Notes under the pieces: model-generated
Databases searched by the model: none
What the model was told of the DNA's origin: nothing
Seen by the model: only the letters and a program-made list of their open reading frames with translations
Program-made: the position numbers and the translations under genes
Source: Wenzhouxiangella sp. AB-CW3
GTDB lineage: Bacteria > Pseudomonadota > Gammaproteobacteria > Xanthomonadales > Wenzhouxiangellaceae
Reading direction: 5' to 3'
DNA: 64,000 nt
Assembly (NCBI RefSeq): GCF_014725735.1
Contig: NZ_CP061368.1
Coordinates: forward strand, 3,735,225-3,799,224
Shown: positions 1 through 64,000 of the stretch, in pieces
Layout: each line of letters starts with the position of its first letter
Position numbering within the stretch: the first letter of the stretch is position 1

Positions 1-78
1 TTCCAGTGTCGGTTCCTCGGCCACGACGCTGCCGCTGGCGAATGCGGCGGTCAGGGCCAGTATCCAGAATGCTCTCAT
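1..78 (-). CDS. Partial secreted protein, N-terminus only
   Basis: Only the first 26 codons lie in the window. They encode a typical Sec signal peptide (MRAFWILALTAAFASG, then an A-x-A type cleavage region before an acidic stretch). The ATG at 78 has an AGGAG ribosome-binding site 8 bases upstream, which supports the start. The mature protein lies outside the window, so no function can be given. Confidence 0.7.
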   Translation of the reverse strand, partial: MRAFWILALTAAFASGSVVAEEPTLE

Positions 79-605
79 CTCAGGATCTCCTGAAACTCTG
101 TGGTTTGCGTCAATGAATGCCAGCACCCGCCCGCTGGCGGTATGACTGACCGGAACGAAATAATATAACATAACTTTTCTGGTGCATGTCCAGACCCAAC
201 CGCAAGCCCGAACGCCTCCAGACACCACCTTCACATTGCGGCCTCGAAGCCACCATGCCCTGCGCAAACCACCAACTGATTACTCAGATGATTCAGCCAT
301 ATTTCGGTCGGATTTTTTGGAACCGCAGATGAACGCGGATTAACGCAGATTCAAGGGATTACAGCAGGAATAGCAGCTGTAATCGTCCGCAACCCGAGAC
401 GTTCGCACTCATGTGTCTCAGCTCGTGGACGGATGAAAGCCTGGGCCGTTCTATGAATCGCTGACCCCAGCGCCTATCGATGATCCATGCGTCAGATCAA
501 CAATCTGCGTTTATCGGCGTTCATCTGCGGTTTCATAATTCAAGTCAGGACCATGGCTGAGAACCATACGTAATCAGGAACCACTAAGAGCAGAATGGAG
601 AGAGC
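79..605. other. Gene-free interval of about 530 bases
   Basis: No convincing reading frame occurs here. The right part of the interval holds the inverted-repeat element annotated separately at 321-532. An AT-rich stretch at 159-169 (AATAATATAAC) is repeated exactly at 3181-3191. Both copies lie upstream of minus-strand gene starts, so they may be promoter -10 material (GTTATATTATT on the minus strand). That reading is weak, because no clear -35 box was found. Confidence 0.5.
321..532. repeat. Non-coding element bounded by 31-bp inverted repeats
   Basis: The left arm at 321-351 and the reverse complement of the right arm at 502-532 match at 29 of 31 positions. Both share the core CCGCAGATGAACGC followed by AACGCAGATT. 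The enclosed 150 bases contain a 9-bp hairpin (357-365 with 376-384, GATTACAGC/GCTGTAATC) and no ORF. The layout resembles a small non-autonomous repeat element, but no target-site duplication was identified. Confidence 0.65.
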
Positions 606-3173
606 TCAACGTCGCCCGGATTCCTCCCAGCCCGACAGCGTCTCGGGTTGCTCCGGCTCGGGCGGCGCCCGCTCGAAGGGCGTGCGGGCGATGAAGTCGG
701 CCAGCAGCATTTCCGCCTCTTCCTCGCGACCGGCCCGGCGGTAGACGCCGTAGTGGAAGTAGCTGCGCCCGGCAAGCACGTAGTCGCGCTGGGCGGCATC
801 GAGGCGAGCCAGGTAGGGATCGTGGTCCAGGCCCGGATTCTGAATCAGGCGCTCGTAGAGCAGGCCCAGCTGATCTCCGGTCAGCCAGCGCGCCAGGCCG
901 GCCTGCACGGCACGCTGCGTCCGGGGCGCCTGGTATTCGATCAGCGGGCGCCGGTCGGTGTTGATGGCCGCCTCGTCGAACAGGCCCGAGGCAGTGATGT
1001 TGCCGGCATAGAAGCGCAGGTTGACCGCGGCCAGCAGGTCATCGGGCAGATCGGGATTGCCGGCCAGGGCGCGGCCATGGGCGATGGGCACCTGTGGGTC
1101 CAGCGGCTCGGCCCGGTTCTGCCCGACCAGCGCGACAATGGACTGGTCGGGGAACAGGTCGCCGCGCCACAGCACGACCTGGTCGAAGGCTTCGTCCATG
1201 GTGCGCGCCAGGATGCCGAATTCCTTCTCCGAGACCTGGTAGGTCGGCACCCACTGCACGAACAGCCCGCCCTCGTTGAGGCGGGCGGCGGCGGTATGGA
1301 AATGTTCCAGAGTATACAGATTGCCGGTGCCGGCCTTCCACGGCGTGAACAGGTCGGAAATGATGACATCAAAGGTCTGCCGGCTGCGCCTGAGACAGTT
1401 GCGGCCATCCTCGGCGTGAATGGTCACGCGCTCGTCCTCGAACAGCCCCTCGGTCCAAGGGCCGAAATGGGCAGTGGCCAGGTGCACGACCTCCGGGAGG
1501 ATCTCACACACCACCACCCGCTCGACCGGAAACAGCAACGATGCCCCGGCGGTGATGCCCGTGCCCATGCCGAGAAAGAAGACATCGCGCGGGTCCGGGT
1601 GCAGCATCATCGGAATCAGCGCCTGGTTGCGCTCCGACTCCAGTGCACCGGTGCCTCCCAGGGTGTAATGGTTGTTGACCCGGATCAGCAGATGGTCGTC
1701 CCGTTCAATCACCGCCGCGGCGGCGTGACTGCCCTCGCGCAATTCCACCAGACGCTCGCCGTGACCCGGGTTGAGGTAGACGCGAGTGACCCAGTCGGTG
1801 GGCGCAAACAGAAAAGCCAGCGCCAATGCGGCGGGTGCCAATGCCAGTGCCCGACCACCGCCCTGCTCGCGCAGCACCATGAAACCCGCCATGACCAGCA
1901 GGTAGACCGCCGAGAGAATCATCAGGCTGCCGGCCGGACCGACCAGTGGCAGCAAGACGAATCCGGCGATCAGCGCACCGGCGATGGCGCCCACCGTGTT
2001 GGTAGCCACCAGCCGGCCGATGATTTCGCCGGTGCTCGCGGTACTGCTCTCAAGCAATCGCAACAGGTAGGGCAGCACCGTGCCCAGCATGATGCCCGGC
2101 ACGAGCATGACCACGGCCGCCACGGTGATCACACTGGTGAGGTATTCCCACCAGTCGCGCCCGGCGCCGATGTAACCCAGGCCGCCGGTCGCGGCCTGGA
2201 ACAACCAGGCCGAAGCCGCCACCAGCACGGCAGCCGTGGCCAGAAGCCCCAGAATGATGCGATCGGCGGCCAGCCGTCGAACCCGGCTGAGGCGATTGGC
2301 CAGCGTCGCGCCCAGGGTCAGCGCCAGCAGGAACACCACCAGCACCAGGGCATAGGTATAGACCGAATTCTGCAACACCTGCGCGAACATGCGCGTCCAG
2401 ACCACTTCCACGGCAATGGCCACCAACCCGGAAGTGAACGCCAGCGCCCACAGCAAAGATGACGCCCTTCCCGGCTCCCGGCCCGGAGCCTTTAGCGCGT
2501 CCTGCTCAACCGGTCGAGGTGCGGCCTCGACCCAGCGCCGGGCCAGCCACAGTGCGAGCAGGCCGACGGTGAGATCCAGCAACACGGCCACGCCATAGGC
2601 ACCGGCAAAACCCAACCACACCGGCAGCACGAACCCGGCGGCCAGCGCTCCAAACGCGGCGCCACCGGTATTGACGGCATAAAGCAGACTGCCCAGCCGA
2701 CCCAGCTCGGCCGGCTGGCGGATCAGATACTGGCCCAGCACCGGCAGGGTGCCGCCCATGAGAAATGAGACCGGGAAGAGAATCAGCGCGGCCAGCAGGA
2801 TCTTGAACAGCGTATCGGCAATGGGCACGTCGCCAATGACCGGATACAGCGCCGGATACAGCGCCTGGTAGGCATCGAGGAGCACGAAATGCCCCAGCGC
2901 GGTGGCCGCCACTGCAACCTCCAGCCAGCCGAAAGCGGCCAGGCCGCTGGCCAGCCGCCGCGCGCGCCGGCCCCAGAACCAGCCGCCGGCGGCGATGCCG
3001 GCAAAGAACACGGCTATAGCCAGCGCCGCGGCCTGGGCGGTGGAGCCGAACAACAGGCCGAGTTCGCGCACCCACAGCACCTGGTAGACCAGGGCGGCGA
3101 AGCCGGAGGCAAAGAAAAGAGCGGCCAGGATCGGCATCCTGGCCGCGGGAGTTGTCGCGTTCGCGCGTGTCAT
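606..3173 (-). CDS. Fused MFS-like membrane / spermidine-synthase-like protein
   Basis: The N-terminal 450 or so residues are a polytopic membrane region with many hydrophobic helices. The C-terminal part is a spermidine-synthase-type, SAM-binding Rossmann domain, with the glycine loop GMGTGITAG near residue 530 and a later DVIISDLF motif. The family is widespread and annotated as fused MFS/spermidine synthase, but its substrate is generally unknown. I chose the ATG at 3173, just before the first helix. A GTG at 3224 is in frame and would leave only 6 bases after the upstream gene. Neither start has a clear Shine-Dalgarno sequence. It probably follows the 3231-3884 gene in one transcript. Confidence 0.8.
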   Translation of the reverse strand: MTRANATTPAARMPILAALFFASGFAALVYQVLWVRELGLLFGSTAQAAALAIAVFFAGIAAGGWFWGRRARRLASGLAAFGWLEVAVAATALGHFVLLDAYQALYPALYPVIGDVPIADTLFKILLAALILFPVSFLMGGTLPVLGQYLIRQPAELGRLGSLLYAVNTGGAAFGALAAGFVLPVWLGFAGAYGVAVLLDLTVGLLALWLARRWVEAAPRPVEQDALKAPGREPGRASSLLWALAFTSGLVAIAVEVVWTRMFAQVLQNSVYTYALVLVVFLLALTLGATLANRLSRVRRLAADRIILGLLATAAVLVAASAWLFQAATGGLGYIGAGRDWWEYLTSVITVAAVVMLVPGIMLGTVLPYLLRLLESSTASTGEIIGRLVATNTVGAIAGALIAGFVLLPLVGPAGSLMILSAVYLLVMAGFMVLREQGGGRALALAPAALALAFLFAPTDWVTRVYLNPGHGERLVELREGSHAAAAVIERDDHLLIRVNNHYTLGGTGALESERNQALIPMMLHPDPRDVFFLGMGTGITAGASLLFPVERVVVCEILPEVVHLATAHFGPWTEGLFEDERVTIHAEDGRNCLRRSRQTFDVIISDLFTPWKAGTGNLYTLEHFHTAAARLNEGGLFVQWVPTYQVSEKEFGILARTMDEAFDQVVLWRGDLFPDQSIVALVGQNRAEPLDPQVPIAHGRALAGNPDLPDDLLAAVNLRFYAGNITASGLFDEAAINTDRRPLIEYQAPRTQRAVQAGLARWLTGDQLGLLYERLIQNPGLDHDPYLARLDAAQRDYVLAGRSYFHYGVYRRAGREEEAEMLLADFIARTPFERAPPEPEQPETLSGWEESGRR

Positions 3174-3230
3174 CACGCGCAATAATATAACGTTTCGCCG
3201 CCCGGCTTCACTGCCGTGCGGCACTATCGC

Positions 3231-3884
3231 CTACATCAGCAACCAGATCAGTCGGTAGGCAAAGTAGAAGGCCAGGGTGAACACCACTGCCACCTTGAGG
3301 CGCTGCGGGGCGACGAACAGGTAGCTCATCAGAAAGACGCCGATATAGATAAAGAACAGCCCGGCGCCCCGGAACCAGGAATGCATGGTCACGCCAAGCA
3401 GGTTTAGGGGAATGGCAATGGCCACCAGCACCGCCGGCAATGCCATGGCGGTACCGAACTTCTCGATAAAGAAGTCCAGGCTGTACTCGCGCTCCTGACG
3501 CTTCGCATACCACTGCAAGGCGAACAGCACGATGGCGATGGGGATGGCGAACGACAGTCCGAACTTGATGCCATTGAGCAGCCAGGAAAAGCGCACGCCA
3601 CTGGTCGTGGTCATGGCGATGCGCTGCACGAATGACGACAAGGCGATCAGCACCAGCAGGGCGCTCATGTTGATCAGACCAAAAAGTCTGAGACCCCGCA
3701 TCGTGCCGTCGAGCAGTTCGTCGGGGCGCTTGTACAGGGCCGCCAGGTACTGTGGGTAGCTCATTCCCGCTTTGCCATTGCCGCTTGTGTCACCGGCACC
3801 GCTGTTGTCTTCGACTACCGACTCCTGTGGTTCCGACTCCGGCTTGCCGGCTTCGTGTTCTTCCGGTTTGTTTTCTTCGCTCAT
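3231..3884 (-). CDS. Hypothetical multi-pass membrane protein
   Basis: The protein has 217 residues. About 40 are a hydrophilic, acidic, Glu/Ser/Gly-rich cytoplasmic leader, followed by roughly five hydrophobic helices. The leader ends in a conserved-looking YPQYLAALYKRPDEL segment before the first helix. I do not recognise the family. The layout resembles Yip1/DUF-type small membrane proteins. It lies immediately upstream of, and in the same direction as, the MFS/spermidine-synthase fusion, so the two are probably co-transcribed. Confidence 0.65.
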   Translation of the reverse strand: MSEENKPEEHEAGKPESEPQESVVEDNSGAGDTSGNGKAGMSYPQYLAALYKRPDELLDGTMRGLRLFGLINMSALLVLIALSSFVQRIAMTTTSGVRFSWLLNGIKFGLSFAIPIAIVLFALQWYAKRQEREYSLDFFIEKFGTAMALPAVLVAIAIPLNLLGVTMHSWFRGAGLFFIYIGVFLMSYLFVAPQRLKVAVVFTLAFYFAYRLIWLLM

Positions 3885-4175
3885 CAGAATGACTCCCTGC
3901 TTGGGGCCGGCCCATCCAGCCCATCTCTTGTACAGCTTATTACGGCAATCGCTCTATCAATATGACATCGGACTGCATTTTTCCTGTGGGCTGGAGGGGG
4001 CGAAGGTGCGTGATTCTTCGCCGATTCAGGCCACTTGCAGCCAGTGGGGGTAGAATGCCATGTGACGGTCAGGTTGGCAGATTTCCTGGCCCGGTCCCGT
4101 AGTACTGATTAACATCGACCCATACTTGAGAATTCACGCCGGCCGGCTGGGCCGGCATTGACGGAGGAATCATTC

Positions 4176-4601
4176 ATGCGCCTGAAAGTAATTGCAACTG
4201 CGACCCTGCTGCTGTTCGGCCTTTCGGCCGTTGCCGAAACGCCCAATATCGAACCGGGCATGTGGGAGTACCACAACAAGATGACGTTCCAGTCTGACGT
4301 GCCGATTCCCGACCAGGAACACACCAACCAGGAATGTGTCACGCTGGAAGACATCGAGCGTGGCGACGCGTTTCTCGAGGACGTCGAGGAATGCGACATC
4401 ACCAATCAGGAAATTCGCAGCGACGGAATGGATTACTCCATGAGCTGCCATGGCCCCGATGGCACGGAAATGACCATGGATGCATCAATGCAGTTCTACG
4501 GCGACCGCACCACCGGCACCATTCACGGTGAGATGGATACGCCGATGGGACCGATGCAGATGACGATCGAACTGACCGGCGAGCGCATCGGCGATTGCTG
4601 A
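4176..4601 (+). CDS. DUF3617-type exported protein
   Basis: The ATG at 4176 has a strong GGAGGA 7 bases upstream, which decides the start over an earlier TTG at 4158. The 141-residue product begins with a signal peptide (MRLKVIATATLLLFGLSAVA). It continues with the DUF3617 hallmark PGMWEY, four cysteines in the mature region and a Met-rich central segment. Periplasmic location is predicted; the molecular function of the family is unknown. It faces speE and is separated from it by two hairpins. Confidence 0.75.
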   Translation: MRLKVIATATLLLFGLSAVAETPNIEPGMWEYHNKMTFQSDVPIPDQEHTNQECVTLEDIERGDAFLEDVEECDITNQEIRSDGMDYSMSCHGPDGTEMTMDASMQFYGDRTTGTIHGEMDTPMGPMQMTIELTGERIGDC

Positions 4602-4628
4602 TTGGTCGGGACTCGCACGATGATGCGA

Positions 4629-4687
4629 CTTGCCCGGACTGCGGGCAAGCGCGCAATGATCGAATCGGGCAGCCTGCGGGCTGCCCG
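4629..4687. terminator. Two hairpins between convergent genes
   Basis: The first hairpin pairs 4629-4636 with 4642-4649 (CTTGCCCG/CGGGCAAG). The second pairs 4666-4674 with 4679-4687 (CGGGCAGCC/GGCTGCCCG). They lie between the DUF3617 and speE stop codons and can serve both strands. The T-tracts are poor. Confidence 0.6.
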
Positions 4688-4693
4688 TTCGGT

Positions 4694-5548
4694 TCAGGGA
4701 ATCTGCGTGGCCAGGGCGCCGACGTGGACGCCGGGGTTGAAGTAGCGGGTTTTGACGCCGCTGGCCTCGAAGCGGACCGGGGCCACCGGCTCCAGTGGGC
4801 CGCCCTTTCTGGCCTGGGTAGCTGACCACCAGCCCGAGGGATAGCAGGGCTGGGGAAATCCCAGGGTGCGGATGGTTTCGAATCCGGCCTGTTCCATGTT
4901 GGCACGCACGCCAGCGATCAGCTTCTGGTGAATCAGCGGGGATTCACTCTGCTGGACCAGGATGCCGCCGTCGGCCAGCGCGGTGTGGCAGTCGGCGACG
5001 AAATCGGGCCCGAACAGACCTTCTGCCGGCCCGATGGGATCGGTGGAATCGACGATGATGACATCGACGCTGCCTGCATCAAGCTGTTTGATGAAGGCCA
5101 GGCCATCGTCGAAGATCAGCTCGGCGCGCGGGTCGGAATTTCGCTCGCACAGCTCCGGGAAGAAGCGCTCGGACAGGCGGGTGACCTGTTCGTCGATCTC
5201 GACTTGCTGGCACTGCCTGACCGCATCGTGGGCCAGCACCTCGCGCAGCGTGCCGCAATCCCCACCGCCAATGATGACTACTCTCCGAGGTTCCGGATGG
5301 CTGAACAGGGTCGGATGGGAGAGCATCTCGTGATACAGGAAATTATCACGCGAGGTCAGCATCACGAATCCATCAATGACCATCAGGTTGCCCCAGTGCG
5401 TGGTCTGGTAGACATCGATGGTCTGGTAGTCCGTGACCTCATGCGCCAGGTGCTGATCGACAGACCAGGACAGCGCGACGCCGGCCTCCAGGCACGGCTC
5501 GGTAAACCACTTATGGCTGGATGGCAGCATATTGGTGACTCGAATCAT
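4694..5548 (-). CDS. speE: Spermidine synthase (polyamine aminopropyltransferase)
   Basis: The product transfers aminopropyl from decarboxylated SAM to putrescine. Family motifs are in the expected order: the N-terminal beta region, YHEM near residue 70, the SAM-binding GGGDCGTLREV near 94, and DSTDPIGPA near 169 with the catalytic aspartates. From the ATG at 5548 the product has 284 residues, the normal family length. ATG 5530 is an alternative, and the longer frame to 5680 would run into speA. It is divergent from speA, so the two polyamine genes share a short control region, although agmatine-to-putrescine enzymes are not in the window. Confidence 0.9.
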   Translation of the reverse strand: MIRVTNMLPSSHKWFTEPCLEAGVALSWSVDQHLAHEVTDYQTIDVYQTTHWGNLMVIDGFVMLTSRDNFLYHEMLSHPTLFSHPEPRRVVIIGGGDCGTLREVLAHDAVRQCQQVEIDEQVTRLSERFFPELCERNSDPRAELIFDDGLAFIKQLDAGSVDVIIVDSTDPIGPAEGLFGPDFVADCHTALADGGILVQQSESPLIHQKLIAGVRANMEQAGFETIRTLGFPQPCYPSGWWSATQARKGGPLEPVAPVRFEASGVKTRYFNPGVHVGALATQIP

Positions 5549-5663
5549 TCCCGTCGGACCGGCCGCTGATGTTAGCAGGATTATCTGCAGCCAACGAGCT
5601 CGTGGACCGGTGGGGGTTACAATCCGGGTCTCGATTCCATCGTAGACGAAGGACCCGGTGAAC

Positions 5664-7526
5664 ATGAGCGAGGACGTCATCGGCCGCGCGCGGCGACGCT
5701 ACGCCATCGAGCGCTGGTCGGAGGGGCTGTTCGATATCGACGGGACCGGACGCGTGACAGTCTGCCCCCGCGCCGGGCACTCTGCAACCCTGGTCGAGGT
5801 CGTAGAGGCCGCCCGTCAGCAGGGCCTGCGCCTGCCCCTGCTGCTGCGGTTTCCGGAGATCCTGGAAAGCCGGGCCCGACGATTGATACAGGCATTCGAC
5901 CAGGCCATCGAAGAGCACGCCTACCAGGGCCGCTTCGCACCGGTCTATCCGATCAAGGTCAACCAGCAGGCCAGCGTGGTGCGCACCCTGGCGGCAGTCG
6001 ATCGCATGGGCCTGGAAGTGGGCTCCAAGCCGGAACTGATCACGGCGCTGGCCGTCGGTCGTCCCGGCAGCACCATCATCTGCAACGGATACAAGGATGC
6101 CGCCTACATCCGGCTGGCCCTGAGCGGCCAGAAGCTGGGACTGAGTCCGGTCATCGTGATCGAGAAGCCCGCCGAATGGCCGCTGGTCCGTCGGGAAGCC
6201 CAGCGGCTCGGTGTCGAACCCATGCTGGGGGTGCGCCTGCGGCTGTCCTCGCTGGGCAGCGGCAACTGGCAGAATACCGGGGGCGAGCGCGCCAAGTTCG
6301 GACTGGCCGCCAGCCAGGTACTGGAACTGGTCGCAAGCATGCGCCAGGCAGATTGTCTGCACTGGCTGGCTCTGCTGCATTTTCACATGGGCTCACAGAT
6401 TTCCAACCTGCGCGATATCCAGCGTGGTGTCCGCGAAGCGGCTCGCTACTATGCCGAACTCGACCATGTCGGTGTCGACGTCCGCCTGCTCGATATCGGC
6501 GGAGGGCTGGGCGTGGACTACGAGGGTGGCGGCACCCGCAGCTACTGCTCGATGAACTATTCCCTGGACCAGTATGCACAGGCCATTGTCGGCGGCATTG
6601 CCGAGCTGTGTCGGGAGCGGGAGCTGGCCATGCCGGACCTGGTTTCGGAATCCGGGCGTGCGCTGACTGCGCATCATGCCGTGCTGGTGGCCAACGTCAC
6701 CGCCACCGAAACCCTGCCCCGCGACGACGGACAGACCGCTCAGGACGATCATTCGCTGATCCGCCACCTGGCCGAAGTGCTCGACCAGGTCGAACACCGG
6801 GAACCGGAAGAAAGCTTTCTGGAAGCCGAACACCTGCTGGAAGAGGGCCGCAACCTGTTTCTCTATGGCGACCTGCCGTTGCCCGACCGTGCCCGGCTCG
6901 AGCCGCTGTTCAACGCCATACTGGCCGCACTGGTTGATCGGCTCGATCCCGACCACCGGCGCCACCGCGAGCTGCGCGACCGCATCCGCTATCAGCTTTC
7001 AAGCAAGTATTTCATCAACCTGTCGATTTTCCAGTCGCTGCCCGACATCTGGGCCATCGATCAGGTGTTCCCCATCATGCCGCTGACAAGGCTGGACGAA
7101 GTGCCCGGAGAACGCGCGGTACTCGAAGACCTGACCTGCGATTCCGACGGGCGCATTGATCACTACGTGGACCGCGGGCTGCTGGAACCCACGCTCCCCG
7201 TTCACCGAATTGGGTCGGATGAAACCTACCTGCTGGGCTTTTTCATGACCGGCGCCTACCAGGAGACCCTGGGCGATATCCACAACCTGTTCGGTGACAC
7301 CGACAGCGTAGACGTGCGCCTGGGCCCGAAAGGCTTCGACCTCGACCACGCCCGCAGCGGTGATACCGCCGACATGCTGCTTGAGCTGGTCGGCTACGAT
7401 CCGCGAGCGCTGATGACGGCCTGTCGCGCACGGGTTGCGGCCGCCGGGCTGGATCGTGCCGAAGCCGAGGCCCTGGAGCGGCTGTTGACCGAGGGCCTGT
7501 CTGCCTACACCTACCTGGAGCACTGA
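5664..7526 (+). CDS. speA: Biosynthetic arginine decarboxylase
   Basis: This PLP-dependent, fold-III decarboxylase converts arginine to agmatine, the first step from arginine to putrescine. The PLP lysine lies in YPIKVNQQ near residue 97, followed by GLEVGSKPEL, a glycine-rich phosphate loop in DIGGGLGVDYEGG, and the C-terminal sheet domain. The 620-residue length fits the SpeA family. ATG 5664 is preferred over GTG 5658 because AAGGA lies 10 bases upstream. A dehydrogenase gene follows 3 bases after the stop, suggesting co-transcription. Confidence 0.93.
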   Translation: MSEDVIGRARRRYAIERWSEGLFDIDGTGRVTVCPRAGHSATLVEVVEAARQQGLRLPLLLRFPEILESRARRLIQAFDQAIEEHAYQGRFAPVYPIKVNQQASVVRTLAAVDRMGLEVGSKPELITALAVGRPGSTIICNGYKDAAYIRLALSGQKLGLSPVIVIEKPAEWPLVRREAQRLGVEPMLGVRLRLSSLGSGNWQNTGGERAKFGLAASQVLELVASMRQADCLHWLALLHFHMGSQISNLRDIQRGVREAARYYAELDHVGVDVRLLDIGGGLGVDYEGGGTRSYCSMNYSLDQYAQAIVGGIAELCRERELAMPDLVSESGRALTAHHAVLVANVTATETLPRDDGQTAQDDHSLIRHLAEVLDQVEHREPEESFLEAEHLLEEGRNLFLYGDLPLPDRARLEPLFNAILAALVDRLDPDHRRHRELRDRIRYQLSSKYFINLSIFQSLPDIWAIDQVFPIMPLTRLDEVPGERAVLEDLTCDSDGRIDHYVDRGLLEPTLPVHRIGSDETYLLGFFMTGAYQETLGDIHNLFGDTDSVDVRLGPKGFDLDHARSGDTADMLLELVGYDPRALMTACRARVAAAGLDRAEAEALERLLTEGLSAYTYLEH

Positions 7527-7529
7527 ATC

Positions 7530-8408
7530 ATGAACACGGCATGGATCGGACTGGGCGCGATGGGTGCGCCGATGGCCGGCCACCTGGCCGGTGACAATCT
7601 GCTGTCAAGCGTCTGGAACCGAACCCGGCGGAAGGCAACTGAATTTACCGGGCAGTTTCCGGGCACGCGCGTGGCATCCGACCCCATCGAACTTGTTCAG
7701 GATGCCGGCATTATCTTCCTGTGTGTATCGGCCGACGATGACCTGCGAGCATTGATCGGCCAGGTTGAAGACCGCCTGGCGGCCGGACAGATCATAGTCG
7801 ACCATTCCACCGTGGCGCCGGCCACGGCGCAGGAGCTGTCCGGCCGGCTCGAGGAAATCGGCGTGGCTTTCATCGATGCGCCGGTCACCGGTGGCGTGGA
7901 AGGTGCCATCAATGGCCAACTGGCCATCATGGCCGGGGGCGATCACCGGGCATTGGACGAGGTCGAACCCGTCATGCGGCGCTACGCCCGCATCATCCAC
8001 CACCTGGGGCCCTCGGGCAGCGGCCAGGCAGCCAAGGCCGTCAACCAGCTCCTGGTTGCCGGCATTGCCGAGGCCGTGTGCGAATCGCTGGCACTGATGG
8101 AAAAACTGCAACTGCCGGCCACACCCATGCTTGAACTGCTGGGCAGCGGCGCCGCCGGCAACTGGTTTCTCGAAAAGCGCGCCGCGACCATGCTTGACGA
8201 CAGCTTCGAGGTCGGCTTCGACCCGCGACTGCTGCTCAAGGATCTGCGCATCTGCCAGACGCTGTGCAGCGAGGCCGGCTTCGACTCCGGCGTGGTCGAC
8301 CAGGCCATCGCCGACTACTCCCGTCTGATCGATCAGGGTTCCGGCGAAGGCGACATCTCGTCACTGATCCGCCTCAAGCGCGAGCCCAGACCTGGCGGAA
8401 AGGTTTAG
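7530..8408 (+). CDS. 3-hydroxyisobutyrate dehydrogenase-family oxidoreductase
   Basis: The 292-residue protein opens with the Rossmann motif GLGAMGAPMAGHL. It carries the substrate signature DAPVTGG near residue 116 and the catalytic lysine in QAAKAVNQLL near 168. These mark the beta-hydroxyacid dehydrogenase family (3-hydroxyisobutyrate, tartronate semialdehyde and related substrates). The exact substrate cannot be read from the sequence. It starts 3 bases after speA and is closed by a strong hairpin. Confidence 0.85.
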   Translation: MNTAWIGLGAMGAPMAGHLAGDNLLSSVWNRTRRKATEFTGQFPGTRVASDPIELVQDAGIIFLCVSADDDLRALIGQVEDRLAAGQIIVDHSTVAPATAQELSGRLEEIGVAFIDAPVTGGVEGAINGQLAIMAGGDHRALDEVEPVMRRYARIIHHLGPSGSGQAAKAVNQLLVAGIAEAVCESLALMEKLQLPATPMLELLGSGAAGNWFLEKRAATMLDDSFEVGFDPRLLLKDLRICQTLCSEAGFDSGVVDQAIADYSRLIDQGSGEGDISSLIRLKREPRPGGKV

Positions 8409-8410
8409 CA

Positions 8411-8466
8411 AAGGACACGAAGATGGCCAATGAGGAGAAGTCCTCGAATCGCATCTTCGTGTCCTT
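8411..8466. terminator. Bidirectional terminator hairpin
   Basis: A perfect 15-bp stem (8411-8425 with 8452-8466, AAGGACACGAAGATG and its complement) encloses a smaller hairpin (8432-8436 with 8441-8445). It is followed by TCTTT on the plus strand. It separates two convergent genes. Confidence 0.8.
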
Positions 8467-8481
8467 CTTTACGTTCAGCGC

Positions 8482-9888
8482 TTAATCGCCGTCCCGGTCC
8501 AGGTCGCGGGCGGCTTTGTCGCGCAACTGGTTGAAGTAGTCCAGCTTCTCTTTCGCCATCACGCCGGCCAGCAGGATCAGGGCCACCAGGTTGGGGGCTG
8601 CCATCAGGCCATTGAAAGTGTCGGCGATATCCCAGATCAACTCCAGCGCACCCACCGCACCCAGGAAAACGAAGACCAGGAACAGCGCCCGGTAGGGCAG
8701 CACGACCCGGCGTCCGAACAGGTACTCCCAGCTCTTCTCGCCGTAGAAGTTCCAGGTCAGCATGGTGGTGTAGGCAAAGAAGATGATGGCGATGATGACC
8801 ACATAGCCACCCAGCCCGGGCAGGCCCTGGGTGAAGGCCTGGCTGGTCAGCACCGCCCCGGTGACCACTTCACCACTTTCGTCGACTGTGCCCAACACAC
8901 CGGTCACGAGAATGACCAGCGCGGTCATGGTACAGACCACCAGCGTGTCGATGAATACTTCCCACACGCCCCAAAAGCCCTGCCGGAAGGGCTGGTTACG
9001 GGCCTGGGCATGAACGATGGACGCCGAACCCAACCCGGCCTCGTTGGAGAAGATGCCGCGGGCGATGCCGTAGCGGATGGCCATGGCCACGGTGGCGCCG
9101 GCAAAGCCGCCGACCGCCGACATCGGCTGGAAGGCGTGCACGAAGATCATCTGCAGGGCAGGAATGATCTCTGTGGCATGAATGGCCAGAATGCCGAGCG
9201 ATCCGACCAGGTAGGCCACGGCCATGATCGGCACGATCTTCTCGGCCGTGGCCGCGATGCGGCTGATGCCGCCGAGCGTCACCGCACCGACCAGCACAAC
9301 CAGCACCAGGCCCGTGATCCAGGTGGGAATGCCGAACCCGGCCTCGGCCGACTGCGCCAGGGTATTGGACTGCACCATGTTGCCGATACCGAAGGCGGCC
9401 AGGCCGGCGAAGAAGGCATACAGCACCGCCAGCCACTTCCAGTTGCCACCCAGACCATGCTCGATGTAGTAGAACACCCCGCCGGAGACCCGGCCGTCGC
9501 TGTCGACCTGGCGGTACTTCAGACCCAGCGTGGCCTCGGCCATCTTGGTGGCCATGCCCACCAGGGCCACGACCCACATCCAGAACACCGCACCCGGGCC
9601 ACCCATGACGATGGCGGTGGCCACACCGGCGATATTGCCCACACCAATGGTCGCGGCCATGGCCGAGGTCACGGCCTGGAAGGGTGTAATGGTGCCCTTG
9701 GCCTTGGTGCCGCTGCGGCGAAAGATCTCGCCGAAGCTGTTCTTCCAGGCATGAATGAGATGGCGGAACTGGAAAAAACCCAGGCGGATGGTCAGGTACA
9801 CGCCGGTACCGACCAGCAGAATCATGAACGGAGGGCCCCAGACGATGCCGTTGATCAGGTCATTGGCGCGGATGATGAAATCAAGCAT
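8482..9888 (-). CDS. Sodium:alanine/glycine symporter, AGCS family
   Basis: The 468-residue protein has about ten hydrophobic helices and clear AGCS (AlsT/DagA-like) signatures. These include GVGNIAGVATAIVMGGPGA near the N-terminal third, a conserved FSNEAGLGSA segment and a late TWNFYGEKSWEYLFG. It should import alanine or glycine with sodium across the inner membrane. It is transcribed alone, and the convergent dehydrogenase is separated from it by a hairpin. Confidence 0.92.
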   Translation of the reverse strand: MLDFIIRANDLINGIVWGPPFMILLVGTGVYLTIRLGFFQFRHLIHAWKNSFGEIFRRSGTKAKGTITPFQAVTSAMAATIGVGNIAGVATAIVMGGPGAVFWMWVVALVGMATKMAEATLGLKYRQVDSDGRVSGGVFYYIEHGLGGNWKWLAVLYAFFAGLAAFGIGNMVQSNTLAQSAEAGFGIPTWITGLVLVVLVGAVTLGGISRIAATAEKIVPIMAVAYLVGSLGILAIHATEIIPALQMIFVHAFQPMSAVGGFAGATVAMAIRYGIARGIFSNEAGLGSASIVHAQARNQPFRQGFWGVWEVFIDTLVVCTMTALVILVTGVLGTVDESGEVVTGAVLTSQAFTQGLPGLGGYVVIIAIIFFAYTTMLTWNFYGEKSWEYLFGRRVVLPYRALFLVFVFLGAVGALELIWDIADTFNGLMAAPNLVALILLAGVMAKEKLDYFNQLRDKAARDLDRDGD

Positions 9889-9986
9889 GGTGCTGGCTCC
9901 CTCTGATTGTTTTTTCTTGCGATTTATCCGGCCCCAAGCCTAGCCGAAAGTACCCGCCTGCGCATAGTCCCTTGAAGCCTGCCGAT

Positions 9987-10532
9987 TCAACCTCCGCTGA
10001 GGACCATGGCCTCGTGGCCGTTGTCGAGCAGCCGCCGGCGTGCGCTATTGGCTTCGCGTGCCGTATCGAAAGGACCGACCCGCACCCTGTGCCAGGTTGC
10101 ATCATTGACCGTAACGGCCTGTACCCGGGCATCCAGGCCCAGCAAGGTCAGCTCGGCGCGCAGGGACTCGGCGTCATTTTCTGATTGAAACGAGGCGACC
10201 TGCAGCAGGTAGTTGCTGCCGGCGGCCTCCTCGGGCTCGGGCCGTTCCCGGGCCCGTTCCTCGAACTCTTCCTGGGGCACCACCACCTCGATCTCGGGCA
10301 GTACGGTAAAGAAGTCGTACTGGCGGCTGCGTCGCTCTTCTTCGGGTTCGGCGATGGCCGGTTCGTCGTGGCCGGCCGGCAGACCGGGCGGCGTCTCGCT
10401 GCCACTGGGCAGGTAGCCACCGATCCAGGCCACGGTGGCCACGCCCAGGCCACAGATCACGCCGGCACCGAACAGCATCAGGCCATTGAGGGCCGAACCA
10501 CCGCTGCCGCGTCTGGCTTGTCTGCGCGCCAC
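9987..10532 (-). CDS. SPOR-domain protein
   Basis: The 181-residue protein has a short basic cytoplasmic N-terminus, one membrane helix at about residues 17-38, an acidic linker and a C-terminal SPOR domain (YLLQVASFQSENDAESLRA, ending near HEAMVLSGG). SPOR domains bind denuded septal peptidoglycan, so a periplasmic role linked to cell division is likely. The gene begins 4 bases after the argS stop. This argS-SPOR order is common in gammaproteobacteria (FtsN-like position). Confidence 0.87.
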   Translation of the reverse strand: MARRQARRGSGGSALNGLMLFGAGVICGLGVATVAWIGGYLPSGSETPPGLPAGHDEPAIAEPEEERRSRQYDFFTVLPEIEVVVPQEEFEERARERPEPEEAAGSNYLLQVASFQSENDAESLRAELTLLGLDARVQAVTVNDATWHRVRVGPFDTAREANSARRRLLDNGHEAMVLSGG

Positions 10533-10536
10533 TGGA

Positions 10537-12297
10537 CTACATCTCCTGCGGGGCAGAAACGCCCAGCAGCCTCAGGCCATTGCGCAGCACCTGGCCGACA
10601 GCAGCCACGAGATTGAGCCGCGCATTGCGAAGATCTTCATCGTCGACCAGGAACACGCTGGCGTTGTAATAGGTGTGGAAGCTCGAGGCCAGATCGTGCA
10701 GGTAATGCGCCACCAGGTGCGGGGTACGCTGACGGGCGGCACTGGCGATGACTTCCGGATAGCGGCCTACCGCCCGCAGCAGATCCTGTTCGTGATCGCT
10801 GTCAAGCCGCTCGATCGAGGTTTCGCCAATGGCCTGGTTGTGGCGGAGACCACGGCTGTCGAGCTGACGGAACACGCTGGTGATCCGTGCATGCGCGTAC
10901 TGGATGTAATAGACCGGATTCTCGTTGGCCCGCGACTTGGCCAGATCGAGATCGAAATCAAGATGCTGTTCATGCGAGCGCATGATGTAGAAGTAGCGCG
11001 CCGCATCGTTGCCGACCTCATCACGCAGCTCGCGCAGCGTGACAAAGCTGCCCGAGCGGGTCGACATCTGCACCTTATGGCCGCCGCGGTAGAGCACGGC
11101 GAACTGGACCAGCTGGAACTCGAGCCGATCGGCGTCCTCATTCAAGCCGCGGGCGGCGGCTTTCAGGCGCGGCACGTAGCCGTGATGGTCGGCACCGAAA
11201 ATGTAGAGCGAGGTGCCCCGGCAGCGTTCCAGCTTGTCCAGCAAGTAGGCCACATCGGATGCAAAGTAGGTGGTCCGGCCGTCGTCGCGCACCACGACCC
11301 GATCCTTGTCGTCGCCCAGCTCGGTGGCCCGGAACCAGCGGGCGCCATCGCGCTCGTAGACCCAGCCTTCTTTCTCCAGGCGCTCCAATGCACGGGCCAG
11401 CGCGCCGGATCGTTCCAGGCTGCGCTCCGAGTACCACTGGTCGAAGCGCACCCGGAAGTCGGCCAGGTCGTCACGAATATCGTCCAGCATGGTTTCCAGG
11501 GCAATGCCAAAGCAGGCCTCGTAACCCTCTGCGCCAAGCAGCTGGCGAGTGCGTTTGATCAGCGCATCGATATGACGTTCCGGATTGCCGCCATCCGTCT
11601 CGTCGGGGGGCAGCCCATCGAACACCACCGTTTGCGAGTGGCGCAGGTCGTCGCCATGCCGGGCTCGCACCTCGCGGGCAATATCGTAGACGTAATCGCC
11701 CCGATAACCGTTGTCGGGAAATCGTACCCCTTCGCCGCTGAGCTCGAGATAGCGCAGCCACACCGAGACGGCGAGGATATCCATCTGGCGCCCGTGATCG
11801 TTGACGTAGTATTCGCGATGCACGCGATGACCAGCGGCTTCGAGGATATTGCCAAGGCTGGCACCGTAGGCCGCGCCACGACCATGGCCGACGTGCAACG
11901 GTCCTGTCGGGTTGGCGCTGACGAACTCGACGAGCACATCCTCGCGGCTGCCGGCCGGTTCGCAGCCATAGGCGTCTCCGTCGGCCAGCACCGAGCGCAG
12001 GACGACCCGGAAATAATGCGGGCTGGCGAAGAAATTGAGAAACCCCGGGCCGGCGATCTCGACCCGCTCGACCCGCTTGGATTTCGGCAGTCGATCCATG
12101 ATGCGCTCGGCCAGCTCGCGCGGTTTCATGCCCGCCGGCTTGGCCAGACGCATGGCGACATTGCAGGCATAATCGCCATGCATTCGATCACGCGTATTCT
12201 CGACGTCAAAACCGGTCGGCAGGCCGGCCGGCAGTTCGCCTTCGCGCTTGAGATATCCCAGCGCCTGGCTGATCAGTTCCTCGATATGGGCACGCAT
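10537..12297 (-). CDS. argS: Arginyl-tRNA synthetase
   Basis: This class I synthetase charges tRNA-Arg. The HIGH-type signature is HVGHGRGA near residue 137, the KMSK equivalent is QMSTRSG near 410, and a C-terminal DALR anticodon-binding domain ends in NGLRLLGVSAPQEM. From ATG 12297 (MRAHIEELISQ) the product has 586 residues, as expected; the frame upstream of it has no family similarity. No strong Shine-Dalgarno sequence is present. The SPOR gene follows at once. A palindromic pair of DnaA boxes lies 63 bases upstream of the start. Confidence 0.95.
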   Translation of the reverse strand: MRAHIEELISQALGYLKREGELPAGLPTGFDVENTRDRMHGDYACNVAMRLAKPAGMKPRELAERIMDRLPKSKRVERVEIAGPGFLNFFASPHYFRVVLRSVLADGDAYGCEPAGSREDVLVEFVSANPTGPLHVGHGRGAAYGASLGNILEAAGHRVHREYYVNDHGRQMDILAVSVWLRYLELSGEGVRFPDNGYRGDYVYDIAREVRARHGDDLRHSQTVVFDGLPPDETDGGNPERHIDALIKRTRQLLGAEGYEACFGIALETMLDDIRDDLADFRVRFDQWYSERSLERSGALARALERLEKEGWVYERDGARWFRATELGDDKDRVVVRDDGRTTYFASDVAYLLDKLERCRGTSLYIFGADHHGYVPRLKAAARGLNEDADRLEFQLVQFAVLYRGGHKVQMSTRSGSFVTLRELRDEVGNDAARYFYIMRSHEQHLDFDLDLAKSRANENPVYYIQYAHARITSVFRQLDSRGLRHNQAIGETSIERLDSDHEQDLLRAVGRYPEVIASAARQRTPHLVAHYLHDLASSFHTYYNASVFLVDDEDLRNARLNLVAAVGQVLRNGLRLLGVSAPQEM

Positions 12298-12359
12298 GCT
12301 TTGCCAAAGGGACGAAACAGCGGGTATTGTAACGGGGCCCGGCCTGCAAGCGAACGGCG

Positions 12360-12386
12360 GGTTATCCACAAAACCTGTGGATAACC
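12360..12386. promoter_or_regulatory. Two inverted consensus DnaA boxes
   Basis: TTATCCACA at 12362-12370 and TGTGGATAA at 12376-12384 are both perfect 9-mer DnaA boxes. They form an 11-bp palindrome around a 5-base spacer (AAACC). The site lies between the divergent argS and gamma carbonic anhydrase genes, 63 bases upstream of argS. DnaA binding is inferred from the consensus alone. Confidence 0.55.
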
Positions 12387-12490
12387 GTGTGAACAGATGT
12401 GGGAATGCGGCCGTCAGACCGCCGGGGCACAAACCAGACAGCAGATTGAGCAAAAAGTGACACTTTGATAAAGCACATTAAATCAATCAC

Positions 12491-12522
12491 TTGTGGCGCA
12501 TTTGTTAGCGCTGGATTATACT
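12491..12522 (+). promoter_or_regulatory. Candidate promoter of the gamma carbonic anhydrase gene
   Basis: TATACT at 12517-12522 is a good -10 box, 72 bases before the ATG. TTGTGG at 12491-12496 could be the -35 box, but the 20-base spacer is too long, so only the -10 box is reasonably supported. Confidence 0.3.
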
Positions 12523-12593
12523 GGCCACGCTAAAGGGTTGTTTCACCGTTAACAATCCGGCATGTGAATAACTTGCCGGCACGAGGACGTCGA

Positions 12594-13139
12594 ATGCCTA
12601 TCAGAGCCTTCCAGAAACATCAACCCAGGATTGGACGACATGTCTGGATTGACCCGGCCGCAACGGTCATCGGCGACGTAGAGCTGGGCGACGATGTCTC
12701 GATCTGGCCGGGCGCGGTTCTGCGCGGCGACGTCAACCGGATCACCGTGGGCCACCGAACCAATATCCAGGACGGCAGCATCTGTCATGTCACTCACGAT
12801 GGCCCCTATACGCCGGGCGGCGAACCACTGGTGCTGGGTGAGGACATCACGGTCGGCCATGGGGCCGTTCTCCACGCCTGTCGCATTGGCGATCGCTGCC
12901 TGATCGGAATGAGTGCACTGGTGCTCGACGGTGCCGTGATCGAAGACGATGTCATGCTGGCTGCAGGCAGCCTGGTCAGCCCCGGCAAGACCCTGAAGTC
13001 GGGCTGGCTGTATCGTGGCCAACCGGCCCGGCCGACACGCGAGCTGACCGAACGTGAACTGGAGATGCTGCGCTATTCGGCAGCCAACTACGTTCGGCTC
13101 AAGAACGAGTATCTCGACGAGCCCGCGGAGCCCCGATGA
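12594..13139 (+). CDS. Gamma-class carbonic anhydrase-like protein
   Basis: The 181-residue protein is a left-handed beta-helix of hexapeptide repeats (IGDVELGDDVSIWPGAVLRG and following turns). Its histidine ligands lie in CHVTH and in GHGAVLHAC, as in the YrdA/CaiE/gamma-CA family. It should be a trimeric metalloprotein in the cytoplasm, although many family members lack measurable activity. The start at ATG 12594 is supported by GAGG 7-8 bases upstream. It is divergent from argS. Confidence 0.85.
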   Translation: MPIRAFQKHQPRIGRHVWIDPAATVIGDVELGDDVSIWPGAVLRGDVNRITVGHRTNIQDGSICHVTHDGPYTPGGEPLVLGEDITVGHGAVLHACRIGDRCLIGMSALVLDGAVIEDDVMLAAGSLVSPGKTLKSGWLYRGQPARPTRELTERELEMLRYSAANYVRLKNEYLDEPAEPR

Positions 13140-13257
13140 TCGAACCATCCGGAACAGGGGGGATGCACCACATCCGGGCCATCATTTTCGGTTTGCCGTC
13201 GATTCCCTTACACTCGGCGGGTTCGACTGATGACTGTCACTGCAAGGAGAGGGATTC

Positions 13258-14097
13258 ATGACCGACATTCCGGTCATCTCGGCCAACGGCCTGAATATGC
13301 CGGCACTTGGCTTCGGCACGTTTGAACTCGACGAGGACACGGTGGAGGACATCCTGCCCAGGGCCATCGAGCTGGGTTACCGACACATCGACACCGCGCA
13401 GATTTATCGCAACGAAGCGGCCGTGGGCCGGGCGGTGGCGAATTCGGGCATTGACCGCTCGTCGTTCTTCCTCACCACCAAGGTCTGGGTCGACCGCTTT
13501 TCACCCGACGACCTGATTGCTTCGGTGCACGGCAGCCTCAAGCGCCTGAACACGGATTATGTCGACCTGTTGCTGCTGCACTGGCCGCTGTTCGGCGGAC
13601 GCGGCATGAATCCGACGCTGGATGCCCTGATGCGGACCAGGCGCGAAGGATTGGCACGCAATATCGGCATCAGCAACTTCAACATCGACCAGACCGAACA
13701 GGCCGTGGCGTTCTGCGGAGAGGGGCAACTGGCGACCAACCAGGTCGAGTACCACGTCTACCTGGGCCAGGACCGACTGCGGCGCGTGCTGGCCCGTTAC
13801 AACCTGGTGCTGACCGCCTACATGCCGCTGGCCAAGGCACGCACGGTCAATGACCCGGTGCTGTGGCAGATCGGCGAGCAGTACGGCAAGACCGCCGCCC
13901 AGGTGGCCCTGCGCTGGCTGGTCGAGCAGGACCGGGTGGCCGCCATACCGGCCACGTCCAACCCGCACCATGCCGCGTCCAACATCGACATTTTCGACTT
14001 CAGCCTCAGCGCGGCCGATCAGGAAAGAATCGCCGGGCTGGAAAAGAAGCGGCGCATCTGCAAGCCGGAAGGCCTGTCACCGGCCTGGGACGACTGA
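13258..14097 (+). CDS. Aldo/keto reductase
   Basis: The 279-residue TIM-barrel protein carries the AKR tetrad: Asp and Tyr in HIDTAQIYRNEAAVG, Lys in LTTKVWVDR and His in LLLLHWP. The NADPH-binding end includes AIPATSNPHHA. It most resembles 2,5-diketo-gluconate reductase (DkgB-like) enzymes that reduce methylglyoxal and other aldehydes. A strong AGGAGAGG precedes the ATG. The convergent DUF4920 gene ends 1 base beyond its stop. Confidence 0.88.
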   Translation: MTDIPVISANGLNMPALGFGTFELDEDTVEDILPRAIELGYRHIDTAQIYRNEAAVGRAVANSGIDRSSFFLTTKVWVDRFSPDDLIASVHGSLKRLNTDYVDLLLLHWPLFGGRGMNPTLDALMRTRREGLARNIGISNFNIDQTEQAVAFCGEGQLATNQVEYHVYLGQDRLRRVLARYNLVLTAYMPLAKARTVNDPVLWQIGEQYGKTAAQVALRWLVEQDRVAAIPATSNPHHAASNIDIFDFSLSAADQERIAGLEKKRRICKPEGLSPAWDD

Positions 14098-14098
14098 C

Positions 14099-14503
14099 CT
14101 ACTCGATGTAGATGCCGCTGGCATCCAGGCGATATCGATAAGCCGGTTCGTCGGCGGTCGAATCGCCGTCGTCGTCTTCCAGTCGCTCGAGCACACCGTG
14201 CGCCCGCGCCATGCTGCGGGCATCCGCCGGCATCTCGAAGGCGTGATCCAGCGTCTGGATGCGCAGCATGTGGCCGTCCTCCTCCAGCACGGCCCAGCAG
14301 CCGCGATGGGTGCAGACATCGGTGATCCGGCCGGAAACCATCAGCGGCTTGTCCAGCCAGGCATCGGGATCGGCCATGACCTCGGCGACCGACTGCGTCT
14401 CCATGGCCGCGTCGCCTGTCTCTCCGTACCAGGTACCTGCCCAGGTCGCGGCACTCATCATCCCGGCGACCATCAGCACCGTCAACCACACACTCACTTT
14501 CAT
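14099..14503 (-). CDS. DUF4920-type exported protein
   Basis: The 134-residue product has a signal peptide (ending SAATWA) and a compact domain with [18 protein letters not shown]. That cysteine-containing signature belongs to the DUF4920 / OB-fold-like family. The function is unknown. The start codon overlaps the slipin stop by 4 bases, so it is the third gene of an NfeD-slipin-DUF4920 operon, which suggests a role at the cell envelope. Confidence 0.75.
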
Positions 14504-15297
14504 GACTGTTCTCCCCTGGATTTCTTGTCCTCACCGACGGCACCCATCATGCCCAGGAACGGTTTGACGAAGTCCAGCGGCATGGGGAAGATGATGGTGG
14601 AGTTCTGCTCGCCGCCGATCTCGACCAGGGTCTGCATGTAGCGAAGCTGCAGCGCACCGGGCGCCTCGGCCAGCTTGTTGGCGGCCTCGACCAGCTTCTC
14701 CGAGGCCTGCTGTTCGCCGTCGGCGTGAATGACCTTGGCGCGCCGTTGACGCTCGGCCTCGGCCTGCTTGGCAATCGCGCGGATCATCGACTCGTCCAGG
14801 TCGACATGCTTGATCTCGACGTTCGACACCTTGACCCCCCAGCCGTCGGTCTGGCGATCGAGGATCTTCTGGATATCCTCGTTGAGCTTGTCGCGCTCGG
14901 CCAGCATTTCATCGAGCTCGTGCTTGCCCAGCACCGAACGCAGCGTGGTCTGGGCGAGCTGGCTGGTCGCGTCCATGAAGCGCTCGACGTTGATGATCGC
15001 CTTCTGCGGATCAGTCACACGGTAGTAGATCACGGCGTTGACCTTGACCGAGACGTTGTCCATGGAGATCACGTCCTGGGTCGGCACGTCGAGCACGATG
15101 GTCCGCAAATCCACGCGCACCATCTGCTGGATGAAGGGGATGACGATGATCAGACCCGGCCCCTTGACCTTGTAGAAGCGCCCGAGGGTGAAGATCACGC
15201 CTCGCTCGTACTCGCGCAGGATCTTGATGGTGTTGGCAATCAGCAACACCAGGACCACCACGATGGTGGTCATGAAATACAAGAAATCAATATTCAT
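14500..15297 (-). CDS. Slipin/stomatin-like SPFH membrane protein
   Basis: The 265-residue protein has an N-terminal membrane anchor, then an SPFH/band-7 domain ([40 protein letters not shown]) and a charged coiled-coil tail ([20 protein letters not shown]). Such proteins oligomerise on the inner membrane and pair with NfeD proteases. The ATG overlaps the NfeD stop by 4 bases, the classic slipin/NfeD (STOPP) arrangement. Confidence 0.92.
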
Positions 15298-16817
15298 GAG
15301 CTTGACTCTCCTTTGTCCCTGACGGGACGTACTTTCAGTGTCAGTCCTTCGACCGCCACGATTTCGACGCGGTCGTCGCGCCCGACCGGCTCGTCCGAGC
15401 TGGCCGTCCAGTCTTCACCTTCTATGTGTACCCGACCCCGCCCATCGGCAAAATCGGCGATCGATTCGGCTTCGCGGCCAATGAGCGACTCGGTGCCGCT
15501 GACCTTCGGATTCTGGTGTGATCGGGCCGCCAGGTAGACGACGGCGAAAAAGGCCAGGGCGGACGCCAGCCCCATGGCCGCGATCAGCCCGGGGTTGACC
15601 GCCATGCCCGGCACATCGGTATCCATCAGGATAATCGACCCGAAGACCACGGCGGCCACCCCGCCGATGCCGAGAATACCGAACGACGGCACGAACAGTT
15701 CGACGGCAATCAGGGCGAAGCCGAGCAGCATCAGGGCCAGACCGGCATAGTTGACCGGCAGGATCTGGAACGCATAGAGCGCCAGCAGCAGGCAGATGCC
15801 GCCGATGACGCCGGGCACCAGGGCCCCGGGGTTGTAGCCTTCCAGTATCAGGCCGTAGATGCCGATCATCAGGAGGATGTAAGCCAGCGTCGGGTTGGTG
15901 ATGATGCTCAGGAACTCGCTGCGCCAATCCGGCTCGAGCTCGATGACACTGGCGCCCTCGGTGTCGAGCGTGACGTTACGCACCGACAGCCGGATCTCGC
16001 GACCATGGACCGCCTGGAGCAATTCGGGGATGTCCTCGGCGATGTGGTCGATGACGTTGATCTCGAGGGCCTCGCTGGAGGTCAGGCTGACCGCCTCGCG
16101 CACCGCCTTCTCGGCCCAGTCGGCGTTGCGGCCGTGGCGCTCGGCCAGGCCGCGGATGTAGGCGACCGCGTCCTCGATCACCTTGCGTTCCGTGGCCGTG
16201 CCGGCCGGCCCGGGCCTTTCTTCCGCCACTTCCGCGGGCTCGTCAGCTGATTCGTCGGCCTCGCCATTGCCATTTGCTTCCTCGCCGTTTGCTTCCTCGC
16301 CGTTGTCCCGGTCACGATCATCGAAAGCGTCACGGGCGCGCTCGGCCGGGGTCCGCGGACGCTCGGCATCCTCCTGGCCACCACCGCCACCGATCTGCAC
16401 CGGCGTGGCCGCACCCAGGTTGGTCGACGGTGCCATGGCGGCAACGTGGCTGGCATAGAGCATGTAGGTGCCGGCACTGGCCGCACGCGCACCCGGCGGG
16501 CCAACCCAGGTCGCCACGGGCACATCGGCGTTGAGGATCTTCTTGATCATGTCGCGCATCGAGGCATCCAGCCCGCCGGGCGTGTCCATGCGCAACACCA
16601 CCAGTTCGCCACCCTCGGCCTCGGCCTGCTCGATGCCACGCAGCACGTAATCCCGTGTGGCCGGGCCGATGGGACCGTCGATGTCGAGCACATAGACCGC
16701 GCCTCCACCGCCGCCCGTGGCCGCCCCACCCCACAGCATCAACACCCCGAGCGAAAGACACAGAGCCACCAGCAGGCGTCGCACATGGCTTCTCACAGGC
16801 TTGCTTCGATCCTTCAT
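15294..16817 (-). CDS. NfeD-family membrane-bound serine protease
   Basis: The 507-residue protein has a signal or anchor helix and then a ClpP-fold protease domain ([21 protein letters not shown]). The nucleophile serine lies in [14 protein letters not shown] and a candidate catalytic lysine in [12 protein letters not shown] low-complexity acidic insert with repeated NGEEA separates these two parts. Four or so membrane helices and a C-terminal OB-fold NfeD domain follow. The ATG at 16817 has AAGGA upstream and is preferred over a TTG at 16832. By analogy with PH1510/PH1511 it should cleave the C-terminus of the adjacent stomatin. Confidence 0.9.
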
Positions 16818-17009
16818 GCCACCATCCTTCAAGCACTTGCTTCATCTGGCAGGCAGCGCCGACAAGACCACCGCGCAACCCCAGAACCACTGGTCCCGAG
16901 ATTACCACCGTCGGGGACAAGATGTTGTCGGCGGCCGGTCATCGGTTGATTCGCCGGCCATTGCCCCAAACCATGAGGGCAGTCCCATGACAGATAAAGG
17001 CCGACAGCC

Positions 17010-17429
17010 ATGAGTCAGATGCCCGACGAAGAGCAGTTTCAGTTCGACAAGTCCGCCCTCGTGCAAGAGGAAGTGTTTACCGACATGCGTTCCGGACAGA
17101 TCCGCCGTCTCACGCCCCTGACCGTCAGCGGCGAAGTCGACACCAGCCAGCCGGTACGCTACGTGGGCCAGACCCAGGTCATGACCAACGCCGGCGCCCT
17201 GCCACTGAGCTTCGAGCTGGAAGTCGACAGCCTGGAAGCGGCCTGCGATGCCTTCGGCGATGCGGCCAAGAAGGCCTTGGAGGACACCATGGAAGAACTC
17301 AAGCGCCTGCAGCGCGAAGCCCAGTCCTCGATCATGGTGCCCGGCCAGGAAGGCGGCCGCGGCGGCGGCATGGGCAACATGGGCGGCCCGGGCGCCGGCG
17401 GCATGCCCGGCGGCGGCATCAAGCTCTGA
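17010..17429 (+). CDS. Conserved-looking cytoplasmic protein of unknown function
   Basis: The 139-residue protein has no signal peptide. It has a beta-rich N-terminal half (VFTDMRSGQIRRLTPLTVSG), a helical middle (DAAKKALEDTMEELKRLQRE, probably coiled coil) and a Gly/Met-rich tail. I do not recognise the family. It is monocistronic and closed by a strong hairpin. Confidence 0.65.
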   Translation: MSQMPDEEQFQFDKSALVQEEVFTDMRSGQIRRLTPLTVSGEVDTSQPVRYVGQTQVMTNAGALPLSFELEVDSLEAACDAFGDAAKKALEDTMEELKRLQREAQSSIMVPGQEGGRGGGMGNMGGPGAGGMPGGGIKL

Positions 17430-17438
17430 TTGAAAAGC

Positions 17439-17465
17439 AGAAGGCCGCCCGGTGGGCGGCCTTCT
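17439..17465. terminator. Bidirectional terminator hairpin
   Basis: A perfect 12-bp GC-rich stem (17439-17450 with 17454-17465) has a 3-base loop. A TTTT tract follows on the minus strand, so it should stop transcription of the subtilase gene as well as the plus-strand gene. Confidence 0.85.
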
Positions 17466-17500
17466 GACTTGCAGCATCTGCGGGCGGAAGATTTGCCGCC

Positions 17501-20500
17501 TTATTGGTCGGCCTCGAAAGCATCGTGGAAGATGTCCGGAGCGACATTGAGCTGCACCGGCATCAGCGTGACCGGACGTTCCGGATCATTGCTGAGGACG
17601 CAGAAGGCCGATCGGTAGCTGCCGTCCTTCAGACCGGTGGCATAGAAATCCACGTTGACCGTCTCATGCTCGTCCGGATCAATCGTGCCACTGGTCGGCG
17701 ACACGTTGGTCCACGGGTTGAACTGCTCACTGCAATCAACCGTACCTGTCAGCGTGAAGGCCCGTCCTTCCGGAACCGGGAACCAGAAGGGAGGCCAGCC
17801 GGCCAAGCCGCCTGGGCCAATCTCACGTCCTGCCCCGCTCTCACCGTGGAACCATGCATACAGGTTGTTGGGCCCCAGCGAGAACTCGTCGACATCCGGG
17901 TAGGCAGTCAGCCAGTACACTCCCGGCTCCAGTTCCAGCGGCGGAGCGCCTGCAGTGTCAAGATCCAGCGACATATTTGCATCGACAAAGCCCACGCCTG
18001 GATCTCCAACTTCTGCGCTAAACGACCAAATGGCACTTCCCGGATCGGTTTCGGGGTGGCCCGCGGGGACGCCATCGTCGTCGGCAAAGACCATCCAGTT
18101 CAGACCACTCACATCCGGCGAGCCAAGGGTGAAGCCGACCGAGAAAATGGTCTCAATACTAGACGGGGCCAGAAGGACAAACGCATCAGTCTGGTAGATA
18201 CCGGTATCCTCGGCCGTGGCGAAGTTGTTGATCCTGCCTGAGGTGCCCGCTTGCGGGTTATCCCAGATCACCGTACTGACCACCGGGCCCGGCACATTCT
18301 GCGGACCCTGCTCGCTCAGTTCCCACTCCAGCGGTTCCTGGCCCACATTTAGAATGTCAAACTGGTGGGAGGCCACCGCGTCGCTCGCCAGGCCCACGGA
18401 CAGCGATTCCGGAGAGAAGGCAATGGCCGGGGCAGGCTCACGGGAGATCAGCGCCACCGGCATCCGGGCGTTGGACACGCCCACGGTGGTTCCATCCTCC
18501 TCGATGTGAATGTCGGCGAAGTTCCATTGATCGAAGGGCACACCGGTGACATCGATCTCGATGTTCAGGGACTGTGTCGCGCCTGCTCCCAGCGTAAAGC
18601 TGCTAGGCGTCACATCAATGCTGATGCCCGATGGCACGGTGGTCGTGATGGTGTACTCAACCGGATCGGCAACCACGCTGCGTATGGTGCGCTGGAAACT
18701 GCACTCGGTAAAGCACTCGCTCTCCTTGATGGAGGAAAGGTTGAGCGTGGCTGGATTCCCTCCATCGGCCGGATTGGCAGCCTCGAAGTTGGCAATGGAC
18801 TCATCCATGACGAATCCGACATCGGCGGCCGCGGCCACGTCAATGCGCCCGGACCCCATATCAAACGGATCGGCTGGCGTGCTGCCGTCTTCCTTGAGGT
18901 GATCCGGGTTTGCCGACAGCGTCAGGGCAGACCTGATTTCTGTCGGTGTCCAGGTCGGACGCTCGTGTGCGAGCAGGGCGGCGGCTCCTGCCACGTGGGG
19001 CGATGACATCGAGGTGCCACTGATGGCAACAAAATCATCGCTTTCCGCTCGGGCGCCGGCCAGGATCTGCACACCCGGTGCGGTAACGGCCGGGGCAATC
19101 ACGTTGTGGGACGCCGGGCCACGCGAACTGAAATTCGCCATGATATCGGCATTGTCCGAATCGACTTCGATAATGGCTTCGACATCGAGAACGGCCACGT
19201 CGCCATCAATCTCGTCGATGAATGCATCGCCAGTGGAATCGGCAACCGAAAGCACCGGCACCGGTGCGTCTCCGAGGCCACCTAGAGACGCAATGCCAGA
19301 CTCATTGTTGGCAATCACAACGAAGTTGGCGCCGGCGTCAACGGCGTTGTCCACTTTCTCTGCAAAGGTGCAACCGCCGCGACGAATCAGTGCGGCTTCG
19401 CCATCAAACGCATCGGCAGGAAAAGCGTCGCAGCCCTCGCTGTTTTCTGAATCCACATCTCCAGCGTAGCGCAGGTCACCGCTGTACGCACCAGTCAGGG
19501 GTGCGCCAAATGGCGATCCCCTGTATTCCTCCGTATCAGTGCCGATGGTCGCCAAAACGGCCAAAAGCCGCTGGTGGGTGCTGGCGCCGACCGCGATATT
19601 CCACGGGCCGGTCGAAGCTGCGGTAGAAGCGCCGGGACCGGAGTTGCCGGCCGATGCCGCCACGACAATGCCGGCCGCATTGGCGTCAAGGAAGGCCAGG
19701 CTGACGGCGCTGGCCCAGGGTGGCTCGCTATTGCTAATGGAATGATTCAGCACATGGACCCCGTCATTAACGGCATGGTCAACCGCTGCAATTCGGACAT
19801 CCGCTGGGCAGGTCGGCTCACAAACCTTGTAGTTGATCAGATTGGCGCGTGGCGCGACACCGCTGATATCGACATCCAGATCGAGGTAATTGAAGGGAAA
19901 GACGATATCCAGCGGGTTGCCGGCTGCCGTACTGGCGACGTGGGTACCATGGTTATCCGTGTCGTCAGAGCTGGTGCTGAGCGGGTGAAGATTGTAGGTG
20001 CCGATCACCTTGTTGTTGCAGACATCTTCGTAATCCGATGCACTGGGGTCGGCACAGAGGCCCGTGAACACGCCGTCGCCATAAGGGTTGTCATGCACAT
20101 GGCCATCGTCGGCCTCCTCAGCGAATGACGGATGATCAAAGTTGAATCCCGTGTCGAGGATCCCGATGATGATGCCTTCACCACGGTTATGCAGCCCGCT
20201 GATGGTGCTGCCGGCCCAGACGTCGGGCGCATTGATCAGGTCCGGGCCTTCATCGGTATGCAGCTCATCAATGCGATTTGGCTCGATTCCAGCCACGAAT
20301 GGCAGTCGGGCGACCGCCTCGGCTTCTTCCTGGGTCAGCCGCAGGGTCATGCCATTGAGTACGTTCAGGAACTGACGCTCAGGGGTAAGCGAACGGCGCG
20401 ATGTCTGCCCCATGGCCTGCAGGTAACTTTCCTGTTGCTCGGCCAGGAACTCGCGATAGGCGACGGCGGCCGAGCTGCGGGTATTGATGCGTTGGCCGGT

Positions 20501-20761
20501 CGCGCGTGGGCTGGTCGGGGCCAGGCCGCGGATTCCACCCTCGTAGCGAGCCAGTGACGGCTCTTCGAAGCGGACAATGTAGAGATAACGACCCTGCCGG
20601 TCGGCGGGTGCGATCTGACCACTGCTGGTCACTTCCATGGAGGCAGAGACATCCTCCGCCGTCAGCGCGTCCGTGTCGGCGGCCACGCCGGCGGTCATGG
20701 CAAAAGCCAGCACCGCCGCTATGGCGCCGCCGGGGCGCAGTGAAAATCTGATGGATGACAT
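17501..20761 (-). CDS. Large secreted subtilisin-like serine protease (S8)
   Basis: The 1086-residue product starts at ATG 20761 with GGGAGG upstream. It has a signal peptide, an I9-type propeptide, and an S8 domain with Asp near 203 (ILDTGFNFDHPSF), His near 271 (NHGTHVAST), the oxyanion Asn near 373 (SAGNSG) and Ser near 584 (GTSMSSPHVAG). A PA domain is inserted between the oxyanion Asn and the Ser (FDGEAALIRRGGCTFAEK). A long beta-rich C-terminal region follows, ending in a choice-of-anchor/ASPM-like repeat and the short tail IFHDAFEADQ. It should be an extracellular degradative protease. Confidence 0.92.
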   Translation of the reverse strand: MSSIRFSLRPGGAIAAVLAFAMTAGVAADTDALTAEDVSASMEVTSSGQIAPADRQGRYLYIVRFEEPSLARYEGGIRGLAPTSPRATGQRINTRSSAAVAYREFLAEQQESYLQAMGQTSRRSLTPERQFLNVLNGMTLRLTQEEAEAVARLPFVAGIEPNRIDELHTDEGPDLINAPDVWAGSTISGLHNRGEGIIIGILDTGFNFDHPSFAEEADDGHVHDNPYGDGVFTGLCADPSASDYEDVCNNKVIGTYNLHPLSTSSDDTDNHGTHVASTAAGNPLDIVFPFNYLDLDVDISGVAPRANLINYKVCEPTCPADVRIAAVDHAVNDGVHVLNHSISNSEPPWASAVSLAFLDANAAGIVVAASAGNSGPGASTAASTGPWNIAVGASTHQRLLAVLATIGTDTEEYRGSPFGAPLTGAYSGDLRYAGDVDSENSEGCDAFPADAFDGEAALIRRGGCTFAEKVDNAVDAGANFVVIANNESGIASLGGLGDAPVPVLSVADSTGDAFIDEIDGDVAVLDVEAIIEVDSDNADIMANFSSRGPASHNVIAPAVTAPGVQILAGARAESDDFVAISGTSMSSPHVAGAAALLAHERPTWTPTEIRSALTLSANPDHLKEDGSTPADPFDMGSGRIDVAAAADVGFVMDESIANFEAANPADGGNPATLNLSSIKESECFTECSFQRTIRSVVADPVEYTITTTVPSGISIDVTPSSFTLGAGATQSLNIEIDVTGVPFDQWNFADIHIEEDGTTVGVSNARMPVALISREPAPAIAFSPESLSVGLASDAVASHQFDILNVGQEPLEWELSEQGPQNVPGPVVSTVIWDNPQAGTSGRINNFATAEDTGIYQTDAFVLLAPSSIETIFSVGFTLGSPDVSGLNWMVFADDDGVPAGHPETDPGSAIWSFSAEVGDPGVGFVDANMSLDLDTAGAPPLELEPGVYWLTAYPDVDEFSLGPNNLYAWFHGESGAGREIGPGGLAGWPPFWFPVPEGRAFTLTGTVDCSEQFNPWTNVSPTSGTIDPDEHETVNVDFYATGLKDGSYRSAFCVLSNDPERPVTLMPVQLNVAPDIFHDAFEADQ

Positions 20762-20946
20762 GAGTTCTTGACCTCCCTGTGTGTCAGGCTTCAGTGTGAC
20801 AGTCATGTTGCCCGTGCGGCGATCGTCTCCCCCTGACGACCAGCATGGGGAGCGCTGAGACTAGCGCCAAGCGAGGCGAAACACAAGCCCTAACCGAAAG
20901 AGATGGAAAGGCGCATTCCGGGTACCAGTATTGGGCCGGACCGACC

Positions 20947-21732
20947 TCAGCTCCTCAGCCCCACCCCGCGCTTGAGCAGGGTCAGACTGACCCAGAACAG
21001 CACGGAGCCGAACCCGATCACGATGGCGTAGGCCAGCCACAGCGAAACGTCGCTGACGCCCAGCATGCCGTAGCGGAAGGCGTTGACCATGTAGAGAATG
21101 GGGTTGCCCATGGCAATCTGCTCCGTCACGCCTGGCAGCAGGCCGACGGTGAAGAACACGCCGCCCAGGTAGGTCATGGGCTGCAGGACAAAGGTGGGAA
21201 TGATGGAGATATCGTCGAATTTCTGCGCGTAGACCGCGTTGATGAATCCGGCCAGGGCGAAGGTGACGGCCGTAAACAGCAGCATCGACAGCGTGATGGC
21301 CACGTTGTGTATGTGAAAGCCGGAAAACCAGATCGCGACCAGCCAGACCAGGATGCCGACAGTCAGGGCGCGGAACACGGCGCCGGAAACATAGCCGGCC
21401 AGAATGATCCATGGCGGCAGCGGCGAAACCAGCAACTCTTCGATATGCTTGCCGAACTTGGCGCCGAAAAACGACGAGGTGATATTGCCGTAGGAATTGG
21501 TGATCACGCTGAGCATGATCAGCCCCGGCACGATGAAATCCAGGTAAGGCATGCCGCCCATCTCGCCCACGCGCCGACCGATGATGGCCCCGAAGATCAC
21601 GAAATACAGGCTCATGGTGATCATCGGCGGCAACAGGGTTTGCGGCCAGATGCGCAGTATGCGCGTAATTTCCTTGATCAGGATGGTCTGGTAGCCAATC
21701 CAGAATGTTCTTGCCGATACCTTGTCGCTCAC
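20947..21732 (-). CDS. ABC-2 type transporter permease
   Basis: The 261-residue protein has six hydrophobic helices and the ABC-2 signature region (ISPL-like VSPLPPWIILAGYVSGAVFR). It resembles YadH-type permeases. The ATG overlaps the ATPase stop by 4 bases, so the two make one exporter. The substrate is unknown. Confidence 0.9.
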   Translation of the reverse strand: MSDKVSARTFWIGYQTILIKEITRILRIWPQTLLPPMITMSLYFVIFGAIIGRRVGEMGGMPYLDFIVPGLIMLSVITNSYGNITSSFFGAKFGKHIEELLVSPLPPWIILAGYVSGAVFRALTVGILVWLVAIWFSGFHIHNVAITLSMLLFTAVTFALAGFINAVYAQKFDDISIIPTFVLQPMTYLGGVFFTVGLLPGVTEQIAMGNPILYMVNAFRYGMLGVSDVSLWLAYAIVIGFGSVLFWVSLTLLKRGVGLRS

Positions 21733-22655
21733 GCTGCCTGCCCCTCTTCAAAGCCGACCAGGCGGACGAACAACTCCTCGAGACGATTGGCCTTGTTGCG
21801 CATCGACTTGATTTCTATGCCCTCATCCTCGAGCACCCTGAACAGGCGATTCAGCCGTTGCGACTTGGGGATACTGGCTTCCAGGGTCAACGAGTCGCGC
21901 AGGTGAATATCCATGCCGTCGACGCGGGGCGCCTGATCAATCGGTTCACACAGATCCAGCACGAAGGTCTCGACCTGCAGCTTATCGAGCAATGCCTTGA
22001 CCGAGGTGTTTTCGACAATCTGGCCGTGATCGATGATGGCCACGTTGCGACACAGTTGTTCGGCCTCTTCCAGGTAGTGAGTGGTCAATATGACCGTGGT
22101 GCCGGCCTGGTTGATCTCGGAAATGAAGCGCCACATCGAGCGCCGGATTTCGATGTCCACGCCGGCGGTGGGTTCGTCGAGAATCAGCAACCTGGGCTGA
22201 TGCACCATGGAGCGGGCGATTAGCAGGCGTCGCTTCATGCCGCCGGAAAGCTGGCGAGAGGGTCCGAAAGCCTTGTCCCAGAGGCTGAGCTTCCTGAGGT
22301 AATACTCGGCGCGTTCCTTGGCAATGCGGCGGGGCACGCCGTAGTAACCGCCCTGGTTGACGACGATATCGAAGGGCTTCTCAAACTGATTGAAGTTGAC
22401 CTCCTGCGGCACCAGCCCAATCTCGGCCATGGCCCGGGAGCGCTGGGTCTGAACGCTGGTTCCGAATACCTTCGCCTCGCCGGCAGTGGCGTTGACCAGC
22501 GAACTGACGATGCCGATCAGCGTGGATTTGCCGGCGCCGTTGGGGCCAAGCAGGGCAAAGAAATCACCCTCCTCGACCGCCAGGTCGACACCCTTGAGTG
22601 CCTGCACGCCATTCTTGTAGGTCTTCTGGAGTCCTCGAATGTCCAGGGCTTTCAT
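21729..22655 (-). CDS. ABC-2 type transporter ATP-binding protein
   Basis: The 308-residue ATPase has Walker A LLGPNGAGKST, signature QLSGGMKRRL, Walker B LLILDEPTAGVD and the switch histidine in LTTHYLEEAEQL, followed by a C-terminal regulatory extension. It resembles YadG. The start at ATG 22655 begins the conserved fold; the longer frame runs into the divergent hydrolase leader. It pairs with the downstream permease. Confidence 0.93.
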   Translation of the reverse strand: MKALDIRGLQKTYKNGVQALKGVDLAVEEGDFFALLGPNGAGKSTLIGIVSSLVNATAGEAKVFGTSVQTQRSRAMAEIGLVPQEVNFNQFEKPFDIVVNQGGYYGVPRRIAKERAEYYLRKLSLWDKAFGPSRQLSGGMKRRLLIARSMVHQPRLLILDEPTAGVDIEIRRSMWRFISEINQAGTTVILTTHYLEEAEQLCRNVAIIDHGQIVENTSVKALLDKLQVETFVLDLCEPIDQAPRVDGMDIHLRDSLTLEASIPKSQRLNRLFRVLEDEGIEIKSMRNKANRLEELFVRLVGFEEGQAA

Positions 22656-22740
22656 GACTAATCGCCTATTGGATTCCTTGGTCGGGGCCGGCACAATAGC
22701 AGGCCGATTGTATAACCACATTCATCTTGGGTTGATCCGG

Positions 22741-24204
22741 GTGGGAATCAAACGACATTTGCTCATGGGACTGCTCCTGCTGCCCGGCAGCGCTGTGCTG
22801 CTGGCCGAAAACGAACGCTGGGACGGGCTGGAGAACTGCGAGATCTCGATTGCCGGCGGTCGGCTGTCGGCCGATGCGCTGTGCGGGACGCTGCCCGTGG
22901 CCGAGAATCCGGCCGCGCCCGAAGGTCGGCAGATCGACCTGGCGTTTGCTGTGTCGCCGGCCCGGGCCAGTCGCGCCGAACCCGACCCGGTGGTATTTCT
23001 GGCCGGTGGGCCCGGTCAGTCGGCACGCGACCTGCTGCCGGTCATGAAGCGGACGCTGCGCGACGTCAATCGCGATCGCGATCTGGTCTTTGTCGACCAG
23101 CGCGGCACCGGCGGGTCCAATGCACTCGACTGCGAGGCCGGCGCGCCGGAAGAGATGTGGATGGAGGTCGACGGGCAGCTCGCCAGCGAATACCTGCGCG
23201 ATTGCATGCGGGAATGGGACGCCGATCTGCGCTTCTACACCACCAGCGACGGCGCGGCCGACCTGGAGCATTTTCGCGAACACTTCGCCTTCGACCAGCT
23301 CAACCTGGTCGGCGGATCCTACGGCACTCGCATGGCGCAGGTGTACCTGCGCAACTACCCCGACCGTGTGCGCAGCGTGATCCTCGATGGCGTGGTGCCA
23401 GTGCGCCTGCACCTGGGCTCCGAACACGGCCTGATGCTCGACCGCGCCCTTGAACGCATTTTTGCAGCCTGCAATCAAGACCCGGCCTGTTCCGAGCACT
23501 TCCCGGACCTGGAGCAGGCCTTCGCAGATCTCAAGGCCCGCTACCGCAACAACAATCAATCGGTCTTTGTTACCCATCCGCGCACCGGTCGCGGTTTCGA
23601 GATGGAGTTCAACCGCGATGTCCTGGCCAGCGCGCTCAGGTTTCTTGCCTACGGTGCGGAAAGCCAGATGATGATTCCCTACCTGGTCCACGAAGCCGCG
23701 TCCAGCGGCAGCCCGGAACGTCTGGCCAGCCAGGCGCTGATCGTCACCGACCGCATGATGGACATGATGGCGGTGGGTCTGAATTTCAGCGTGGGCTGCA
23801 GCGAGGACTGGCCGGGCTGGCCGCGGGACATCGACCAGTCTCACACGCTGCTGGGCGACAGCCTCACCGAGGCCTACGACGATGTGTGCGAGTGGTGGCC
23901 GGCCGGCGACCGACCGGACGACTTTCACCAGCCTTTCGAATCGGACGTACCGGCCCTGCTGATGTCGGGTGAACTCGACCCCGTCACACCCCCGTCCTAC
24001 GGAGACGAGGCCCTGGAACAGTACCCCAACGGCAAGCATCTCGTGGCCAGCGGCCGCGGCCATATCGTGCTGACCAACCGCTGCATGAGCCGCATCGCCA
24101 CGGAGTTCATACGCACTCACTCGGTTGACGAGCTCGACACCGATTGCATGAGTGCCATCGGCCCCGAACCATTCTTCCTCGACCTGCTGGGACCGGCACC
24201 ATGA
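22741..24204 (+). CDS. Exported alpha/beta-hydrolase, tripeptidyl-aminopeptidase-like
   Basis: The protein carries the oxyanion-region motif FLAGGPGQSA, FVDQRGTGGSN, the nucleophile elbow GGSYGTRMAQ and a C-terminal TAP-like domain with Asp in SGELDPVTPP and His in GRGHIVL. This fits prolyl/tripeptidyl aminopeptidases of family S33. I chose GTG 22741, which gives a basic-hydrophobic signal peptide (GIKRHLLMGLLLLPGSAVLLA). ATG 22765 would lack the basic residues. Its stop overlaps the start of an ABC ATPase, so it may act with that exporter. Confidence 0.85.
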   Translation: MGIKRHLLMGLLLLPGSAVLLAENERWDGLENCEISIAGGRLSADALCGTLPVAENPAAPEGRQIDLAFAVSPARASRAEPDPVVFLAGGPGQSARDLLPVMKRTLRDVNRDRDLVFVDQRGTGGSNALDCEAGAPEEMWMEVDGQLASEYLRDCMREWDADLRFYTTSDGAADLEHFREHFAFDQLNLVGGSYGTRMAQVYLRNYPDRVRSVILDGVVPVRLHLGSEHGLMLDRALERIFAACNQDPACSEHFPDLEQAFADLKARYRNNNQSVFVTHPRTGRGFEMEFNRDVLASALRFLAYGAESQMMIPYLVHEAASSGSPERLASQALIVTDRMMDMMAVGLNFSVGCSEDWPGWPRDIDQSHTLLGDSLTEAYDDVCEWWPAGDRPDDFHQPFESDVPALLMSGELDPVTPPSYGDEALEQYPNGKHLVASGRGHIVLTNRCMSRIATEFIRTHSVDELDTDCMSAIGPEPFFLDLLGPAP

Positions 24205-24941
24205 TTGAAGCACAGGGCTTGCGCAAGACCTTCAACAAGGGCCGGGTCGTGGCAGTCGACGATGTCAGCTTTACCGCCCGCGACGGACAGATCACCGGGC
24301 TGCTGGGGCCCAACGGCGCCGGCAAGACCACAACGTTGCGGATGCTCTACACCCTGCTGCAGCCCGACGCCGGCAGCATGCGCGTCGACGGCATTGATCC
24401 GCAAAGCGATCCGCTTCACATCAAGCGCGCCCTGGGCGTGGTGCCCGACTCGCGCGGGCTGTACGACCGGCTGACCGCGCGCGAGAACATTCGCTATTAC
24501 GGCGACCTGCAGGGGCTGAGTCGCGACACCATCAACCAGCGTATCGACCGCCTGGCCGAGGTGCTGGATATGGGCGAGTTCATCGACCGGCGCACCGACG
24601 GCTTTTCGCAGGGTCAGCGCGTCAAGGTGGCCATCGCCCGCGCCCTGATCCACGAGCCGCGCACCATTCTGCTCGACGAACCCTCCAACGGACTCGATGT
24701 CATGACCACCCGCTCCCTGCGCGGCTTTCTACAGCGACTGCGTGCCGAAGGTCGCTGCGTGGTGCTGTCGACACACATCATGCAGGAAGTCGCCGCCCTG
24801 TGTGATCACATCGTCATCATTGCCGACGGCCGGGTGGCCGCCGAAGGCAGCAAGGAACAATTGCTGGAACGATCAGGCGAACAGAACCTCGAGGACGCTT
24901 TCGTGCGCCTGATCGGCACCGACGAGGGGCTGCTGGCATGA
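24201..24941 (+). CDS. ABC transporter ATP-binding protein, NatA-like
   Basis: The 246-residue ATPase has Walker A LLGPNGAGKTT, a signature loop in FSQGQRVKVAIAR, Walker B ILLDEPSNGLDV and the switch His in LSTHIMQEV. The ATG at 24201 overlaps the hydrolase stop. It should energise the permease encoded immediately downstream. NatA-type exporters move sodium or amphipathic compounds, but the substrate here is not evident. Confidence 0.9.
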   Translation: MIEAQGLRKTFNKGRVVAVDDVSFTARDGQITGLLGPNGAGKTTTLRMLYTLLQPDAGSMRVDGIDPQSDPLHIKRALGVVPDSRGLYDRLTARENIRYYGDLQGLSRDTINQRIDRLAEVLDMGEFIDRRTDGFSQGQRVKVAIARALIHEPRTILLDEPSNGLDVMTTRSLRGFLQRLRAEGRCVVLSTHIMQEVAALCDHIVIIADGRVAAEGSKEQLLERSGEQNLEDAFVRLIGTDEGLLA

Positions 24942-26107
24942 AGGCCGTATTCACCAAGGAACTGCTGGACAACTTCCGCGACCGTCGGGTGGTCATCAAC
25001 ACCCTGATTCTGGGCCCGCTGATGGGGCCGGTGATCTTCGCGCTGATGATTTCATTCATGACTCGGCAGGCCACCGAACGCATGGAAGCACCGCTGGAGC
25101 TGCCCGTGGTCGGCGCCGAACATGCCGCCGAGCTGGTCGGGTTTCTGGAGCGCCAGGGCGTGGAGATTCTGGACGCGCCTGACGATCCCGAACAGGCCGT
25201 GCGCGACGAAGAGTACGAGGTCATCCTGCGCTTCGGCCCGGAATTCGGCGAGCATTGGCGTGAGGGGCGCCCGGCACCGCTGGAAATCATCACCGACCAG
25301 TCGCGCCGCTACGCCGGGGCATCCGTGTCGCGCGTACGCGGGTATCTCAATGCGTGGACCACCCAGATCAGCCAGGCCCGACTGCAATTGCGCGGCGTGC
25401 ACCCGGAACTGACGCGGCCGGTTCATATCCAGGTGACCGACCTGTCCACCCCGGAATCGCGCGGCGGCATGCTGCTGGCCTTCCTGCCCTACTTCATCCT
25501 GATCACCGTATTCATGGGCTCGATGCACATGGCCATCGACACCACCGCCGGTGAGCGGGAACGCAAATCCCTGGAACCCCTGCTGATCAACCCGCTACCC
25601 CGCTGGCAGATCATGGCCGGCAAACTCGCGGCCACTACCTTCTTTGCCATGGCCACGCTGGGCCTGGGGCTGATCGCCTTCGTCTATGCCATGGGCTTTC
25701 TCCCGGTGGCCGACATGGACATGGCACTGAATCTCGACTTCCGCGTGGCCGCCTGGGCCTTCCTGCTGGTCGCGCCGGCCGCATTGCTCGCCGCCGCCCT
25801 GCTCACCATCCTGGCCTCTTTCGCCAAGAGCTTTCGCGAAGCCCAGAGTTACATGGGCATGGTCATCATCGTGCCGATGATCCCCTCCCTGTGGATGCTC
25901 GTCGACCCGGCCCGGGCCGAATCCTGGATGACCCTGGTGCCACTGCTCAGCCAGAACGTGCTGATCCTGGAACTGGTCCGCGGCGAACCGATCAACCTCG
26001 TCTGGGTCGGGCTGTCGCTGCTGTCAACCACGGCCCTGGCCCTCGCACTGGCCCTCATCGCCGGTACGCTGTATAACCGGCCGCGGTTGATATTCACCTC
26101 GGCTTGA
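24938..26107 (+). CDS. ABC-2 permease, NatB-like
   Basis: The 389-residue protein has one N-terminal helix, a large extracytoplasmic domain of about 150 residues and five to six C-terminal helices. The first C-terminal helix is followed by the conserved TAGERERKSLEPLLINPLP. This matches NatB/YhaP-type ABC-2 permeases. The start overlaps the ATPase stop by 4 bases. The stop codon lies against the GGTGAAA repeat tract. Confidence 0.9.
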   Translation: MKAVFTKELLDNFRDRRVVINTLILGPLMGPVIFALMISFMTRQATERMEAPLELPVVGAEHAAELVGFLERQGVEILDAPDDPEQAVRDEEYEVILRFGPEFGEHWREGRPAPLEIITDQSRRYAGASVSRVRGYLNAWTTQISQARLQLRGVHPELTRPVHIQVTDLSTPESRGGMLLAFLPYFILITVFMGSMHMAIDTTAGERERKSLEPLLINPLPRWQIMAGKLAATTFFAMATLGLGLIAFVYAMGFLPVADMDMALNLDFRVAAWAFLLVAPAALLAAALLTILASFAKSFREAQSYMGMVIIVPMIPSLWMLVDPARAESWMTLVPLLSQNVLILELVRGEPINLVWVGLSLLSTTALALALALIAGTLYNRPRLIFTSA

Positions 26108-26110
26108 AGA

Positions 26111-26169
26111 CGGTGAAAGGTAAGAGGTGAAAGGTAAGAGGTGAAAGGTGAAAGGTGAAAGGTGAGGTG
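26111..26169. repeat. GGTGAAA/GGTAAGA low-complexity tract, left arm
   Basis: About 60 bases consist of alternating 7-8 base units GGTGAAA and GGTAAGA, starting right after the permease stop codon. The complementary tract is found at 26398-26481 in the opposite orientation, so the two could pair as long imperfect arms. Confidence 0.8.
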
Positions 26170-26183
26170 ACTTCCAGTTCTAT

Positions 26184-26308
26184 TAACCCGGCAACCAAAC
26201 AGGTTGCCGGGTTATTGCCCGGCCGGTACGGCCGGGGCCGCGAAGCGAAGGTATTTGCGGACATGCGCCGCAAATGCCGTGCAACGAATACCATAGGTAT
26301 TTCGTTGC
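26184..26308. other. Series of three hairpins in a convergent intergenic region
   Basis: Three stems follow one another: 26184-26196 with 26202-26214 (13 bp, TAACCCGGCAACC), 26253-26260 with 26268-26275 (8 bp, ATTTGCGG), and 26281-26292 with 26296-26308 (12 bp with one bulge, GCAACGAATACC). GTTGCCGG recurs at the first and third stems. No ORF is present. It lies between the two inverted tracts. Confidence 0.6.
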
Positions 26309-26397
26309 CGGTTTAATGATGGGGCGCAATAGGCTTGATCCCGTAGGCCGGTGAATGCCGCACTGAGAATATTCCAAGGCGTAGGCAATGACCTCAA

Positions 26398-26481
26398 CCC
26401 GCCCTTCCTTTCACCTTTCACCTTTCACCTTTCATCTCTTACCTCTTACCTTTAACCTTTCACCTCTTACCTTTTTCCTTT
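26398..26481. repeat. TTTCACC/TCTTACC low-complexity tract, right arm
   Basis: This tract is the reverse-complement counterpart of the one at 26111-26169. It overlaps the 3' end of the DUF1295 gene, whose last codons (encoding KKEKGKR and the stop) are made of this repeat. Confidence 0.8.
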
Positions 26482-27245
26482 TTCCACGGCCAGGGGAAAA
26501 ACGCCGAAGTCGTCCGCTGATACTCCCGATACACCTCGCCGCGCGATTTCAGCGCCTGTTTCTCGGTATATGGGATGCCGCTGAGGCGATAGAGAAACAG
26601 CAGCATCACCGCCGGCCCCAGCCAGGCCACCCAGGCATTGGGGGCGCCGATGGCCACCAGCGGGTAGCTGAACCAGTGCAGCCACTCGAAAAAGTAATTG
26701 GGATGGCGTGAATAGCGCCACAATCCGGTATTGCAGACCCGCCCGGCCTGCTCGGGATCGGCCTTGAAGGCGGCCAGCTGACGATCGGCAATGGATTCCC
26801 CGGCCAGACTGACAAACCAGATGGCAACACCAGCGATCACCCAGCCTGACAGGGCAGGAGAAGGATCGTTCGCCACCACCCAGACGGGCAGTGAAAACAG
26901 CCACGCAACCACGGCCTGGAGAATAAAGAAAAACAGCAGGAAAGACTGCTGACGCTTCCCGAAGTGTTCGCGCATGGCCCGGTAGCGGCCATCCTCACGG
27001 GTCTCGCTGGCCAGTCGAACCACCAGGTGCCGGGTCAGTCGTATCGACCAGGTTCCGGCCAGGAGAAAGGCAAGAACGCGCTTTTCCGGCGCACCATCTC
27101 CCAACACGGCCCAAGCCAGCGCCTGTACGCCAATCAGGCCGGACCAGGCCGCATCCACCCAGTCGGCACGACCAGAACGGCGCTGCCAGGCCCACAACAG
27201 CAGCATGACCAGCAAGCAGAGCAAAAAGGTGAATAACAGCAGCAT
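26460..27245 (-). CDS. DUF1295 steroid-reductase-like membrane protein
   Basis: The 261-residue protein has about six helices. It carries the family signature GLWRYSRHPNYFFEW near the C-terminus and a conserved YREYQRTTSAFFPW end. DUF1295 proteins share the fold of steroid 5-alpha-reductases and isoprenylcysteine methyltransferases; the substrate here is unknown. The final KKEKGKR is encoded by the low-complexity tract, which also supplies the stop, so the natural C-terminus was probably altered or set by that repeat. Confidence 0.85.
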   Translation of the reverse strand: MLLLFTFLLCLLVMLLLWAWQRRSGRADWVDAAWSGLIGVQALAWAVLGDGAPEKRVLAFLLAGTWSIRLTRHLVVRLASETREDGRYRAMREHFGKRQQSFLLFFFILQAVVAWLFSLPVWVVANDPSPALSGWVIAGVAIWFVSLAGESIADRQLAAFKADPEQAGRVCNTGLWRYSRHPNYFFEWLHWFSYPLVAIGAPNAWVAWLGPAVMLLFLYRLSGIPYTEKQALKSRGEVYREYQRTTSAFFPWPWKKEKGKR

Positions 27246-27297
27246 GAACGATGAACTCAGCCTGGAACGACCGATTCACTGTATCCGAAATAACGAA

Positions 27298-27318
27298 CGC
27301 CCGCCGTGACGGCGGGCG
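27298..27318 (-). terminator. Terminator-like hairpin
   Basis: An 8-bp GC stem (27298-27305 with 27311-27318, CGCCCGCC/GGCGGGCG) is followed on the minus strand by TTCGTTATTT. It lies downstream of the small minus-strand ORF at 27434-27592. Confidence 0.5.
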
Positions 27319-27433
27319 CCGTGCGTCAATCCATGTTGCTCGACTGACGCATCAGGTGTCGAATGTTGCTGACACCGCGGGTTCCCCTTCCCGAATTCCT
27401 GTAACCATCACAACCCCCACAACCTATAGGGCC

Positions 27434-27592
27434 TTACTCGGCCCGAACGGCTCGATCAGCCCGATCGAGACTCTGCAGCCACTCGACAACCACTTCGTCG
27501 GCGAGCAGGCTTTCGAATTCCTGGTCGGCCACCGGTTCGTCCACGCGCAGGTCGGGACCTTCGCTGACGCTGATAAGATTGAGTTCGGCCAT
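27434..27592 (-). CDS. Small acidic protein of unknown function
   Basis: A 52-residue frame starts at ATG 27592, with GGAAC and, further up, AAGGA upstream, and ends at TAA. The product is strongly acidic (about 14 Asp/Glu), begins MAELNLISVSEGPDLR, and has no membrane segment or signal peptide. Third-position GC fits its neighbours. A plus-strand frame over the same bases has no ribosome-binding site and a less plausible composition. No family is recognised, so it may not be real. Confidence 0.45.
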   Translation of the reverse strand: MAELNLISVSEGPDLRVDEPVADQEFESLLADEVVVEWLQSLDRADRAVRAE

Positions 27593-27802
27593 GATCTTGT
27601 TCCATTCTGTTCCTTTCGTGGTTTCTATCTTGCACGAGGCATGCCAAACGGGCGCGAGAACCGCAAAACGGGGAAAAGGGACCGAATCCGGAAGACCCGG
27701 TCGAGGCCAAAGTGACAGATTTCGTCAGCCAGGTGACAGCTTGCGTCGCCTTCATGGAGACGATCTGAGGCACAATGTCGGCTGTTTTGCCTGGTTGCCT
27801 TC

Positions 27803-28702
27803 ATGCCCGCCTCGCATTTCCTGTTACTGCTGTTCATCTGTCTGGTCTGGGCCGGCAACTTTATTGCCGCGGCCTGGGCGGTGCAGACCATGGAGCCCAT
27901 TACCTTCACGGTAGTAAGGTTCTCGCTGGTGCTGTTACTGCTGCTGCCGCTGTTGCGTTTTCCGGCGCGTCGGCAGTGGCTGCTGCTGGTCAGTTGTTGC
28001 TGGACCATGGGTGCGATTCATTTCGGGCTGATCTTTTTTGCCCTGGGGCGCTCCGCCGATGTCTCCTCGATCGCGCTGCTGATGCAGATCTACATTCCCA
28101 TGTCGACCCTGCTGGCCGTGCTGGTGCTGGGCGAACGCATCGGCTGGCGGACCACGACCGGCATTCTGGTGTCGTTTTCCGGCGTACTGATCATGGGGCT
28201 GGACCCGCTTGTGCTCGCGCAGATCGATGTTCTGCTGCTGGTGCTGGCCTCGGCCCTGTCATTGGCCACCGGCACCATACTCATGCGCCGGCTGCAAGGC
28301 ATCAGCGTGCTCAACTTTCAGGCCTGGAACGCACTGCTTTCGGTCGTACCACTTGCCCTGCTGGCACTCTGGTTCGAGGATCCGATCCAGGGTATCCCGG
28401 CCAGCTTCAGCGCACCGGATGTCTGGCTGGCCGTCGCCTACTCGGCCATTGGCGCCTCGATCATCGGCCATGGCGGTTTCTACTGGCTGATCCAGCGCCA
28501 TGAAGTCAACCGCATCACGCCCTACCTGCTGCTGGTGCCCATTCTTGCGGTGTTGCTGGGTGTGCTGTTCTGGGGTGATCGCCCCGGGCCGCGCCTGCTC
28601 AGCGGTGGTGCCCTGGTGCTTGCCGGTGTCCTGTGGATCACCCTCAGGGCCCGCTGGCGCCGCCGCCCGCGCATTCCCAAACCGGCACCGCCGTCCCCGT
28701 AA
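27803..28702 (+). CDS. EamA/DMT-family drug/metabolite transporter
   Basis: The 299-residue protein has ten hydrophobic helices in two EamA repeats (first repeat FICLVWAGNFIAAAWAVQ; second starts near residue 150) and a basic C-terminal tail. This family exports amino acids, metabolites or drugs; the specific substrate is not evident. No strong Shine-Dalgarno sequence precedes the ATG. Confidence 0.88.
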   Translation: MPASHFLLLLFICLVWAGNFIAAAWAVQTMEPITFTVVRFSLVLLLLLPLLRFPARRQWLLLVSCCWTMGAIHFGLIFFALGRSADVSSIALLMQIYIPMSTLLAVLVLGERIGWRTTTGILVSFSGVLIMGLDPLVLAQIDVLLLVLASALSLATGTILMRRLQGISVLNFQAWNALLSVVPLALLALWFEDPIQGIPASFSAPDVWLAVAYSAIGASIIGHGGFYWLIQRHEVNRITPYLLLVPILAVLLGVLFWGDRPGPRLLSGGALVLAGVLWITLRARWRRRPRIPKPAPPSP

Positions 28703-28772
28703 TCCCGATTCAGAGAGGATTCAGGCCAATGCGCGACAATGGCCGTCATCATCAACCGTCCGGGCCACCCTG

Positions 28773-29144
28773 ATGACACGCCTTGTTTCCATCCTGGCCA
28801 TCGTCCTGCTGGCATCTCTGGCTCAAGCAGGGCCACCGCATCCGATGCATTCCGTCGCCGGCCCGCAGTACGGGCACGACCACCACCCTCACCCCAGGCA
28901 GCGCCTGGCCCGCTGGTATGCCGGCGAATCCATGCGCCAGAACGAAGAAGCCCGCCAGATGGTGTGCGGCTTCACCGGCCAGCGCTGGGCACTGGACTGG
29001 GACATGCATTACCGCTGGGCGCTGCGCGCCAACCCCAACCGCGTCTACCGCGAAATCGACCAACGCGACCGCCACCTCGCCCGCTGCCGCGCCCGCAAAC
29101 TCCGCGAACACCGCCAACCACCCCCAGGCCGCCCCTACAAATAA
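28773..29144 (+). CDS. Small secreted His/Arg-rich protein
   Basis: A 123-residue frame starts at ATG 28773. It has a clear signal peptide (MTRLVSILAIVLLASLAQA), a His-rich stretch (GHDHHPHP), a conserved-looking EEARQMVCGFTGQRWALDWD and a very basic tail. A metal-binding periplasmic role is possible but unproven. The family is not recognised. The polypyrimidine tract begins just after the stop. Confidence 0.6.
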   Translation: MTRLVSILAIVLLASLAQAGPPHPMHSVAGPQYGHDHHPHPRQRLARWYAGESMRQNEEARQMVCGFTGQRWALDWDMHYRWALRANPNRVYREIDQRDRHLARCRARKLREHRQPPPGRPYK

Positions 29145-29156
29145 CCAGCCACCCCA

Positions 29157-29286
29157 TCTCCCATCTCCCGTCTCCCCTCTTCCCCTCTTCCCCTCTTTCC
29201 CTCTTCCCCTCTTTCCCTCTTTCCGTCTTTCCCTCTTTCCGTCTCCCGTTTTTCCGTCTCCCGTCTTTCCGTCTTTCCGTCTTGCC
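29157..29286. repeat. Polypyrimidine low-complexity tract
   Basis: About 130 bases are almost pure C/T on the plus strand, built from 7-8 base units such as CCCTCTT, CCGTCTTT and CCCATCT. No ORF is supported. It separates the small secreted protein gene from the his operator. Confidence 0.85.
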
Positions 29287-29300
29287 CCACAACACCCAAC

Positions 29301-29326
29301 GTGTTAACGTACTAGCACGCTAATAC
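29301..29326 (+). promoter_or_regulatory. TrpR-type operator before the his operon
   Basis: GTACTAGCACGCTAATAC (29309-29326) is an 18-base near-palindrome, 14 of 18 positions symmetric. It closely resembles the E. coli trp operator, whose core is CTAG. With the preceding GTGTTAAC it gives three TTAA/CTAG/CTAA cores spaced 8 bases apart, the spacing used by tandem TrpR dimers. It ends 12 bases before the start of a TrpR-family gene. The TAATAC at its right end may double as a -10 box. Autoregulation is inferred. Confidence 0.65.
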
Positions 29327-29338
29327 ATCACCCCGGCC

Positions 29339-29683
29339 ATGAAACAACACGACCCCGAACACATCGCGGCCAATCGCGCCGCCCGCTCCAGCCTGGCCGA
29401 AGCCTTTCTGAGCATGCAAACGGCCGAGGAGATGCGCGCCCTGCTCAAGGACCTCACCACCCCGGCCGAGCTCGAAGCCCTGGTCGATCGCTGGCGGGTC
29501 GTCAAGTTTCTCGACGAGGGCCGGCCCTACCGCGAGATTCACGACCTGACCGGGGTCAGCGTGACCACCATTGGCCGGGTGGCTCGCTTTCTGGAACAGG
29601 GCAATGGTGGCTACCAGCTCGCACTGGAACGCATCAAGGCCCGCGCCGACGACACCCACACTTCAGACATCGAGACAAACTGA
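29339..29683 (+). CDS. TrpR-family transcriptional regulator (YerC/YecD type), likely his regulator
   Basis: The 114-residue all-helical protein matches the TrpR/YerC fold, with a helix-turn-helix in YREIHDLTGVSVTTIGRVARFL near residues 63-84. It is not TrpR itself, because it heads the his operon: its TGA overlaps the hisG ATG by one base. As I recall, comparative genomics has proposed TrpR-family his regulators (HisR) in Xanthomonadales; the ligand would be histidine. A matching operator lies just upstream. No Shine-Dalgarno sequence is visible, so the transcript may be nearly leaderless. Confidence 0.82.
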   Translation: MKQHDPEHIAANRAARSSLAEAFLSMQTAEEMRALLKDLTTPAELEALVDRWRVVKFLDEGRPYREIHDLTGVSVTTIGRVARFLEQGNGGYQLALERIKARADDTHTSDIETN

Positions 29684-30573
29684 TGAACCGGATACAAATC
29701 GCCATCCAGAAGTCCGGCCGCCTGGCCGACAAGTCGCTGAGCCTGCTGGAGCGCTCCGGCCTGCAATTCGCCCGCAGCAAGGACAAGCTGTTCTGGTTCG
29801 GGCGCAACCTGCCGGTCGATCTGCTGCTGGTGCGTGACGACGACATTCCGCGCCTGCTCATCGAGAACGTCTGCCAACTCGGCATCGTCGGCGAGAACGT
29901 GGCCGAAGAAAAACTGCTGGAGGTGCAGCAGCAGCGGCCGGACGCCACACTCGAGTCGCTGTTGCGGCTGGACTACGGCCACTGCCGGTTGAAACTCGCA
30001 GTGCCCGAAGCAGCACGCTTCGAAAGCATCAATGACCTGTCCGGTCGCAGATTGGCCACCAGCTATCCCTGGCTGGTGCGTCGCTACCTCGACCAGCACG
30101 ATATTCAGGCCGACATCGTCACCCTCAACGGTGCGGTCGAGATCGCCCCCAGCCTGGGTACGGCCGATGCCATTGTCGACCTGGTCTCCACCGGCACCAC
30201 CCTGCGCGCCAATCACCTGCGCCCCGTGGCCGAGGTCATGCAAAGCCAGGCTGCACTCTATCGCTGCCCGGCCGCTCTGGGTACCGAAAGTGAGGAACTG
30301 ATCGGCAAGCTGCTGACTCGCATCCAGGGGGTGCAGCAGGCCGCCGAGTCCAAGTACGTGATGCTGCATGCCCCCAGGTCGCGCCTGGCCGAAATATCGG
30401 CCATCCTGCCGGGTGCCGAATCACCCACCATCCTGGACCTCGAAGGCCAGGAAGACCGGGTGGCCGTACACGCGGTCTGCACCGAGCAGGTGTTCTGGGA
30501 GCATCTGGAAGAACTCAAGGAAGCCGGCGCCTCGGCGGTGCTTGTGCTGCCGGTGGAGAAGATACTGGCATGA
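29683..30573 (+). CDS. hisG: ATP phosphoribosyltransferase, long form
   Basis: This enzyme joins PRPP and ATP in the first step of histidine synthesis. The 296-residue length and the C-terminal domain after residue 220 (ESKYVMLHAPRSRLAEISAI) mark the long, histidine-feedback-regulated form that does not need HisZ. The PRPP loop is in DLVSTGTTLRANHL. It is the second gene of the operon. Confidence 0.95.
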   Translation: MNRIQIAIQKSGRLADKSLSLLERSGLQFARSKDKLFWFGRNLPVDLLLVRDDDIPRLLIENVCQLGIVGENVAEEKLLEVQQQRPDATLESLLRLDYGHCRLKLAVPEAARFESINDLSGRRLATSYPWLVRRYLDQHDIQADIVTLNGAVEIAPSLGTADAIVDLVSTGTTLRANHLRPVAEVMQSQAALYRCPAALGTESEELIGKLLTRIQGVQQAAESKYVMLHAPRSRLAEISAILPGAESPTILDLEGQEDRVAVHAVCTEQVFWEHLEELKEAGASAVLVLPVEKILA

Positions 30574-31880
30574 AGATCATTGCTCTCGACACGCTGGATG
30601 CAGGCGAGCGCCAGAAGCTGCTGGCCCGACCCGAAATGGAAACGGGCGCGGAACTGCGCGCCACCGTGGCCGACATCATTGCCGAGGTGCGCGCCCGCGG
30701 CGATGCCGCCGTACGCGAGTACGGGCAACGCTTCGACCCGCAATCACCGGAGCGGCTGCTGGCCGATCCATCCTCCCTGACTGAGGCCGCCGGGGAGCTG
30801 GATCCGGAACTGATCGAGGCCATCGATACCGCCATGGCCACGGTCGAAACCTTTCACGCCGCGGCCCGGCCGCGCGACCAGATCGTCGAGACCGCGCCCG
30901 GCGTGACCTGCCAGGCGCGCTGGCAGGCCATCGATCCGGTCGGATTATATGTGCCGGCCGGCAGCGCGCCATTGCCATCGACCGCCATCATGCTGGCCGT
31001 GCCGGCGCGACTGGCTGGGTGCGAACAGATCGTGCTGGCCACGCCACCGGGCGCGGACGGGCGTGCCGACGCCGCCGTGCGCTACATTGCCCGTCGTCTG
31101 GGCATCGACACCGTGGTGATCGCCGGTGGCGCACAGGCCGTGGCCGCCATGGCTTTCGGTACCGAATCAGTGCCGAAAACGGCCAAAATCTTCGGCCCAG
31201 GCAACCGCTTTGTCACCGAGGCCAAGCGCCAGGTGGCCGGCACCGCCGCCGGAGCCGCCATCGATCTGCCGGCCGGACCCTCGGAAGTCATGGTCATTGC
31301 CGATGATTCAGCCGATGCCGAGTTCGTCGCCATGGACCTGCTCAGCCAGGCAGAACACGGCCCCGATTCGCAGGTCTTCCTGGTGACCGACTCCGACCGC
31401 ATCGCGCGCGAAACCGCCTTTGCTCTTTCCCGGCTGCTGCCCACGCTGCCGCGACACGAGGTCGCACGCCAGGCCCTGGAAAGCGGCGCCATTCTTACGA
31501 CCGCCGATCTCGAACAAGCCGTGGCCGTGGCCAACGAATACGCGCCGGAACATCTGATCCTGGCCACCCGCGAGGCCGACAGTCTCAGCCGCCAGGTGCG
31601 CAATGCCGGTTCGGTCTTTCTCGGGCATTTCACGCCCGAGGCGCTGGGCGACTACATCTCCGGCACCAACCATGTTCTGCCCACCGGCGGCTGGGCACGT
31701 GCCATCAGCGGCCTGTCGATCACCGACTTCATGCGTCGCATGACCGTGCAGCGCGCCACGCCGGAAGGTCTCGGCAGACTCGGCCCGGCCGGGGCACGCC
31801 TGGCCGCCCATGAAGGCCTGGACGCACACCGCCGGGCCATCACGCTTCGCCTCGAACGGCTGGCCGGGGAAGGCGCATGA
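30570..31880 (+). CDS. hisD: Histidinol dehydrogenase
   Basis: The 436-residue protein catalyses the last two oxidations to histidine. Signatures include GLYVPAGSAPLPSTAIM, IFGPGNRFVTEAKRQV, DLPAGPSEVMVIAD, and the zinc/catalytic region LSQAEHGPDSQV and THVLPTGG-like TNHVLPTGG. The ATG overlaps the hisG stop by 4 bases. Confidence 0.96.
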   Translation: MKIIALDTLDAGERQKLLARPEMETGAELRATVADIIAEVRARGDAAVREYGQRFDPQSPERLLADPSSLTEAAGELDPELIEAIDTAMATVETFHAAARPRDQIVETAPGVTCQARWQAIDPVGLYVPAGSAPLPSTAIMLAVPARLAGCEQIVLATPPGADGRADAAVRYIARRLGIDTVVIAGGAQAVAAMAFGTESVPKTAKIFGPGNRFVTEAKRQVAGTAAGAAIDLPAGPSEVMVIADDSADAEFVAMDLLSQAEHGPDSQVFLVTDSDRIARETAFALSRLLPTLPRHEVARQALESGAILTTADLEQAVAVANEYAPEHLILATREADSLSRQVRNAGSVFLGHFTPEALGDYISGTNHVLPTGGWARAISGLSITDFMRRMTVQRATPEGLGRLGPAGARLAAHEGLDAHRRAITLRLERLAGEGA

Positions 31881-32938
31881 GTATTGCCAACCTGGCGCGG
31901 CCGGAAGTGCTGGCACTGCAGCCCTACGCCTCGGCGCGACGCCTGGCCGACAGCGACGGCATTCTGCTCAATGCCAACGAGAACCCGTGGGCGCCCAATA
32001 CCGAAGGCCTGCCGCTCAATCGCTACCCCGACCCGCAACCCGAGGATCTGCGACAGGCGCTGGCCACGGAGTACGGCGTCGACCCCGGGCAATTGCTGAT
32101 CACCCGTGGCAGCGACGAAGGCATCGACCTGCTGGTACGCAGTTTCTGCCGGCCCGACACCGATCGCGTGCTGATCTGCCCGCCCTGCTTCGGCATGTAT
32201 GCCCTGAGTGCAAGAGTCCAGGGCGCGCGGGTCCGCGAAGTGCCGCTGATCGAAACCGATGGCGACTTCCAGGCCGACTTCGATCGCATCGCCTCCGAAT
32301 CGCCCTGTCGGCTTTACTTTCTTTGCTCGCCCAACAACCCGACCGGCAACGAGCTGCCCGCCGAGGCCGTCACGACCCTGGCCGAAAAGGTCAAAGGGCA
32401 TGGGCTGGTAGTGGTCGACGAGGCCTACCAGGAGTTCGGCACCCGGCCATCGCTGTCGGCACAGGTGCAGCATTCCAGCAACCTGGTGGTGTTGCGCACA
32501 CTCTCGAAAGCCTTTGGTCTGGCCGGTTGCCGCATCGGCGTGGTCATTGCCCACCCGGAGGTCATCGGTATTCTTGGGCGCATCATAGCGCCCTATCCAC
32601 TGCCCACACCGGCCGTGGAAGCGGCGCTGGCCGCCCTGAGCCCGGAAGGCCGGGACAAAAGGGACAAGCAACTGGCCCGACTGGCCACGGAAAAGTCCCG
32701 GCTGGTCGAAGCCCTGGAACAGCACCCCGCCATGCTCAGGGTATGGCCGGGGGCGGCCAACTTCGTGCTGGTGCGCACCCGGCCCGGCGCCGGGCTGGTC
32801 GAGGCCGCGGCCGCTGCCGGCATCCGCCTGCGCGACCAGTCGGCCCAGCCGGGCCTGACCGACTGCGTGCGCATCACCGTGGGCAGCCCGAGCGAAAACG
32901 AACAACTGATGACTTTTCTTGGAGAGTGGCAGACATGA
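31877..32938 (+). CDS. hisC: Histidinol-phosphate aminotransferase
   Basis: The 353-residue fold-I PLP enzyme has the conserved LNANENPWAP near residue 30, CSPNNPTGN near 155 and the PLP lysine in TLSKAFGLAGCRIG. It converts imidazole acetol phosphate to histidinol phosphate. It overlaps hisD by 4 bases. Confidence 0.95.
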   Translation: MSIANLARPEVLALQPYASARRLADSDGILLNANENPWAPNTEGLPLNRYPDPQPEDLRQALATEYGVDPGQLLITRGSDEGIDLLVRSFCRPDTDRVLICPPCFGMYALSARVQGARVREVPLIETDGDFQADFDRIASESPCRLYFLCSPNNPTGNELPAEAVTTLAEKVKGHGLVVVDEAYQEFGTRPSLSAQVQHSSNLVVLRTLSKAFGLAGCRIGVVIAHPEVIGILGRIIAPYPLPTPAVEAALAALSPEGRDKRDKQLARLATEKSRLVEALEQHPAMLRVWPGAANFVLVRTRPGAGLVEAAAAAGIRLRDQSAQPGLTDCVRITVGSPSENEQLMTFLGEWQT

Positions 32939-34002
32939 GCCTGCAGAAGATTCTATTTGTCGACCGCGACGGCTGCCTGATCGAGGAACCCGCCGACGAA
33001 CAGGTCGACTCGCTGGAGAAGCTGCGCCTGATGCCGGGCGTGATACCGGCCCTGCTCACCCTCAGGCAGGCCGGCTACCGCCTGGTCATGGTGTCGAACC
33101 AGGACGGGCTGGGCACCGACGACTTCCCACACGAGCAGTTCGAGAAGCCGCATGCACTGATGAAGCAGATCTTCAGCTCGCAGGGTATCGAGTTCGACGC
33201 CGAGCACATCGACCCGACCCGGCCCGAGGACAACGCACCCACGCGCAAGCCCGGCATCGGCATGTTGCTCGACTACCTGGCCGATCCCACGCTGGATCGT
33301 CAGCGCTCGGCCGTGGTCGGCGACCGCGAGACCGACCTGGAACTGGCGGCCAACATGGGCCTGCCCGGATACCGGGTCGGCCCCCTGGGCCAGTCCTGGG
33401 ACGAAATCGTGCGCGCCATTCTCGACAGCGACCGGCGCGGCCACGTCTCGCGCACGACGCGCGAAACCGCCATCGATGTTTCAGTCAATCTCGACCAGAC
33501 CCGCCCGGTGAACATCAGCACCGGCATCGGCTTTTTCGACCACATGCTCGAACAGATCGCCGCCCACGGCGGTTTTGCCCTGGAGATGAAGTGCAGCGGC
33601 GATCTGGAAGTCGATGAACACCACACGGTGGAAGACTGCGCCCTGGCCCTGGGCAGCGCTCTGGACCAGGCACTGTCCGATCGTTCCGGCATCGGTCGCT
33701 ACGGCTTTGTGCTGCCCATGGACGAAGCCGTGGCACAGGTTTCCATCGATCTTTCCGGTCGACCGGCCTGCGTGATCAAGGGCGAGTTTCCACGCGAATC
33801 GGTTGGCGGCCTGCACACCGAAATGGTCACGCACTTCTTCGCGTCGCTTTCGCAGACCCTGCGGGCCGCGATCCACGTGCAGGTCACTGGCGAAAACACG
33901 CATCACATGGTCGAGGCCTGCTTCAAGGGCGTCGGCCGCGCGCTGCGCCCGGCACTGGCGCGCACCGACTCCGGCACACCCTCGACCAAGGGGGTGTTGT
34001 GA
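32935..34002 (+). CDS. hisB: Bifunctional histidinol-phosphatase / imidazoleglycerol-phosphate dehydratase
   Basis: The 355-residue fusion has an N-terminal HAD phosphatase (FVDRDGCLIEEP; VVGDRETDLELA) and a C-terminal IGPD domain from about residue 165. The IGPD metal-binding repeats are FFDHMLEQIAAHGG and DEHHTVEDCALALG. It provides steps 7 and 9 of the pathway, as in enteric bacteria. The usual zinc-loop cysteines of enteric HisB-N are not evident. The start overlaps hisC by 4 bases. Confidence 0.95.
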   Translation: MSLQKILFVDRDGCLIEEPADEQVDSLEKLRLMPGVIPALLTLRQAGYRLVMVSNQDGLGTDDFPHEQFEKPHALMKQIFSSQGIEFDAEHIDPTRPEDNAPTRKPGIGMLLDYLADPTLDRQRSAVVGDRETDLELAANMGLPGYRVGPLGQSWDEIVRAILDSDRRGHVSRTTRETAIDVSVNLDQTRPVNISTGIGFFDHMLEQIAAHGGFALEMKCSGDLEVDEHHTVEDCALALGSALDQALSDRSGIGRYGFVLPMDEAVAQVSIDLSGRPACVIKGEFPRESVGGLHTEMVTHFFASLSQTLRAAIHVQVTGENTHHMVEACFKGVGRALRPALARTDSGTPSTKGVL

Positions 34003-34628
34003 GCGGCCGGTCCGACCGCGCCGATGTCGTCATCATCGACACCGGCGGGGCCAACCTCGGTTCGGTTCGATACGCCCTGGAGCGTCTTGAGACCCGCGTT
34101 CGGGTCAGCCGCGATGCCGACGAGATCCGCTCGGCCTCACACGTGATCATGCCCGGCGTGGGCGCGGCGGCCTGGGCCATGAACCATCTGCACGAGTCCG
34201 GCCTGGTGGACTTGATCGGCACGCTGAAACAACCCGTACTGGGCATCTGCCTGGGCCTGCAACTGATGTTCGAATCCTCGGCCGAGGGCGACGTGGCCTG
34301 CCTGGGCCTGATGTCCGGCCGGGTCAAGGCGCTGCCGGGCGGGCCCGGCCTGAGACTCCCGCACATGGGCTGGAACCAGCTCGTCTGGCAGCACGACGAC
34401 CCGCTGGCACGCGGCTTTGACGGCAGCGAATGGTTCTACTTCGTGCATGGTTACGCCGCACCGGCCGCTTCAGCCGTGGCCATCAGCCAGCATGGTCAGC
34501 CTTTCGCGGCCATCGTCCGGCGCGACAATTTCGTGGCCTGCCAGTTTCACCCCGAAAAATCGGCGGGCGCCGGGCGCCGCCTGCTGGAAAACTTTCTGCA
34601 AACAGAACCGACTCGGAGTACCGCATGA
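33999..34628 (+). CDS. hisH: Imidazole glycerol phosphate synthase, glutaminase subunit
   Basis: The 209-residue class I amidotransferase has the nucleophile cysteine in LGICLGLQLMF and the catalytic His/Glu in CQFHPEKSAG. It starts with GTG at 33999, overlapping the hisB stop by 4 bases. It supplies ammonia to HisF. Confidence 0.94.
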   Translation: MSGRSDRADVVIIDTGGANLGSVRYALERLETRVRVSRDADEIRSASHVIMPGVGAAAWAMNHLHESGLVDLIGTLKQPVLGICLGLQLMFESSAEGDVACLGLMSGRVKALPGGPGLRLPHMGWNQLVWQHDDPLARGFDGSEWFYFVHGYAAPAASAVAISQHGQPFAAIVRRDNFVACQFHPEKSAGAGRRLLENFLQTEPTRSTA

Positions 34629-35359
34629 AGATTCTTCCGGCCATCGACCTGCGCGACGGGCGCGTGGTTCGGCTTGAGCAGGGCGACTACGGGCGCGAGA
34701 CGCGCTACGACGACGATCCTCTGCTACTGGCGCAACGCTACGCCGAGGCCGGCGCGCGCCGCATTCACGTCGTCGACCTCGACAGCGCGCGCGATGGTGG
34801 CCGGGCCAACCTCGACATCATCGCCAGGCTGTGCCGGGAGCTGGACGTGGCAATCCAGACCGGCGGCGGAGTGCGCTCCCTCGATGACCTCAAACAGCGT
34901 TTGGATATCGGGGCCAGCCAGGTGGTGATCGGCAGCCTGTGCGTCCGCAAGCCTGAGCAGATTTCGGACTGGCTGGGCCGGCCCGAGGGCAAACGCATCG
35001 TCGCCGGGCTGGATGTCAGCGCCGATGACCAGGGCCGCTGGATGCCCCGGGCGGCCGGCTGGACCGAGAGCGGCGAAACCGATCTGTTGACCTTGCTCGA
35101 CACACTGGTAACGGCCGGTTTGAACGAAGTACTGTGCACCGACATCGAGCGCGACGGCATGTTTTCCGGGCCATCACTGGCGCTCTACCAGGCCATAGCC
35201 GACCGTTTCCCGAATCTAGCCGTGCAGGCTTCCGGGGGCGTGGGTTCGGCCGCCGACCTGGACGCGGTGGCCACCACCGGCGTCAGCGCCTGTATCGTCG
35301 GGCGTGCTTTGCTGGAAGGCCGCGTGGCCATGAGCGAGGTGACCCGATGGTCGCGGTAA
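34625..35359 (+). CDS. hisA: ProFAR isomerase
   Basis: The 244-residue beta/alpha barrel opens with [17 protein letters not shown] and keeps the phosphate-binding halves GGGVRS and ASGGVGS. It opens the ribose ring of ProFAR. The ATG at 34625 overlaps the hisH stop. A longer upstream frame belongs to hisH in another frame. Confidence 0.95.
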
Positions 35360-36114
35360 GACTGATCCCCTGCCTGGACGTGCGCGACGGGCGCGTGGTC
35401 AAGGGCGTGCGTTTTCGCGACCATCGCGACATGGGCGATATCGTCGCCTTGGCCGAACGCTATCGCGATGCCGGCGCCGACGAGCTGGTGTTCTACGACA
35501 TCACCGCCAGCCCGCAGCAGCGCAGCGTCGACATCGACTGGGTGGAACGCGTGGCCGCGGCCATCGACATTCCGTTCTGCGTGGCCGGCGGCATTCGCGA
35601 TGTCGCCACCGCCCGCCAGGTGCTGCATGCCGGGGCCGACAAGGTCTCGGTCAATTCCCCGGCACTGGAGCGGCCCGAACTCATCGCCGAGTTGGCCGAT
35701 GCCGTCGGATCGCAGTGCGTGGTGGTCGGCATCGACTCGCTGCGCGAGAAGCAGCAATTGCGCGTGCGCCAGTACACCGGCGACCCGGACAACATGGTCG
35801 ATCCGCGCCGCGATACCGTCAGCTGGGTCGAGAAAGTCCAGCGCCTGGGTGCCGGCGAGATCGTGCTCAACTGCATGGATGCCGATGGCGTGCGCAGCGG
35901 CTATGACATCGAGCAACTGGCCATGATTCGCCCGCGTTGCCAGGTGCCGCTGATTGCCTCGGGGGGCGCGGGCTGCCAAGAGCATTTTCTGGACGTGTTT
36001 CGCCAGGCCGATGTCGATGGCGCCCTGGCCGCCACCGTGTTTCACTCCGGCCAGATCGACATCCCCGAACTCAAGACCTGGCTGGCGTGCCATGACGTGA
36101 TCGTGCGGGAATGA
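35347..36114 (+). CDS. hisF: Imidazole glycerol phosphate synthase, cyclase subunit
   Basis: The 255-residue barrel begins [20 protein letters not shown], with Asp in LDVRDG and a second catalytic Asp in [11 protein letters not shown]. The ATG at 35347 lies 13 bases inside the 3' end of hisA, so translation is probably coupled. It works with HisH to make IGP and AICAR. Confidence 0.95.
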
Positions 36115-36175
36115 CTCTCCCGATCACGACCACGCGACCTCGTACTCAAACCGACATCACCCGGCAGACGAACAA

Positions 36176-36793
36176 ATGAACGATCAAACGATACCGGACA
36201 TCGACTGGAAAAAATGCGACGAACTCGTTCCCGCCATCGTGCAGGACGCCGATGACGGGCGCGTACTGATGCTCGGCTACATGAATGCCGAAGCCGTCGA
36301 GCAGACCCTGAAGACCGGTCGGATCACGTTCTATTCGCGCAGCAAGCAGCGCCTGTGGGTCAAGGGCGAAACCTCGGGCAACACCCTGTCGCTGATCGAC
36401 CTGGCGGTCGACTGCGATCGCGACACCCTGCTTGTCCAGGCTCGACCGGCCGGCCCGGTCTGCCACACCGGCACCCAGACCTGTTTCGGCGACACCGCCT
36501 GGCCGCCCGCGGGCTTTCTGGCGCGCCTGGATCGCATCGTCGCCGAGCGGCGCTCAGCCCCGCCGGAATCAAGCTATACCGCTCGACTGCTGGCCGAAGG
36601 CCCGGCGCGCTGCGCCCAGAAAGTGGGCGAAGAAGGGGTGGAAACCGCCCTGGCCGCGGTGGGTGAAAAACGCGAGGCACTCGACGAGGAAGCCGCCGAT
36701 CTGCTCTACCACTTGCTGGTCTGCCTGCACTCGGCCGACAGCCGGCTGGAACACGTGCTCAGGGTGCTGATCGACCGGCACAGCAACTCCTGA
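36176..36793 (+). CDS. hisI: Bifunctional PRA-CH cyclohydrolase / PRA-PH pyrophosphatase
   Basis: The 205-residue fusion (HisIE) has an N-terminal cyclohydrolase (MLGYMNAEAVEQTL, LWVKGETSGNTL, Cys ligands in DCDRDTLLVQ and CHTGTQTCF) and a C-terminal MazG-like pyrophosphohydrolase (KVGEEGVETALAA). It carries out steps 2 and 3. A 61-base gap from hisF is the longest in the operon. A hairpin follows. Confidence 0.94.
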   Translation: MNDQTIPDIDWKKCDELVPAIVQDADDGRVLMLGYMNAEAVEQTLKTGRITFYSRSKQRLWVKGETSGNTLSLIDLAVDCDRDTLLVQARPAGPVCHTGTQTCFGDTAWPPAGFLARLDRIVAERRSAPPESSYTARLLAEGPARCAQKVGEEGVETALAAVGEKREALDEEAADLLYHLLVCLHSADSRLEHVLRVLIDRHSNS

Positions 36794-36808
36794 AAGGATG
36801 GCCCGTCC

Positions 36809-36834
36809 CCCGGCACCGTGCATACGGTGCCGGG
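36809..36834. terminator. Terminator at the end of the his operon
   Basis: A perfect 11-bp stem (36809-36819 with 36824-36834, CCCGGCACCGT and its complement) has a 4-base loop. It lies between the convergent hisI and creatininase-family genes. Confidence 0.8.
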
Positions 36835-36847
36835 ACCGATCCGGTGG

Positions 36848-37591
36848 TCAACCCTCGGCCGGACTCACGAAACGACGATATTCCTCCAGTGCATCGGCCA
36901 GACCGGCCTCGTAGAAGCGCCGGCCATGTTCGCGGGTGGCGAGCTGCGGCTCCGAAGCGATGCGGCCATCCGGGAAATTCGCCCGGTAGCCGGCGGCATC
37001 CCGGATCGCCCCGTCTGGCGCACGCCTGGGTTCCAGTTCGGCATCGCGCTGCTGCTCGGGATAAGCGTGCCAGGTCAGCGACACCTCCGAGGCGGTCGCA
37101 TGCTTGCCGTCGGCATCGCCGAACAGTTCCTGCGACAGGCGGTTGACGCGTGGCCCGGCAAACCAGTTGCCCAGTTTCAGGTGCAGATTCGAAGGCTCGG
37201 ACGACAGGCTGGCCTCCGACCAGATCTCGGCAAAGGCGGTGTGAACCGGTGCGATGTTGCCGCCATGGCCGTTGAGAAAATAGAAATGGGTGAACCCCTG
37301 CGAGGCCAGTGAGGCGACCACATCGCGAATCACCGCAATCAGTGTCGTGGGCCGCAGGGTCATCGAGCCCGGAAAGGCCAGATGATGCTGGGCCACGCCG
37401 ATACTCAGGGTGGGGGCAACCAGAATGTCCTGCTCGGCCATGCCGCCGGCGATGGTTTCCGGGCAGATCGCATCGGTTCCGATCAGTCCGGTGGGGCCGT
37501 GCTGTTCGGTCGAGCCGATCGGAATAACCACACCGCTGGAATGCTTGAGGTAGGCCTCGATATCGGGCCAGGTCGACAACTGCAGATACAT
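36848..37591 (-). CDS. Creatininase-family amidohydrolase
   Basis: The 247-residue protein has the family's metal-binding motifs: Glu and His in PIGSTEQHGP, Asp in GTDAICPET, and the Glu/His region NGHGGN near residue 110. Family members include creatininase, FAPy-hydrolases and peptide-maturation enzymes (MftE), so the substrate is open. A strong AAGGAG precedes the ATG inside the end of the chorismatase gene, and the two are directly adjacent, so they probably form an operon. Confidence 0.85.
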   Translation of the reverse strand: MYLQLSTWPDIEAYLKHSSGVVIPIGSTEQHGPTGLIGTDAICPETIAGGMAEQDILVAPTLSIGVAQHHLAFPGSMTLRPTTLIAVIRDVVASLASQGFTHFYFLNGHGGNIAPVHTAFAEIWSEASLSSEPSNLHLKLGNWFAGPRVNRLSQELFGDADGKHATASEVSLTWHAYPEQQRDAELEPRRAPDGAIRDAAGYRANFPDGRIASEPQLATREHGRRFYEAGLADALEEYRRFVSPAEG

Positions 37592-38653
37592 TTACTTGCT
37601 CCTTGAATTCGAATGGGAATCGGGCTGGCCGAACCGGGTAAAGGCTCCGGCGGATCCAGACGGGCCCAGCACATGCCAGGCCTCGATCTCGACCAGCAGG
37701 TCACGACGACAGATATCACCTCGCAATCCGGCCAGCCGCGCGCCCGGCCAGCGCTGTCGCAGACGCTGTTCGACCAACGACCAGTCGGCTGCCTGACGCA
37801 CGTACACCCTGACCCGGCTGCCGCCATCGGGCTGCCCGGCGCCCGGACGGGCAAAGCGCTCGGCCGCGGTGTTGAGCAATACCTCGACATTGGTTGCGGC
37901 CTCATCGGTCTGGGCCAGCACATCACCGGGGTGCGCCGTGGCATGACCGACCACGCTGGCCGTGCCGGAGACCAGAACGGCGATGCCGTCATCGGCCAGG
38001 GGCAAGGCCGTGGCGCGGGCAAAGGCAGGGCTGCGCGGACCATAGCGGCGCGGATAATCCCAGGCCGAAACCTGGCGTGGGTTCTCCAGGGCCACTCCGG
38101 GACGCCGTCCGGCCAGGACAATCAGCCGAAAACGGGGTTCCTGACTGCCGATCGCCGTGGCCGCGCACATCTCGGCATCATCCAGCCCGGCCTCGGTCAG
38201 GGCGCGACCGCGCCCGGTGCAGAAGCGCCGGTAGCGCTCGTCATCGCCAGAACCATGATTGATTCCGGGCATGTAGTTCCAGCTTCGCAACAGCTCGGGA
38301 TAGCCGGCCGATCGCAAGTGATCGAGCAATTGCTTGTAAAGACGACAGGCCAGCGGATCCGGATCCTGCTCGATGCCATCAGCCTCGGTCAGGACCACGG
38401 CCATCAGGTCCCTGTCCCGCGCCCACCAGCCGCCATCGAGAGCGCCCGTTTCCAGCAGCGAAGGCACCTGCCAGTGCTCCCCGGCCAGATCACCGCCCAG
38501 CCAGACCAGGCCGGTACCCAGCGCCGCCCGGCCCCAGCCCGATGCCGCCAGCTCGAAAGCCAGGAGGTCCTGCCCCGCCGGACCACGATCGGCCCGGACA
38601 CTGAGACGTGGATAGGTCGCGCTGCCTGGCAGTGAAGAGGTCGATAGGCCCAT
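37592..38653 (-). CDS. Chorismatase of the FkbO/Hyg5/XanB2 family
   Basis: The 353-residue protein shows the chorismatase signatures RSWNYMPGIN, RYRRFCTGRG, a GSQEPRFRLIVLAG segment and NPRQVSAWDYPRRYGPRSP. Relatives hydrolyse chorismate to 3- or 4-hydroxybenzoate or a dihydrodiol; in Xanthomonas, XanB2 feeds ubiquinone and the xanthomonadin pigment. The product type cannot be assigned from the sequence. An upstream ATG at 38677 is possible. No ubiC-type gene is nearby. Confidence 0.82.
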   Translation of the reverse strand: MGLSTSSLPGSATYPRLSVRADRGPAGQDLLAFELAASGWGRAALGTGLVWLGGDLAGEHWQVPSLLETGALDGGWWARDRDLMAVVLTEADGIEQDPDPLACRLYKQLLDHLRSAGYPELLRSWNYMPGINHGSGDDERYRRFCTGRGRALTEAGLDDAEMCAATAIGSQEPRFRLIVLAGRRPGVALENPRQVSAWDYPRRYGPRSPAFARATALPLADDGIAVLVSGTASVVGHATAHPGDVLAQTDEAATNVEVLLNTAAERFARPGAGQPDGGSRVRVYVRQAADWSLVEQRLRQRWPGARLAGLRGDICRRDLLVEIEAWHVLGPSGSAGAFTRFGQPDSHSNSRSK

Positions 38654-38923
38654 GCAACGGCATTCTACCGGCTCCATGCAGCCAACGGCTGCCGGGTTGG
38701 CCGAAGCGATCATGGCCAAATCCGTGTATGCTTGAAGAAAAGAAAAAACCTGTAAAGCCGACAGCCGCCCCGGTTGCGTGGATCCGGATCGCGGAGCGAT
38801 GCAAGTGCGGTGCCTGCATGAACCAGCCATCTCGAGGGATAGCGGGATGTGGCAGCCCTGGCTGCTCCAGTTGTCGCTGTGCACCCACCAGAAACGTCGA
38901 AAGGGAATTAACCAGCAGCGCCC

Positions 38924-41059
38924 ATGACCCCGGCCCCGCCCACATCGAACAGCCCTGACTCGAAGGATGAAGCTGCTTCTGCCCTGTTTCGGAAGTTCTT
39001 CAGCATTTCTCCCGACGGCATAGTCCTGCTCGACAACGACGACCGCATCCTCAAGGCCAACCCCGCCTTTCTCCAACTGTTTGGCTATGCCATCGACGAA
39101 GTGCTGGGCCGGCCGATCAACGAACTGATCGTGGACCCGGGCAACAGCCATGCGGCCAAGGACCTTTCGCGTCGGGCGCTGAATGCCGAAGTTGTGCAGC
39201 AGGAAGCCCGCCGCCTGCGCAGCGACGGCACCGCCATCTATGTCGAAATCTTCGGCACGCCGGTCATGATCGACGAGCGGCAGGTCGGCATTTACGCCAT
39301 CTATCGCGACATCAGCGATCGAGTCAAGGCACTGCATGCGCTGCGTCATTCCGAGGAACTGTTTCAGCTGGTCACCGAGCACACCGGCCAGCTCGTCTAC
39401 GACTACGACCTGGAAACCGGCATCATCGACTGGTCCGGAGCCGTGCGTTCCGTGCTGGGACTGTCGCGCAGCGGGACTCGACGATTCAATATCGACCGCT
39501 GGGCAGAGCGCCTGCACCCCGAAGACCGCAAGCGCTGTGTGCACCTCATGGAACAGACCGAACGCAGCGGCGAGCCCTTCCATGTCGAGTACCGATTGCG
39601 ACGGCTGGGCGACGAATACATCCACGTCGAAGACCGTGGTGCCTATCTGCATGACGAGCCGGGCCAGCCTACACGCCTGATCGGCACGCTGACCGACATC
39701 ACCCAGCGCAAGGCCCAGGAAGAAGCCATCGCCTACCAGGCCACGCACGATGCCCTGACCGGCCTGGCCAATCGGTTTCGCTTCGAGGAAGCCGTCAATC
39801 AACTCGGTCGGATCGCCACCGATACAGGTCGAGAACACACACTGCTGTATATGGACCTGGACCAGTTCAAGGTCGTCAACGACACCTGTGGCCACAATGC
39901 CGGCGACGAACTGCTGCGCCAGATCAGCGACCGGATCGACGAACTGGTGCGTCCCGAAGACCTGCTCGCACGCCTGGGTGGTGACGAGTTCGGGCTTTTG
40001 CTCGTCGATACCGACACCGAGCAGGGCGCCCGCACTGCCGAAAAGATCATCGCGGCCGTCAACTCCTTCCGCTTTAACTGGCAGGAGCATCGCTTCACCA
40101 TCGGTATCAGCATCGGCCTGGTGGCACTGGACGGATCACTGGATTTCATCGATCTGCTCAAGGCCGCGGACCAGGCCTGCTACGCGGCCAAGGATCAGGG
40201 GCGCAACCGCTTCCACATCTACCACGAGCAGGATCGTCTGCTGCGCCAGCGCAGCGCCGAACTCGCTGCCGTGGCCGATGTCGGCGCCGCCATCGCGGAG
40301 AAGCGGTTCGAGCTGCATGCCCAGCGCATCGTCGACCTGCTCGATGACCGTTCAAGCCACGGCTACGAAATCCTGCTGCGCATGCGCGACCGGCGCGGCG
40401 AACTGATTCCACCCGGAGAGTTCATCCTGGGTGCCGAACGCTACGGTCGCATGAACGAACTGGACCGCTGGGTGGTCGAACACGCCCTGCAACGGATTGG
40501 CGAACAGGATCACAGCGCTGGCACCACCTCGGCCGGTGCGCCCTGGTTTTCGATCAACCTTTCCGGCATCACGGTGGGCGACACCGGTTTTGGGGACTTC
40601 GTCTGCGAGGCGGTGAAACGCCACAAGGTCGACCCGACACGCATCTGTTTCGAGATCACCGAAAGCGCTGCCATTACCCATCATCGCCATGCCGTGCGGT
40701 TTTTCAACACGGTCCGGGCCATGGGTTGCCGGGTCATGCTGGACGACTTTGGCAGCGGCCTGTCTTCTTTCGCCTACCTCAAGACCCTGCCCATCGACTT
40801 CATCAAGCTCGATGGTTCGCTGATCCACGACCTGGGCCGATCAGATTTCAGTCATGCCATCGTGCGCGCCATTCACGACGTGGCACGTGCCCTGCACATT
40901 CCACTGATCGCCGAGCATGTCGAAACCCCGGAGGTGCTCGATCAACTCAACGCCATCGGCGTGGAGTATGCCCAGGGTTTCCTGTTGCATCGGCCATCGC
41001 CCTGGCTGGTGCCCACCGGCATGACCCCACAGCGGCCGGCCCGTTCGGGTTCGTGCTGA
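38924..41059 (+). CDS. PAS-PAS-GGDEF-EAL cyclic-di-GMP protein
   Basis: The 711-residue soluble protein has two PAS domains (about 20-130 and 145-260), a GGDEF domain (about 268-425) and an EAL domain (about 445-695). The cyclase signature GGDEF is intact and preceded at the right distance by an inhibitory-site RPED. The EAL motif reads EIL, but the catalytic residues in SINLSG, FEITES, LDDFGSG, IKLDG and AEHVE are all present. It should be able to make and break cyclic di-GMP under PAS control. No membrane segment or riboswitch was found. Confidence 0.93.
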   Translation: MTPAPPTSNSPDSKDEAASALFRKFFSISPDGIVLLDNDDRILKANPAFLQLFGYAIDEVLGRPINELIVDPGNSHAAKDLSRRALNAEVVQQEARRLRSDGTAIYVEIFGTPVMIDERQVGIYAIYRDISDRVKALHALRHSEELFQLVTEHTGQLVYDYDLETGIIDWSGAVRSVLGLSRSGTRRFNIDRWAERLHPEDRKRCVHLMEQTERSGEPFHVEYRLRRLGDEYIHVEDRGAYLHDEPGQPTRLIGTLTDITQRKAQEEAIAYQATHDALTGLANRFRFEEAVNQLGRIATDTGREHTLLYMDLDQFKVVNDTCGHNAGDELLRQISDRIDELVRPEDLLARLGGDEFGLLLVDTDTEQGARTAEKIIAAVNSFRFNWQEHRFTIGISIGLVALDGSLDFIDLLKAADQACYAAKDQGRNRFHIYHEQDRLLRQRSAELAAVADVGAAIAEKRFELHAQRIVDLLDDRSSHGYEILLRMRDRRGELIPPGEFILGAERYGRMNELDRWVVEHALQRIGEQDHSAGTTSAGAPWFSINLSGITVGDTGFGDFVCEAVKRHKVDPTRICFEITESAAITHHRHAVRFFNTVRAMGCRVMLDDFGSGLSSFAYLKTLPIDFIKLDGSLIHDLGRSDFSHAIVRAIHDVARALHIPLIAEHVETPEVLDQLNAIGVEYAQGFLLHRPSPWLVPTGMTPQRPARSGSC

Positions 41060-41139
41060 TGCCTGTGCTGTCGGCCACCGAACCATTCCGGCATGCAGCG
41101 GTCGATTGACCGGAGACCGATAGACCCCATGATCGTGCA

Positions 41140-42111
41140 ATGACATTCCCCAGACCCACACTGATGCTGACCGCTCTGCTGACGGCGCTTCTGGCCACCG
41201 CCAGCGCAAGCGCCACTACATGGCCGGTAGACCACGACAACGAAGAAGTCGTCGGCGAGATTCATTACGAACATGCGCGGCGCAGCGACACGCTGATGGA
41301 TATCGCACGCTGGCTGAGCATGGGATACCGCGAGATCAGGCGGGCCAATCCGGAAGTGGATCTGTGGATTCCCGGCGAGGGCACCCGGGTGCTGATTCCC
41401 TCGAAGTTCGTGCTGCCCGACGCACCTCGCGAAGGGCTGGTGGTCAATCGAGCCGAAAAACGTCTTTATTTCTTCAACACCAATCCCGACAACGGGGCCA
41501 CGCAGGTCACCACCTATCCCATCGGCATCGGCAAGGCCGGACGCGAAACCCCGGTCGGCGAAGCCAGCGTGACCCAGCGCCTGGAGAATCCGGCCTGGTA
41601 CCCCACCGCCGGCGTGCGTGCCGACTATCGCGCCCGTGGCATCGAACTGCCGCGTGTCATTCCGCCCGGGCCGGACAACCCGCTGGGTCGCTTTGCCCTG
41701 ATGCTCGATATGGATGGTTATCTCATTCACGGCACCCACCGACCCGACGGCGTGGGAATGCGGGTCAGCCAGGGCTGTATCCGGCTATATCCGGAAGACA
41801 TCGAACGGCTGGTCTTCGACGTGCCCATCGGCACACCGGTCAGCCTGATCGACCAGCCCGTCAAGGCCGGCTTTCGAGAAGGGGGCCTGTACCTGGAAAT
41901 CCATCCGGGCCACGACGACAGCGTGCCGCCGCTGGATCAGGTTCGCGACGTGGTGGAGGCTGCCGTGGAGCGCAACCGCAAGCGTCTGAATCGAAGCGTG
42001 GACTGGGAGCGCGTCGAAACCGCCTGGCGCGAGGCCGACGGCGTGCCGCGCGAGATCACGGCCACAGGCAACGGCGAATCAGCATCGGCCGGACCAGCGA
42101 CCAGCCCGTAA
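41140..42111 (+). CDS. L,D-transpeptidase (YkuD domain)
   Basis: The 323-residue periplasmic protein has a signal peptide ending in ASASA and an N-terminal LysM-like segment (DTLMDIARWLSMGYREIRRANP). The YkuD catalytic domain has His in HGTHRPDG and Cys in SQGCIRLYPEDIE. Such ErfK/YbiS enzymes cross-link peptidoglycan or attach Lpp. An Lpp-like lipoprotein gene is next door on the opposite strand. Confidence 0.92.
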   Translation: MTFPRPTLMLTALLTALLATASASATTWPVDHDNEEVVGEIHYEHARRSDTLMDIARWLSMGYREIRRANPEVDLWIPGEGTRVLIPSKFVLPDAPREGLVVNRAEKRLYFFNTNPDNGATQVTTYPIGIGKAGRETPVGEASVTQRLENPAWYPTAGVRADYRARGIELPRVIPPGPDNPLGRFALMLDMDGYLIHGTHRPDGVGMRVSQGCIRLYPEDIERLVFDVPIGTPVSLIDQPVKAGFREGGLYLEIHPGHDDSVPPLDQVRDVVEAAVERNRKRLNRSVDWERVETAWREADGVPREITATGNGESASAGPATSP

Positions 42112-42116
42112 ACAAG

Positions 42117-42165
42117 AACGGCGGCCCAAGGGCCGCCGTTCAGCGTCTCTGAATGTTATAGAGAC
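42117..42165. terminator. Two hairpins between convergent genes
   Basis: The first is an 11-bp stem (42117-42127 with 42130-42140, AACGGCGGCCC). The second is a 6-bp stem (42145-42150 with 42160-42165, GTCTCT/AGAGAC) followed by CTTACTTTT on the plus strand. They end the L,D-transpeptidase gene and probably the convergent lipoprotein gene. Confidence 0.75.
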
Positions 42166-42169
42166 AGTC

Positions 42170-42463
42170 TTACTTTTCCTGCATGCGCTCAAGCGCACGA
42201 TCCAGCTTGTCATGGGCCTCGTCACAGCAACGCTGGGCGCCGTCGGCGGCCTGCTGGGCAGCACGGGCAGCTTCCATGGCTTCACGTGCAGCGTTTGCGG
42301 CATCCTGTGCAGCCTGCTGGGCCTGCTCGGCCGTCTGGTTGGCCTGCTCGGCCTGCTGCTGGGCACGCTCAACCGCAGCGGTGCTGGCGCAGCCAGCCAC
42401 GAACGCGATCACAGCGGCGACCAGGAAAAGCCTGAACGAAGAAAACATGCTCTTGCTCACCAT
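42170..42463 (-). CDS. Lpp/OprI-like alanine-zipper lipoprotein
   Basis: The 97-residue product has a lipoprotein signal peptide with lipobox VAGC. It continues with an Ala/Gln/Glu heptad-rich coiled coil (AEQANQTAEQAQQAAQDAAN and so on) ending in MQEK. This matches the Lpp/OprI major outer-membrane lipoproteins, with a C-terminal Lys available for peptidoglycan attachment. The neighbouring L,D-transpeptidase is a natural partner. Confidence 0.85.
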   Translation of the reverse strand: MVSKSMFSSFRLFLVAAVIAFVAGCASTAAVERAQQQAEQANQTAEQAQQAAQDAANAAREAMEAARAAQQAADGAQRCCDEAHDKLDRALERMQEK

Positions 42464-42616
42464 AATTCACTCCATCGAAACACGATTGTTGTTACTGCTT
42501 CCGGCCATCGAACCCCCCATCACCAACATGACCGAGTGGCCCGGGACCGGCCTGATTTTGTCTCGCGGCCTCGGCACGGGCATAAGACCGCTTGGTACTG
42601 TATCTTACAGCACTTT

Positions 42617-44692
42617 TCACAAAAGTGCCCGCTCAACGCGATCCTCGTCATTTTTCTCGTCGCTGTCCTCGTCCTCGTCGGTTTCATCGTCGGCAGAGCG
42701 ATCTCGGCGCGTATCAAGCAGCCCACGCAACAACTGGCGACCGGCCTCCTCGCGCTCGCGTCGACCCTGCTGGGCATCACTGTCCTCGCGCTCCGTATCT
42801 TCGTCGTCTTCGCGCGGCCGGTCGATCCGATCGAGCAGCCGGCGGCCAAGCTCGTCACGCACCGCGCGCTCGGCAATGCCGGCCACGTCCACACTGACAA
42901 CCGGCGCAGTCACCGGGCCGACAATGGCCAGGGGAATGCTGCCGCCGGTGGCCGAGCGCAGCCGCGAGGGCAGTTGTTCCAGGAGGCTTTCGCCCAGGTC
43001 GAGCTCGATGCGGTAGTCGACCTGATCAGCCGTGAAATCGATCCGGCCGCTGCCGCGGGCACCGAATCCGGACGCAGCCAGGTCCAGGTCGGGCAGATTG
43101 ATGACGCCATCCTCGGCACGCAGACTGCCGCTCAACGAGCGAAACGGTGTCTGCCCGCTGAAGGCCTGACGCACGTTACCCAGGCTGGCGACGGTCAGCT
43201 CCTGCTCGATCAACTGGTTCAGATCGATGCCGTGCACGGCGCCATCAGTCAACTGGAACTGGCCGCTGCCGTCAATCGAGGCGAGAATGTCGCGAAGTTC
43301 AAGGCCGCGGAAGCTCAGATCCAGCGACAGATCGCCGCTGCCCGCCACTGGCGCGTGATCGCTGAACAATCCTGCCATCTGTTCAATCAGCACACCGGAC
43401 AGACGCGGCTGAAGATGAACGGCCGGCGGGTCCTGGTTGAAATCGACCTCGACACGGCCCTCGAATCCTCCACCGAACAAACGGGCCTCGAGCGGATCAA
43501 GCCGCAGCATGCCGTCAACCAGGTGGCTGCCGGCCCGGACCTGACTCAATTCCAGCCCTTCGGCCAGCACCAGCTCATCCAGGTTCAGATCGACGCGCAG
43601 ATCAACCGCGGTCAGCGGGGAGAAGTCCGTTGCCTCGCCATTGTCCGGAGCCGGGGATGGATCATCGCCATCCAGGGCGGCCAGCGTGCGCAGGTCCAGG
43701 CGCTCGCCGCGCAGCGCCATACGCCCGCGCAGCGGATCGGCCAGTACCAGCTCGGCATCCAGGTCCAGACGCTGTCCATCCAGGCGAAGCTCGGCGCCGG
43801 GCACGGCCAGGCGCACCGGGTCGTCAAGCGTCAGCGCAAGAGGTTCGGTGAGCGCCAGCCCCGCCTGCAGGTCGGGCAGGTCCAGTTGTACTTCAAATCG
43901 CGGCACAACGAGCGACATCGGATCGGCGGAAAGATCAACCCGCGTATCCCCCTCGGCCCGGACCCGAGCCTGCGCCGCCGGCAGATTGAAATCGGCCCGC
44001 CACCGATCAAGCTCGACGGCCGACAGATTGGCCGCCAGGCGCAGCGTGCCGGAAACCTCCAGCCCCTCGATCACGACATCAGCACCGTCCAGGAAACGAC
44101 CGCGCAGCGTGAAATCGATATCCGAGTCGGCCGCGAAGCCGGCCATGTCGAACGATTCGACCGCAATCTCGCGCCGGGTGTCTTCGGCCAGATCCAGAAG
44201 CACCACCGAGACCGAGCGCAACCCCACCGCCCCGGTCTGCAAACCGGACAAATCGGGCTCTCGCGGCGCGTCCGCCGCGGCAGGGTCGGGATCCTCGGCG
44301 AACAGGCCTTCCAGGTTGCTGGCACCCTGGCGATCAGTGACCAGGTTGAAAGTGGCCTGCTCGAAATCGATGGCCCCAATCTCCAACTCGCCCCGGATCA
44401 GGGGCCAGACCCGCACGGCCGCGCGGGCCACGCCAATTTCCGCCAATGGTGGCGCTTCCGCGAAGCCCGGCGGATTGCCAACCGAGGCATCGCGGATCTC
44501 GAACGCCAGCCAAGGAAACAGGCGCAATTGAATCGAGCCGTCCAGACGCACCTCGCGTCCGATCTGGTCGGAGGCGCGCTCGGCGATCTGTTCTCGATAA
44601 TCGTCCGGGTCGATCAACACGACCGCGGCCAGGGCGGCCACAACAATCACCAGGATCAGGACAACCAGAACCAGAATGATTCGACGCAGCAT
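42617..44692 (-). CDS. AsmA-family protein
   Basis: The 691-residue protein has an N-terminal membrane helix (VLILVIVVAALAAVVLI), an AsmA N-domain with VRLDGSIQLRLFPWLAFEI, long repetitive beta-strands and the C-terminal AsmA_2 core near DLNQLIEQELTVASLGN. A charged low-complexity tail rich in Asp/Glu/Arg ends the protein. AsmA-like proteins are envelope lipid-transport factors. It is transcribed alone. Confidence 0.9.
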   Translation of the reverse strand: MLRRIILVLVVLILVIVVAALAAVVLIDPDDYREQIAERASDQIGREVRLDGSIQLRLFPWLAFEIRDASVGNPPGFAEAPPLAEIGVARAAVRVWPLIRGELEIGAIDFEQATFNLVTDRQGASNLEGLFAEDPDPAAADAPREPDLSGLQTGAVGLRSVSVVLLDLAEDTRREIAVESFDMAGFAADSDIDFTLRGRFLDGADVVIEGLEVSGTLRLAANLSAVELDRWRADFNLPAAQARVRAEGDTRVDLSADPMSLVVPRFEVQLDLPDLQAGLALTEPLALTLDDPVRLAVPGAELRLDGQRLDLDAELVLADPLRGRMALRGERLDLRTLAALDGDDPSPAPDNGEATDFSPLTAVDLRVDLNLDELVLAEGLELSQVRAGSHLVDGMLRLDPLEARLFGGGFEGRVEVDFNQDPPAVHLQPRLSGVLIEQMAGLFSDHAPVAGSGDLSLDLSFRGLELRDILASIDGSGQFQLTDGAVHGIDLNQLIEQELTVASLGNVRQAFSGQTPFRSLSGSLRAEDGVINLPDLDLAASGFGARGSGRIDFTADQVDYRIELDLGESLLEQLPSRLRSATGGSIPLAIVGPVTAPVVSVDVAGIAERAVRDELGRRLLDRIDRPREDDEDTEREDSDAQQGRREREEAGRQLLRGLLDTRRDRSADDETDEDEDSDEKNDEDRVERALL

Positions 44693-44777
44693 CTGTGTGC
44701 TCTCCGCAATGCCTCCAGAGCTGCAAGCTTATCAGACGATCATTTGTTTCCTGTTGGCAGTTGGTAAAGTCGTTGTT

Positions 44778-45395
44778 TCACAGGCCAAACCATGCAAAGG
44801 CGTAGCCTTCAAGCAACTCCTCGCGATGCGGCTGGACCATTTCCACCGTCTCATCGGGCACTTCCCAGGTCTGCTCCTGCATGGCGGAGTCGCCATAGGC
44901 AGCCACCGCCACTTCCTGCCCCAGGGCCCGGAAGGTCTGATTGCGTACGTACAGGTACTCCTGCAGCGAGAAGTTGTAACGGTTGAGCGAATCGACCTGC
45001 GCGCGCTTGGCCTCCAGCAGCAGATCGCCGAGACCACGGTAGGCGGTCACGATCTCGCCCAGGCTGGCGTCTCGATCATCGCTGTCAATCTGCTCCTGCA
45101 TCGATTCGAACTTGTCCTTGAGCTCTCCCATGCGTCCTTCCATGGCCTCGCGCATATCACGCTGGGCGACCAGGAAGCGCTGGAACTGCTCTCCGGAAAC
45201 CGAACCGTCACCCGGCGGCTCGAACCGCGTGGTGCGGTCGATCTGTTCGTTGAGCTCGGCGTACTCACTGACGAACTGCTCGACATCGGTCACAAAATCA
45301 TAGGCCGGCTTGATCACGAAGAAGTAACCGGCAATGCCGCCACCACCGATCAGCAACACGACCACCACCAGGCATCCAACCAGTATCTTGGGCAT
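44778..45395 (-). CDS. Membrane-anchored hypothetical protein
   Basis: The ATG at 45395 has a strong AAGGAG 7 bases upstream, which overrides a longer frame to 45578. The 205-residue product has one N-terminal helix (ILVGCLVVVVLLIGGGGIAG) and a mostly helical extracytoplasmic domain with coiled-coil character. No family is recognised. It is divergent from the phosphodiesterase gene. Confidence 0.7.
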   Translation of the reverse strand: MPKILVGCLVVVVLLIGGGGIAGYFFVIKPAYDFVTDVEQFVSEYAELNEQIDRTTRFEPPGDGSVSGEQFQRFLVAQRDMREAMEGRMGELKDKFESMQEQIDSDDRDASLGEIVTAYRGLGDLLLEAKRAQVDSLNRYNFSLQEYLYVRNQTFRALGQEVAVAAYGDSAMQEQTWEVPDETVEMVQPHREELLEGYAFAWFGL

Positions 45396-45596
45396 TCGAG
45401 GCTCCTTGCACATTCTCGTAAACAGGGCGCGGTTTTTGCCGCTTGCGGCCGTCGGACCGGCCCAGCATTCTATGACCGCAAAAGCACGGTCGCGATATTC
45501 AGTACGAAAAACGGGCCCGGATTCTGCCATTCCGATGGCGAGTTCAGGCAGAATCTGGAACGGATATCCGTTGGCCACGCAGGATGCAATCTCGCC

Positions 45597-47108
45597 ATGC
45601 TTCCCAGTAACCCCCTTGCCCTTGAGAAACTCCGAAGCGCTGGCTTTGCCGCTGCACTACTGGGCGGCCTCCTCTTGTCGGCCGCCTGCCAGCCCCGGGC
45701 CGAGGACGTGGGCGAGCAGCCAGCACCGCTGCTGTTGATCTCGATCGACGGGTTCCGTCACGATTACTTCGATCTGATCGACAGCCCGAATCTGGACCGT
45801 TTGATCGATCAGGGTCTGTTTGCCGACAGCCTGCACCACGTCTTTCCCACCAAGACCTTTCCGACCCACTACACGCTGGTGACCGGACGCTACCCCGGCA
45901 CCCATGGCGTGGTCGCCAACAGCATGTGGGATCCCCGGCGCCATGCACGCTTCTCTCTACGCGACCGCACCACCGTCGGCGATGGCTACTGGTACCGCGA
46001 CGGCGAGCCGATCTGGGTGACGGCCGAAAGCCAGGGCCTGACCTCGGCCACCTTTTTCTGGCCCGGCTCGGAGGCGAAGATTCATCGTGTACGCCCCACC
46101 CACTGGCGTCCCTACGATGGCCGGGTACCCCACGACGAGCGTATCGAGCAGGTGCTGGAATGGGCCGCCATGCCCGAGGCCGAACGTCCCGACCTGATGA
46201 CACTCTACTTCAGCCGGGTCGACTCGCTGGGCCACTCACACGGACCCGCCGCGCCCGCCGTGCTGCGGGCAGCCGAAGCGCTCGATGACGAACTCGGCCG
46301 GCTTCTCAACGGGCTGGAAGCGCTGGATCAACTCGAGAAAACGAACATCATCGTGGTATCCGATCACGGCATGAGCGCAATCGACATCGAGCGCTACATT
46401 CGTCTTGACGATTTCCTCGACCTGTCCAGGGTGCGGGTGTCCGACTGGGGCCCGGCGGCGCAGATCTGGGCCAGGGACATGGATGTCGAAGACATCGTCT
46501 CGGCACTGGCTGGCGCTCACCCCAAGCTCCGTGTCTGGGCACGTTCCGACATTCCCGAACGGTACCGATTCGGCCGTCACCACCGGGTGCCCGACGTCCT
46601 GGCCGAAGCCGATCCCGGCTGGATGATTTCCTCCACACCCTTCCTGGCCCAGCGCTCGCCGCCACGCGGCATGCACGGCTGGGACCCGGCCCACGGCGAG
46701 CAACATGGTATTTTTCTGGCCCATGGTCCGGCCTTCGCGCCTGGCACGCGCAGCCCCGCCCTGCGCAGCATCGACCTCTACGCCCTGCTGACCCGGTTGC
46801 TCAATCTCGAAGCGGCCGACCACGAAGGCTCGATTGCCCCTTTCGAACCCTATTTGGCCAGTGGGTCGGAACCCGGCCTGGACATTCTGCGCTTCGACTG
46901 CGATGAAGCAGTCGTCGAGGCCCGCATCGGACCCGCGCACATGTCCTTGCATGTCTCGGGCTACATTCACGTGCTCGACCGGGTTTCCGAGCCCGGATCC
47001 GGTAGGCGGGAGTTCAGCGAAGTGGACCTGACATTCTGGACCGAAGGCAAACACGCGGGCGGGCAGGTCGACAGCCAGGATCTGGGCACCTGCCAGACCA
47101 TCCGCTGA
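45597..47108 (+). CDS. Lipoprotein nucleotide pyrophosphatase/phosphodiesterase (ENPP-like)
   Basis: The 503-residue protein starts at ATG 45597 and has a lipobox LSAAC. It follows the alkaline-phosphatase-superfamily type I phosphodiesterase pattern: metal Asp in LISIDGFRHDYF, nucleophile Thr in FPTKTFPTHYTLVTG, Asp/His in SRVDSLGHSHGP, SDHGMS and a late His in RGMHGWDP. It is probably a surface or periplasmic enzyme cleaving nucleotides or other phosphodiesters. Confidence 0.9.
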   Translation: MLPSNPLALEKLRSAGFAAALLGGLLLSAACQPRAEDVGEQPAPLLLISIDGFRHDYFDLIDSPNLDRLIDQGLFADSLHHVFPTKTFPTHYTLVTGRYPGTHGVVANSMWDPRRHARFSLRDRTTVGDGYWYRDGEPIWVTAESQGLTSATFFWPGSEAKIHRVRPTHWRPYDGRVPHDERIEQVLEWAAMPEAERPDLMTLYFSRVDSLGHSHGPAAPAVLRAAEALDDELGRLLNGLEALDQLEKTNIIVVSDHGMSAIDIERYIRLDDFLDLSRVRVSDWGPAAQIWARDMDVEDIVSALAGAHPKLRVWARSDIPERYRFGRHHRVPDVLAEADPGWMISSTPFLAQRSPPRGMHGWDPAHGEQHGIFLAHGPAFAPGTRSPALRSIDLYALLTRLLNLEAADHEGSIAPFEPYLASGSEPGLDILRFDCDEAVVEARIGPAHMSLHVSGYIHVLDRVSEPGSGRREFSEVDLTFWTEGKHAGGQVDSQDLGTCQTIR

Positions 47109-47125
47109 GTGTCCGGGTCAAGGCT

Positions 47126-48301
47126 TCAACGTTCGTCCCAGCTTGGCGTGGGATAGCGCGGCTCGGCGGTGGCCAGTTCATCCGGCCAGACCACGACCTT
47201 CTCGCCATCCTGCCACTGAACGAACAGGCCCTGGTTGGCGGTCTGGTAACCGCGCTCGTCAACCGCGAACGGACCGAACACGGTCTCGGTTTCCAGGCTC
47301 AGCAATTCCTCTCGAATGGCGTCCTGATCCAGGCTGCCGGCCCGAGTCACGGCTTCGACAAACAACTGGCAACTGCCATAGGCGCCGGCGGCGTGAAAAC
47401 TCGGAGCCCGGCCGTAGGACTGCTCGTAGGCGGCGACAAACTCATCGCTGCCGGGGTTGGGCAGGCCCGGCTCCCAGGCCGACAAGCCGTACACGTATTC
47501 GGCGTCTTCACCCAGCGCCTGCTGATACTCCGTGACCGCACCCGAGGTGCCGAACATCTTCACATTGACGTTCATTGCCTTCATCTGGCCGGTCACATCG
47601 ATGAAGTTGTCCAGCGCCGACGCGGCCATGGCCAGCACCTGCACATCTCCCTCGTCCACGGCCTGAATCAGTGTCGAGAAATCCTCGATGCCGGAGGGAT
47701 AGGTCTCGTGGAAGACGACGGTCATGCCGCGCTGGTCGGCCAGTTCAGCCGCACCGTCAGCCGCGGCGCGCGGAAACAACTGATCCTCGGCAATCACCGC
47801 CACGCGCTCGAGGCCATGCCCATCGGCCATGTCGATCAGGCCGGCCAGAAACAGCTCAGCCGGCGGCAGCACCATGAACAGGTACTCGCGGCCCTGCTCC
47901 CAGATCGAGGTGGTCGCGGCCAACGGCGAAATCTGCACCATGTCGTGGCGCTCAGTCACCGGGGCGACCGCTTCGGTCAGCGTCGATCCATACGGTCCCA
48001 TCACCGCATCGACCAGGCCGTCTGCCAGCATCTCCTCGTAATGGGCAATCGCGGTATCGGTATCCGACTGGTCATCGCGAATGACAAACTCGATATCGCG
48101 CCCGAGCAGACCGCCGGCGGCATTGACATCCTTCGCGCACAGAAGATATCCGTCGCGGGCCGGTACGCCCTGGGTGGCGTAGGCCCCGGTCTCGGACATG
48201 GTCGCGCCGATGCGGATGGGCTCCTCGTGCTGTCCGGCCACGGACAGACCCATGGCAAGAACAAGCGACAGCGTGACAGGCATGGTAAATCGGCTTTTCA
48301 T
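47126..48301 (-). CDS. Branched-chain amino-acid-type ABC solute-binding protein
   Basis: The 391-residue periplasmic protein has a signal peptide (start ATG 48301 with GGGAG upstream). Its type-I binding fold of the LivJ/Peripla_BP_6 family includes IRIGATMSETGAYATQG, AAGGLLGRDIEFVIRDDQ and DAVMGPYGS. No permease or ATPase gene lies next to it, so it is either an orphan binding protein or serves a transporter encoded elsewhere. The ligand is not evident. Confidence 0.87.
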   Translation of the reverse strand: MKSRFTMPVTLSLVLAMGLSVAGQHEEPIRIGATMSETGAYATQGVPARDGYLLCAKDVNAAGGLLGRDIEFVIRDDQSDTDTAIAHYEEMLADGLVDAVMGPYGSTLTEAVAPVTERHDMVQISPLAATTSIWEQGREYLFMVLPPAELFLAGLIDMADGHGLERVAVIAEDQLFPRAAADGAAELADQRGMTVVFHETYPSGIEDFSTLIQAVDEGDVQVLAMAASALDNFIDVTGQMKAMNVNVKMFGTSGAVTEYQQALGEDAEYVYGLSAWEPGLPNPGSDEFVAAYEQSYGRAPSFHAAGAYGSCQLFVEAVTRAGSLDQDAIREELLSLETETVFGPFAVDERGYQTANQGLFVQWQDGEKVVVWPDELATAEPRYPTPSWDER

Positions 48302-48349
48302 GGACTGACTCCCGGGTTGCGACATTCAACAGGCAACCAGCATAAGCGA

Positions 48350-48381
48350 AGCAGCCCGCTGGCTGCACACCGCGGGCTGCT
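48350..48381 (-). terminator. Terminator-like hairpin
   Basis: A 10-bp stem (48350-48359 with 48372-48381, core GCAGCCCGC/GCGGGCTGC) lies just downstream of the stop of the CDGSH fusion gene. It is followed by TTCGCTTAT on the minus strand. Confidence 0.6.
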
Positions 48382-48428
48382 CAAAAGTGGGGCCTGGCCT
48401 CTGCCGGAATGCAGATTGCCAATGCGAC

Positions 48429-49979
48429 TTACGGCTCACCGACACCGGCATAGGCCACGCCGGACAAGCGCGCCATATCCCGATGCCAGGTAGCGAGATC
48501 GTCGCGATTGAACTCGGCCAGCGCGGAATGCCCGCAGGCCCGTGCCATGACTAGCATCAGCCCAACGGAGGTATCGAAGAAGTTTTTCAGACGGCCGGCG
48601 GCATGGTCCACGTCCAGCCGCTCGCGCAGGTCCTCGCGCTGGGTGGCAATGCCGGCCGGGCAGTTGTTGCTGTTGCAGATGCGCGCGCCGACGCAACCGA
48701 TGGCCTGCATGGCGCTGTTGGCCAGGGCAATGCCGTCGGCGCCCAGCGCCATGGCCTTGACGAAATCAATCGGCATGCGCAAACCGCCGGTAATGATCAG
48801 CGTCACCCGGCCGCTGGCATTCTGCTCATCCAGGTAGCGTCGTGCTCGGGCCAGCGCAGGAATGGTCGGCACACTGATGTGATTGCGAAAGATCTCCGGT
48901 GCCGAGCCGGTGCCACCGCCGCGCCCGTCGAGAATGATGTAGTCGGCACCGGCATCCAGCGCGAACTGGATATCGCGCTCGACGTGGTTGGCGCTCAACT
49001 TGAAACCCACCGGCACGCCACCGCTGATCTCGCGCACGCGGTCGGCAAACTTGCGAAAGTCGGCCACGCTGGAAAGATCCTCGAAGGTCGGTGGCGAAAT
49101 CGCCGGCTCGCCCTCGGGGATGCCACGCACCTCGGAAATCTTCTTCGTGTTCTTGCTACCCGGAAGGTGGCCGCCGGTGCCGGTCTTGGCACCCTGCCCG
49201 CCCTTGAAGTGAAATGCCTGAATATCGGCCAGCAAATCTTCGGAGTAACCGAACCGGGCGCTGGCCAGCTCGAAGAAGTAGCGACTGTTGGCGTCCTTCT
49301 CCTCGGGCAGCATGCCGCCCTCGCCCGAGCAAATCCCGGTGCCGGCAAGCTCCGCGCCGCGAGCCATGGCGACCTTGGCCTCCGGCGACAGCGCGCCGAA
49401 GCTCATGTCGGAGACAAACAGCGGAATATCGAGCACGAGCGGTTTCTTCGCCTCCGGCCCGATTACCAACCGGGTGTCGACCTCAGCATCCTCCATCAGC
49501 GGCTTGGTCGCCATCTGGGCAACCATGAGCTGAATCTGGTCCCAGTGTGGCAGCTCGTTTCGGGGTACGCCCATGGCCACCATCGGCCCGTGTTCGCCGA
49601 TCTTCTCCGGGCCTTCCTCGGCCATGCGATGAATGATCTCGACCGTAGGCTCTTCCCGGGTCGCCTTCGGCTTCGGCGGCTTGTTGCCATTATCGTCACG
49701 ACCCGAGCCTTCCGGCGCCTCCTTGCCGACATCCTCTCGATCGAACTTGTTGTGCGTGCCGTCGCAGTAGGGCGTATCGGCCGTCTGCTTGCACTGACAG
49801 AGCACGGCATCACCGTCTTCATTTGCGGTAAACATCTTCGGCTCAATGCCGGTACCGGAATGCGAACCATCGCAAAACGGCTGATCCTTCGACCGCCCGC
49901 AGCGGCAGAAGGCATACTCCTTGCCCTTCTCAAGTGTGACCTTGACCGGCTTATTGTCGGCAATTACGGGTTGGCTCAT
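48429..49979 (-). CDS. Tandem CDGSH iron-sulfur / FMN-binding glutamate-synthase-like fusion
   Basis: The 516-residue protein starts at ATG 49979 (GGAG upstream). Two CDGSH [2Fe-2S] motifs (CRCGRSKDQPFCDGSH and a second ending YCDGTH) occupy the first 80 residues. A Pro/Lys linker leads to a glutamate-synthase central/FMN-barrel domain with VGFKLSANH, DGRGGGTGSAP, the iron-sulfur cysteines in CNSNNCPAGIATQ and a C-terminal helix bundle. The reaction is unknown; archaeal-type GltB-like FMN proteins are the closest relatives. No gltD partner is adjacent. Confidence 0.88.
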   Translation of the reverse strand: MSQPVIADNKPVKVTLEKGKEYAFCRCGRSKDQPFCDGSHSGTGIEPKMFTANEDGDAVLCQCKQTADTPYCDGTHNKFDREDVGKEAPEGSGRDDNGNKPPKPKATREEPTVEIIHRMAEEGPEKIGEHGPMVAMGVPRNELPHWDQIQLMVAQMATKPLMEDAEVDTRLVIGPEAKKPLVLDIPLFVSDMSFGALSPEAKVAMARGAELAGTGICSGEGGMLPEEKDANSRYFFELASARFGYSEDLLADIQAFHFKGGQGAKTGTGGHLPGSKNTKKISEVRGIPEGEPAISPPTFEDLSSVADFRKFADRVREISGGVPVGFKLSANHVERDIQFALDAGADYIILDGRGGGTGSAPEIFRNHISVPTIPALARARRYLDEQNASGRVTLIITGGLRMPIDFVKAMALGADGIALANSAMQAIGCVGARICNSNNCPAGIATQREDLRERLDVDHAAGRLKNFFDTSVGLMLVMARACGHSALAEFNRDDLATWHRDMARLSGVAYAGVGEP

Positions 49980-50037
49980 CGAGTATCTCCGGTTCTTGCA
50001 AGAAGTGACGCATGCAGCGCCAGCGGTACGGACTGTA

Positions 50038-50343
50038 TCAGCCGTTCTCGTCACGGCCCCTTCTGGCCTGGTCGCCGATACTGTCGGGTCGATGGCGCGG
50101 CGGGGGCGCGTGTTCATCCGGCTGCGACGCGGCCAGACGCAGCACCATGGCCTTCAAACGCATAAAGAACAGGGGAAGCAGAGCGAAGAATGCCACAACC
50201 AGCGCGCCCCACAGCGCCTGCTCAAGCAACGAGACCGGATCCGAGGAAGGGACCAGCGCCAGGGCAAGCAGCGAAACGAGGAACACCAGAGCCCCGAAGC
50301 CGGCAAGATAAACCGCCCAGCCCGGGTAACGACGGGTACTCAT
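50038..50343 (-). CDS. Small two-helix membrane protein
   Basis: The 101-residue protein has two hydrophobic helices (about 10-32 and 42-62) and a polar, Arg/Pro-rich cytoplasmic tail. The ATG overlaps the DMT transporter stop by 4 bases, so the pair is co-transcribed. No family is recognised. Confidence 0.6.
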   Translation of the reverse strand: MSTRRYPGWAVYLAGFGALVFLVSLLALALVPSSDPVSLLEQALWGALVVAFFALLPLFFMRLKAMVLRLAASQPDEHAPPPRHRPDSIGDQARRGRDENG

Positions 50344-51284
50344 TGTCTTTCTCTCCTTCTGCTGCGAAGTCTCAGCACACGGGTGACACGAATTTTCGAT
50401 TGTAAGGTCAACGCCGTCACCGTGGCCAGGATCAGCCCCATGCCCACAAGCTGCAAGGCGCTCATACGCTCATCCAACCAGACCACACCGAACAACGAAG
50501 CCGTCACCGGCTCTACCATGGCCGCGATGGAAGCCATGGCCGGGGCAGCATATCGCAAGCCCAGGATATAGAGAATGAATGACAGGCCGGCACCGATCAC
50601 ACCAAGCACCAGGAACAGCGGCCAACTTGACGTGCTCAGCACCGCCACGGCCTGCTCCCGGTCAGCCAACAGCACAAGAATCAACGCCAGAACGGCGAAG
50701 GCAATGACCAGGATGGCCTGCGGACTGCCATGCGGTGCGGCATACTTGAAACCGAAGATGAACAACGCATAAGACATCCCGGAAGCCAGGCCTGCACTAA
50801 TGGCCAATAAGCTGATGTCGCTGGCATCGATATCGTAAACGCCGGTCAGCAGCACCACACCGCCCATGACCAGAATAATCGACACCCACTTGAAGGGGGT
50901 CGGATATTCCACTCTCAGAGCAAAGGAAACCAGGTAAATGAAAACGGGTGCGCAATACATCAGCGTCGCGGCAACGGCCACACTGCCCTCGGCAATACTG
51001 ATGAAATAGAACGCAAAGTTTCCGGACACACCCAGGCCGGCAATGATCGACCAGAACCACAGCCTTGGGCTGCCCAGACCGCTGCCGCTCGGCTGCAGAA
51101 CAAGCCAGGCCAGCACCAACACCCAGCCGACAGCTCCCCGGTAAAACGACACCATGACCGGATCCCAGCCATCGCCCGTGAGCACACCGCCAATGCCCCC
51201 GGACAAGCCCCAGCAGAATGCCGCCAGCACGACAAATAAGAGGCTGAAGGCCCGCATCCTGCTTGTTGCAACGAGTTGCACCAT
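50340..51284 (-). CDS. EamA/DMT-family transporter
   Basis: The 314-residue protein has ten helices in two EamA repeats (FCWGLSGGIGGVLTG at the start; second repeat begins near SAGLASGMSYALFIFG). It most resembles exporters of the RhaT/EamA type. The start is uncertain: ATG 51284 gives nine extra residues, and ATG 51257 lies directly before the first helix. It marks the edge of the conserved chromosome; beyond it the region becomes accessory. Confidence 0.85.
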   Translation of the reverse strand: MVQLVATSRMRAFSLLFVVLAAFCWGLSGGIGGVLTGDGWDPVMVSFYRGAVGWVLVLAWLVLQPSGSGLGSPRLWFWSIIAGLGVSGNFAFYFISIAEGSVAVAATLMYCAPVFIYLVSFALRVEYPTPFKWVSIILVMGGVVLLTGVYDIDASDISLLAISAGLASGMSYALFIFGFKYAAPHGSPQAILVIAFAVLALILVLLADREQAVAVLSTSSWPLFLVLGVIGAGLSFILYILGLRYAAPAMASIAAMVEPVTASLFGVVWLDERMSALQLVGMGLILATVTALTLQSKIRVTRVLRLRSRRRERQ

Positions 51285-51335
51285 TGAATGTCATGACAAC
51301 CGGACGGGTCACGCGTTCAGAGTGCAGCACGACAG

Positions 51336-51385
51336 CGGAGATCTATGCAACAGCCGGGCTAAGCGACTCGGCTGCAAGATCTCCG
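51336..51385. other. Long hairpin at the edge of the accessory region
   Basis: A 9-bp outer stem (51336-51344 with 51377-51385, CGGAGATCT) and a 6-bp inner stem (51351-51356 with 51369-51374, CAGCCG) enclose an AAGCGA-type loop. It lies 5' of the DMT transporter gene and 3' of the accessory genes. It could be a terminator or a scar of rearrangement. Confidence 0.5.
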
Positions 51386-51432
51386 GCCTTCTTTATCGAA
51401 ATAGCTGACTGAACCCGTTGAGAGGGCAACGG

Positions 51433-51921
51433 CTAAAAGTCGTCTCGGAGCAGGGCCATGAGAGTGGGAGGCTCTGCCTCTGAAATGGCAATTCGCTCCG
51501 GCAGAGACTGCCTCAAGAAGTCTATGACTCTCGATTCAAGCCTGCGCCCATAAAAGGGCCTGAACTCTTCCTCTGAGCCGTCCTTATGGATAGTTCTGAA
51601 GCGTCGGTCTCCTTTAGGTCCCGCAATTCGTATTTCCTTGATCGAACTGAGCTGCTTCCTTTGGGTTTTTGTTGGAATGTAAAAGAAAGACTTCCAAACC
51701 GGTTCAGTGTTTGTCACTTCCACAAGAGCAGGGCCCACAAACGGACCATTCAAAATTCGTGCAATTGCGGTGCCTGCAGCAACTGCAACAACGATCAACG
51801 CCGTCGTCCAAGCACCCGCAAGGGCACGCTCAACCAACAGGATAATAAGCGGGAGCAAAACGAGAACAAACAGAATGTCAGCAGTCCAGCGCACATTATT
51901 GTAGAGGCGCTTATTCGTCAT
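51433..51921 (-). CDS. Hypothetical membrane protein with PH-like domain
   Basis: The 162-residue protein has two close hydrophobic helices (about 13-60). A polar domain follows with a beta-rich pattern (PVWKSFFYIPTKTQ, EIRIAGPKGDRRFRTIHKDG) that could be a bacterial PH-like domain. It is not recognised with confidence. It starts inside the 3' end of the zinc-ribbon gene (4-base overlap). Codon use is less GC-rich than in the genes to the left. Confidence 0.55.
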   Translation of the reverse strand: MTNKRLYNNVRWTADILFVLVLLPLIILLVERALAGAWTTALIVVAVAAGTAIARILNGPFVGPALVEVTNTEPVWKSFFYIPTKTQRKQLSSIKEIRIAGPKGDRRFRTIHKDGSEEEFRPFYGRRLESRVIDFLRQSLPERIAISEAEPPTLMALLRDDF

Positions 51922-52346
51922 GAGTCTAATCGCCTGTTGTAAGTCGCGTCTCCGCGAGAATTAGCGGACCTTGTCGGCCCGTTGCCTTCTGATTCCCGGT
52001 TGAACCCATCTTTCGACGCATCAGCCGGCAGATAGGGGATTCGTCCAAACAGGATCTTGGCCAACGAAAACGGAACCGTGATACTGGCAGCAGTAACGAA
52101 CACCCCAACCAATGTGTTCCCGAATGAAAAGATCGTAGCACCCACAATGGCACCTGCTAGTGCGACGATAAACGCAATCGCCGTTATCCATCTTGCCTGC
52201 ATACTCAGCTCAAGTGGATGTTCACATTCAGGACAGAATATCTTTGACTGTTGCCACTTGTACCACGAAGCTTGTTGCGGTTCCAAATTGACTCTCGGCT
52301 TCTGTGAATCAAACGCTGAGTTGCAGATCGGGCAAATGGCCTTCAT
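51918..52346 (-). CDS. Zinc-ribbon membrane protein
   Basis: The 142-residue protein begins with two CxxC pairs (CPIC near residue 5 and CPEC near 38) forming a likely zinc ribbon. It has two hydrophobic helices (about 53-75 and 78-100) and a polar tail. The function is unknown. It forms a two-gene unit with the next gene. Confidence 0.6.
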   Translation of the reverse strand: MKAICPICNSAFDSQKPRVNLEPQQASWYKWQQSKIFCPECEHPLELSMQARWITAIAFIVALAGAIVGATIFSFGNTLVGVFVTAASITVPFSLAKILFGRIPYLPADASKDGFNRESEGNGPTRSANSRGDATYNRRLDS

Positions 52347-52701
52347 GTTAAGAACCTACGGTAGGATCGCGAGTTGGCGCAGGACTGGGGTGTTTAGCAG
52401 TTAGCAAGCACCGAACATAATGATCGACAACTCAAGCCTTCTTGACCTTCTCTGGATGAACCGGTTCACGAGTGACTCTGAAGATCCATTGCTGGAGGAA
52501 AATGCACGAAAAGACATACATGCCGGATACCTCATGAAACCCGTCAACAACATGTTCAAGCCCTCCAAATGCGGCTACAAGCCATATGAATCCAAGCAGC
52601 CCTGAAAGAATTTGATACGGCCATGTTTGCCTACTGCCGATTCTAACTACGGATAGTGCCTTGTAGTTTGCCAAGCTCATCGCCAGTATCGTTAGGCCTA
52701 A

Positions 52702-53858
52702 GGAAACTCTGAATAACTCCCGAATTTTGAGATAATAGCGCCACCTGATCAGAAACGGAATTCATCAATGGACCAGATGAGCTTTGCTGAAGCCGAGTAC
52801 CAGAACAAGAAGCGTAAAACCCGACGGGAGAAGTTTCTGGAACGCGTTGATTCATTGATTCCGTGGCCTCGGTTGGTCAAGAAGCTCAAAAGGCACTATC
52901 ACAAGGGCCGGACAGGTCGTCCACCGTATCCGCTGGAAACGATGCTGCGGATTCACTGCATGCAGCTTTTCTATAATCTCAGTGATCCTGGGATGGAGGA
53001 TGCACTCTACGAGATCGAGAGCATGCGGCGGTTTGCCGGGCTCAGGCTCTCGGATCGCCTGCCGGACGAGACCACCATTCTTAATTTCCGCCGGTTTCTG
53101 GAGCAGCGCAAACTGGGCAAAAAGCTGTTTGATGAAATCAACGGCTATCTGAATGAGCATGAGTTGATGCTGCGCGAGGGCAGCATTGTCGATGCCAGTA
53201 TTGTTGCGGCACCGAGCTCGACCAAGAACCAAAAGAAGGAACGCGATCCGGAAATGCACCAGACGAGAAAGGGCAACCAGTGGCATTTCGGGATGAAGGT
53301 TCATATTGGTGTGGACGATGAAATCGGTCTGATCCATAGCCTGGAGACGACGCCGGCCAACACCCATGACCTCGAAGTTGCTGAGAAGTTGTTACACGGC
53401 CAGGAGCAACGGGTGTTCGGCGATGCCGGATATCGAGGTATCGAAAAACGCGAAGCGCACCAGGAAAGAGAAGTTGACTGGTATATCGCCGAGCGTCCAG
53501 GAAAAAGAAAGATGATGGATCCGGATAGTTGGGAAGCCAAGGCAGAAAAGCTCAAGAGTCAGATCCGGGCCAAGGTTGAACATCCCTTTCGATACATGAA
53601 GCAGGTGTTCGGCTATAACAAGGTGCGCTACCGTGGTCAGGATAAGAATCGCAATCGGTTCCAGGTAATGGCTGGACTGACGAACCTGCTGATCGCAGAG
53701 AAATTGATCCCGACATAGGGTTATTCCGTCCGATTTCTGCCTGATCGGTGGAAATTGGTCAACAAATGATCAAAATCGAACATCAAACGGGGCCAAATCA
53801 TGCCCGATAGACAAAACGAAGGAAGTTGGCTGAAAATCATGCGTTGTTCAGAGCTTCC
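52702..53858 (+). mobile_element. IS5-family insertion sequence, complete
   Basis: The element is 1157 bases long with imperfect terminal repeats GGAAACTCTGAATAAC (left) and GGAAGCTCTGAACAAC (right, reverse complement), 14 of 16 matching. It is flanked by a perfect CTAA duplication (52698-52701 and 53859-53862), the usual IS5 target. The intact duplication and full-length transposase indicate recent insertion. Confidence 0.92.
52768..53718 (+). CDS. IS5-family transposase
   Basis: The 316-residue DDE transposase has an N-terminal IS5 domain (GRPPYPLETMLRIHCMQLFY), catalytic Asp in GSIVDASIV, Asp in FGDAGYRG and Glu in KVEHPFRYMKQVFGY. It fills most of the element and appears intact. Confidence 0.93.
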   Translation: MDQMSFAEAEYQNKKRKTRREKFLERVDSLIPWPRLVKKLKRHYHKGRTGRPPYPLETMLRIHCMQLFYNLSDPGMEDALYEIESMRRFAGLRLSDRLPDETTILNFRRFLEQRKLGKKLFDEINGYLNEHELMLREGSIVDASIVAAPSSTKNQKKERDPEMHQTRKGNQWHFGMKVHIGVDDEIGLIHSLETTPANTHDLEVAEKLLHGQEQRVFGDAGYRGIEKREAHQEREVDWYIAERPGKRKMMDPDSWEAKAEKLKSQIRAKVEHPFRYMKQVFGYNKVRYRGQDKNRNRFQVMAGLTNLLIAEKLIPT

Positions 53859-53904
53859 CTAAAGGAGCCGTCATTGCGATTGCTTGCTCATTCGTAAATT
53901 CCAT

Positions 53905-54090
53905 GGCTGAGTAGAATAGCTAATGCTTGGCTAAAATGAAGACGATCTCTCCATTACTGCTGGAGAGGCAACTGCGTACATTGCGAAGTGAACTTATCTC
54001 GCCTATATGAGTCGGACAAACAGCGCGGCATTCGCTAATACTCGCGATGAGACCTTTCCAGGCGACCGTAAGTTTCACGAACTATCCCTC
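53905..54090. other. Gap with no recognised gene
   Basis: About 190 AT-richer bases lie between the 5' end of the IS-split gene and the DUF2007 gene. They contain only a short hairpin (CTCTCC...GGAGAG near 53948-53972). No clear attC site was recognised here, so the distal limit of the cassette array is not fixed. Confidence 0.4.
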
Positions 54091-54555
54091 CTAATGAATT
54101 GCCGCGTAACTGACATGGTGAAAACTATTTGAAGCCTCCATACGCGAAGGCATCCTGATTCTCACCGGCTGTAGCGTATAACATTCGACTCGTCCACTAC
54201 GGGCTTTGCTAGCGTCCGGGTTAAAGCTGCTTTTAGAAGAACTCCGACGCTTGCCGCCTGGCACAAACCAACCGAAGAAAATTGTTTCCAGAACTATCCG
54301 AAGCTTTGAGCTTCCAGAAAGATTCGATGAAGCCGGATCAAAATCCTTTCGAACCTCTTCGATTACTTCTACTGCCCGCTTAACATCTGAAGCATACACT
54401 CGAACCGGCCGTTCATTGAAGATGGGAAGCTGGACTCCAGGATACAGGCTGCCAAATCCATCACCAACAACCAAGTATGGGATTCCCTCCGCCTCAAGTG
54501 CCATACGGATAAAGAGCAACTCCATATCGTCTGTTGGGTGCGCGATCGTGATCAT
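54091..54555 (-). CDS. DUF2007-domain protein, cassette-borne
   Basis: Residues 1-70 match the DUF2007 putative signal-transducing fold (ELLFIRMALEAEGIPYLVVG, RVYASDVKRAVEVIEEV). The remaining 80 residues are low-complexity and basic and have no family match; the extension may be readthrough into non-coding cassette sequence. The gene begins after attC1 and a strong hairpin, in the same direction as the other cassettes. Confidence 0.65.
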   Translation of the reverse strand: MITIAHPTDDMELLFIRMALEAEGIPYLVVGDGFGSLYPGVQLPIFNERPVRVYASDVKRAVEVIEEVRKDFDPASSNLSGSSKLRIVLETIFFGWFVPGGKRRSSSKSSFNPDASKARSGRVECYTLQPVRIRMPSRMEASNSFHHVSYAAIH

Positions 54556-54581
54556 CGTTCTTCTAAGGTCAAAGGATCCTC

Positions 54582-54615
54582 TGAATTCCTCTGCGCAGCG
54601 GCGCAGAGGAATTCA
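54582..54615 (-). promoter_or_regulatory. 15-bp hairpin in a cassette leader
   Basis: A perfect 15-bp stem (54582-54596 with 54601-54615, TGAATTCCTCTGCGC) with a 4-base loop lies between attC1 and the DUF2007 start codon. It could attenuate readthrough or stabilise the mRNA. It is not an attC itself, because it lacks the two core boxes. Confidence 0.5.
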
Positions 54616-54636
54616 CGGTTCCCTAGTTCTCCAATC

Positions 54637-54714
54637 GCATAACACCTGCCATAAACCGCCGAGTGAAACGAGGTTCAACGGCCATAGTGCCCGTATTTGA
54701 TCGCTTGGTTATGC
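54637..54714 (-). repeat. attC site of the VOC cassette
   Basis: On the minus strand the 78-bp site runs from GCATAAC (R'') at 54714-54708 to GTTATGC (R') at 54643-54637. The boxes are exact reverse complements. R'' overlaps the stop codon of the VOC gene, as is common for cassettes. Inner homology is imperfect, as usual for attC. Confidence 0.75.
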
Positions 54715-55068
54715 ATCAAGCTCAGACCATACAGCATACTCATTTCCATTTGGATCAGTGAAGTGAAACCTACGGCCACCTGGAAAATCGAAAATATCCT
54801 GAACTACCTTGCCACCTGACAATCTGACTTTCTTGAGTGTGTTCTCAAGATCCGAGCTATAAAGAACCACCAGCACACTACCACCCTCAGGTGAGCATAT
54901 TTTGTCAGATTTGTAAAAACCGCCATCTATACCGGCATCCTCGATAGCCACATACTTGGGGCCATAGTCGATGAACGACCATCCAAAAGCCGAAGCAAAG
55001 AACGCCTTCGTTGCTTCAATATTCGTTGAAGGCATTTCGACATAGTTGATTTTTCCGGTCTCCTTCAT
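54709..55068 (-). CDS. VOC-superfamily (glyoxalase-like) protein, gene cassette
   Basis: The 119-residue protein has the VOC pattern MPSTNIEATKAFFASAFGWSF, then GRRFHFTDPNGNEYAVWSE. Relatives bind metals and act in glyoxalase, extradiol dioxygenase or antibiotic-binding roles; the role here is unknown. Its leader is short (33 bases from attC2 to ATG, with GGAG before the ATG) and its stop overlaps attC1. This is the clearest complete cassette (54643-55101). Confidence 0.85.
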   Translation of the reverse strand: MKETGKINYVEMPSTNIEATKAFFASAFGWSFIDYGPKYVAIEDAGIDGGFYKSDKICSPEGGSVLVVLYSSDLENTLKKVRLSGGKVVQDIFDFPGGRRFHFTDPNGNEYAVWSELDA

Positions 55069-55095
55069 GAAGTTCTCCTGTATGCATAATGTTTG

Positions 55096-55175
55096 GGCTA
55101 ACCAGCGCCGTCACTGGGCCGCCCGGCTTTGCCGACCCGGAGTTTTCGGGGCTCCGGCTGAACCCTTCGTTAGAG
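55096..55175 (-). repeat. attC site
   Basis: On the minus strand an 80-bp site runs from CTCTAAC (R'') to GTTAGCC (R'). The L'' arm reads AAGGGTTCAGCCGGAG, nearly the same as in the attC at 56190. A GC-rich imperfect hairpin lies in the centre. It ends the cassette of the truncated gene at 55244-55870. Confidence 0.65.
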
Positions 55176-55243
55176 CTCAAGTTCTCGATCTCTCTATCTT
55201 ACTAATCTTTGACCCCTGCTCTGCACCGCAGTGCGCAGCGTAA

Positions 55244-55870
55244 TCAGGCTGGTTTTCGCCTCGAGAAGACCCCTCGAACCAACAGGATTGCAAGAACCAG
55301 GACGCTCCAGGAAATCAGGATTGAGGAAGCCGATAGAACAAACTGTGGCGTCGCGAATATCCAGGAGCCGGCAGGCAAGGCAAACCCGATTTGTACGACC
55401 AGCGCCAGGAGAGCAAAAGAGGGAGCAATAAATGGGAAGCTCCAGAACGGACCTGGCGCAAAGATCAATGCAAGCAGGCCGGTGGGAATGAATAATCCCC
55501 GCCTGACTCTAAGGAGTGGCAAACGGTTGCGTACAGCCAAATACACTGAAGTACCGAGAATTACATACGCAAGATGAATCAAGATCCCAAGTGCTAGGTC
55601 CTCCCGAGCTTTGGCTTCGGAAGCCGCTGAGTAGGCAAGTCTCGGATGTGTTTCCGTCGTGCACCTAACATATACCGGCGCATATGCATCCGCGTAGAAG
55701 ATGCGAACTTGGTTTTGCGAAAGCACCTCGTACTGAGGATCGCCATAGATCGGAGTACTCAAGTGACCTCGAGGCTCTCTCGTGCAGCCGCCCCCTCCTG
55801 GGCCACAAAATTCTGGGTCTATCCGAATCTCGCAACGAAATTCCTGACATTGCCCGCCTGATTTGAGAGG
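55244..55870 (-). pseudogene. Membrane protein gene that lost its start to ISL3
   Basis: The frame is open from the stop at 55244 back to 55870, where it meets the ISL3 end and a TGA. Only a TTG at 55762 could start translation inside it. The reconstructed part carries a Cys-rich segment (GGQCQEFRCEIRIDPEFCG), PQYEVLSQNQVRIFYADAYA, and four or so helices after residue 90. The true N-terminus is missing. The gene is followed by attC2, so it was a cassette. Confidence 0.65.
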
Positions 55871-56189
55871 TCATGGGGCGTCCTGTAAAGTTTTGTTTTT
55901 GCGAACAAACAACACAGGAGGTTCGCCCCATGACCACGTCCAAGCTTATCGGAAAGCTGCTCAAGTTCAAAGGGTTTCGCTGTGTCGGCCTGGCTTTTCG
56001 ACGCGGTAATCGCCTTGATGTGCTGGTCAAGCCGTTCAAGAACGGCTGTCGGTGTCCGGATTGTGGCCGGCGCGGCACGATTGTCCGACAGCGACCTGAG
56101 CCCCGCTACTGTCGCGACATTCCGGTCGGGCCCTGGTCGATCTGGTTGATGTACTGGCCGCGCGAGATCCACTGCGTCACCCACGGCCG
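55869..56189 (+). mobile_element. ISL3-family remnant
   Basis: The left end begins near GGGGCGTCCTGTAAAG (55875). GGTCATGGGGCG at 55869-55880 recurs inverted at 55924-55935, around the transposase start. The right part of the IS is missing: sequence similar to ISL3 stops at 56189, exactly where the attC core at 56190 begins. Confidence 0.7.
55930..56189 (+). pseudogene. ISL3-family transposase, N-terminal fragment
   Basis: ATG 55930 has AGGAGG upstream. About 87 residues are kept: the N-terminal zinc finger (CRCPDCGRRG) and the conserved RYCRDIPVGPWSIWLMYWP through HCVTHGR. The frame then runs into the attC sequence. The DDE catalytic domain is lost, so it is not functional. Confidence 0.8.
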
Positions 56190-56250
56190 AGCCAACCCGG
56201 CGAAGCCGGCCAGGAGCTTACCCCGCGTCCGGTTGAACCCTTAGTTATGG
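56190..56250 (-). repeat. attC-like site fused to ISL3
   Basis: On the minus strand the site runs from CCATAAC (R'') at 56250-56244 through AAGGGTTCAACCGGAC and a CCGGC-TTCG-CCGG-type hairpin to GTTGGCT (R') at 56196-56190. The length is 61 bases. The L'' arm matches that of the attC at 55096-55175. Confidence 0.6.
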
Positions 56251-56668
56251 CACGGGGGTTGGTGAATTTCGATGGATTCCAGGGCACCTGACTATTGCCG
56301 TTGTTTTGAGGCCGAAGCCTCTGGGAACGCAATATTCCCGGAGGCCGGCCGAAGGGGCCGGACTGGAGCGAAGGCACTGGCCGGAGCGAAGCCCTGGACG
56401 AGGTTTGCCGAAAGTGCAGCTCACTGAAACCACCACAACCTGAAGCGCCACCGATCCTCATGCCCCGATTTTGCCAGTTTGGCAACCAACTTTCCATTCG
56501 AAGCCGGTGAACAAGAAGCCAAAGCAGCCCGCCCCTGCCGTGTGGTTTGAAAAGGCACCGAATCTTGCCGTTTGAAGCTGCTACTGACTTGCTGCCCATA
56601 GGGAGCCAGACGGACCGACTTCTCGACGTTTGGCAACCAACCGGCTACTGGAAAGCACAAGTGCGATA
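56251..56668 (-). other. Gene cassette without a confident ORF
   Basis: The segment starts at the 3' side of intron copy 1 (TATCGCAC) and ends at the attC at 56190-56250, so it has cassette limits. The best frame is 79 codons from a TTG at 56660 to 56421 (SSFKRQDSVPFQTTRQGRAA), with no ribosome-binding site. The DNA has many GCC/CGG-rich short inverted repeats. It may be a non-coding cassette. Confidence 0.45.
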
Positions 56669-58506
56669 ATCGGGATAGGGAGGCACCTCACGATGCCTCT
56701 CCTCCCACACCACCGGGCATACGGATCACGTACCACGGCGGTTCGATGAACATCACTACCGCGCCACCAGGCTCGGTAGTCCCAAGTCAGCAAAATACCT
56801 CGCGGGCAGAGCCCGGTATAGCGCCGGGGTGTGCGACAGCCGCCACGGCCCGTGGGCCGATTTGGATGTCTGCCAGGCATCCCGCACGCTCACGCCACGA
56901 CGGCGAAGCTGGCGGTAGCCCGAGCGGCCCCATTGCTTCCAGAGATAACAGCGTAATCGTCGCCGCAGCCATTTGTCGATCTCGCGCAGTGGGCTCGGTA
57001 CTTCGGCAATCCCGAAGTACGCTTTCCATCCAAGCAGGTAGTCTCTCCAGTCTGCCACGACATCGGCCAAACGGTGGCCTCTCGTGCGGCGGGTCAGGAC
57101 CCGCAAGCGGGTTTTCAGCCGGTCCAGCGCCTTGGGCGACACTTTCAGCCGGTGATCCCCACGGGTGACCGTAAACCCCAAAAACTGGCGGTACCACGGT
57201 CGGTCGACCGCGCTTTTGCGTGTATTCACTTCGAGCCGGAGTGAGTCTTCGACAAAGCGCTTGATGCTGTTCATCACCCGCTCGCCGGCACGTTGACTCC
57301 GCACCAGTATCTGGCAGTCGTCAGCATATCGGACGAAGCGGTGGCCGCGCCGCTCGAGCTCCCAATCCAGCTCATCCAGCACCACGTTGGCCAGGACCGG
57401 TGACAGCGGGCCGCCTTTGCGGCACACCGGCATTCGTCGGGCTCCAGTGGTCTCCATCCATCACCCCGGCGGTCAGAAAACGGTTGATCAATCGCAGCAG
57501 ACGACGATCCGGGACATGATCCTTGAGCCGGCGCATCAACCGGTCGTGGTTGACCCGGTCGAAGAACGCCGCCAGGTCCAGGTCTACCGTCCACTGGCCG
57601 CCCGCCCGAATGTCGGCTTGCAGGCGCTTGAGAGCCTGGTGCGCCGACTTGCCCGGCCGGAAGCCATAGCTGCGGGGATGGAAGTGGGGGTCCCATTGCG
57701 CCGATACCACCTGCGCAACGGCTTGCTGGATGAAGCGGTCCAGAACCGTCGGGATGCCCAGCAGGCGTTCCCGTCCGTCGGCCTTGGGGATACGGACCCG
57801 CCGGACCGGTTGCGGGCGATACTGCCCCGCTTCCAGTTGATCGCGGATCGCAGGCCAGTTCTGGCGAAGGAAGTCCGGTAGTGCATCAACGCTCATCCCG
57901 TCAATGCCCGGCGCGCCCTTGTTCTGGCGTACTTGCTTGACTGCCCGCTGCAGGTTGCTGCGTTCCAGCACCTTCTCCCACAGCAAGACAGTGGATGTCG
58001 AGGCCGGATCGGTCCTTTCCCCAGTCACCGATTCCTCCCGTGCACGGGGCACGGCCGACTCGCGTCGATTCTCTGAGGCGGTCCGGTCACTCATACTCGG
58101 TCGATCATCCTCGTTCATCGTTCGGGCCTTCAGTGACGCCAATCACCTACTATGCCCTCGGCTGACTTCTCCCAGGCGGTCAGCGCCAATTGCTCAGCGC
58201 TCAGCTTCGCAAAGCGAAGCACCGGGGAGACCTCCCGGGGTAAGACACGAAACTGTCACGGCGTAGACGCTGGATTTATAAAACGCAGACCGATTGCAGA
58301 TGGAGGGCTTCATGGTCACGTGCCCACTGGCCCCGTCTACGTCACACCTCATATCCAGTTCCTGTTCGTCGCCCCGCCGCTTTGGATTGGGCTTCCTCCA
58401 GACCCCACCTCACGATGACGCCCTTGCCCTTCTCCTAACCTTCGGCTCTGCGAATACCTGGTAAGAGGACTTACACCTCTCTAGTCTCGTGCCATGCCCG
58501 GCACAC
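56669..58506 (-). mobile_element. Group IIC intron, copy 1
   Basis: On the minus strand it begins GTGTGCCGGGC (GUGYG consensus) at 58506 and ends CCCGAT at 56669, 1838 bases. Near the 3' end is the group IIC domain V (GAACCGCCGTGG ... GGTGGTGTGGGAGG) followed by a domain VI hairpin. The reverse transcriptase lies in domain IV. It sits in the R' box of the attC at 58507-58586. The 3' exon is TATCGCAC. One base longer than copies 2 and 3. Confidence 0.88.
56756..58118 (-). pseudogene. Group II intron reverse transcriptase, frameshifted
   Basis: The gene is identical in translation to copies 2 and 3 on both sides of one extra base at about 57416-57418 (CAAAGG instead of CAAGG). This shifts the frame within the conserved PQGG motif. 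The N-terminal part (to about residue 234) and the C-terminal part with YADD are therefore split. Splicing could still be helped in trans by copy 3. Confidence 0.85.
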
Positions 58507-58586
58507 ACGCCTAAGCTAAGCGGCGCGGCGTTAGCCGCGTCCGGTGGAGCGCGAAGTGCGGAACGAACTTGAGCGTTTTGTTATGC
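58507..58586 (-). repeat. attC interrupted by intron copy 1
   Basis: On the minus strand R'' is GCATAAC (58586-58580), followed by AAAACGCTCAAG, a GC-rich hairpin region and TTAGGC, then GT and the intron. The 3' exon TATC completes GTTATC after removal. The same attC recurs at 60839-60918. Confidence 0.75.
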
Positions 58587-58599
58587 ATTTTGCGGATGC

Positions 58600-58977
58600 T
58601 CAGAGATTTACGCTAACTCCCAAAACATAATCAGCGAATGGTGGCTTGGGGAATACACGACTACGTGCCTTTTCCTCAATGCACTGTGCAGCCTCAGATT
58701 CTGGAACGACCGTAGCCTGTGAAACTTCGCCATTTTCATTAATTACAACATAGATTGAGAATCTCTGCTTCTCACTACGCCCGGGCGGAGCACAGTCAAA
58801 CACGATGTCGAAGTCACCCCACAATATACCCAGGGCATCTCCAGAATAGGAGCCTTCGTCGTCAAAGAGCGCACAATCTCGGCTTCGCTCACGAAGCTCC
58901 TCTAATGAAAGCTCATCCGCCAACAGCGTTCCACTCAATAGAACTGCTACGGTGATACCGATACAGTATTTGTTCAT
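58600..58977 (-). CDS. Small secreted protein, cassette copy A
   Basis: The 125-residue product starts at ATG 58977, because an upstream frame to 59046 is intron sequence. It has a signal peptide (MNKYCIGITVAVLLSGTLLA) and a C-terminal half that resembles TonB-C/AgmX-type domains (YVVINENGEVSQATVVPES, FPKPP). The two mature cysteines near the ends of that region may pair. Function unknown. It is identical to the copy at 60932-61309. Confidence 0.75.
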   Translation of the reverse strand: MNKYCIGITVAVLLSGTLLADELSLEELRERSRDCALFDDEGSYSGDALGILWGDFDIVFDCAPPGRSEKQRFSIYVVINENGEVSQATVVPESEAAQCIEEKARSRVFPKPPFADYVLGVSVNL

Positions 58978-59001
58978 GCGAATTAACTCTGGTAATGCAT
59001 A

Positions 59002-60838
59002 ATCGGGATAGGGAGGCACCTCACGATGCCTCTCCTCCCACACCACCGGGCATACGGATCACGTACCACGGCGGTTCGATGAACATCACTACCGCGCCAC
59101 CAGGCTCGGTAGTCCCAAGTCAGCAAAATACCTCGCGGGCAGAGCCCGGTATAGCGCCGGGGTGTGCGACAGCCGCCACGGCCCGTGGGCCGATTTGGAT
59201 GTCTGCCAGGCATCCCGCACGCTCACGCCACGACGGCGAAGCTGGCGGTAGCCCGAGCGGCCCCATTGCTTCCAGAGATAACAGCGTAATCGTCGCCGCA
59301 GCCATTTGTCGATCTCGCGCAGTGGGCTCGGTACTTCGGCAATCCCGAAGTACGCTTTCCATCCAAGCAGGTAGTCTCTCCAGTCTGCCACGACATCGGC
59401 CAAACGGTGGCCTCTCGTGCGGCGGGTCAGGACCCGCAAGCGGGTTTTCAGCCGGTCCAGCGCCTTGGGCGACACTTTCAGCCGGTGATCCCCACGGGTG
59501 ACCGTAAACCCCAAAAACTGGCGGTACCACGGTCGGTCGACCGCGCTTTTGCGTGTATTCACTTCGAGCCGGAGTGAGTCTTCGACAAAGCGCTTGATGC
59601 TGTTCATCACCCGCTCGCCGGCACGTTGACTCCGCACCAGTATCTGGCAGTCGTCAGCATATCGGACGAAGCGGTGGCCGCGCCGCTCGAGCTCCCAATC
59701 CAGCTCATCCAGCACCACGTTGGCCAGGACCGGTGACAGCGGGCCGCTTTGCGGCACACCGGCATTCGTCGGGCTCCAGTGGTCTCCATCCATCACCCCG
59801 GCGGTCAGAAAACGGTTGATCAATCGCAGCAGACGACGATCCGGGACATGATCCTTGAGCCGGCGCATCAACCGGTCGTGGTTGACCCGGTCGAAGAACG
59901 CCGCCAGGTCCAGGTCTACCGTCCACTGGCCGCCCGCCCGAATGTCGGCTTGCAGGCGCTTGAGAGCCTGGTGCGCCGACTTGCCCGGCCGGAAGCCATA
60001 GCTGCGGGGATGGAAGTGGGGGTCCCATTGCGCCGATACCACCTGCGCAACGGCTTGCTGGATGAAGCGGTCCAGAACCGTCGGGATGCCCAGCAGGCGT
60101 TCCCGTCCGTCGGCCTTGGGGATACGGACCCGCCGGACCGGTTGCGGGCGATACTGCCCCGCTTCCAGTTGATCGCGGATCGCAGGCCAGTTCTGGCGAA
60201 GGAAGTCCGGTAGTGCATCAACGCTCATCCCGTCAATGCCCGGCGCGCCCTTGTTCTGGCGTACTTGCTTGACTGCCCGCTGCAGGTTGCTGCGTTCCAG
60301 CACCTTCTCCCACAGCAAGACAGTGGATGTCGAGGCCGGATCGGTCCTTTCCCCAGTCACCGATTCCTCCCGTGCACGGGGCACGGCCGACTCGCGTCGA
60401 TTCTCTGAGGCGGTCCGGTCACTCATACTCGGTCGATCATCCTCGTTCATCGTTCGGGCCTTCAGTGACGCCAATCACCTACTATGCCCTCGGCTGACTT
60501 CTCCCAGGCGGTCAGCGCCAATTGCTCAGCGCTCAGCTTCGCAAAGCGAAGCACCGGGGAGACCTCCCGGGGTAAGACACGAAACTGTCACGGCGTAGAC
60601 GCTGGATTTATAAAACGCAGACCGATTGCAGATGGAGGGCTTCATGGTCACGTGCCCACTGGCCCCGTCTACGTCACACCTCATATCCAGTTCCTGTTCG
60701 TCGCCCCGCCGCTTTGGATTGGGCTTCCTCCAGACCCCACCTCACGATGACGCCCTTGCCCTTCTCCTAACCTTCGGCTCTGCGAATACCTGGTAAGAGG
60801 ACTTACACCTCTCTAGTCTCGTGCCATGCCCGGCACAC
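59002..60838 (-). mobile_element. Group IIC intron, copy 2
   Basis: It has the same ends as copy 1 (GTGTGCC ... CCCGAT), with length 1837. The 5' exon ends GGCGT and the 3' exon begins TATGCATTACC, so removal restores GTTATGC. It lies between two identical cassettes. Confidence 0.9.
59089..60450 (-). CDS. Group IIC intron reverse transcriptase/maturase, PQSG variant
   Basis: The 453-residue protein begins at ATG 60450 (MNEDDRPSMSDR). It has the RT domains with APGIDGMSVD, SYGFRPGKSAHQA, YADD near 264-267, and the maturase X domain ending GLPSLVAR. No endonuclease domain is present, as in group IIC. The otherwise invariant PQGGPLSP reads PQSGPLSP at about residue 235, which may reduce activity. 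Confidence 0.9.
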   Translation of the reverse strand: MNEDDRPSMSDRTASENRRESAVPRAREESVTGERTDPASTSTVLLWEKVLERSNLQRAVKQVRQNKGAPGIDGMSVDALPDFLRQNWPAIRDQLEAGQYRPQPVRRVRIPKADGRERLLGIPTVLDRFIQQAVAQVVSAQWDPHFHPRSYGFRPGKSAHQALKRLQADIRAGGQWTVDLDLAAFFDRVNHDRLMRRLKDHVPDRRLLRLINRFLTAGVMDGDHWSPTNAGVPQSGPLSPVLANVVLDELDWELERRGHRFVRYADDCQILVRSQRAGERVMNSIKRFVEDSLRLEVNTRKSAVDRPWYRQFLGFTVTRGDHRLKVSPKALDRLKTRLRVLTRRTRGHRLADVVADWRDYLLGWKAYFGIAEVPSPLREIDKWLRRRLRCYLWKQWGRSGYRQLRRRGVSVRDAWQTSKSAHGPWRLSHTPALYRALPARYFADLGLPSLVAR

Positions 60839-60918
60839 ACGCCTAAGCTAAGCGGCGCGGCGTTAGCCGCGTCCGGTGGAGCGCGAAGTGCGGAACGAAC
60901 TTGAGCGTTTTGTTATGC
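60839..60918 (-). repeat. attC interrupted by intron copy 2
   Basis: It has the same sequence as 58507-58586 (R'' GCATAAC at 60918-60912). It ends GT at the intron 5' junction. The remaining TATGC is found beyond the intron at 59001-58997, giving an exact R'/R'' pair after removal. Confidence 0.8.
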
Positions 60919-60931
60919 ATTTTGCGGATGC

Positions 60932-61309
60932 TCAGAGATTTACGCTAACTCCCAAAACATAATCAGCGAATGGTGGCTTGGGGAATACACGACTACGTGC
61001 CTTTTCCTCAATGCACTGTGCAGCCTCAGATTCTGGAACGACCGTAGCCTGTGAAACTTCGCCATTTTCATTAATTACAACATAGATTGAGAATCTCTGC
61101 TTCTCACTACGCCCGGGCGGAGCACAGTCAAACACGATGTCGAAGTCACCCCACAATATACCCAGGGCATCTCCAGAATAGGAGCCTTCGTCGTCAAAGA
61201 GCGCACAATCTCGGCTTCGCTCACGAAGCTCCTCTAATGAAAGCTCATCCGCCAACAGCGTTCCACTCAATAGAACTGCTACGGTGATACCGATACAGTA
61301 TTTGTTCAT
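60932..61309 (-). CDS. Small secreted protein, cassette copy B
   Basis: The 125-residue product is identical to that of 58600-58977, including the signal peptide and the TonB-C-like region. It begins 24 bases after the 3' exon junction of intron copy 3. No strong Shine-Dalgarno sequence is present. It is the upstream one of the two tandem copies in the direction of transcription. Confidence 0.75.
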   Translation of the reverse strand: MNKYCIGITVAVLLSGTLLADELSLEELRERSRDCALFDDEGSYSGDALGILWGDFDIVFDCAPPGRSEKQRFSIYVVINENGEVSQATVVPESEAAQCIEEKARSRVFPKPPFADYVLGVSVNL

Positions 61310-61333
61310 GCGAATTAACTCTGGTAATGCATA

Positions 61334-63170
61334 ATCGGGATAGGGAGGCACCTCACGATGCCTCTCCTCCCACACCACCGGGCATACGGATCACGTACCA
61401 CGGCGGTTCGATGAACATCACTACCGCGCCACCAGGCTCGGTAGTCCCAAGTCAGCAAAATACCTCGCGGGCAGAGCCCGGTATAGCGCCGGGGTGTGCG
61501 ACAGCCGCCACGGCCCGTGGGCCGATTTGGATGTCTGCCAGGCATCCCGCACGCTCACGCCACGACGGCGAAGCTGGCGGTAGCCCGAGCGGCCCCATTG
61601 CTTCCAGAGATAACAGCGTAATCGTCGCCGCAGCCATTTGTCGATCTCGCGCAGTGGGCTCGGTACTTCGGCAATCCCGAAGTACGCTTTCCATCCAAGC
61701 AGGTAGTCTCTCCAGTCTGCCACGACATCGGCCAAACGGTGGCCTCTCGTGCGGCGGGTCAGGACCCGCAAGCGGGTTTTCAGCCGGTCCAGCGCCTTGG
61801 GCGACACTTTCAGCCGGTGATCCCCACGGGTGACCGTAAACCCCAAAAACTGGCGGTACCACGGTCGGTCGACCGCGCTTTTGCGTGTATTCACTTCGAG
61901 CCGGAGTGAGTCTTCGACAAAGCGCTTGATGCTGTTCATCACCCGCTCGCCGGCACGTTGACTCCGCACCAGTATCTGGCAGTCGTCAGCATATCGGACG
62001 AAGCGGTGGCCGCGCCGCTCGAGCTCCCAATCCAGCTCATCCAGCACCACGTTGGCCAGGACCGGTGACAGCGGGCCGCCTTGCGGCACACCGGCATTCG
62101 TCGGGCTCCAGTGGTCTCCATCCATCACCCCGGCGGTCAGAAAACGGTTGATCAATCGCAGCAGACGACGATCCGGGACATGATCCTTGAGCCGGCGCAT
62201 CAACCGGTCGTGGTTGACCCGGTCGAAGAACGCCGCCAGGTCCAGGTCTACCGTCCACTGGCCGCCCGCCCGAATGTCGGCTTGCAGGCGCTTGAGAGCC
62301 TGGTGCGCCGACTTGCCCGGCCGGAAGCCATAGCTGCGGGGATGGAAGTGGGGGTCCCATTGCGCCGATACCACCTGCGCAACGGCTTGCTGGATGAAGC
62401 GGTCCAGAACCGTCGGGATGCCCAGCAGGCGTTCCCGTCCGTCGGCCTTGGGGATACGGACCCGCCGGACCGGTTGCGGGCGATACTGCCCCGCTTCCAG
62501 TTGATCGCGGATCGCAGGCCAGTTCTGGCGAAGGAAGTCCGGTAGTGCATCAACGCTCATCCCGTCAATGCCCGGCGCGCCCTTGTTCTGGCGTACTTGC
62601 TTGACTGCCCGCTGCAGGTTGCTGCGTTCCAGCACCTTCTCCCACAGCAAGACAGTGGATGTCGAGGCCGGATCGGTCCTTTCCCCAGTCACCGATTCCT
62701 CCCGTGCACGGGGCACGGCCGACTCGCGTCGATTCTCTGAGGCGGTCCGGTCACTCATACTCGGTCGATCATCCTCGTTCATCGTTCGGGCCTTCAGTGA
62801 CGCCAATCACCTACTATGCCCTCGGCTGACTTCTCCCAGGCGGTCAGCGCCAATTGCTCAGCGCTCAGCTTCGCAAAGCGAAGCACCGGGGAGACCTCCC
62901 GGGGTAAGACACGAAACTGTCACGGCGTAGACGCTGGATTTATAAAACGCAGACCGATTGCAGATGGAGGGCTTCATGGTCACGTGCCCACTGGCCCCGT
63001 CTACGTCACACCTCATATCCAGTTCCTGTTCGTCGCCCCGCCGCTTTGGATTGGGCTTCCTCCAGACCCCACCTCACGATGACGCCCTTGCCCTTCTCCT
63101 AACCTTCGGCTCTGCGAATACCTGGTAAGAGGACTTACACCTCTCTAGTCTCGTGCCATGCCCGGCACAC
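61334..63170 (-). mobile_element. Group IIC intron, copy 3, intact
   Basis: It is 1837 bases, from GTGTGCCGGGC at 63170 to CCCGAT at 61334. Domain V lies at about 61368-61410, directly after the RT stop, and domain VI follows. It interrupts the attC of the beta-lactamase cassette; 5' exon CCAGCGT and 3' exon TATGC. Confidence 0.92.
61421..62782 (-). CDS. Group IIC intron reverse transcriptase/maturase, intact
   Basis: The 453-residue protein is full length with the canonical PQGGPLSP at about 233-240 and YADD at about 264-267. The C-terminal maturase region is typical of group IIC-attC introns (GWKAYFGIA, WLRRRLRCYLWKQWGR). ATG 62782 with GAAGG upstream is preferred over a TTG at 62806. It is the only one of the three copies that looks fully functional and may serve all three introns. 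Confidence 0.93.
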   Translation of the reverse strand: MNEDDRPSMSDRTASENRRESAVPRAREESVTGERTDPASTSTVLLWEKVLERSNLQRAVKQVRQNKGAPGIDGMSVDALPDFLRQNWPAIRDQLEAGQYRPQPVRRVRIPKADGRERLLGIPTVLDRFIQQAVAQVVSAQWDPHFHPRSYGFRPGKSAHQALKRLQADIRAGGQWTVDLDLAAFFDRVNHDRLMRRLKDHVPDRRLLRLINRFLTAGVMDGDHWSPTNAGVPQGGPLSPVLANVVLDELDWELERRGHRFVRYADDCQILVRSQRAGERVMNSIKRFVEDSLRLEVNTRKSAVDRPWYRQFLGFTVTRGDHRLKVSPKALDRLKTRLRVLTRRTRGHRLADVVADWRDYLLGWKAYFGIAEVPSPLREIDKWLRRRLRCYLWKQWGRSGYRQLRRRGVSVRDAWQTSKSAHGPWRLSHTPALYRALPARYFADLGLPSLVAR

Positions 63171-63228
63171 ACGCTGGACATAACCGGCGCCCGCGAAGCG
63201 GGCGTCCGAGTTGATGGATCTGTTAGGC
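63171..63228 (-). repeat. attC of the beta-lactamase cassette, interrupted by intron copy 3
   Basis: On the minus strand R'' is GCCTAAC (63228-63222, perfect RYYYAAC), followed by CAACTCGGACGCCCGC, TTC, GCGGGCGCCGG, CCAGC and GT. With the TATGC beyond the intron it forms a 63-base attC. It lies 10 bases after the beta-lactamase stop. Confidence 0.85.
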
Positions 63229-63238
63229 TCGAAGGTAC

Positions 63239-64000
63239 TCACAGCACGCCCAGTGCCTTCAGACTTGCCATGCCTAGTTGGACACGTTTACCAGCATCAG
63301 ATGGTTGATGAATATCCATGTTCATCGCAAAGGTGAACAAGCTATCCTCTTTCTCGACCCAGCCAACCCACCACCCGATGCCAGGTTCCGGCGCGTTTTC
63401 CCAGCCCGTCTTGCCATAGAGCTTCCAGCCCTCCCCCTGCTCAAGGAGCACGATTTCTCGGACGGCAGACTGAAGCTTTGCGGAGATTGGGAGCTGATTC
63501 CGCGCCAATCGCAGCAGAAACTCGGTTTGTTCGATGGCACTGATCTCAAGGGGGCCATCTAGCCAGAACCTATCGACACTAGCGCCAATATCGTTGTTGC
63601 CGAAATCCAGACTGGCGAGATTCTTGCGCATTGACTCGGTGCCGATGCGCCGGGCCAGCTCCTGATACACGGGGACATTGGAAGCGGTGATGGCCTCCCT
63701 CAGCCCCATGTCCTTTTCCCACGCCTTGATGACCTGTGGCTGGCCGCCGTATGGTAGCACTTCGTCCACACTTTCAACGGCTCCGACGGAAAGCCCGATA
63801 AGACTGTTGGGAATCTTGAAAGTGGAGGCAGGCACAAAGCGTGTTTTGGCTCTTGACTGGTTATAGCCCGAGAAACTGCCGGTAGCTGCGTCAAGTAGGA
63901 CAAAGGTACCCGTGACTTCGGCGTCTCGGAACAAGCCTTCAATCTCCGTGCTTTCCTTCCAGCTGGAGGAACAGCCAGAAAGTCCAATGGAGAAGATTAG
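63239..64000 (-). CDS. Class D (OXA-type) beta-lactamase, 5' end outside the window
   Basis: The frame is open to base 64000 (254 codons), so the start lies outside. It shows the class D motifs: STFK with the active serine, SNV, FGN (a known variant of YGN), WLDGPL, KTGWENAP and WWVGWVE. The visible N-terminus (IFSIGLSGCSSS) has a lipobox, so the enzyme may be a membrane-anchored lipoprotein. It is a gene cassette with its own attC. Substrate range cannot be predicted. Confidence 0.92.
   Translation of the reverse strand, partial: LIFSIGLSGCSSSWKESTEIEGLFRDAEVTGTFVLLDAATGSFSGYNQSRAKTRFVPASTFKIPNSLIGLSVGAVESVDEVLPYGGQPQVIKAWEKDMGLREAITASNVPVYQELARRIGTESMRKNLASLDFGNNDIGASVDRFWLDGPLEISAIEQTEFLLRLARNQLPISAKLQSAVREIVLLEQGEGWKLYGKTGWENAPEPGIGWWVGWVEKEDSLFTFAMNMDIHQPSDAGKRVQLGMASLKALGVL

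Follow-up and report, generated by a model that had tools for sequence, protein, structure and literature searches.

The most informative result of this analysis is that the group II introns of the chromosomal integron of Wenzhouxiangella sp. AB-CW3 insert into the top strand of attC, read in the sense of the cassettes and belong to a distinct lineage with an EBS1 of its own. The window (the whole stretch of 64,000 nucleotides that was analysed) spans 3735225-3799224 on a complete chromosome of 3.84 Mb and holds three of these introns (c1-c3) in a tandem array with two copies of one cassette, X. The array probably arose as a group IIC intron that targets the top strand of attC spread through the integron, with two insertions followed by one unequal RecA-type crossover that duplicated X.

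The intron-cassette array and its integron

Read 5' to 3' on the minus strand, the array runs beta-lactamase gene, attC, c3, X, attC, c2, X, attC, c1 and the start of the next cassette. The features are as follows, in window coordinates unless marked as genome positions.

63239..64000, minus strand, class D beta-lactamase cassette gene (OXA-50-like), extending past the window end
63171..63226, minus strand, attC of the beta-lactamase cassette, R' split by c3
61334..63170, minus strand, group IIC intron c3, 1837 nt, in R' of the attC of the class D beta-lactamase cassette, intron-encoded protein (IEP) intact
62982..62985, minus strand, predicted EBS1 (ACGU) of c3, in terminal loop GCACGUGA of domain I, expected to pair with IBS1 RCGU of attC R'
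61421..62806, minus strand, RT/maturase of c3, 461 aa, RVT_1 and GIIM
61334..61408, minus strand, domain V/VI of c3, a weak Rfam Intron_gpII match ending at 61334
60839..61333, minus strand, cassette X copy 1, 495 bp between introns
60932..61309, minus strand, ORF of X copy 1, 125 aa, apparent signal peptide (by eye)
60839..60917, minus strand, attC of X copy 1, from R'' GCATAAC to ..GCGT, R' split by c2
59002..60838, minus strand, group IIC intron c2, 1837 nt, in R' of the attC of the upstream X copy, IEP open with PQG changed to PQS
59089..60474, minus strand, IEP of c2, 461 aa, Gly to Ser in the PQGG motif
58507..59001, minus strand, cassette X copy 2, 100% identical to copy 1
58600..58977, minus strand, ORF of X copy 2, 125 aa
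58507..58585, minus strand, attC of X copy 2, R' split by c1
56669..58506, minus strand, group IIC intron c1, 1838 nt, in R' of the attC of the second X copy, IEP frameshifted by 1 nt
56756..58142, minus strand, IEP of c1, split by a 1-nt insertion into two frames, 57372-58142 and 56756-57457
56188..56249, minus strand, truncated attC after the cassette downstream of c1
55085..55173, minus strand, last recognisable attC of the array, R' CATTATGC
genome 3826971-3827912, integron integrase gene, 470 bits against a cut-off of 265

Three marks served to place the intron boundaries: the GT that is shared, GTGTGCC as the 5' end of a group II intron and CCCGAT as the end of domain V/VI. With these boundaries the three introns are direct copies in register, spaced by 2332/2333 and 2332 nt with a period of 2332, exactly the repeat unit and the outer limits (56669-63170) that an earlier note on this DNA had given for three nearly identical introns. 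The same note had placed an identical cassette between the introns, and the two copies of X do match at 495/495 positions, but there are only two of them for three introns. Copies c1-c3 differ by 0 or 1 substitutions (zero between c1 and c3) and one indel, all at a single A-run/G-run spot in the RT frame that reads A2G2, A3G1 or A3G2 and at which the c2 IEP has GVPQSGP for GVPQGGP. These homopolymer-like differences may be consensus noise, and the frameshift in the c1 IEP is possibly a consensus error. Both c3 and c4 (one of the copies outside the window) are full length with an intact ORF.

Assignment of the window introns to class C, as the earlier note proposed, is borne out by protein and ribozyme sequence. 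The domain search of the c3 IEP gave RVT_1 and GIIM only, with no endonuclease domain found, and the best PDB match of the RT is the GsI-IIC RT (E 2.7e-123). Each of the three introns matches Rfam group-II-D1D4-3 (123 bits, E 7.7e-25) and D1D4-1, the same families as in Kl.pn.I3 relatives, and the ends GUGUG..GAU agree with the IIC ribozyme (5' GUGYG, 3' AY), the domain V/VI match of c3 to Intron_gpII being below threshold (24.9 bits against a gathering score of 40). The hairpin upstream of a short IBS1 is here the attC top-strand hairpin, followed by RCGT in six of the seven copies and by TCGT in c6.

About 19 attC sites, all on the minus strand, extend leftward from the integrase gene into the window to about 55.1 kb. 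An intI gene, attC sites and cassettes in series, with cassette ORFs mostly on one strand, make up an integron. Seven of these sites hold the intron, c1-c3 in the window and c4-c7 just past its end, beyond the view of the earlier note, which had counted three; the seven 1.8-kb copies fall within 30 kb. While c4 is intact, c5 carries a 74-nt insertion at genome 3805145-3805182 made up of 38 nt of new sequence and 36 nt of duplicated intron sequence, c6 is interrupted by one insertion element and c7 by two, and c4-c7 differ among themselves by 9-14. The same 1650-bp insertion element lies in c6 and c7 in opposite orientations (genome 3812261-3813910 and 3815863-3817512, 98.8% identical), the second insertion in c7 being different. 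Two 316-aa transposase-like ORFs with the same N-terminal sequence lie at 52768-53718, near the far end of the array, and at genome 3805953-3806903, beside c5. A truncated intron copy (92%) follows an attC at genome 1910098-1910901, 1.9 Mb from the array, which suggests a stray attC cluster or integron remnant.

The class D beta-lactamase is a cassette of this chromosomal integron; the OXA-50-like call was made via NCBIfam below the family cut-off. Its attC is short, about 57 nt as against roughly 90 nt for most attC sites of the array. The 125-aa product of X matched no Pfam or NCBIfam family, and searches of plasmids and of 368 further genomes of the class turned up no homologue. The earlier note had proposed searching related genomes for a single-copy or intron-free locus; among 29 other genomes of the genus neither state was found, nor was cassette X itself. 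The final 144 bases of the intron, at 100% identity, stand at the end of one contig from the same genus (contig 51 of G018), before a different 3' flank, TACACC, and the contig break suggests that the intron is repeated there. A search of E. coli genomes and plasmids for near matches returned one plasmid match (73%) and none among the E. coli genomes, and no description of a tandem intron-cassette array was found in the literature searched.

Strand, EBS1 and lineage of the introns

All seven copies split attC R' at CGT|TA on the top strand and lie sense to the cassettes: the minus strand carries the introns, the ORFs of the beta-lactamase and of X, and the attC sites alike. The earlier note was right that R' cores are split in every unit of the tandem array, but the break it placed at the G^TT exchange point lies between the two Ts, one base 3' of that point. 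There are six distinct 5' attC exons for the seven copies, c1 and c2 alone sharing one because X is duplicated, and 8 of the 11 vacant full-length attC sites in the array retain the CGTT target. Published IIC-attC introns enter the bottom-strand R'' at TTGT/T and are antisense to the cassettes (PMC7923331; background on canonical IIC introns was drawn from PMC7923331, PMC9229058 and PMC8876359), an arrangement confirmed here for Kl.pn.I3-type introns beside blaIMP-4 and dfrA16, using pIMP-HK1504 in place of KX711880. None of the seven copies lies in a bottom-strand R'' at TTGT/T or runs opposite to the cassettes, and the window introns are not of the described IIC-attC kind.

That they are nonetheless ordinary members of the published group is highly improbable. 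The window introns do share with the S.ma.I2/Kl.pn.I3 type a class C RT without endonuclease domain, the IIC ribozyme, the attC target and a split at GT|TA of the core site after a hairpin. The published introns, however, take the bottom-strand R'' (IBS1 TTGT, EBS1 ACAA) and run antisense, whereas the window introns take the top-strand R' (IBS1 RCGT, EBS1 ACGU), run sense and fall in a different clade; strand, orientation, 5' exon, EBS1 and phylogeny thus all contradict that identity. The earlier note, which took these to be the known attC-targeting IIC introns, had the class and the attC target right but missed the top-strand, sense lineage, while the R' site, the tandem arrangement and the economy of recombination held. 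Terminator-targeting IIC introns resemble the window introns in their class C RT, 5' exon hairpin and short IBS1, but use a U-rich IBS1 after an intrinsic terminator in place of the attC site used here.

The strand difference is mirrored in the terminal loop of domain I, which reads GC-ACGU-GA in the top-strand clade and GC-ACAA-GA in bottom-strand introns. The candidate EBS1 was extracted by alignment and its four loop bases scored against the last four of the 5' exon. Pairing averaged 3.51 of 4 over 68 introns against 2.20 with shuffled exons (maximum 2.62 in 20,000 shuffles), and 3.36 against 2.13 with the top-strand clade left out, the shuffles ignoring relatedness and the top-strand clade having nearly one EBS1. 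In this alignment EBS1 and IBS1 covary across the 68 introns and the loop is very likely EBS1, and the difference in it between ACGU and ACAA accounts for the targeting of RCGT|T (R', top strand) by the one group and of TTGT|T (R'', bottom strand) by the other.

In a tree of 106 RTs, in which bottom-strand introns are represented by only three rows, the window intron falls within a 28-row clade (SH-aLRT 100) with introns of Marinobacter, Halomonas, HdN1, Dechloromonas, Acidithiobacillus and others and of the plasmids pPp47, pR148 and pKC-Na-R1, the last two carrying the same intron. It does not group with the known IIC-attC clade, the bottom-strand introns forming a remote clade on a long branch. 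Within the clade and its close sisters, all 26 of the 5' junctions that could be read end in CGT, as do none outside. Most clade 5' exons are recognisable attC sites, those of L026, L029 and L032 being degenerate or other hairpins; a generic attC score separated clade and outgroup exons poorly, but the CGT junction and inspection of R'', L'' and L' did separate them. That the window introns belong to a lineage separate from the published attC-targeting IIC introns is well supported by these comparisons.

The introns of pR148, Shewanella algae pKC-Na-R1 (after aadA1) and pPp47 (in a blaIMP-4 array) belong to the window clade and share CGT|TA on the top strand and EBS1 ACGU, but are single copies in mobile integrons with no tandem cassette, and their IEPs are 60-63% identical to that of the window. 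In the gamma proteobacterium HdN1, four near-identical copies of the same lineage and orientation occupy four attC sites, although these are all different and not in tandem. A same-orientation intron in S. algae KC-Na-R1 has been recorded as an exception (PMC9229058), and PMC7923331 describes a top-strand case in Enterobacter cloacae (Rodriguez-Martinez 2012). Such same-orientation cases have so far been reported as oddities only. A broader proposal, to which we would give slightly less than an even chance, is that a separate IIC lineage evolved attC targeting independently, the EBS1 switch of ACGU for ACAA moving insertion from R'' on the bottom strand to R' on the top strand, with introns that sit sense, splice from the cassette transcript, freeze integrase sites and give copy-number control to homologous recombination between introns.

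Origin of the duplicated cassette

In the preferred reading, EBS1 ACGU would pair with the RCGU closing the 5' exon at attC R', the top-strand attC hairpin taking the place of the terminator hairpin used by other IIC introns, and reverse splicing would occur between the two Ts of G^TT, an insertion point from which the intron would always read with the cassettes. Two insertions, into the attC of the beta-lactamase cassette and the attC of X, would have created 1.84-kb direct repeats, and one unequal RecA-type crossover between them would yield intron-X-intron-X-intron. We infer the crossover from the make-up of the array, in which X is the sole duplicated cassette and also the sole cassette flanked directly by introns on both sides; this is a stronger argument than near-identity. 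The absence of substitutions between c1 and c3 and five changes that c1-c3 share and c4-c7 lack also speak for it. The earlier note also favoured recombination over three independent insertions, and that remains the more economical reading, but near-identity by itself is no argument for it: in HdN1, the copies in the four attC sites are only 1-8 nt apart over 1844, and near-identity thus also fits separate insertions. Exchange among the copies is further suggested by four-gamete conflicts at 30/105 site pairs, which could include recurrent mutation.

The integrase could instead have duplicated X first (X-X), the intron then retrohoming separately into three consecutive attC sites. The lineage does repeatedly enter different attC sites of one array, separately inserted copies can be near-identical (1 nt in HdN1) and the CGTT target is widely kept in the vacant sites. 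Yet this sequence of events needs a cassette duplication and three insertions where two insertions and a crossover suffice, no other cassette of the array is duplicated, and, given the five changes that c1-c3 share and c4-c7 lack, the source of the three would have to be a member of the trio; we regard it as unlikely, at perhaps one chance in several. Still less probable is an assembly artefact in which one or two units were expanded to three. The copy number of the intron-X unit rests on one assembly, the region is rich in 1.8-kb repeats, and the homopolymer-length differences among c1-c3 are typical of an uncertain long-read consensus; against this, the genome assembled into one contig at 99.99% completeness, the array has unique flanks on both sides with distinct flanks at all other intron copies, and the unit is short relative to ordinary long reads.

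Predicted consequences for cassette expression and stability

Unlike antisense introns, these would on splicing from the array transcript restore the exon junction and attC, and cassettes further downstream could then be read. At the DNA level R' is GTGTGCC in place of GTTRRRY, and excision of X by the integrase should therefore fail at the split sites, with a predicted loss of integrase activity there. The cassettes would be locked in with respect to the integrase only, as the 1.84-kb direct repeats should make X easy to gain or lose via RecA. With an apparent dnaA at the contig start (ORF read by eye), both the array and its introns would be co-directional with the replication fork, and the strand they target would serve as template for lagging-strand synthesis, which would fit primer use by introns without an endonuclease.

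Published work (Leon and Roy 2009, cited in PMC7923331) proposes that cassette formation includes recombination after intron insertion, and the present array likely provides a natural example of a cassette affected by recombination between introns. The rule linking EBS1-IBS1 pairing to strand choice is directly testable. Integron introns are usually described as antisense, and a sense lineage able to splice from the array transcript would, if true, be a different arrangement, one whose lineage is also found in class 1 integrons on multidrug-resistance plasmids.
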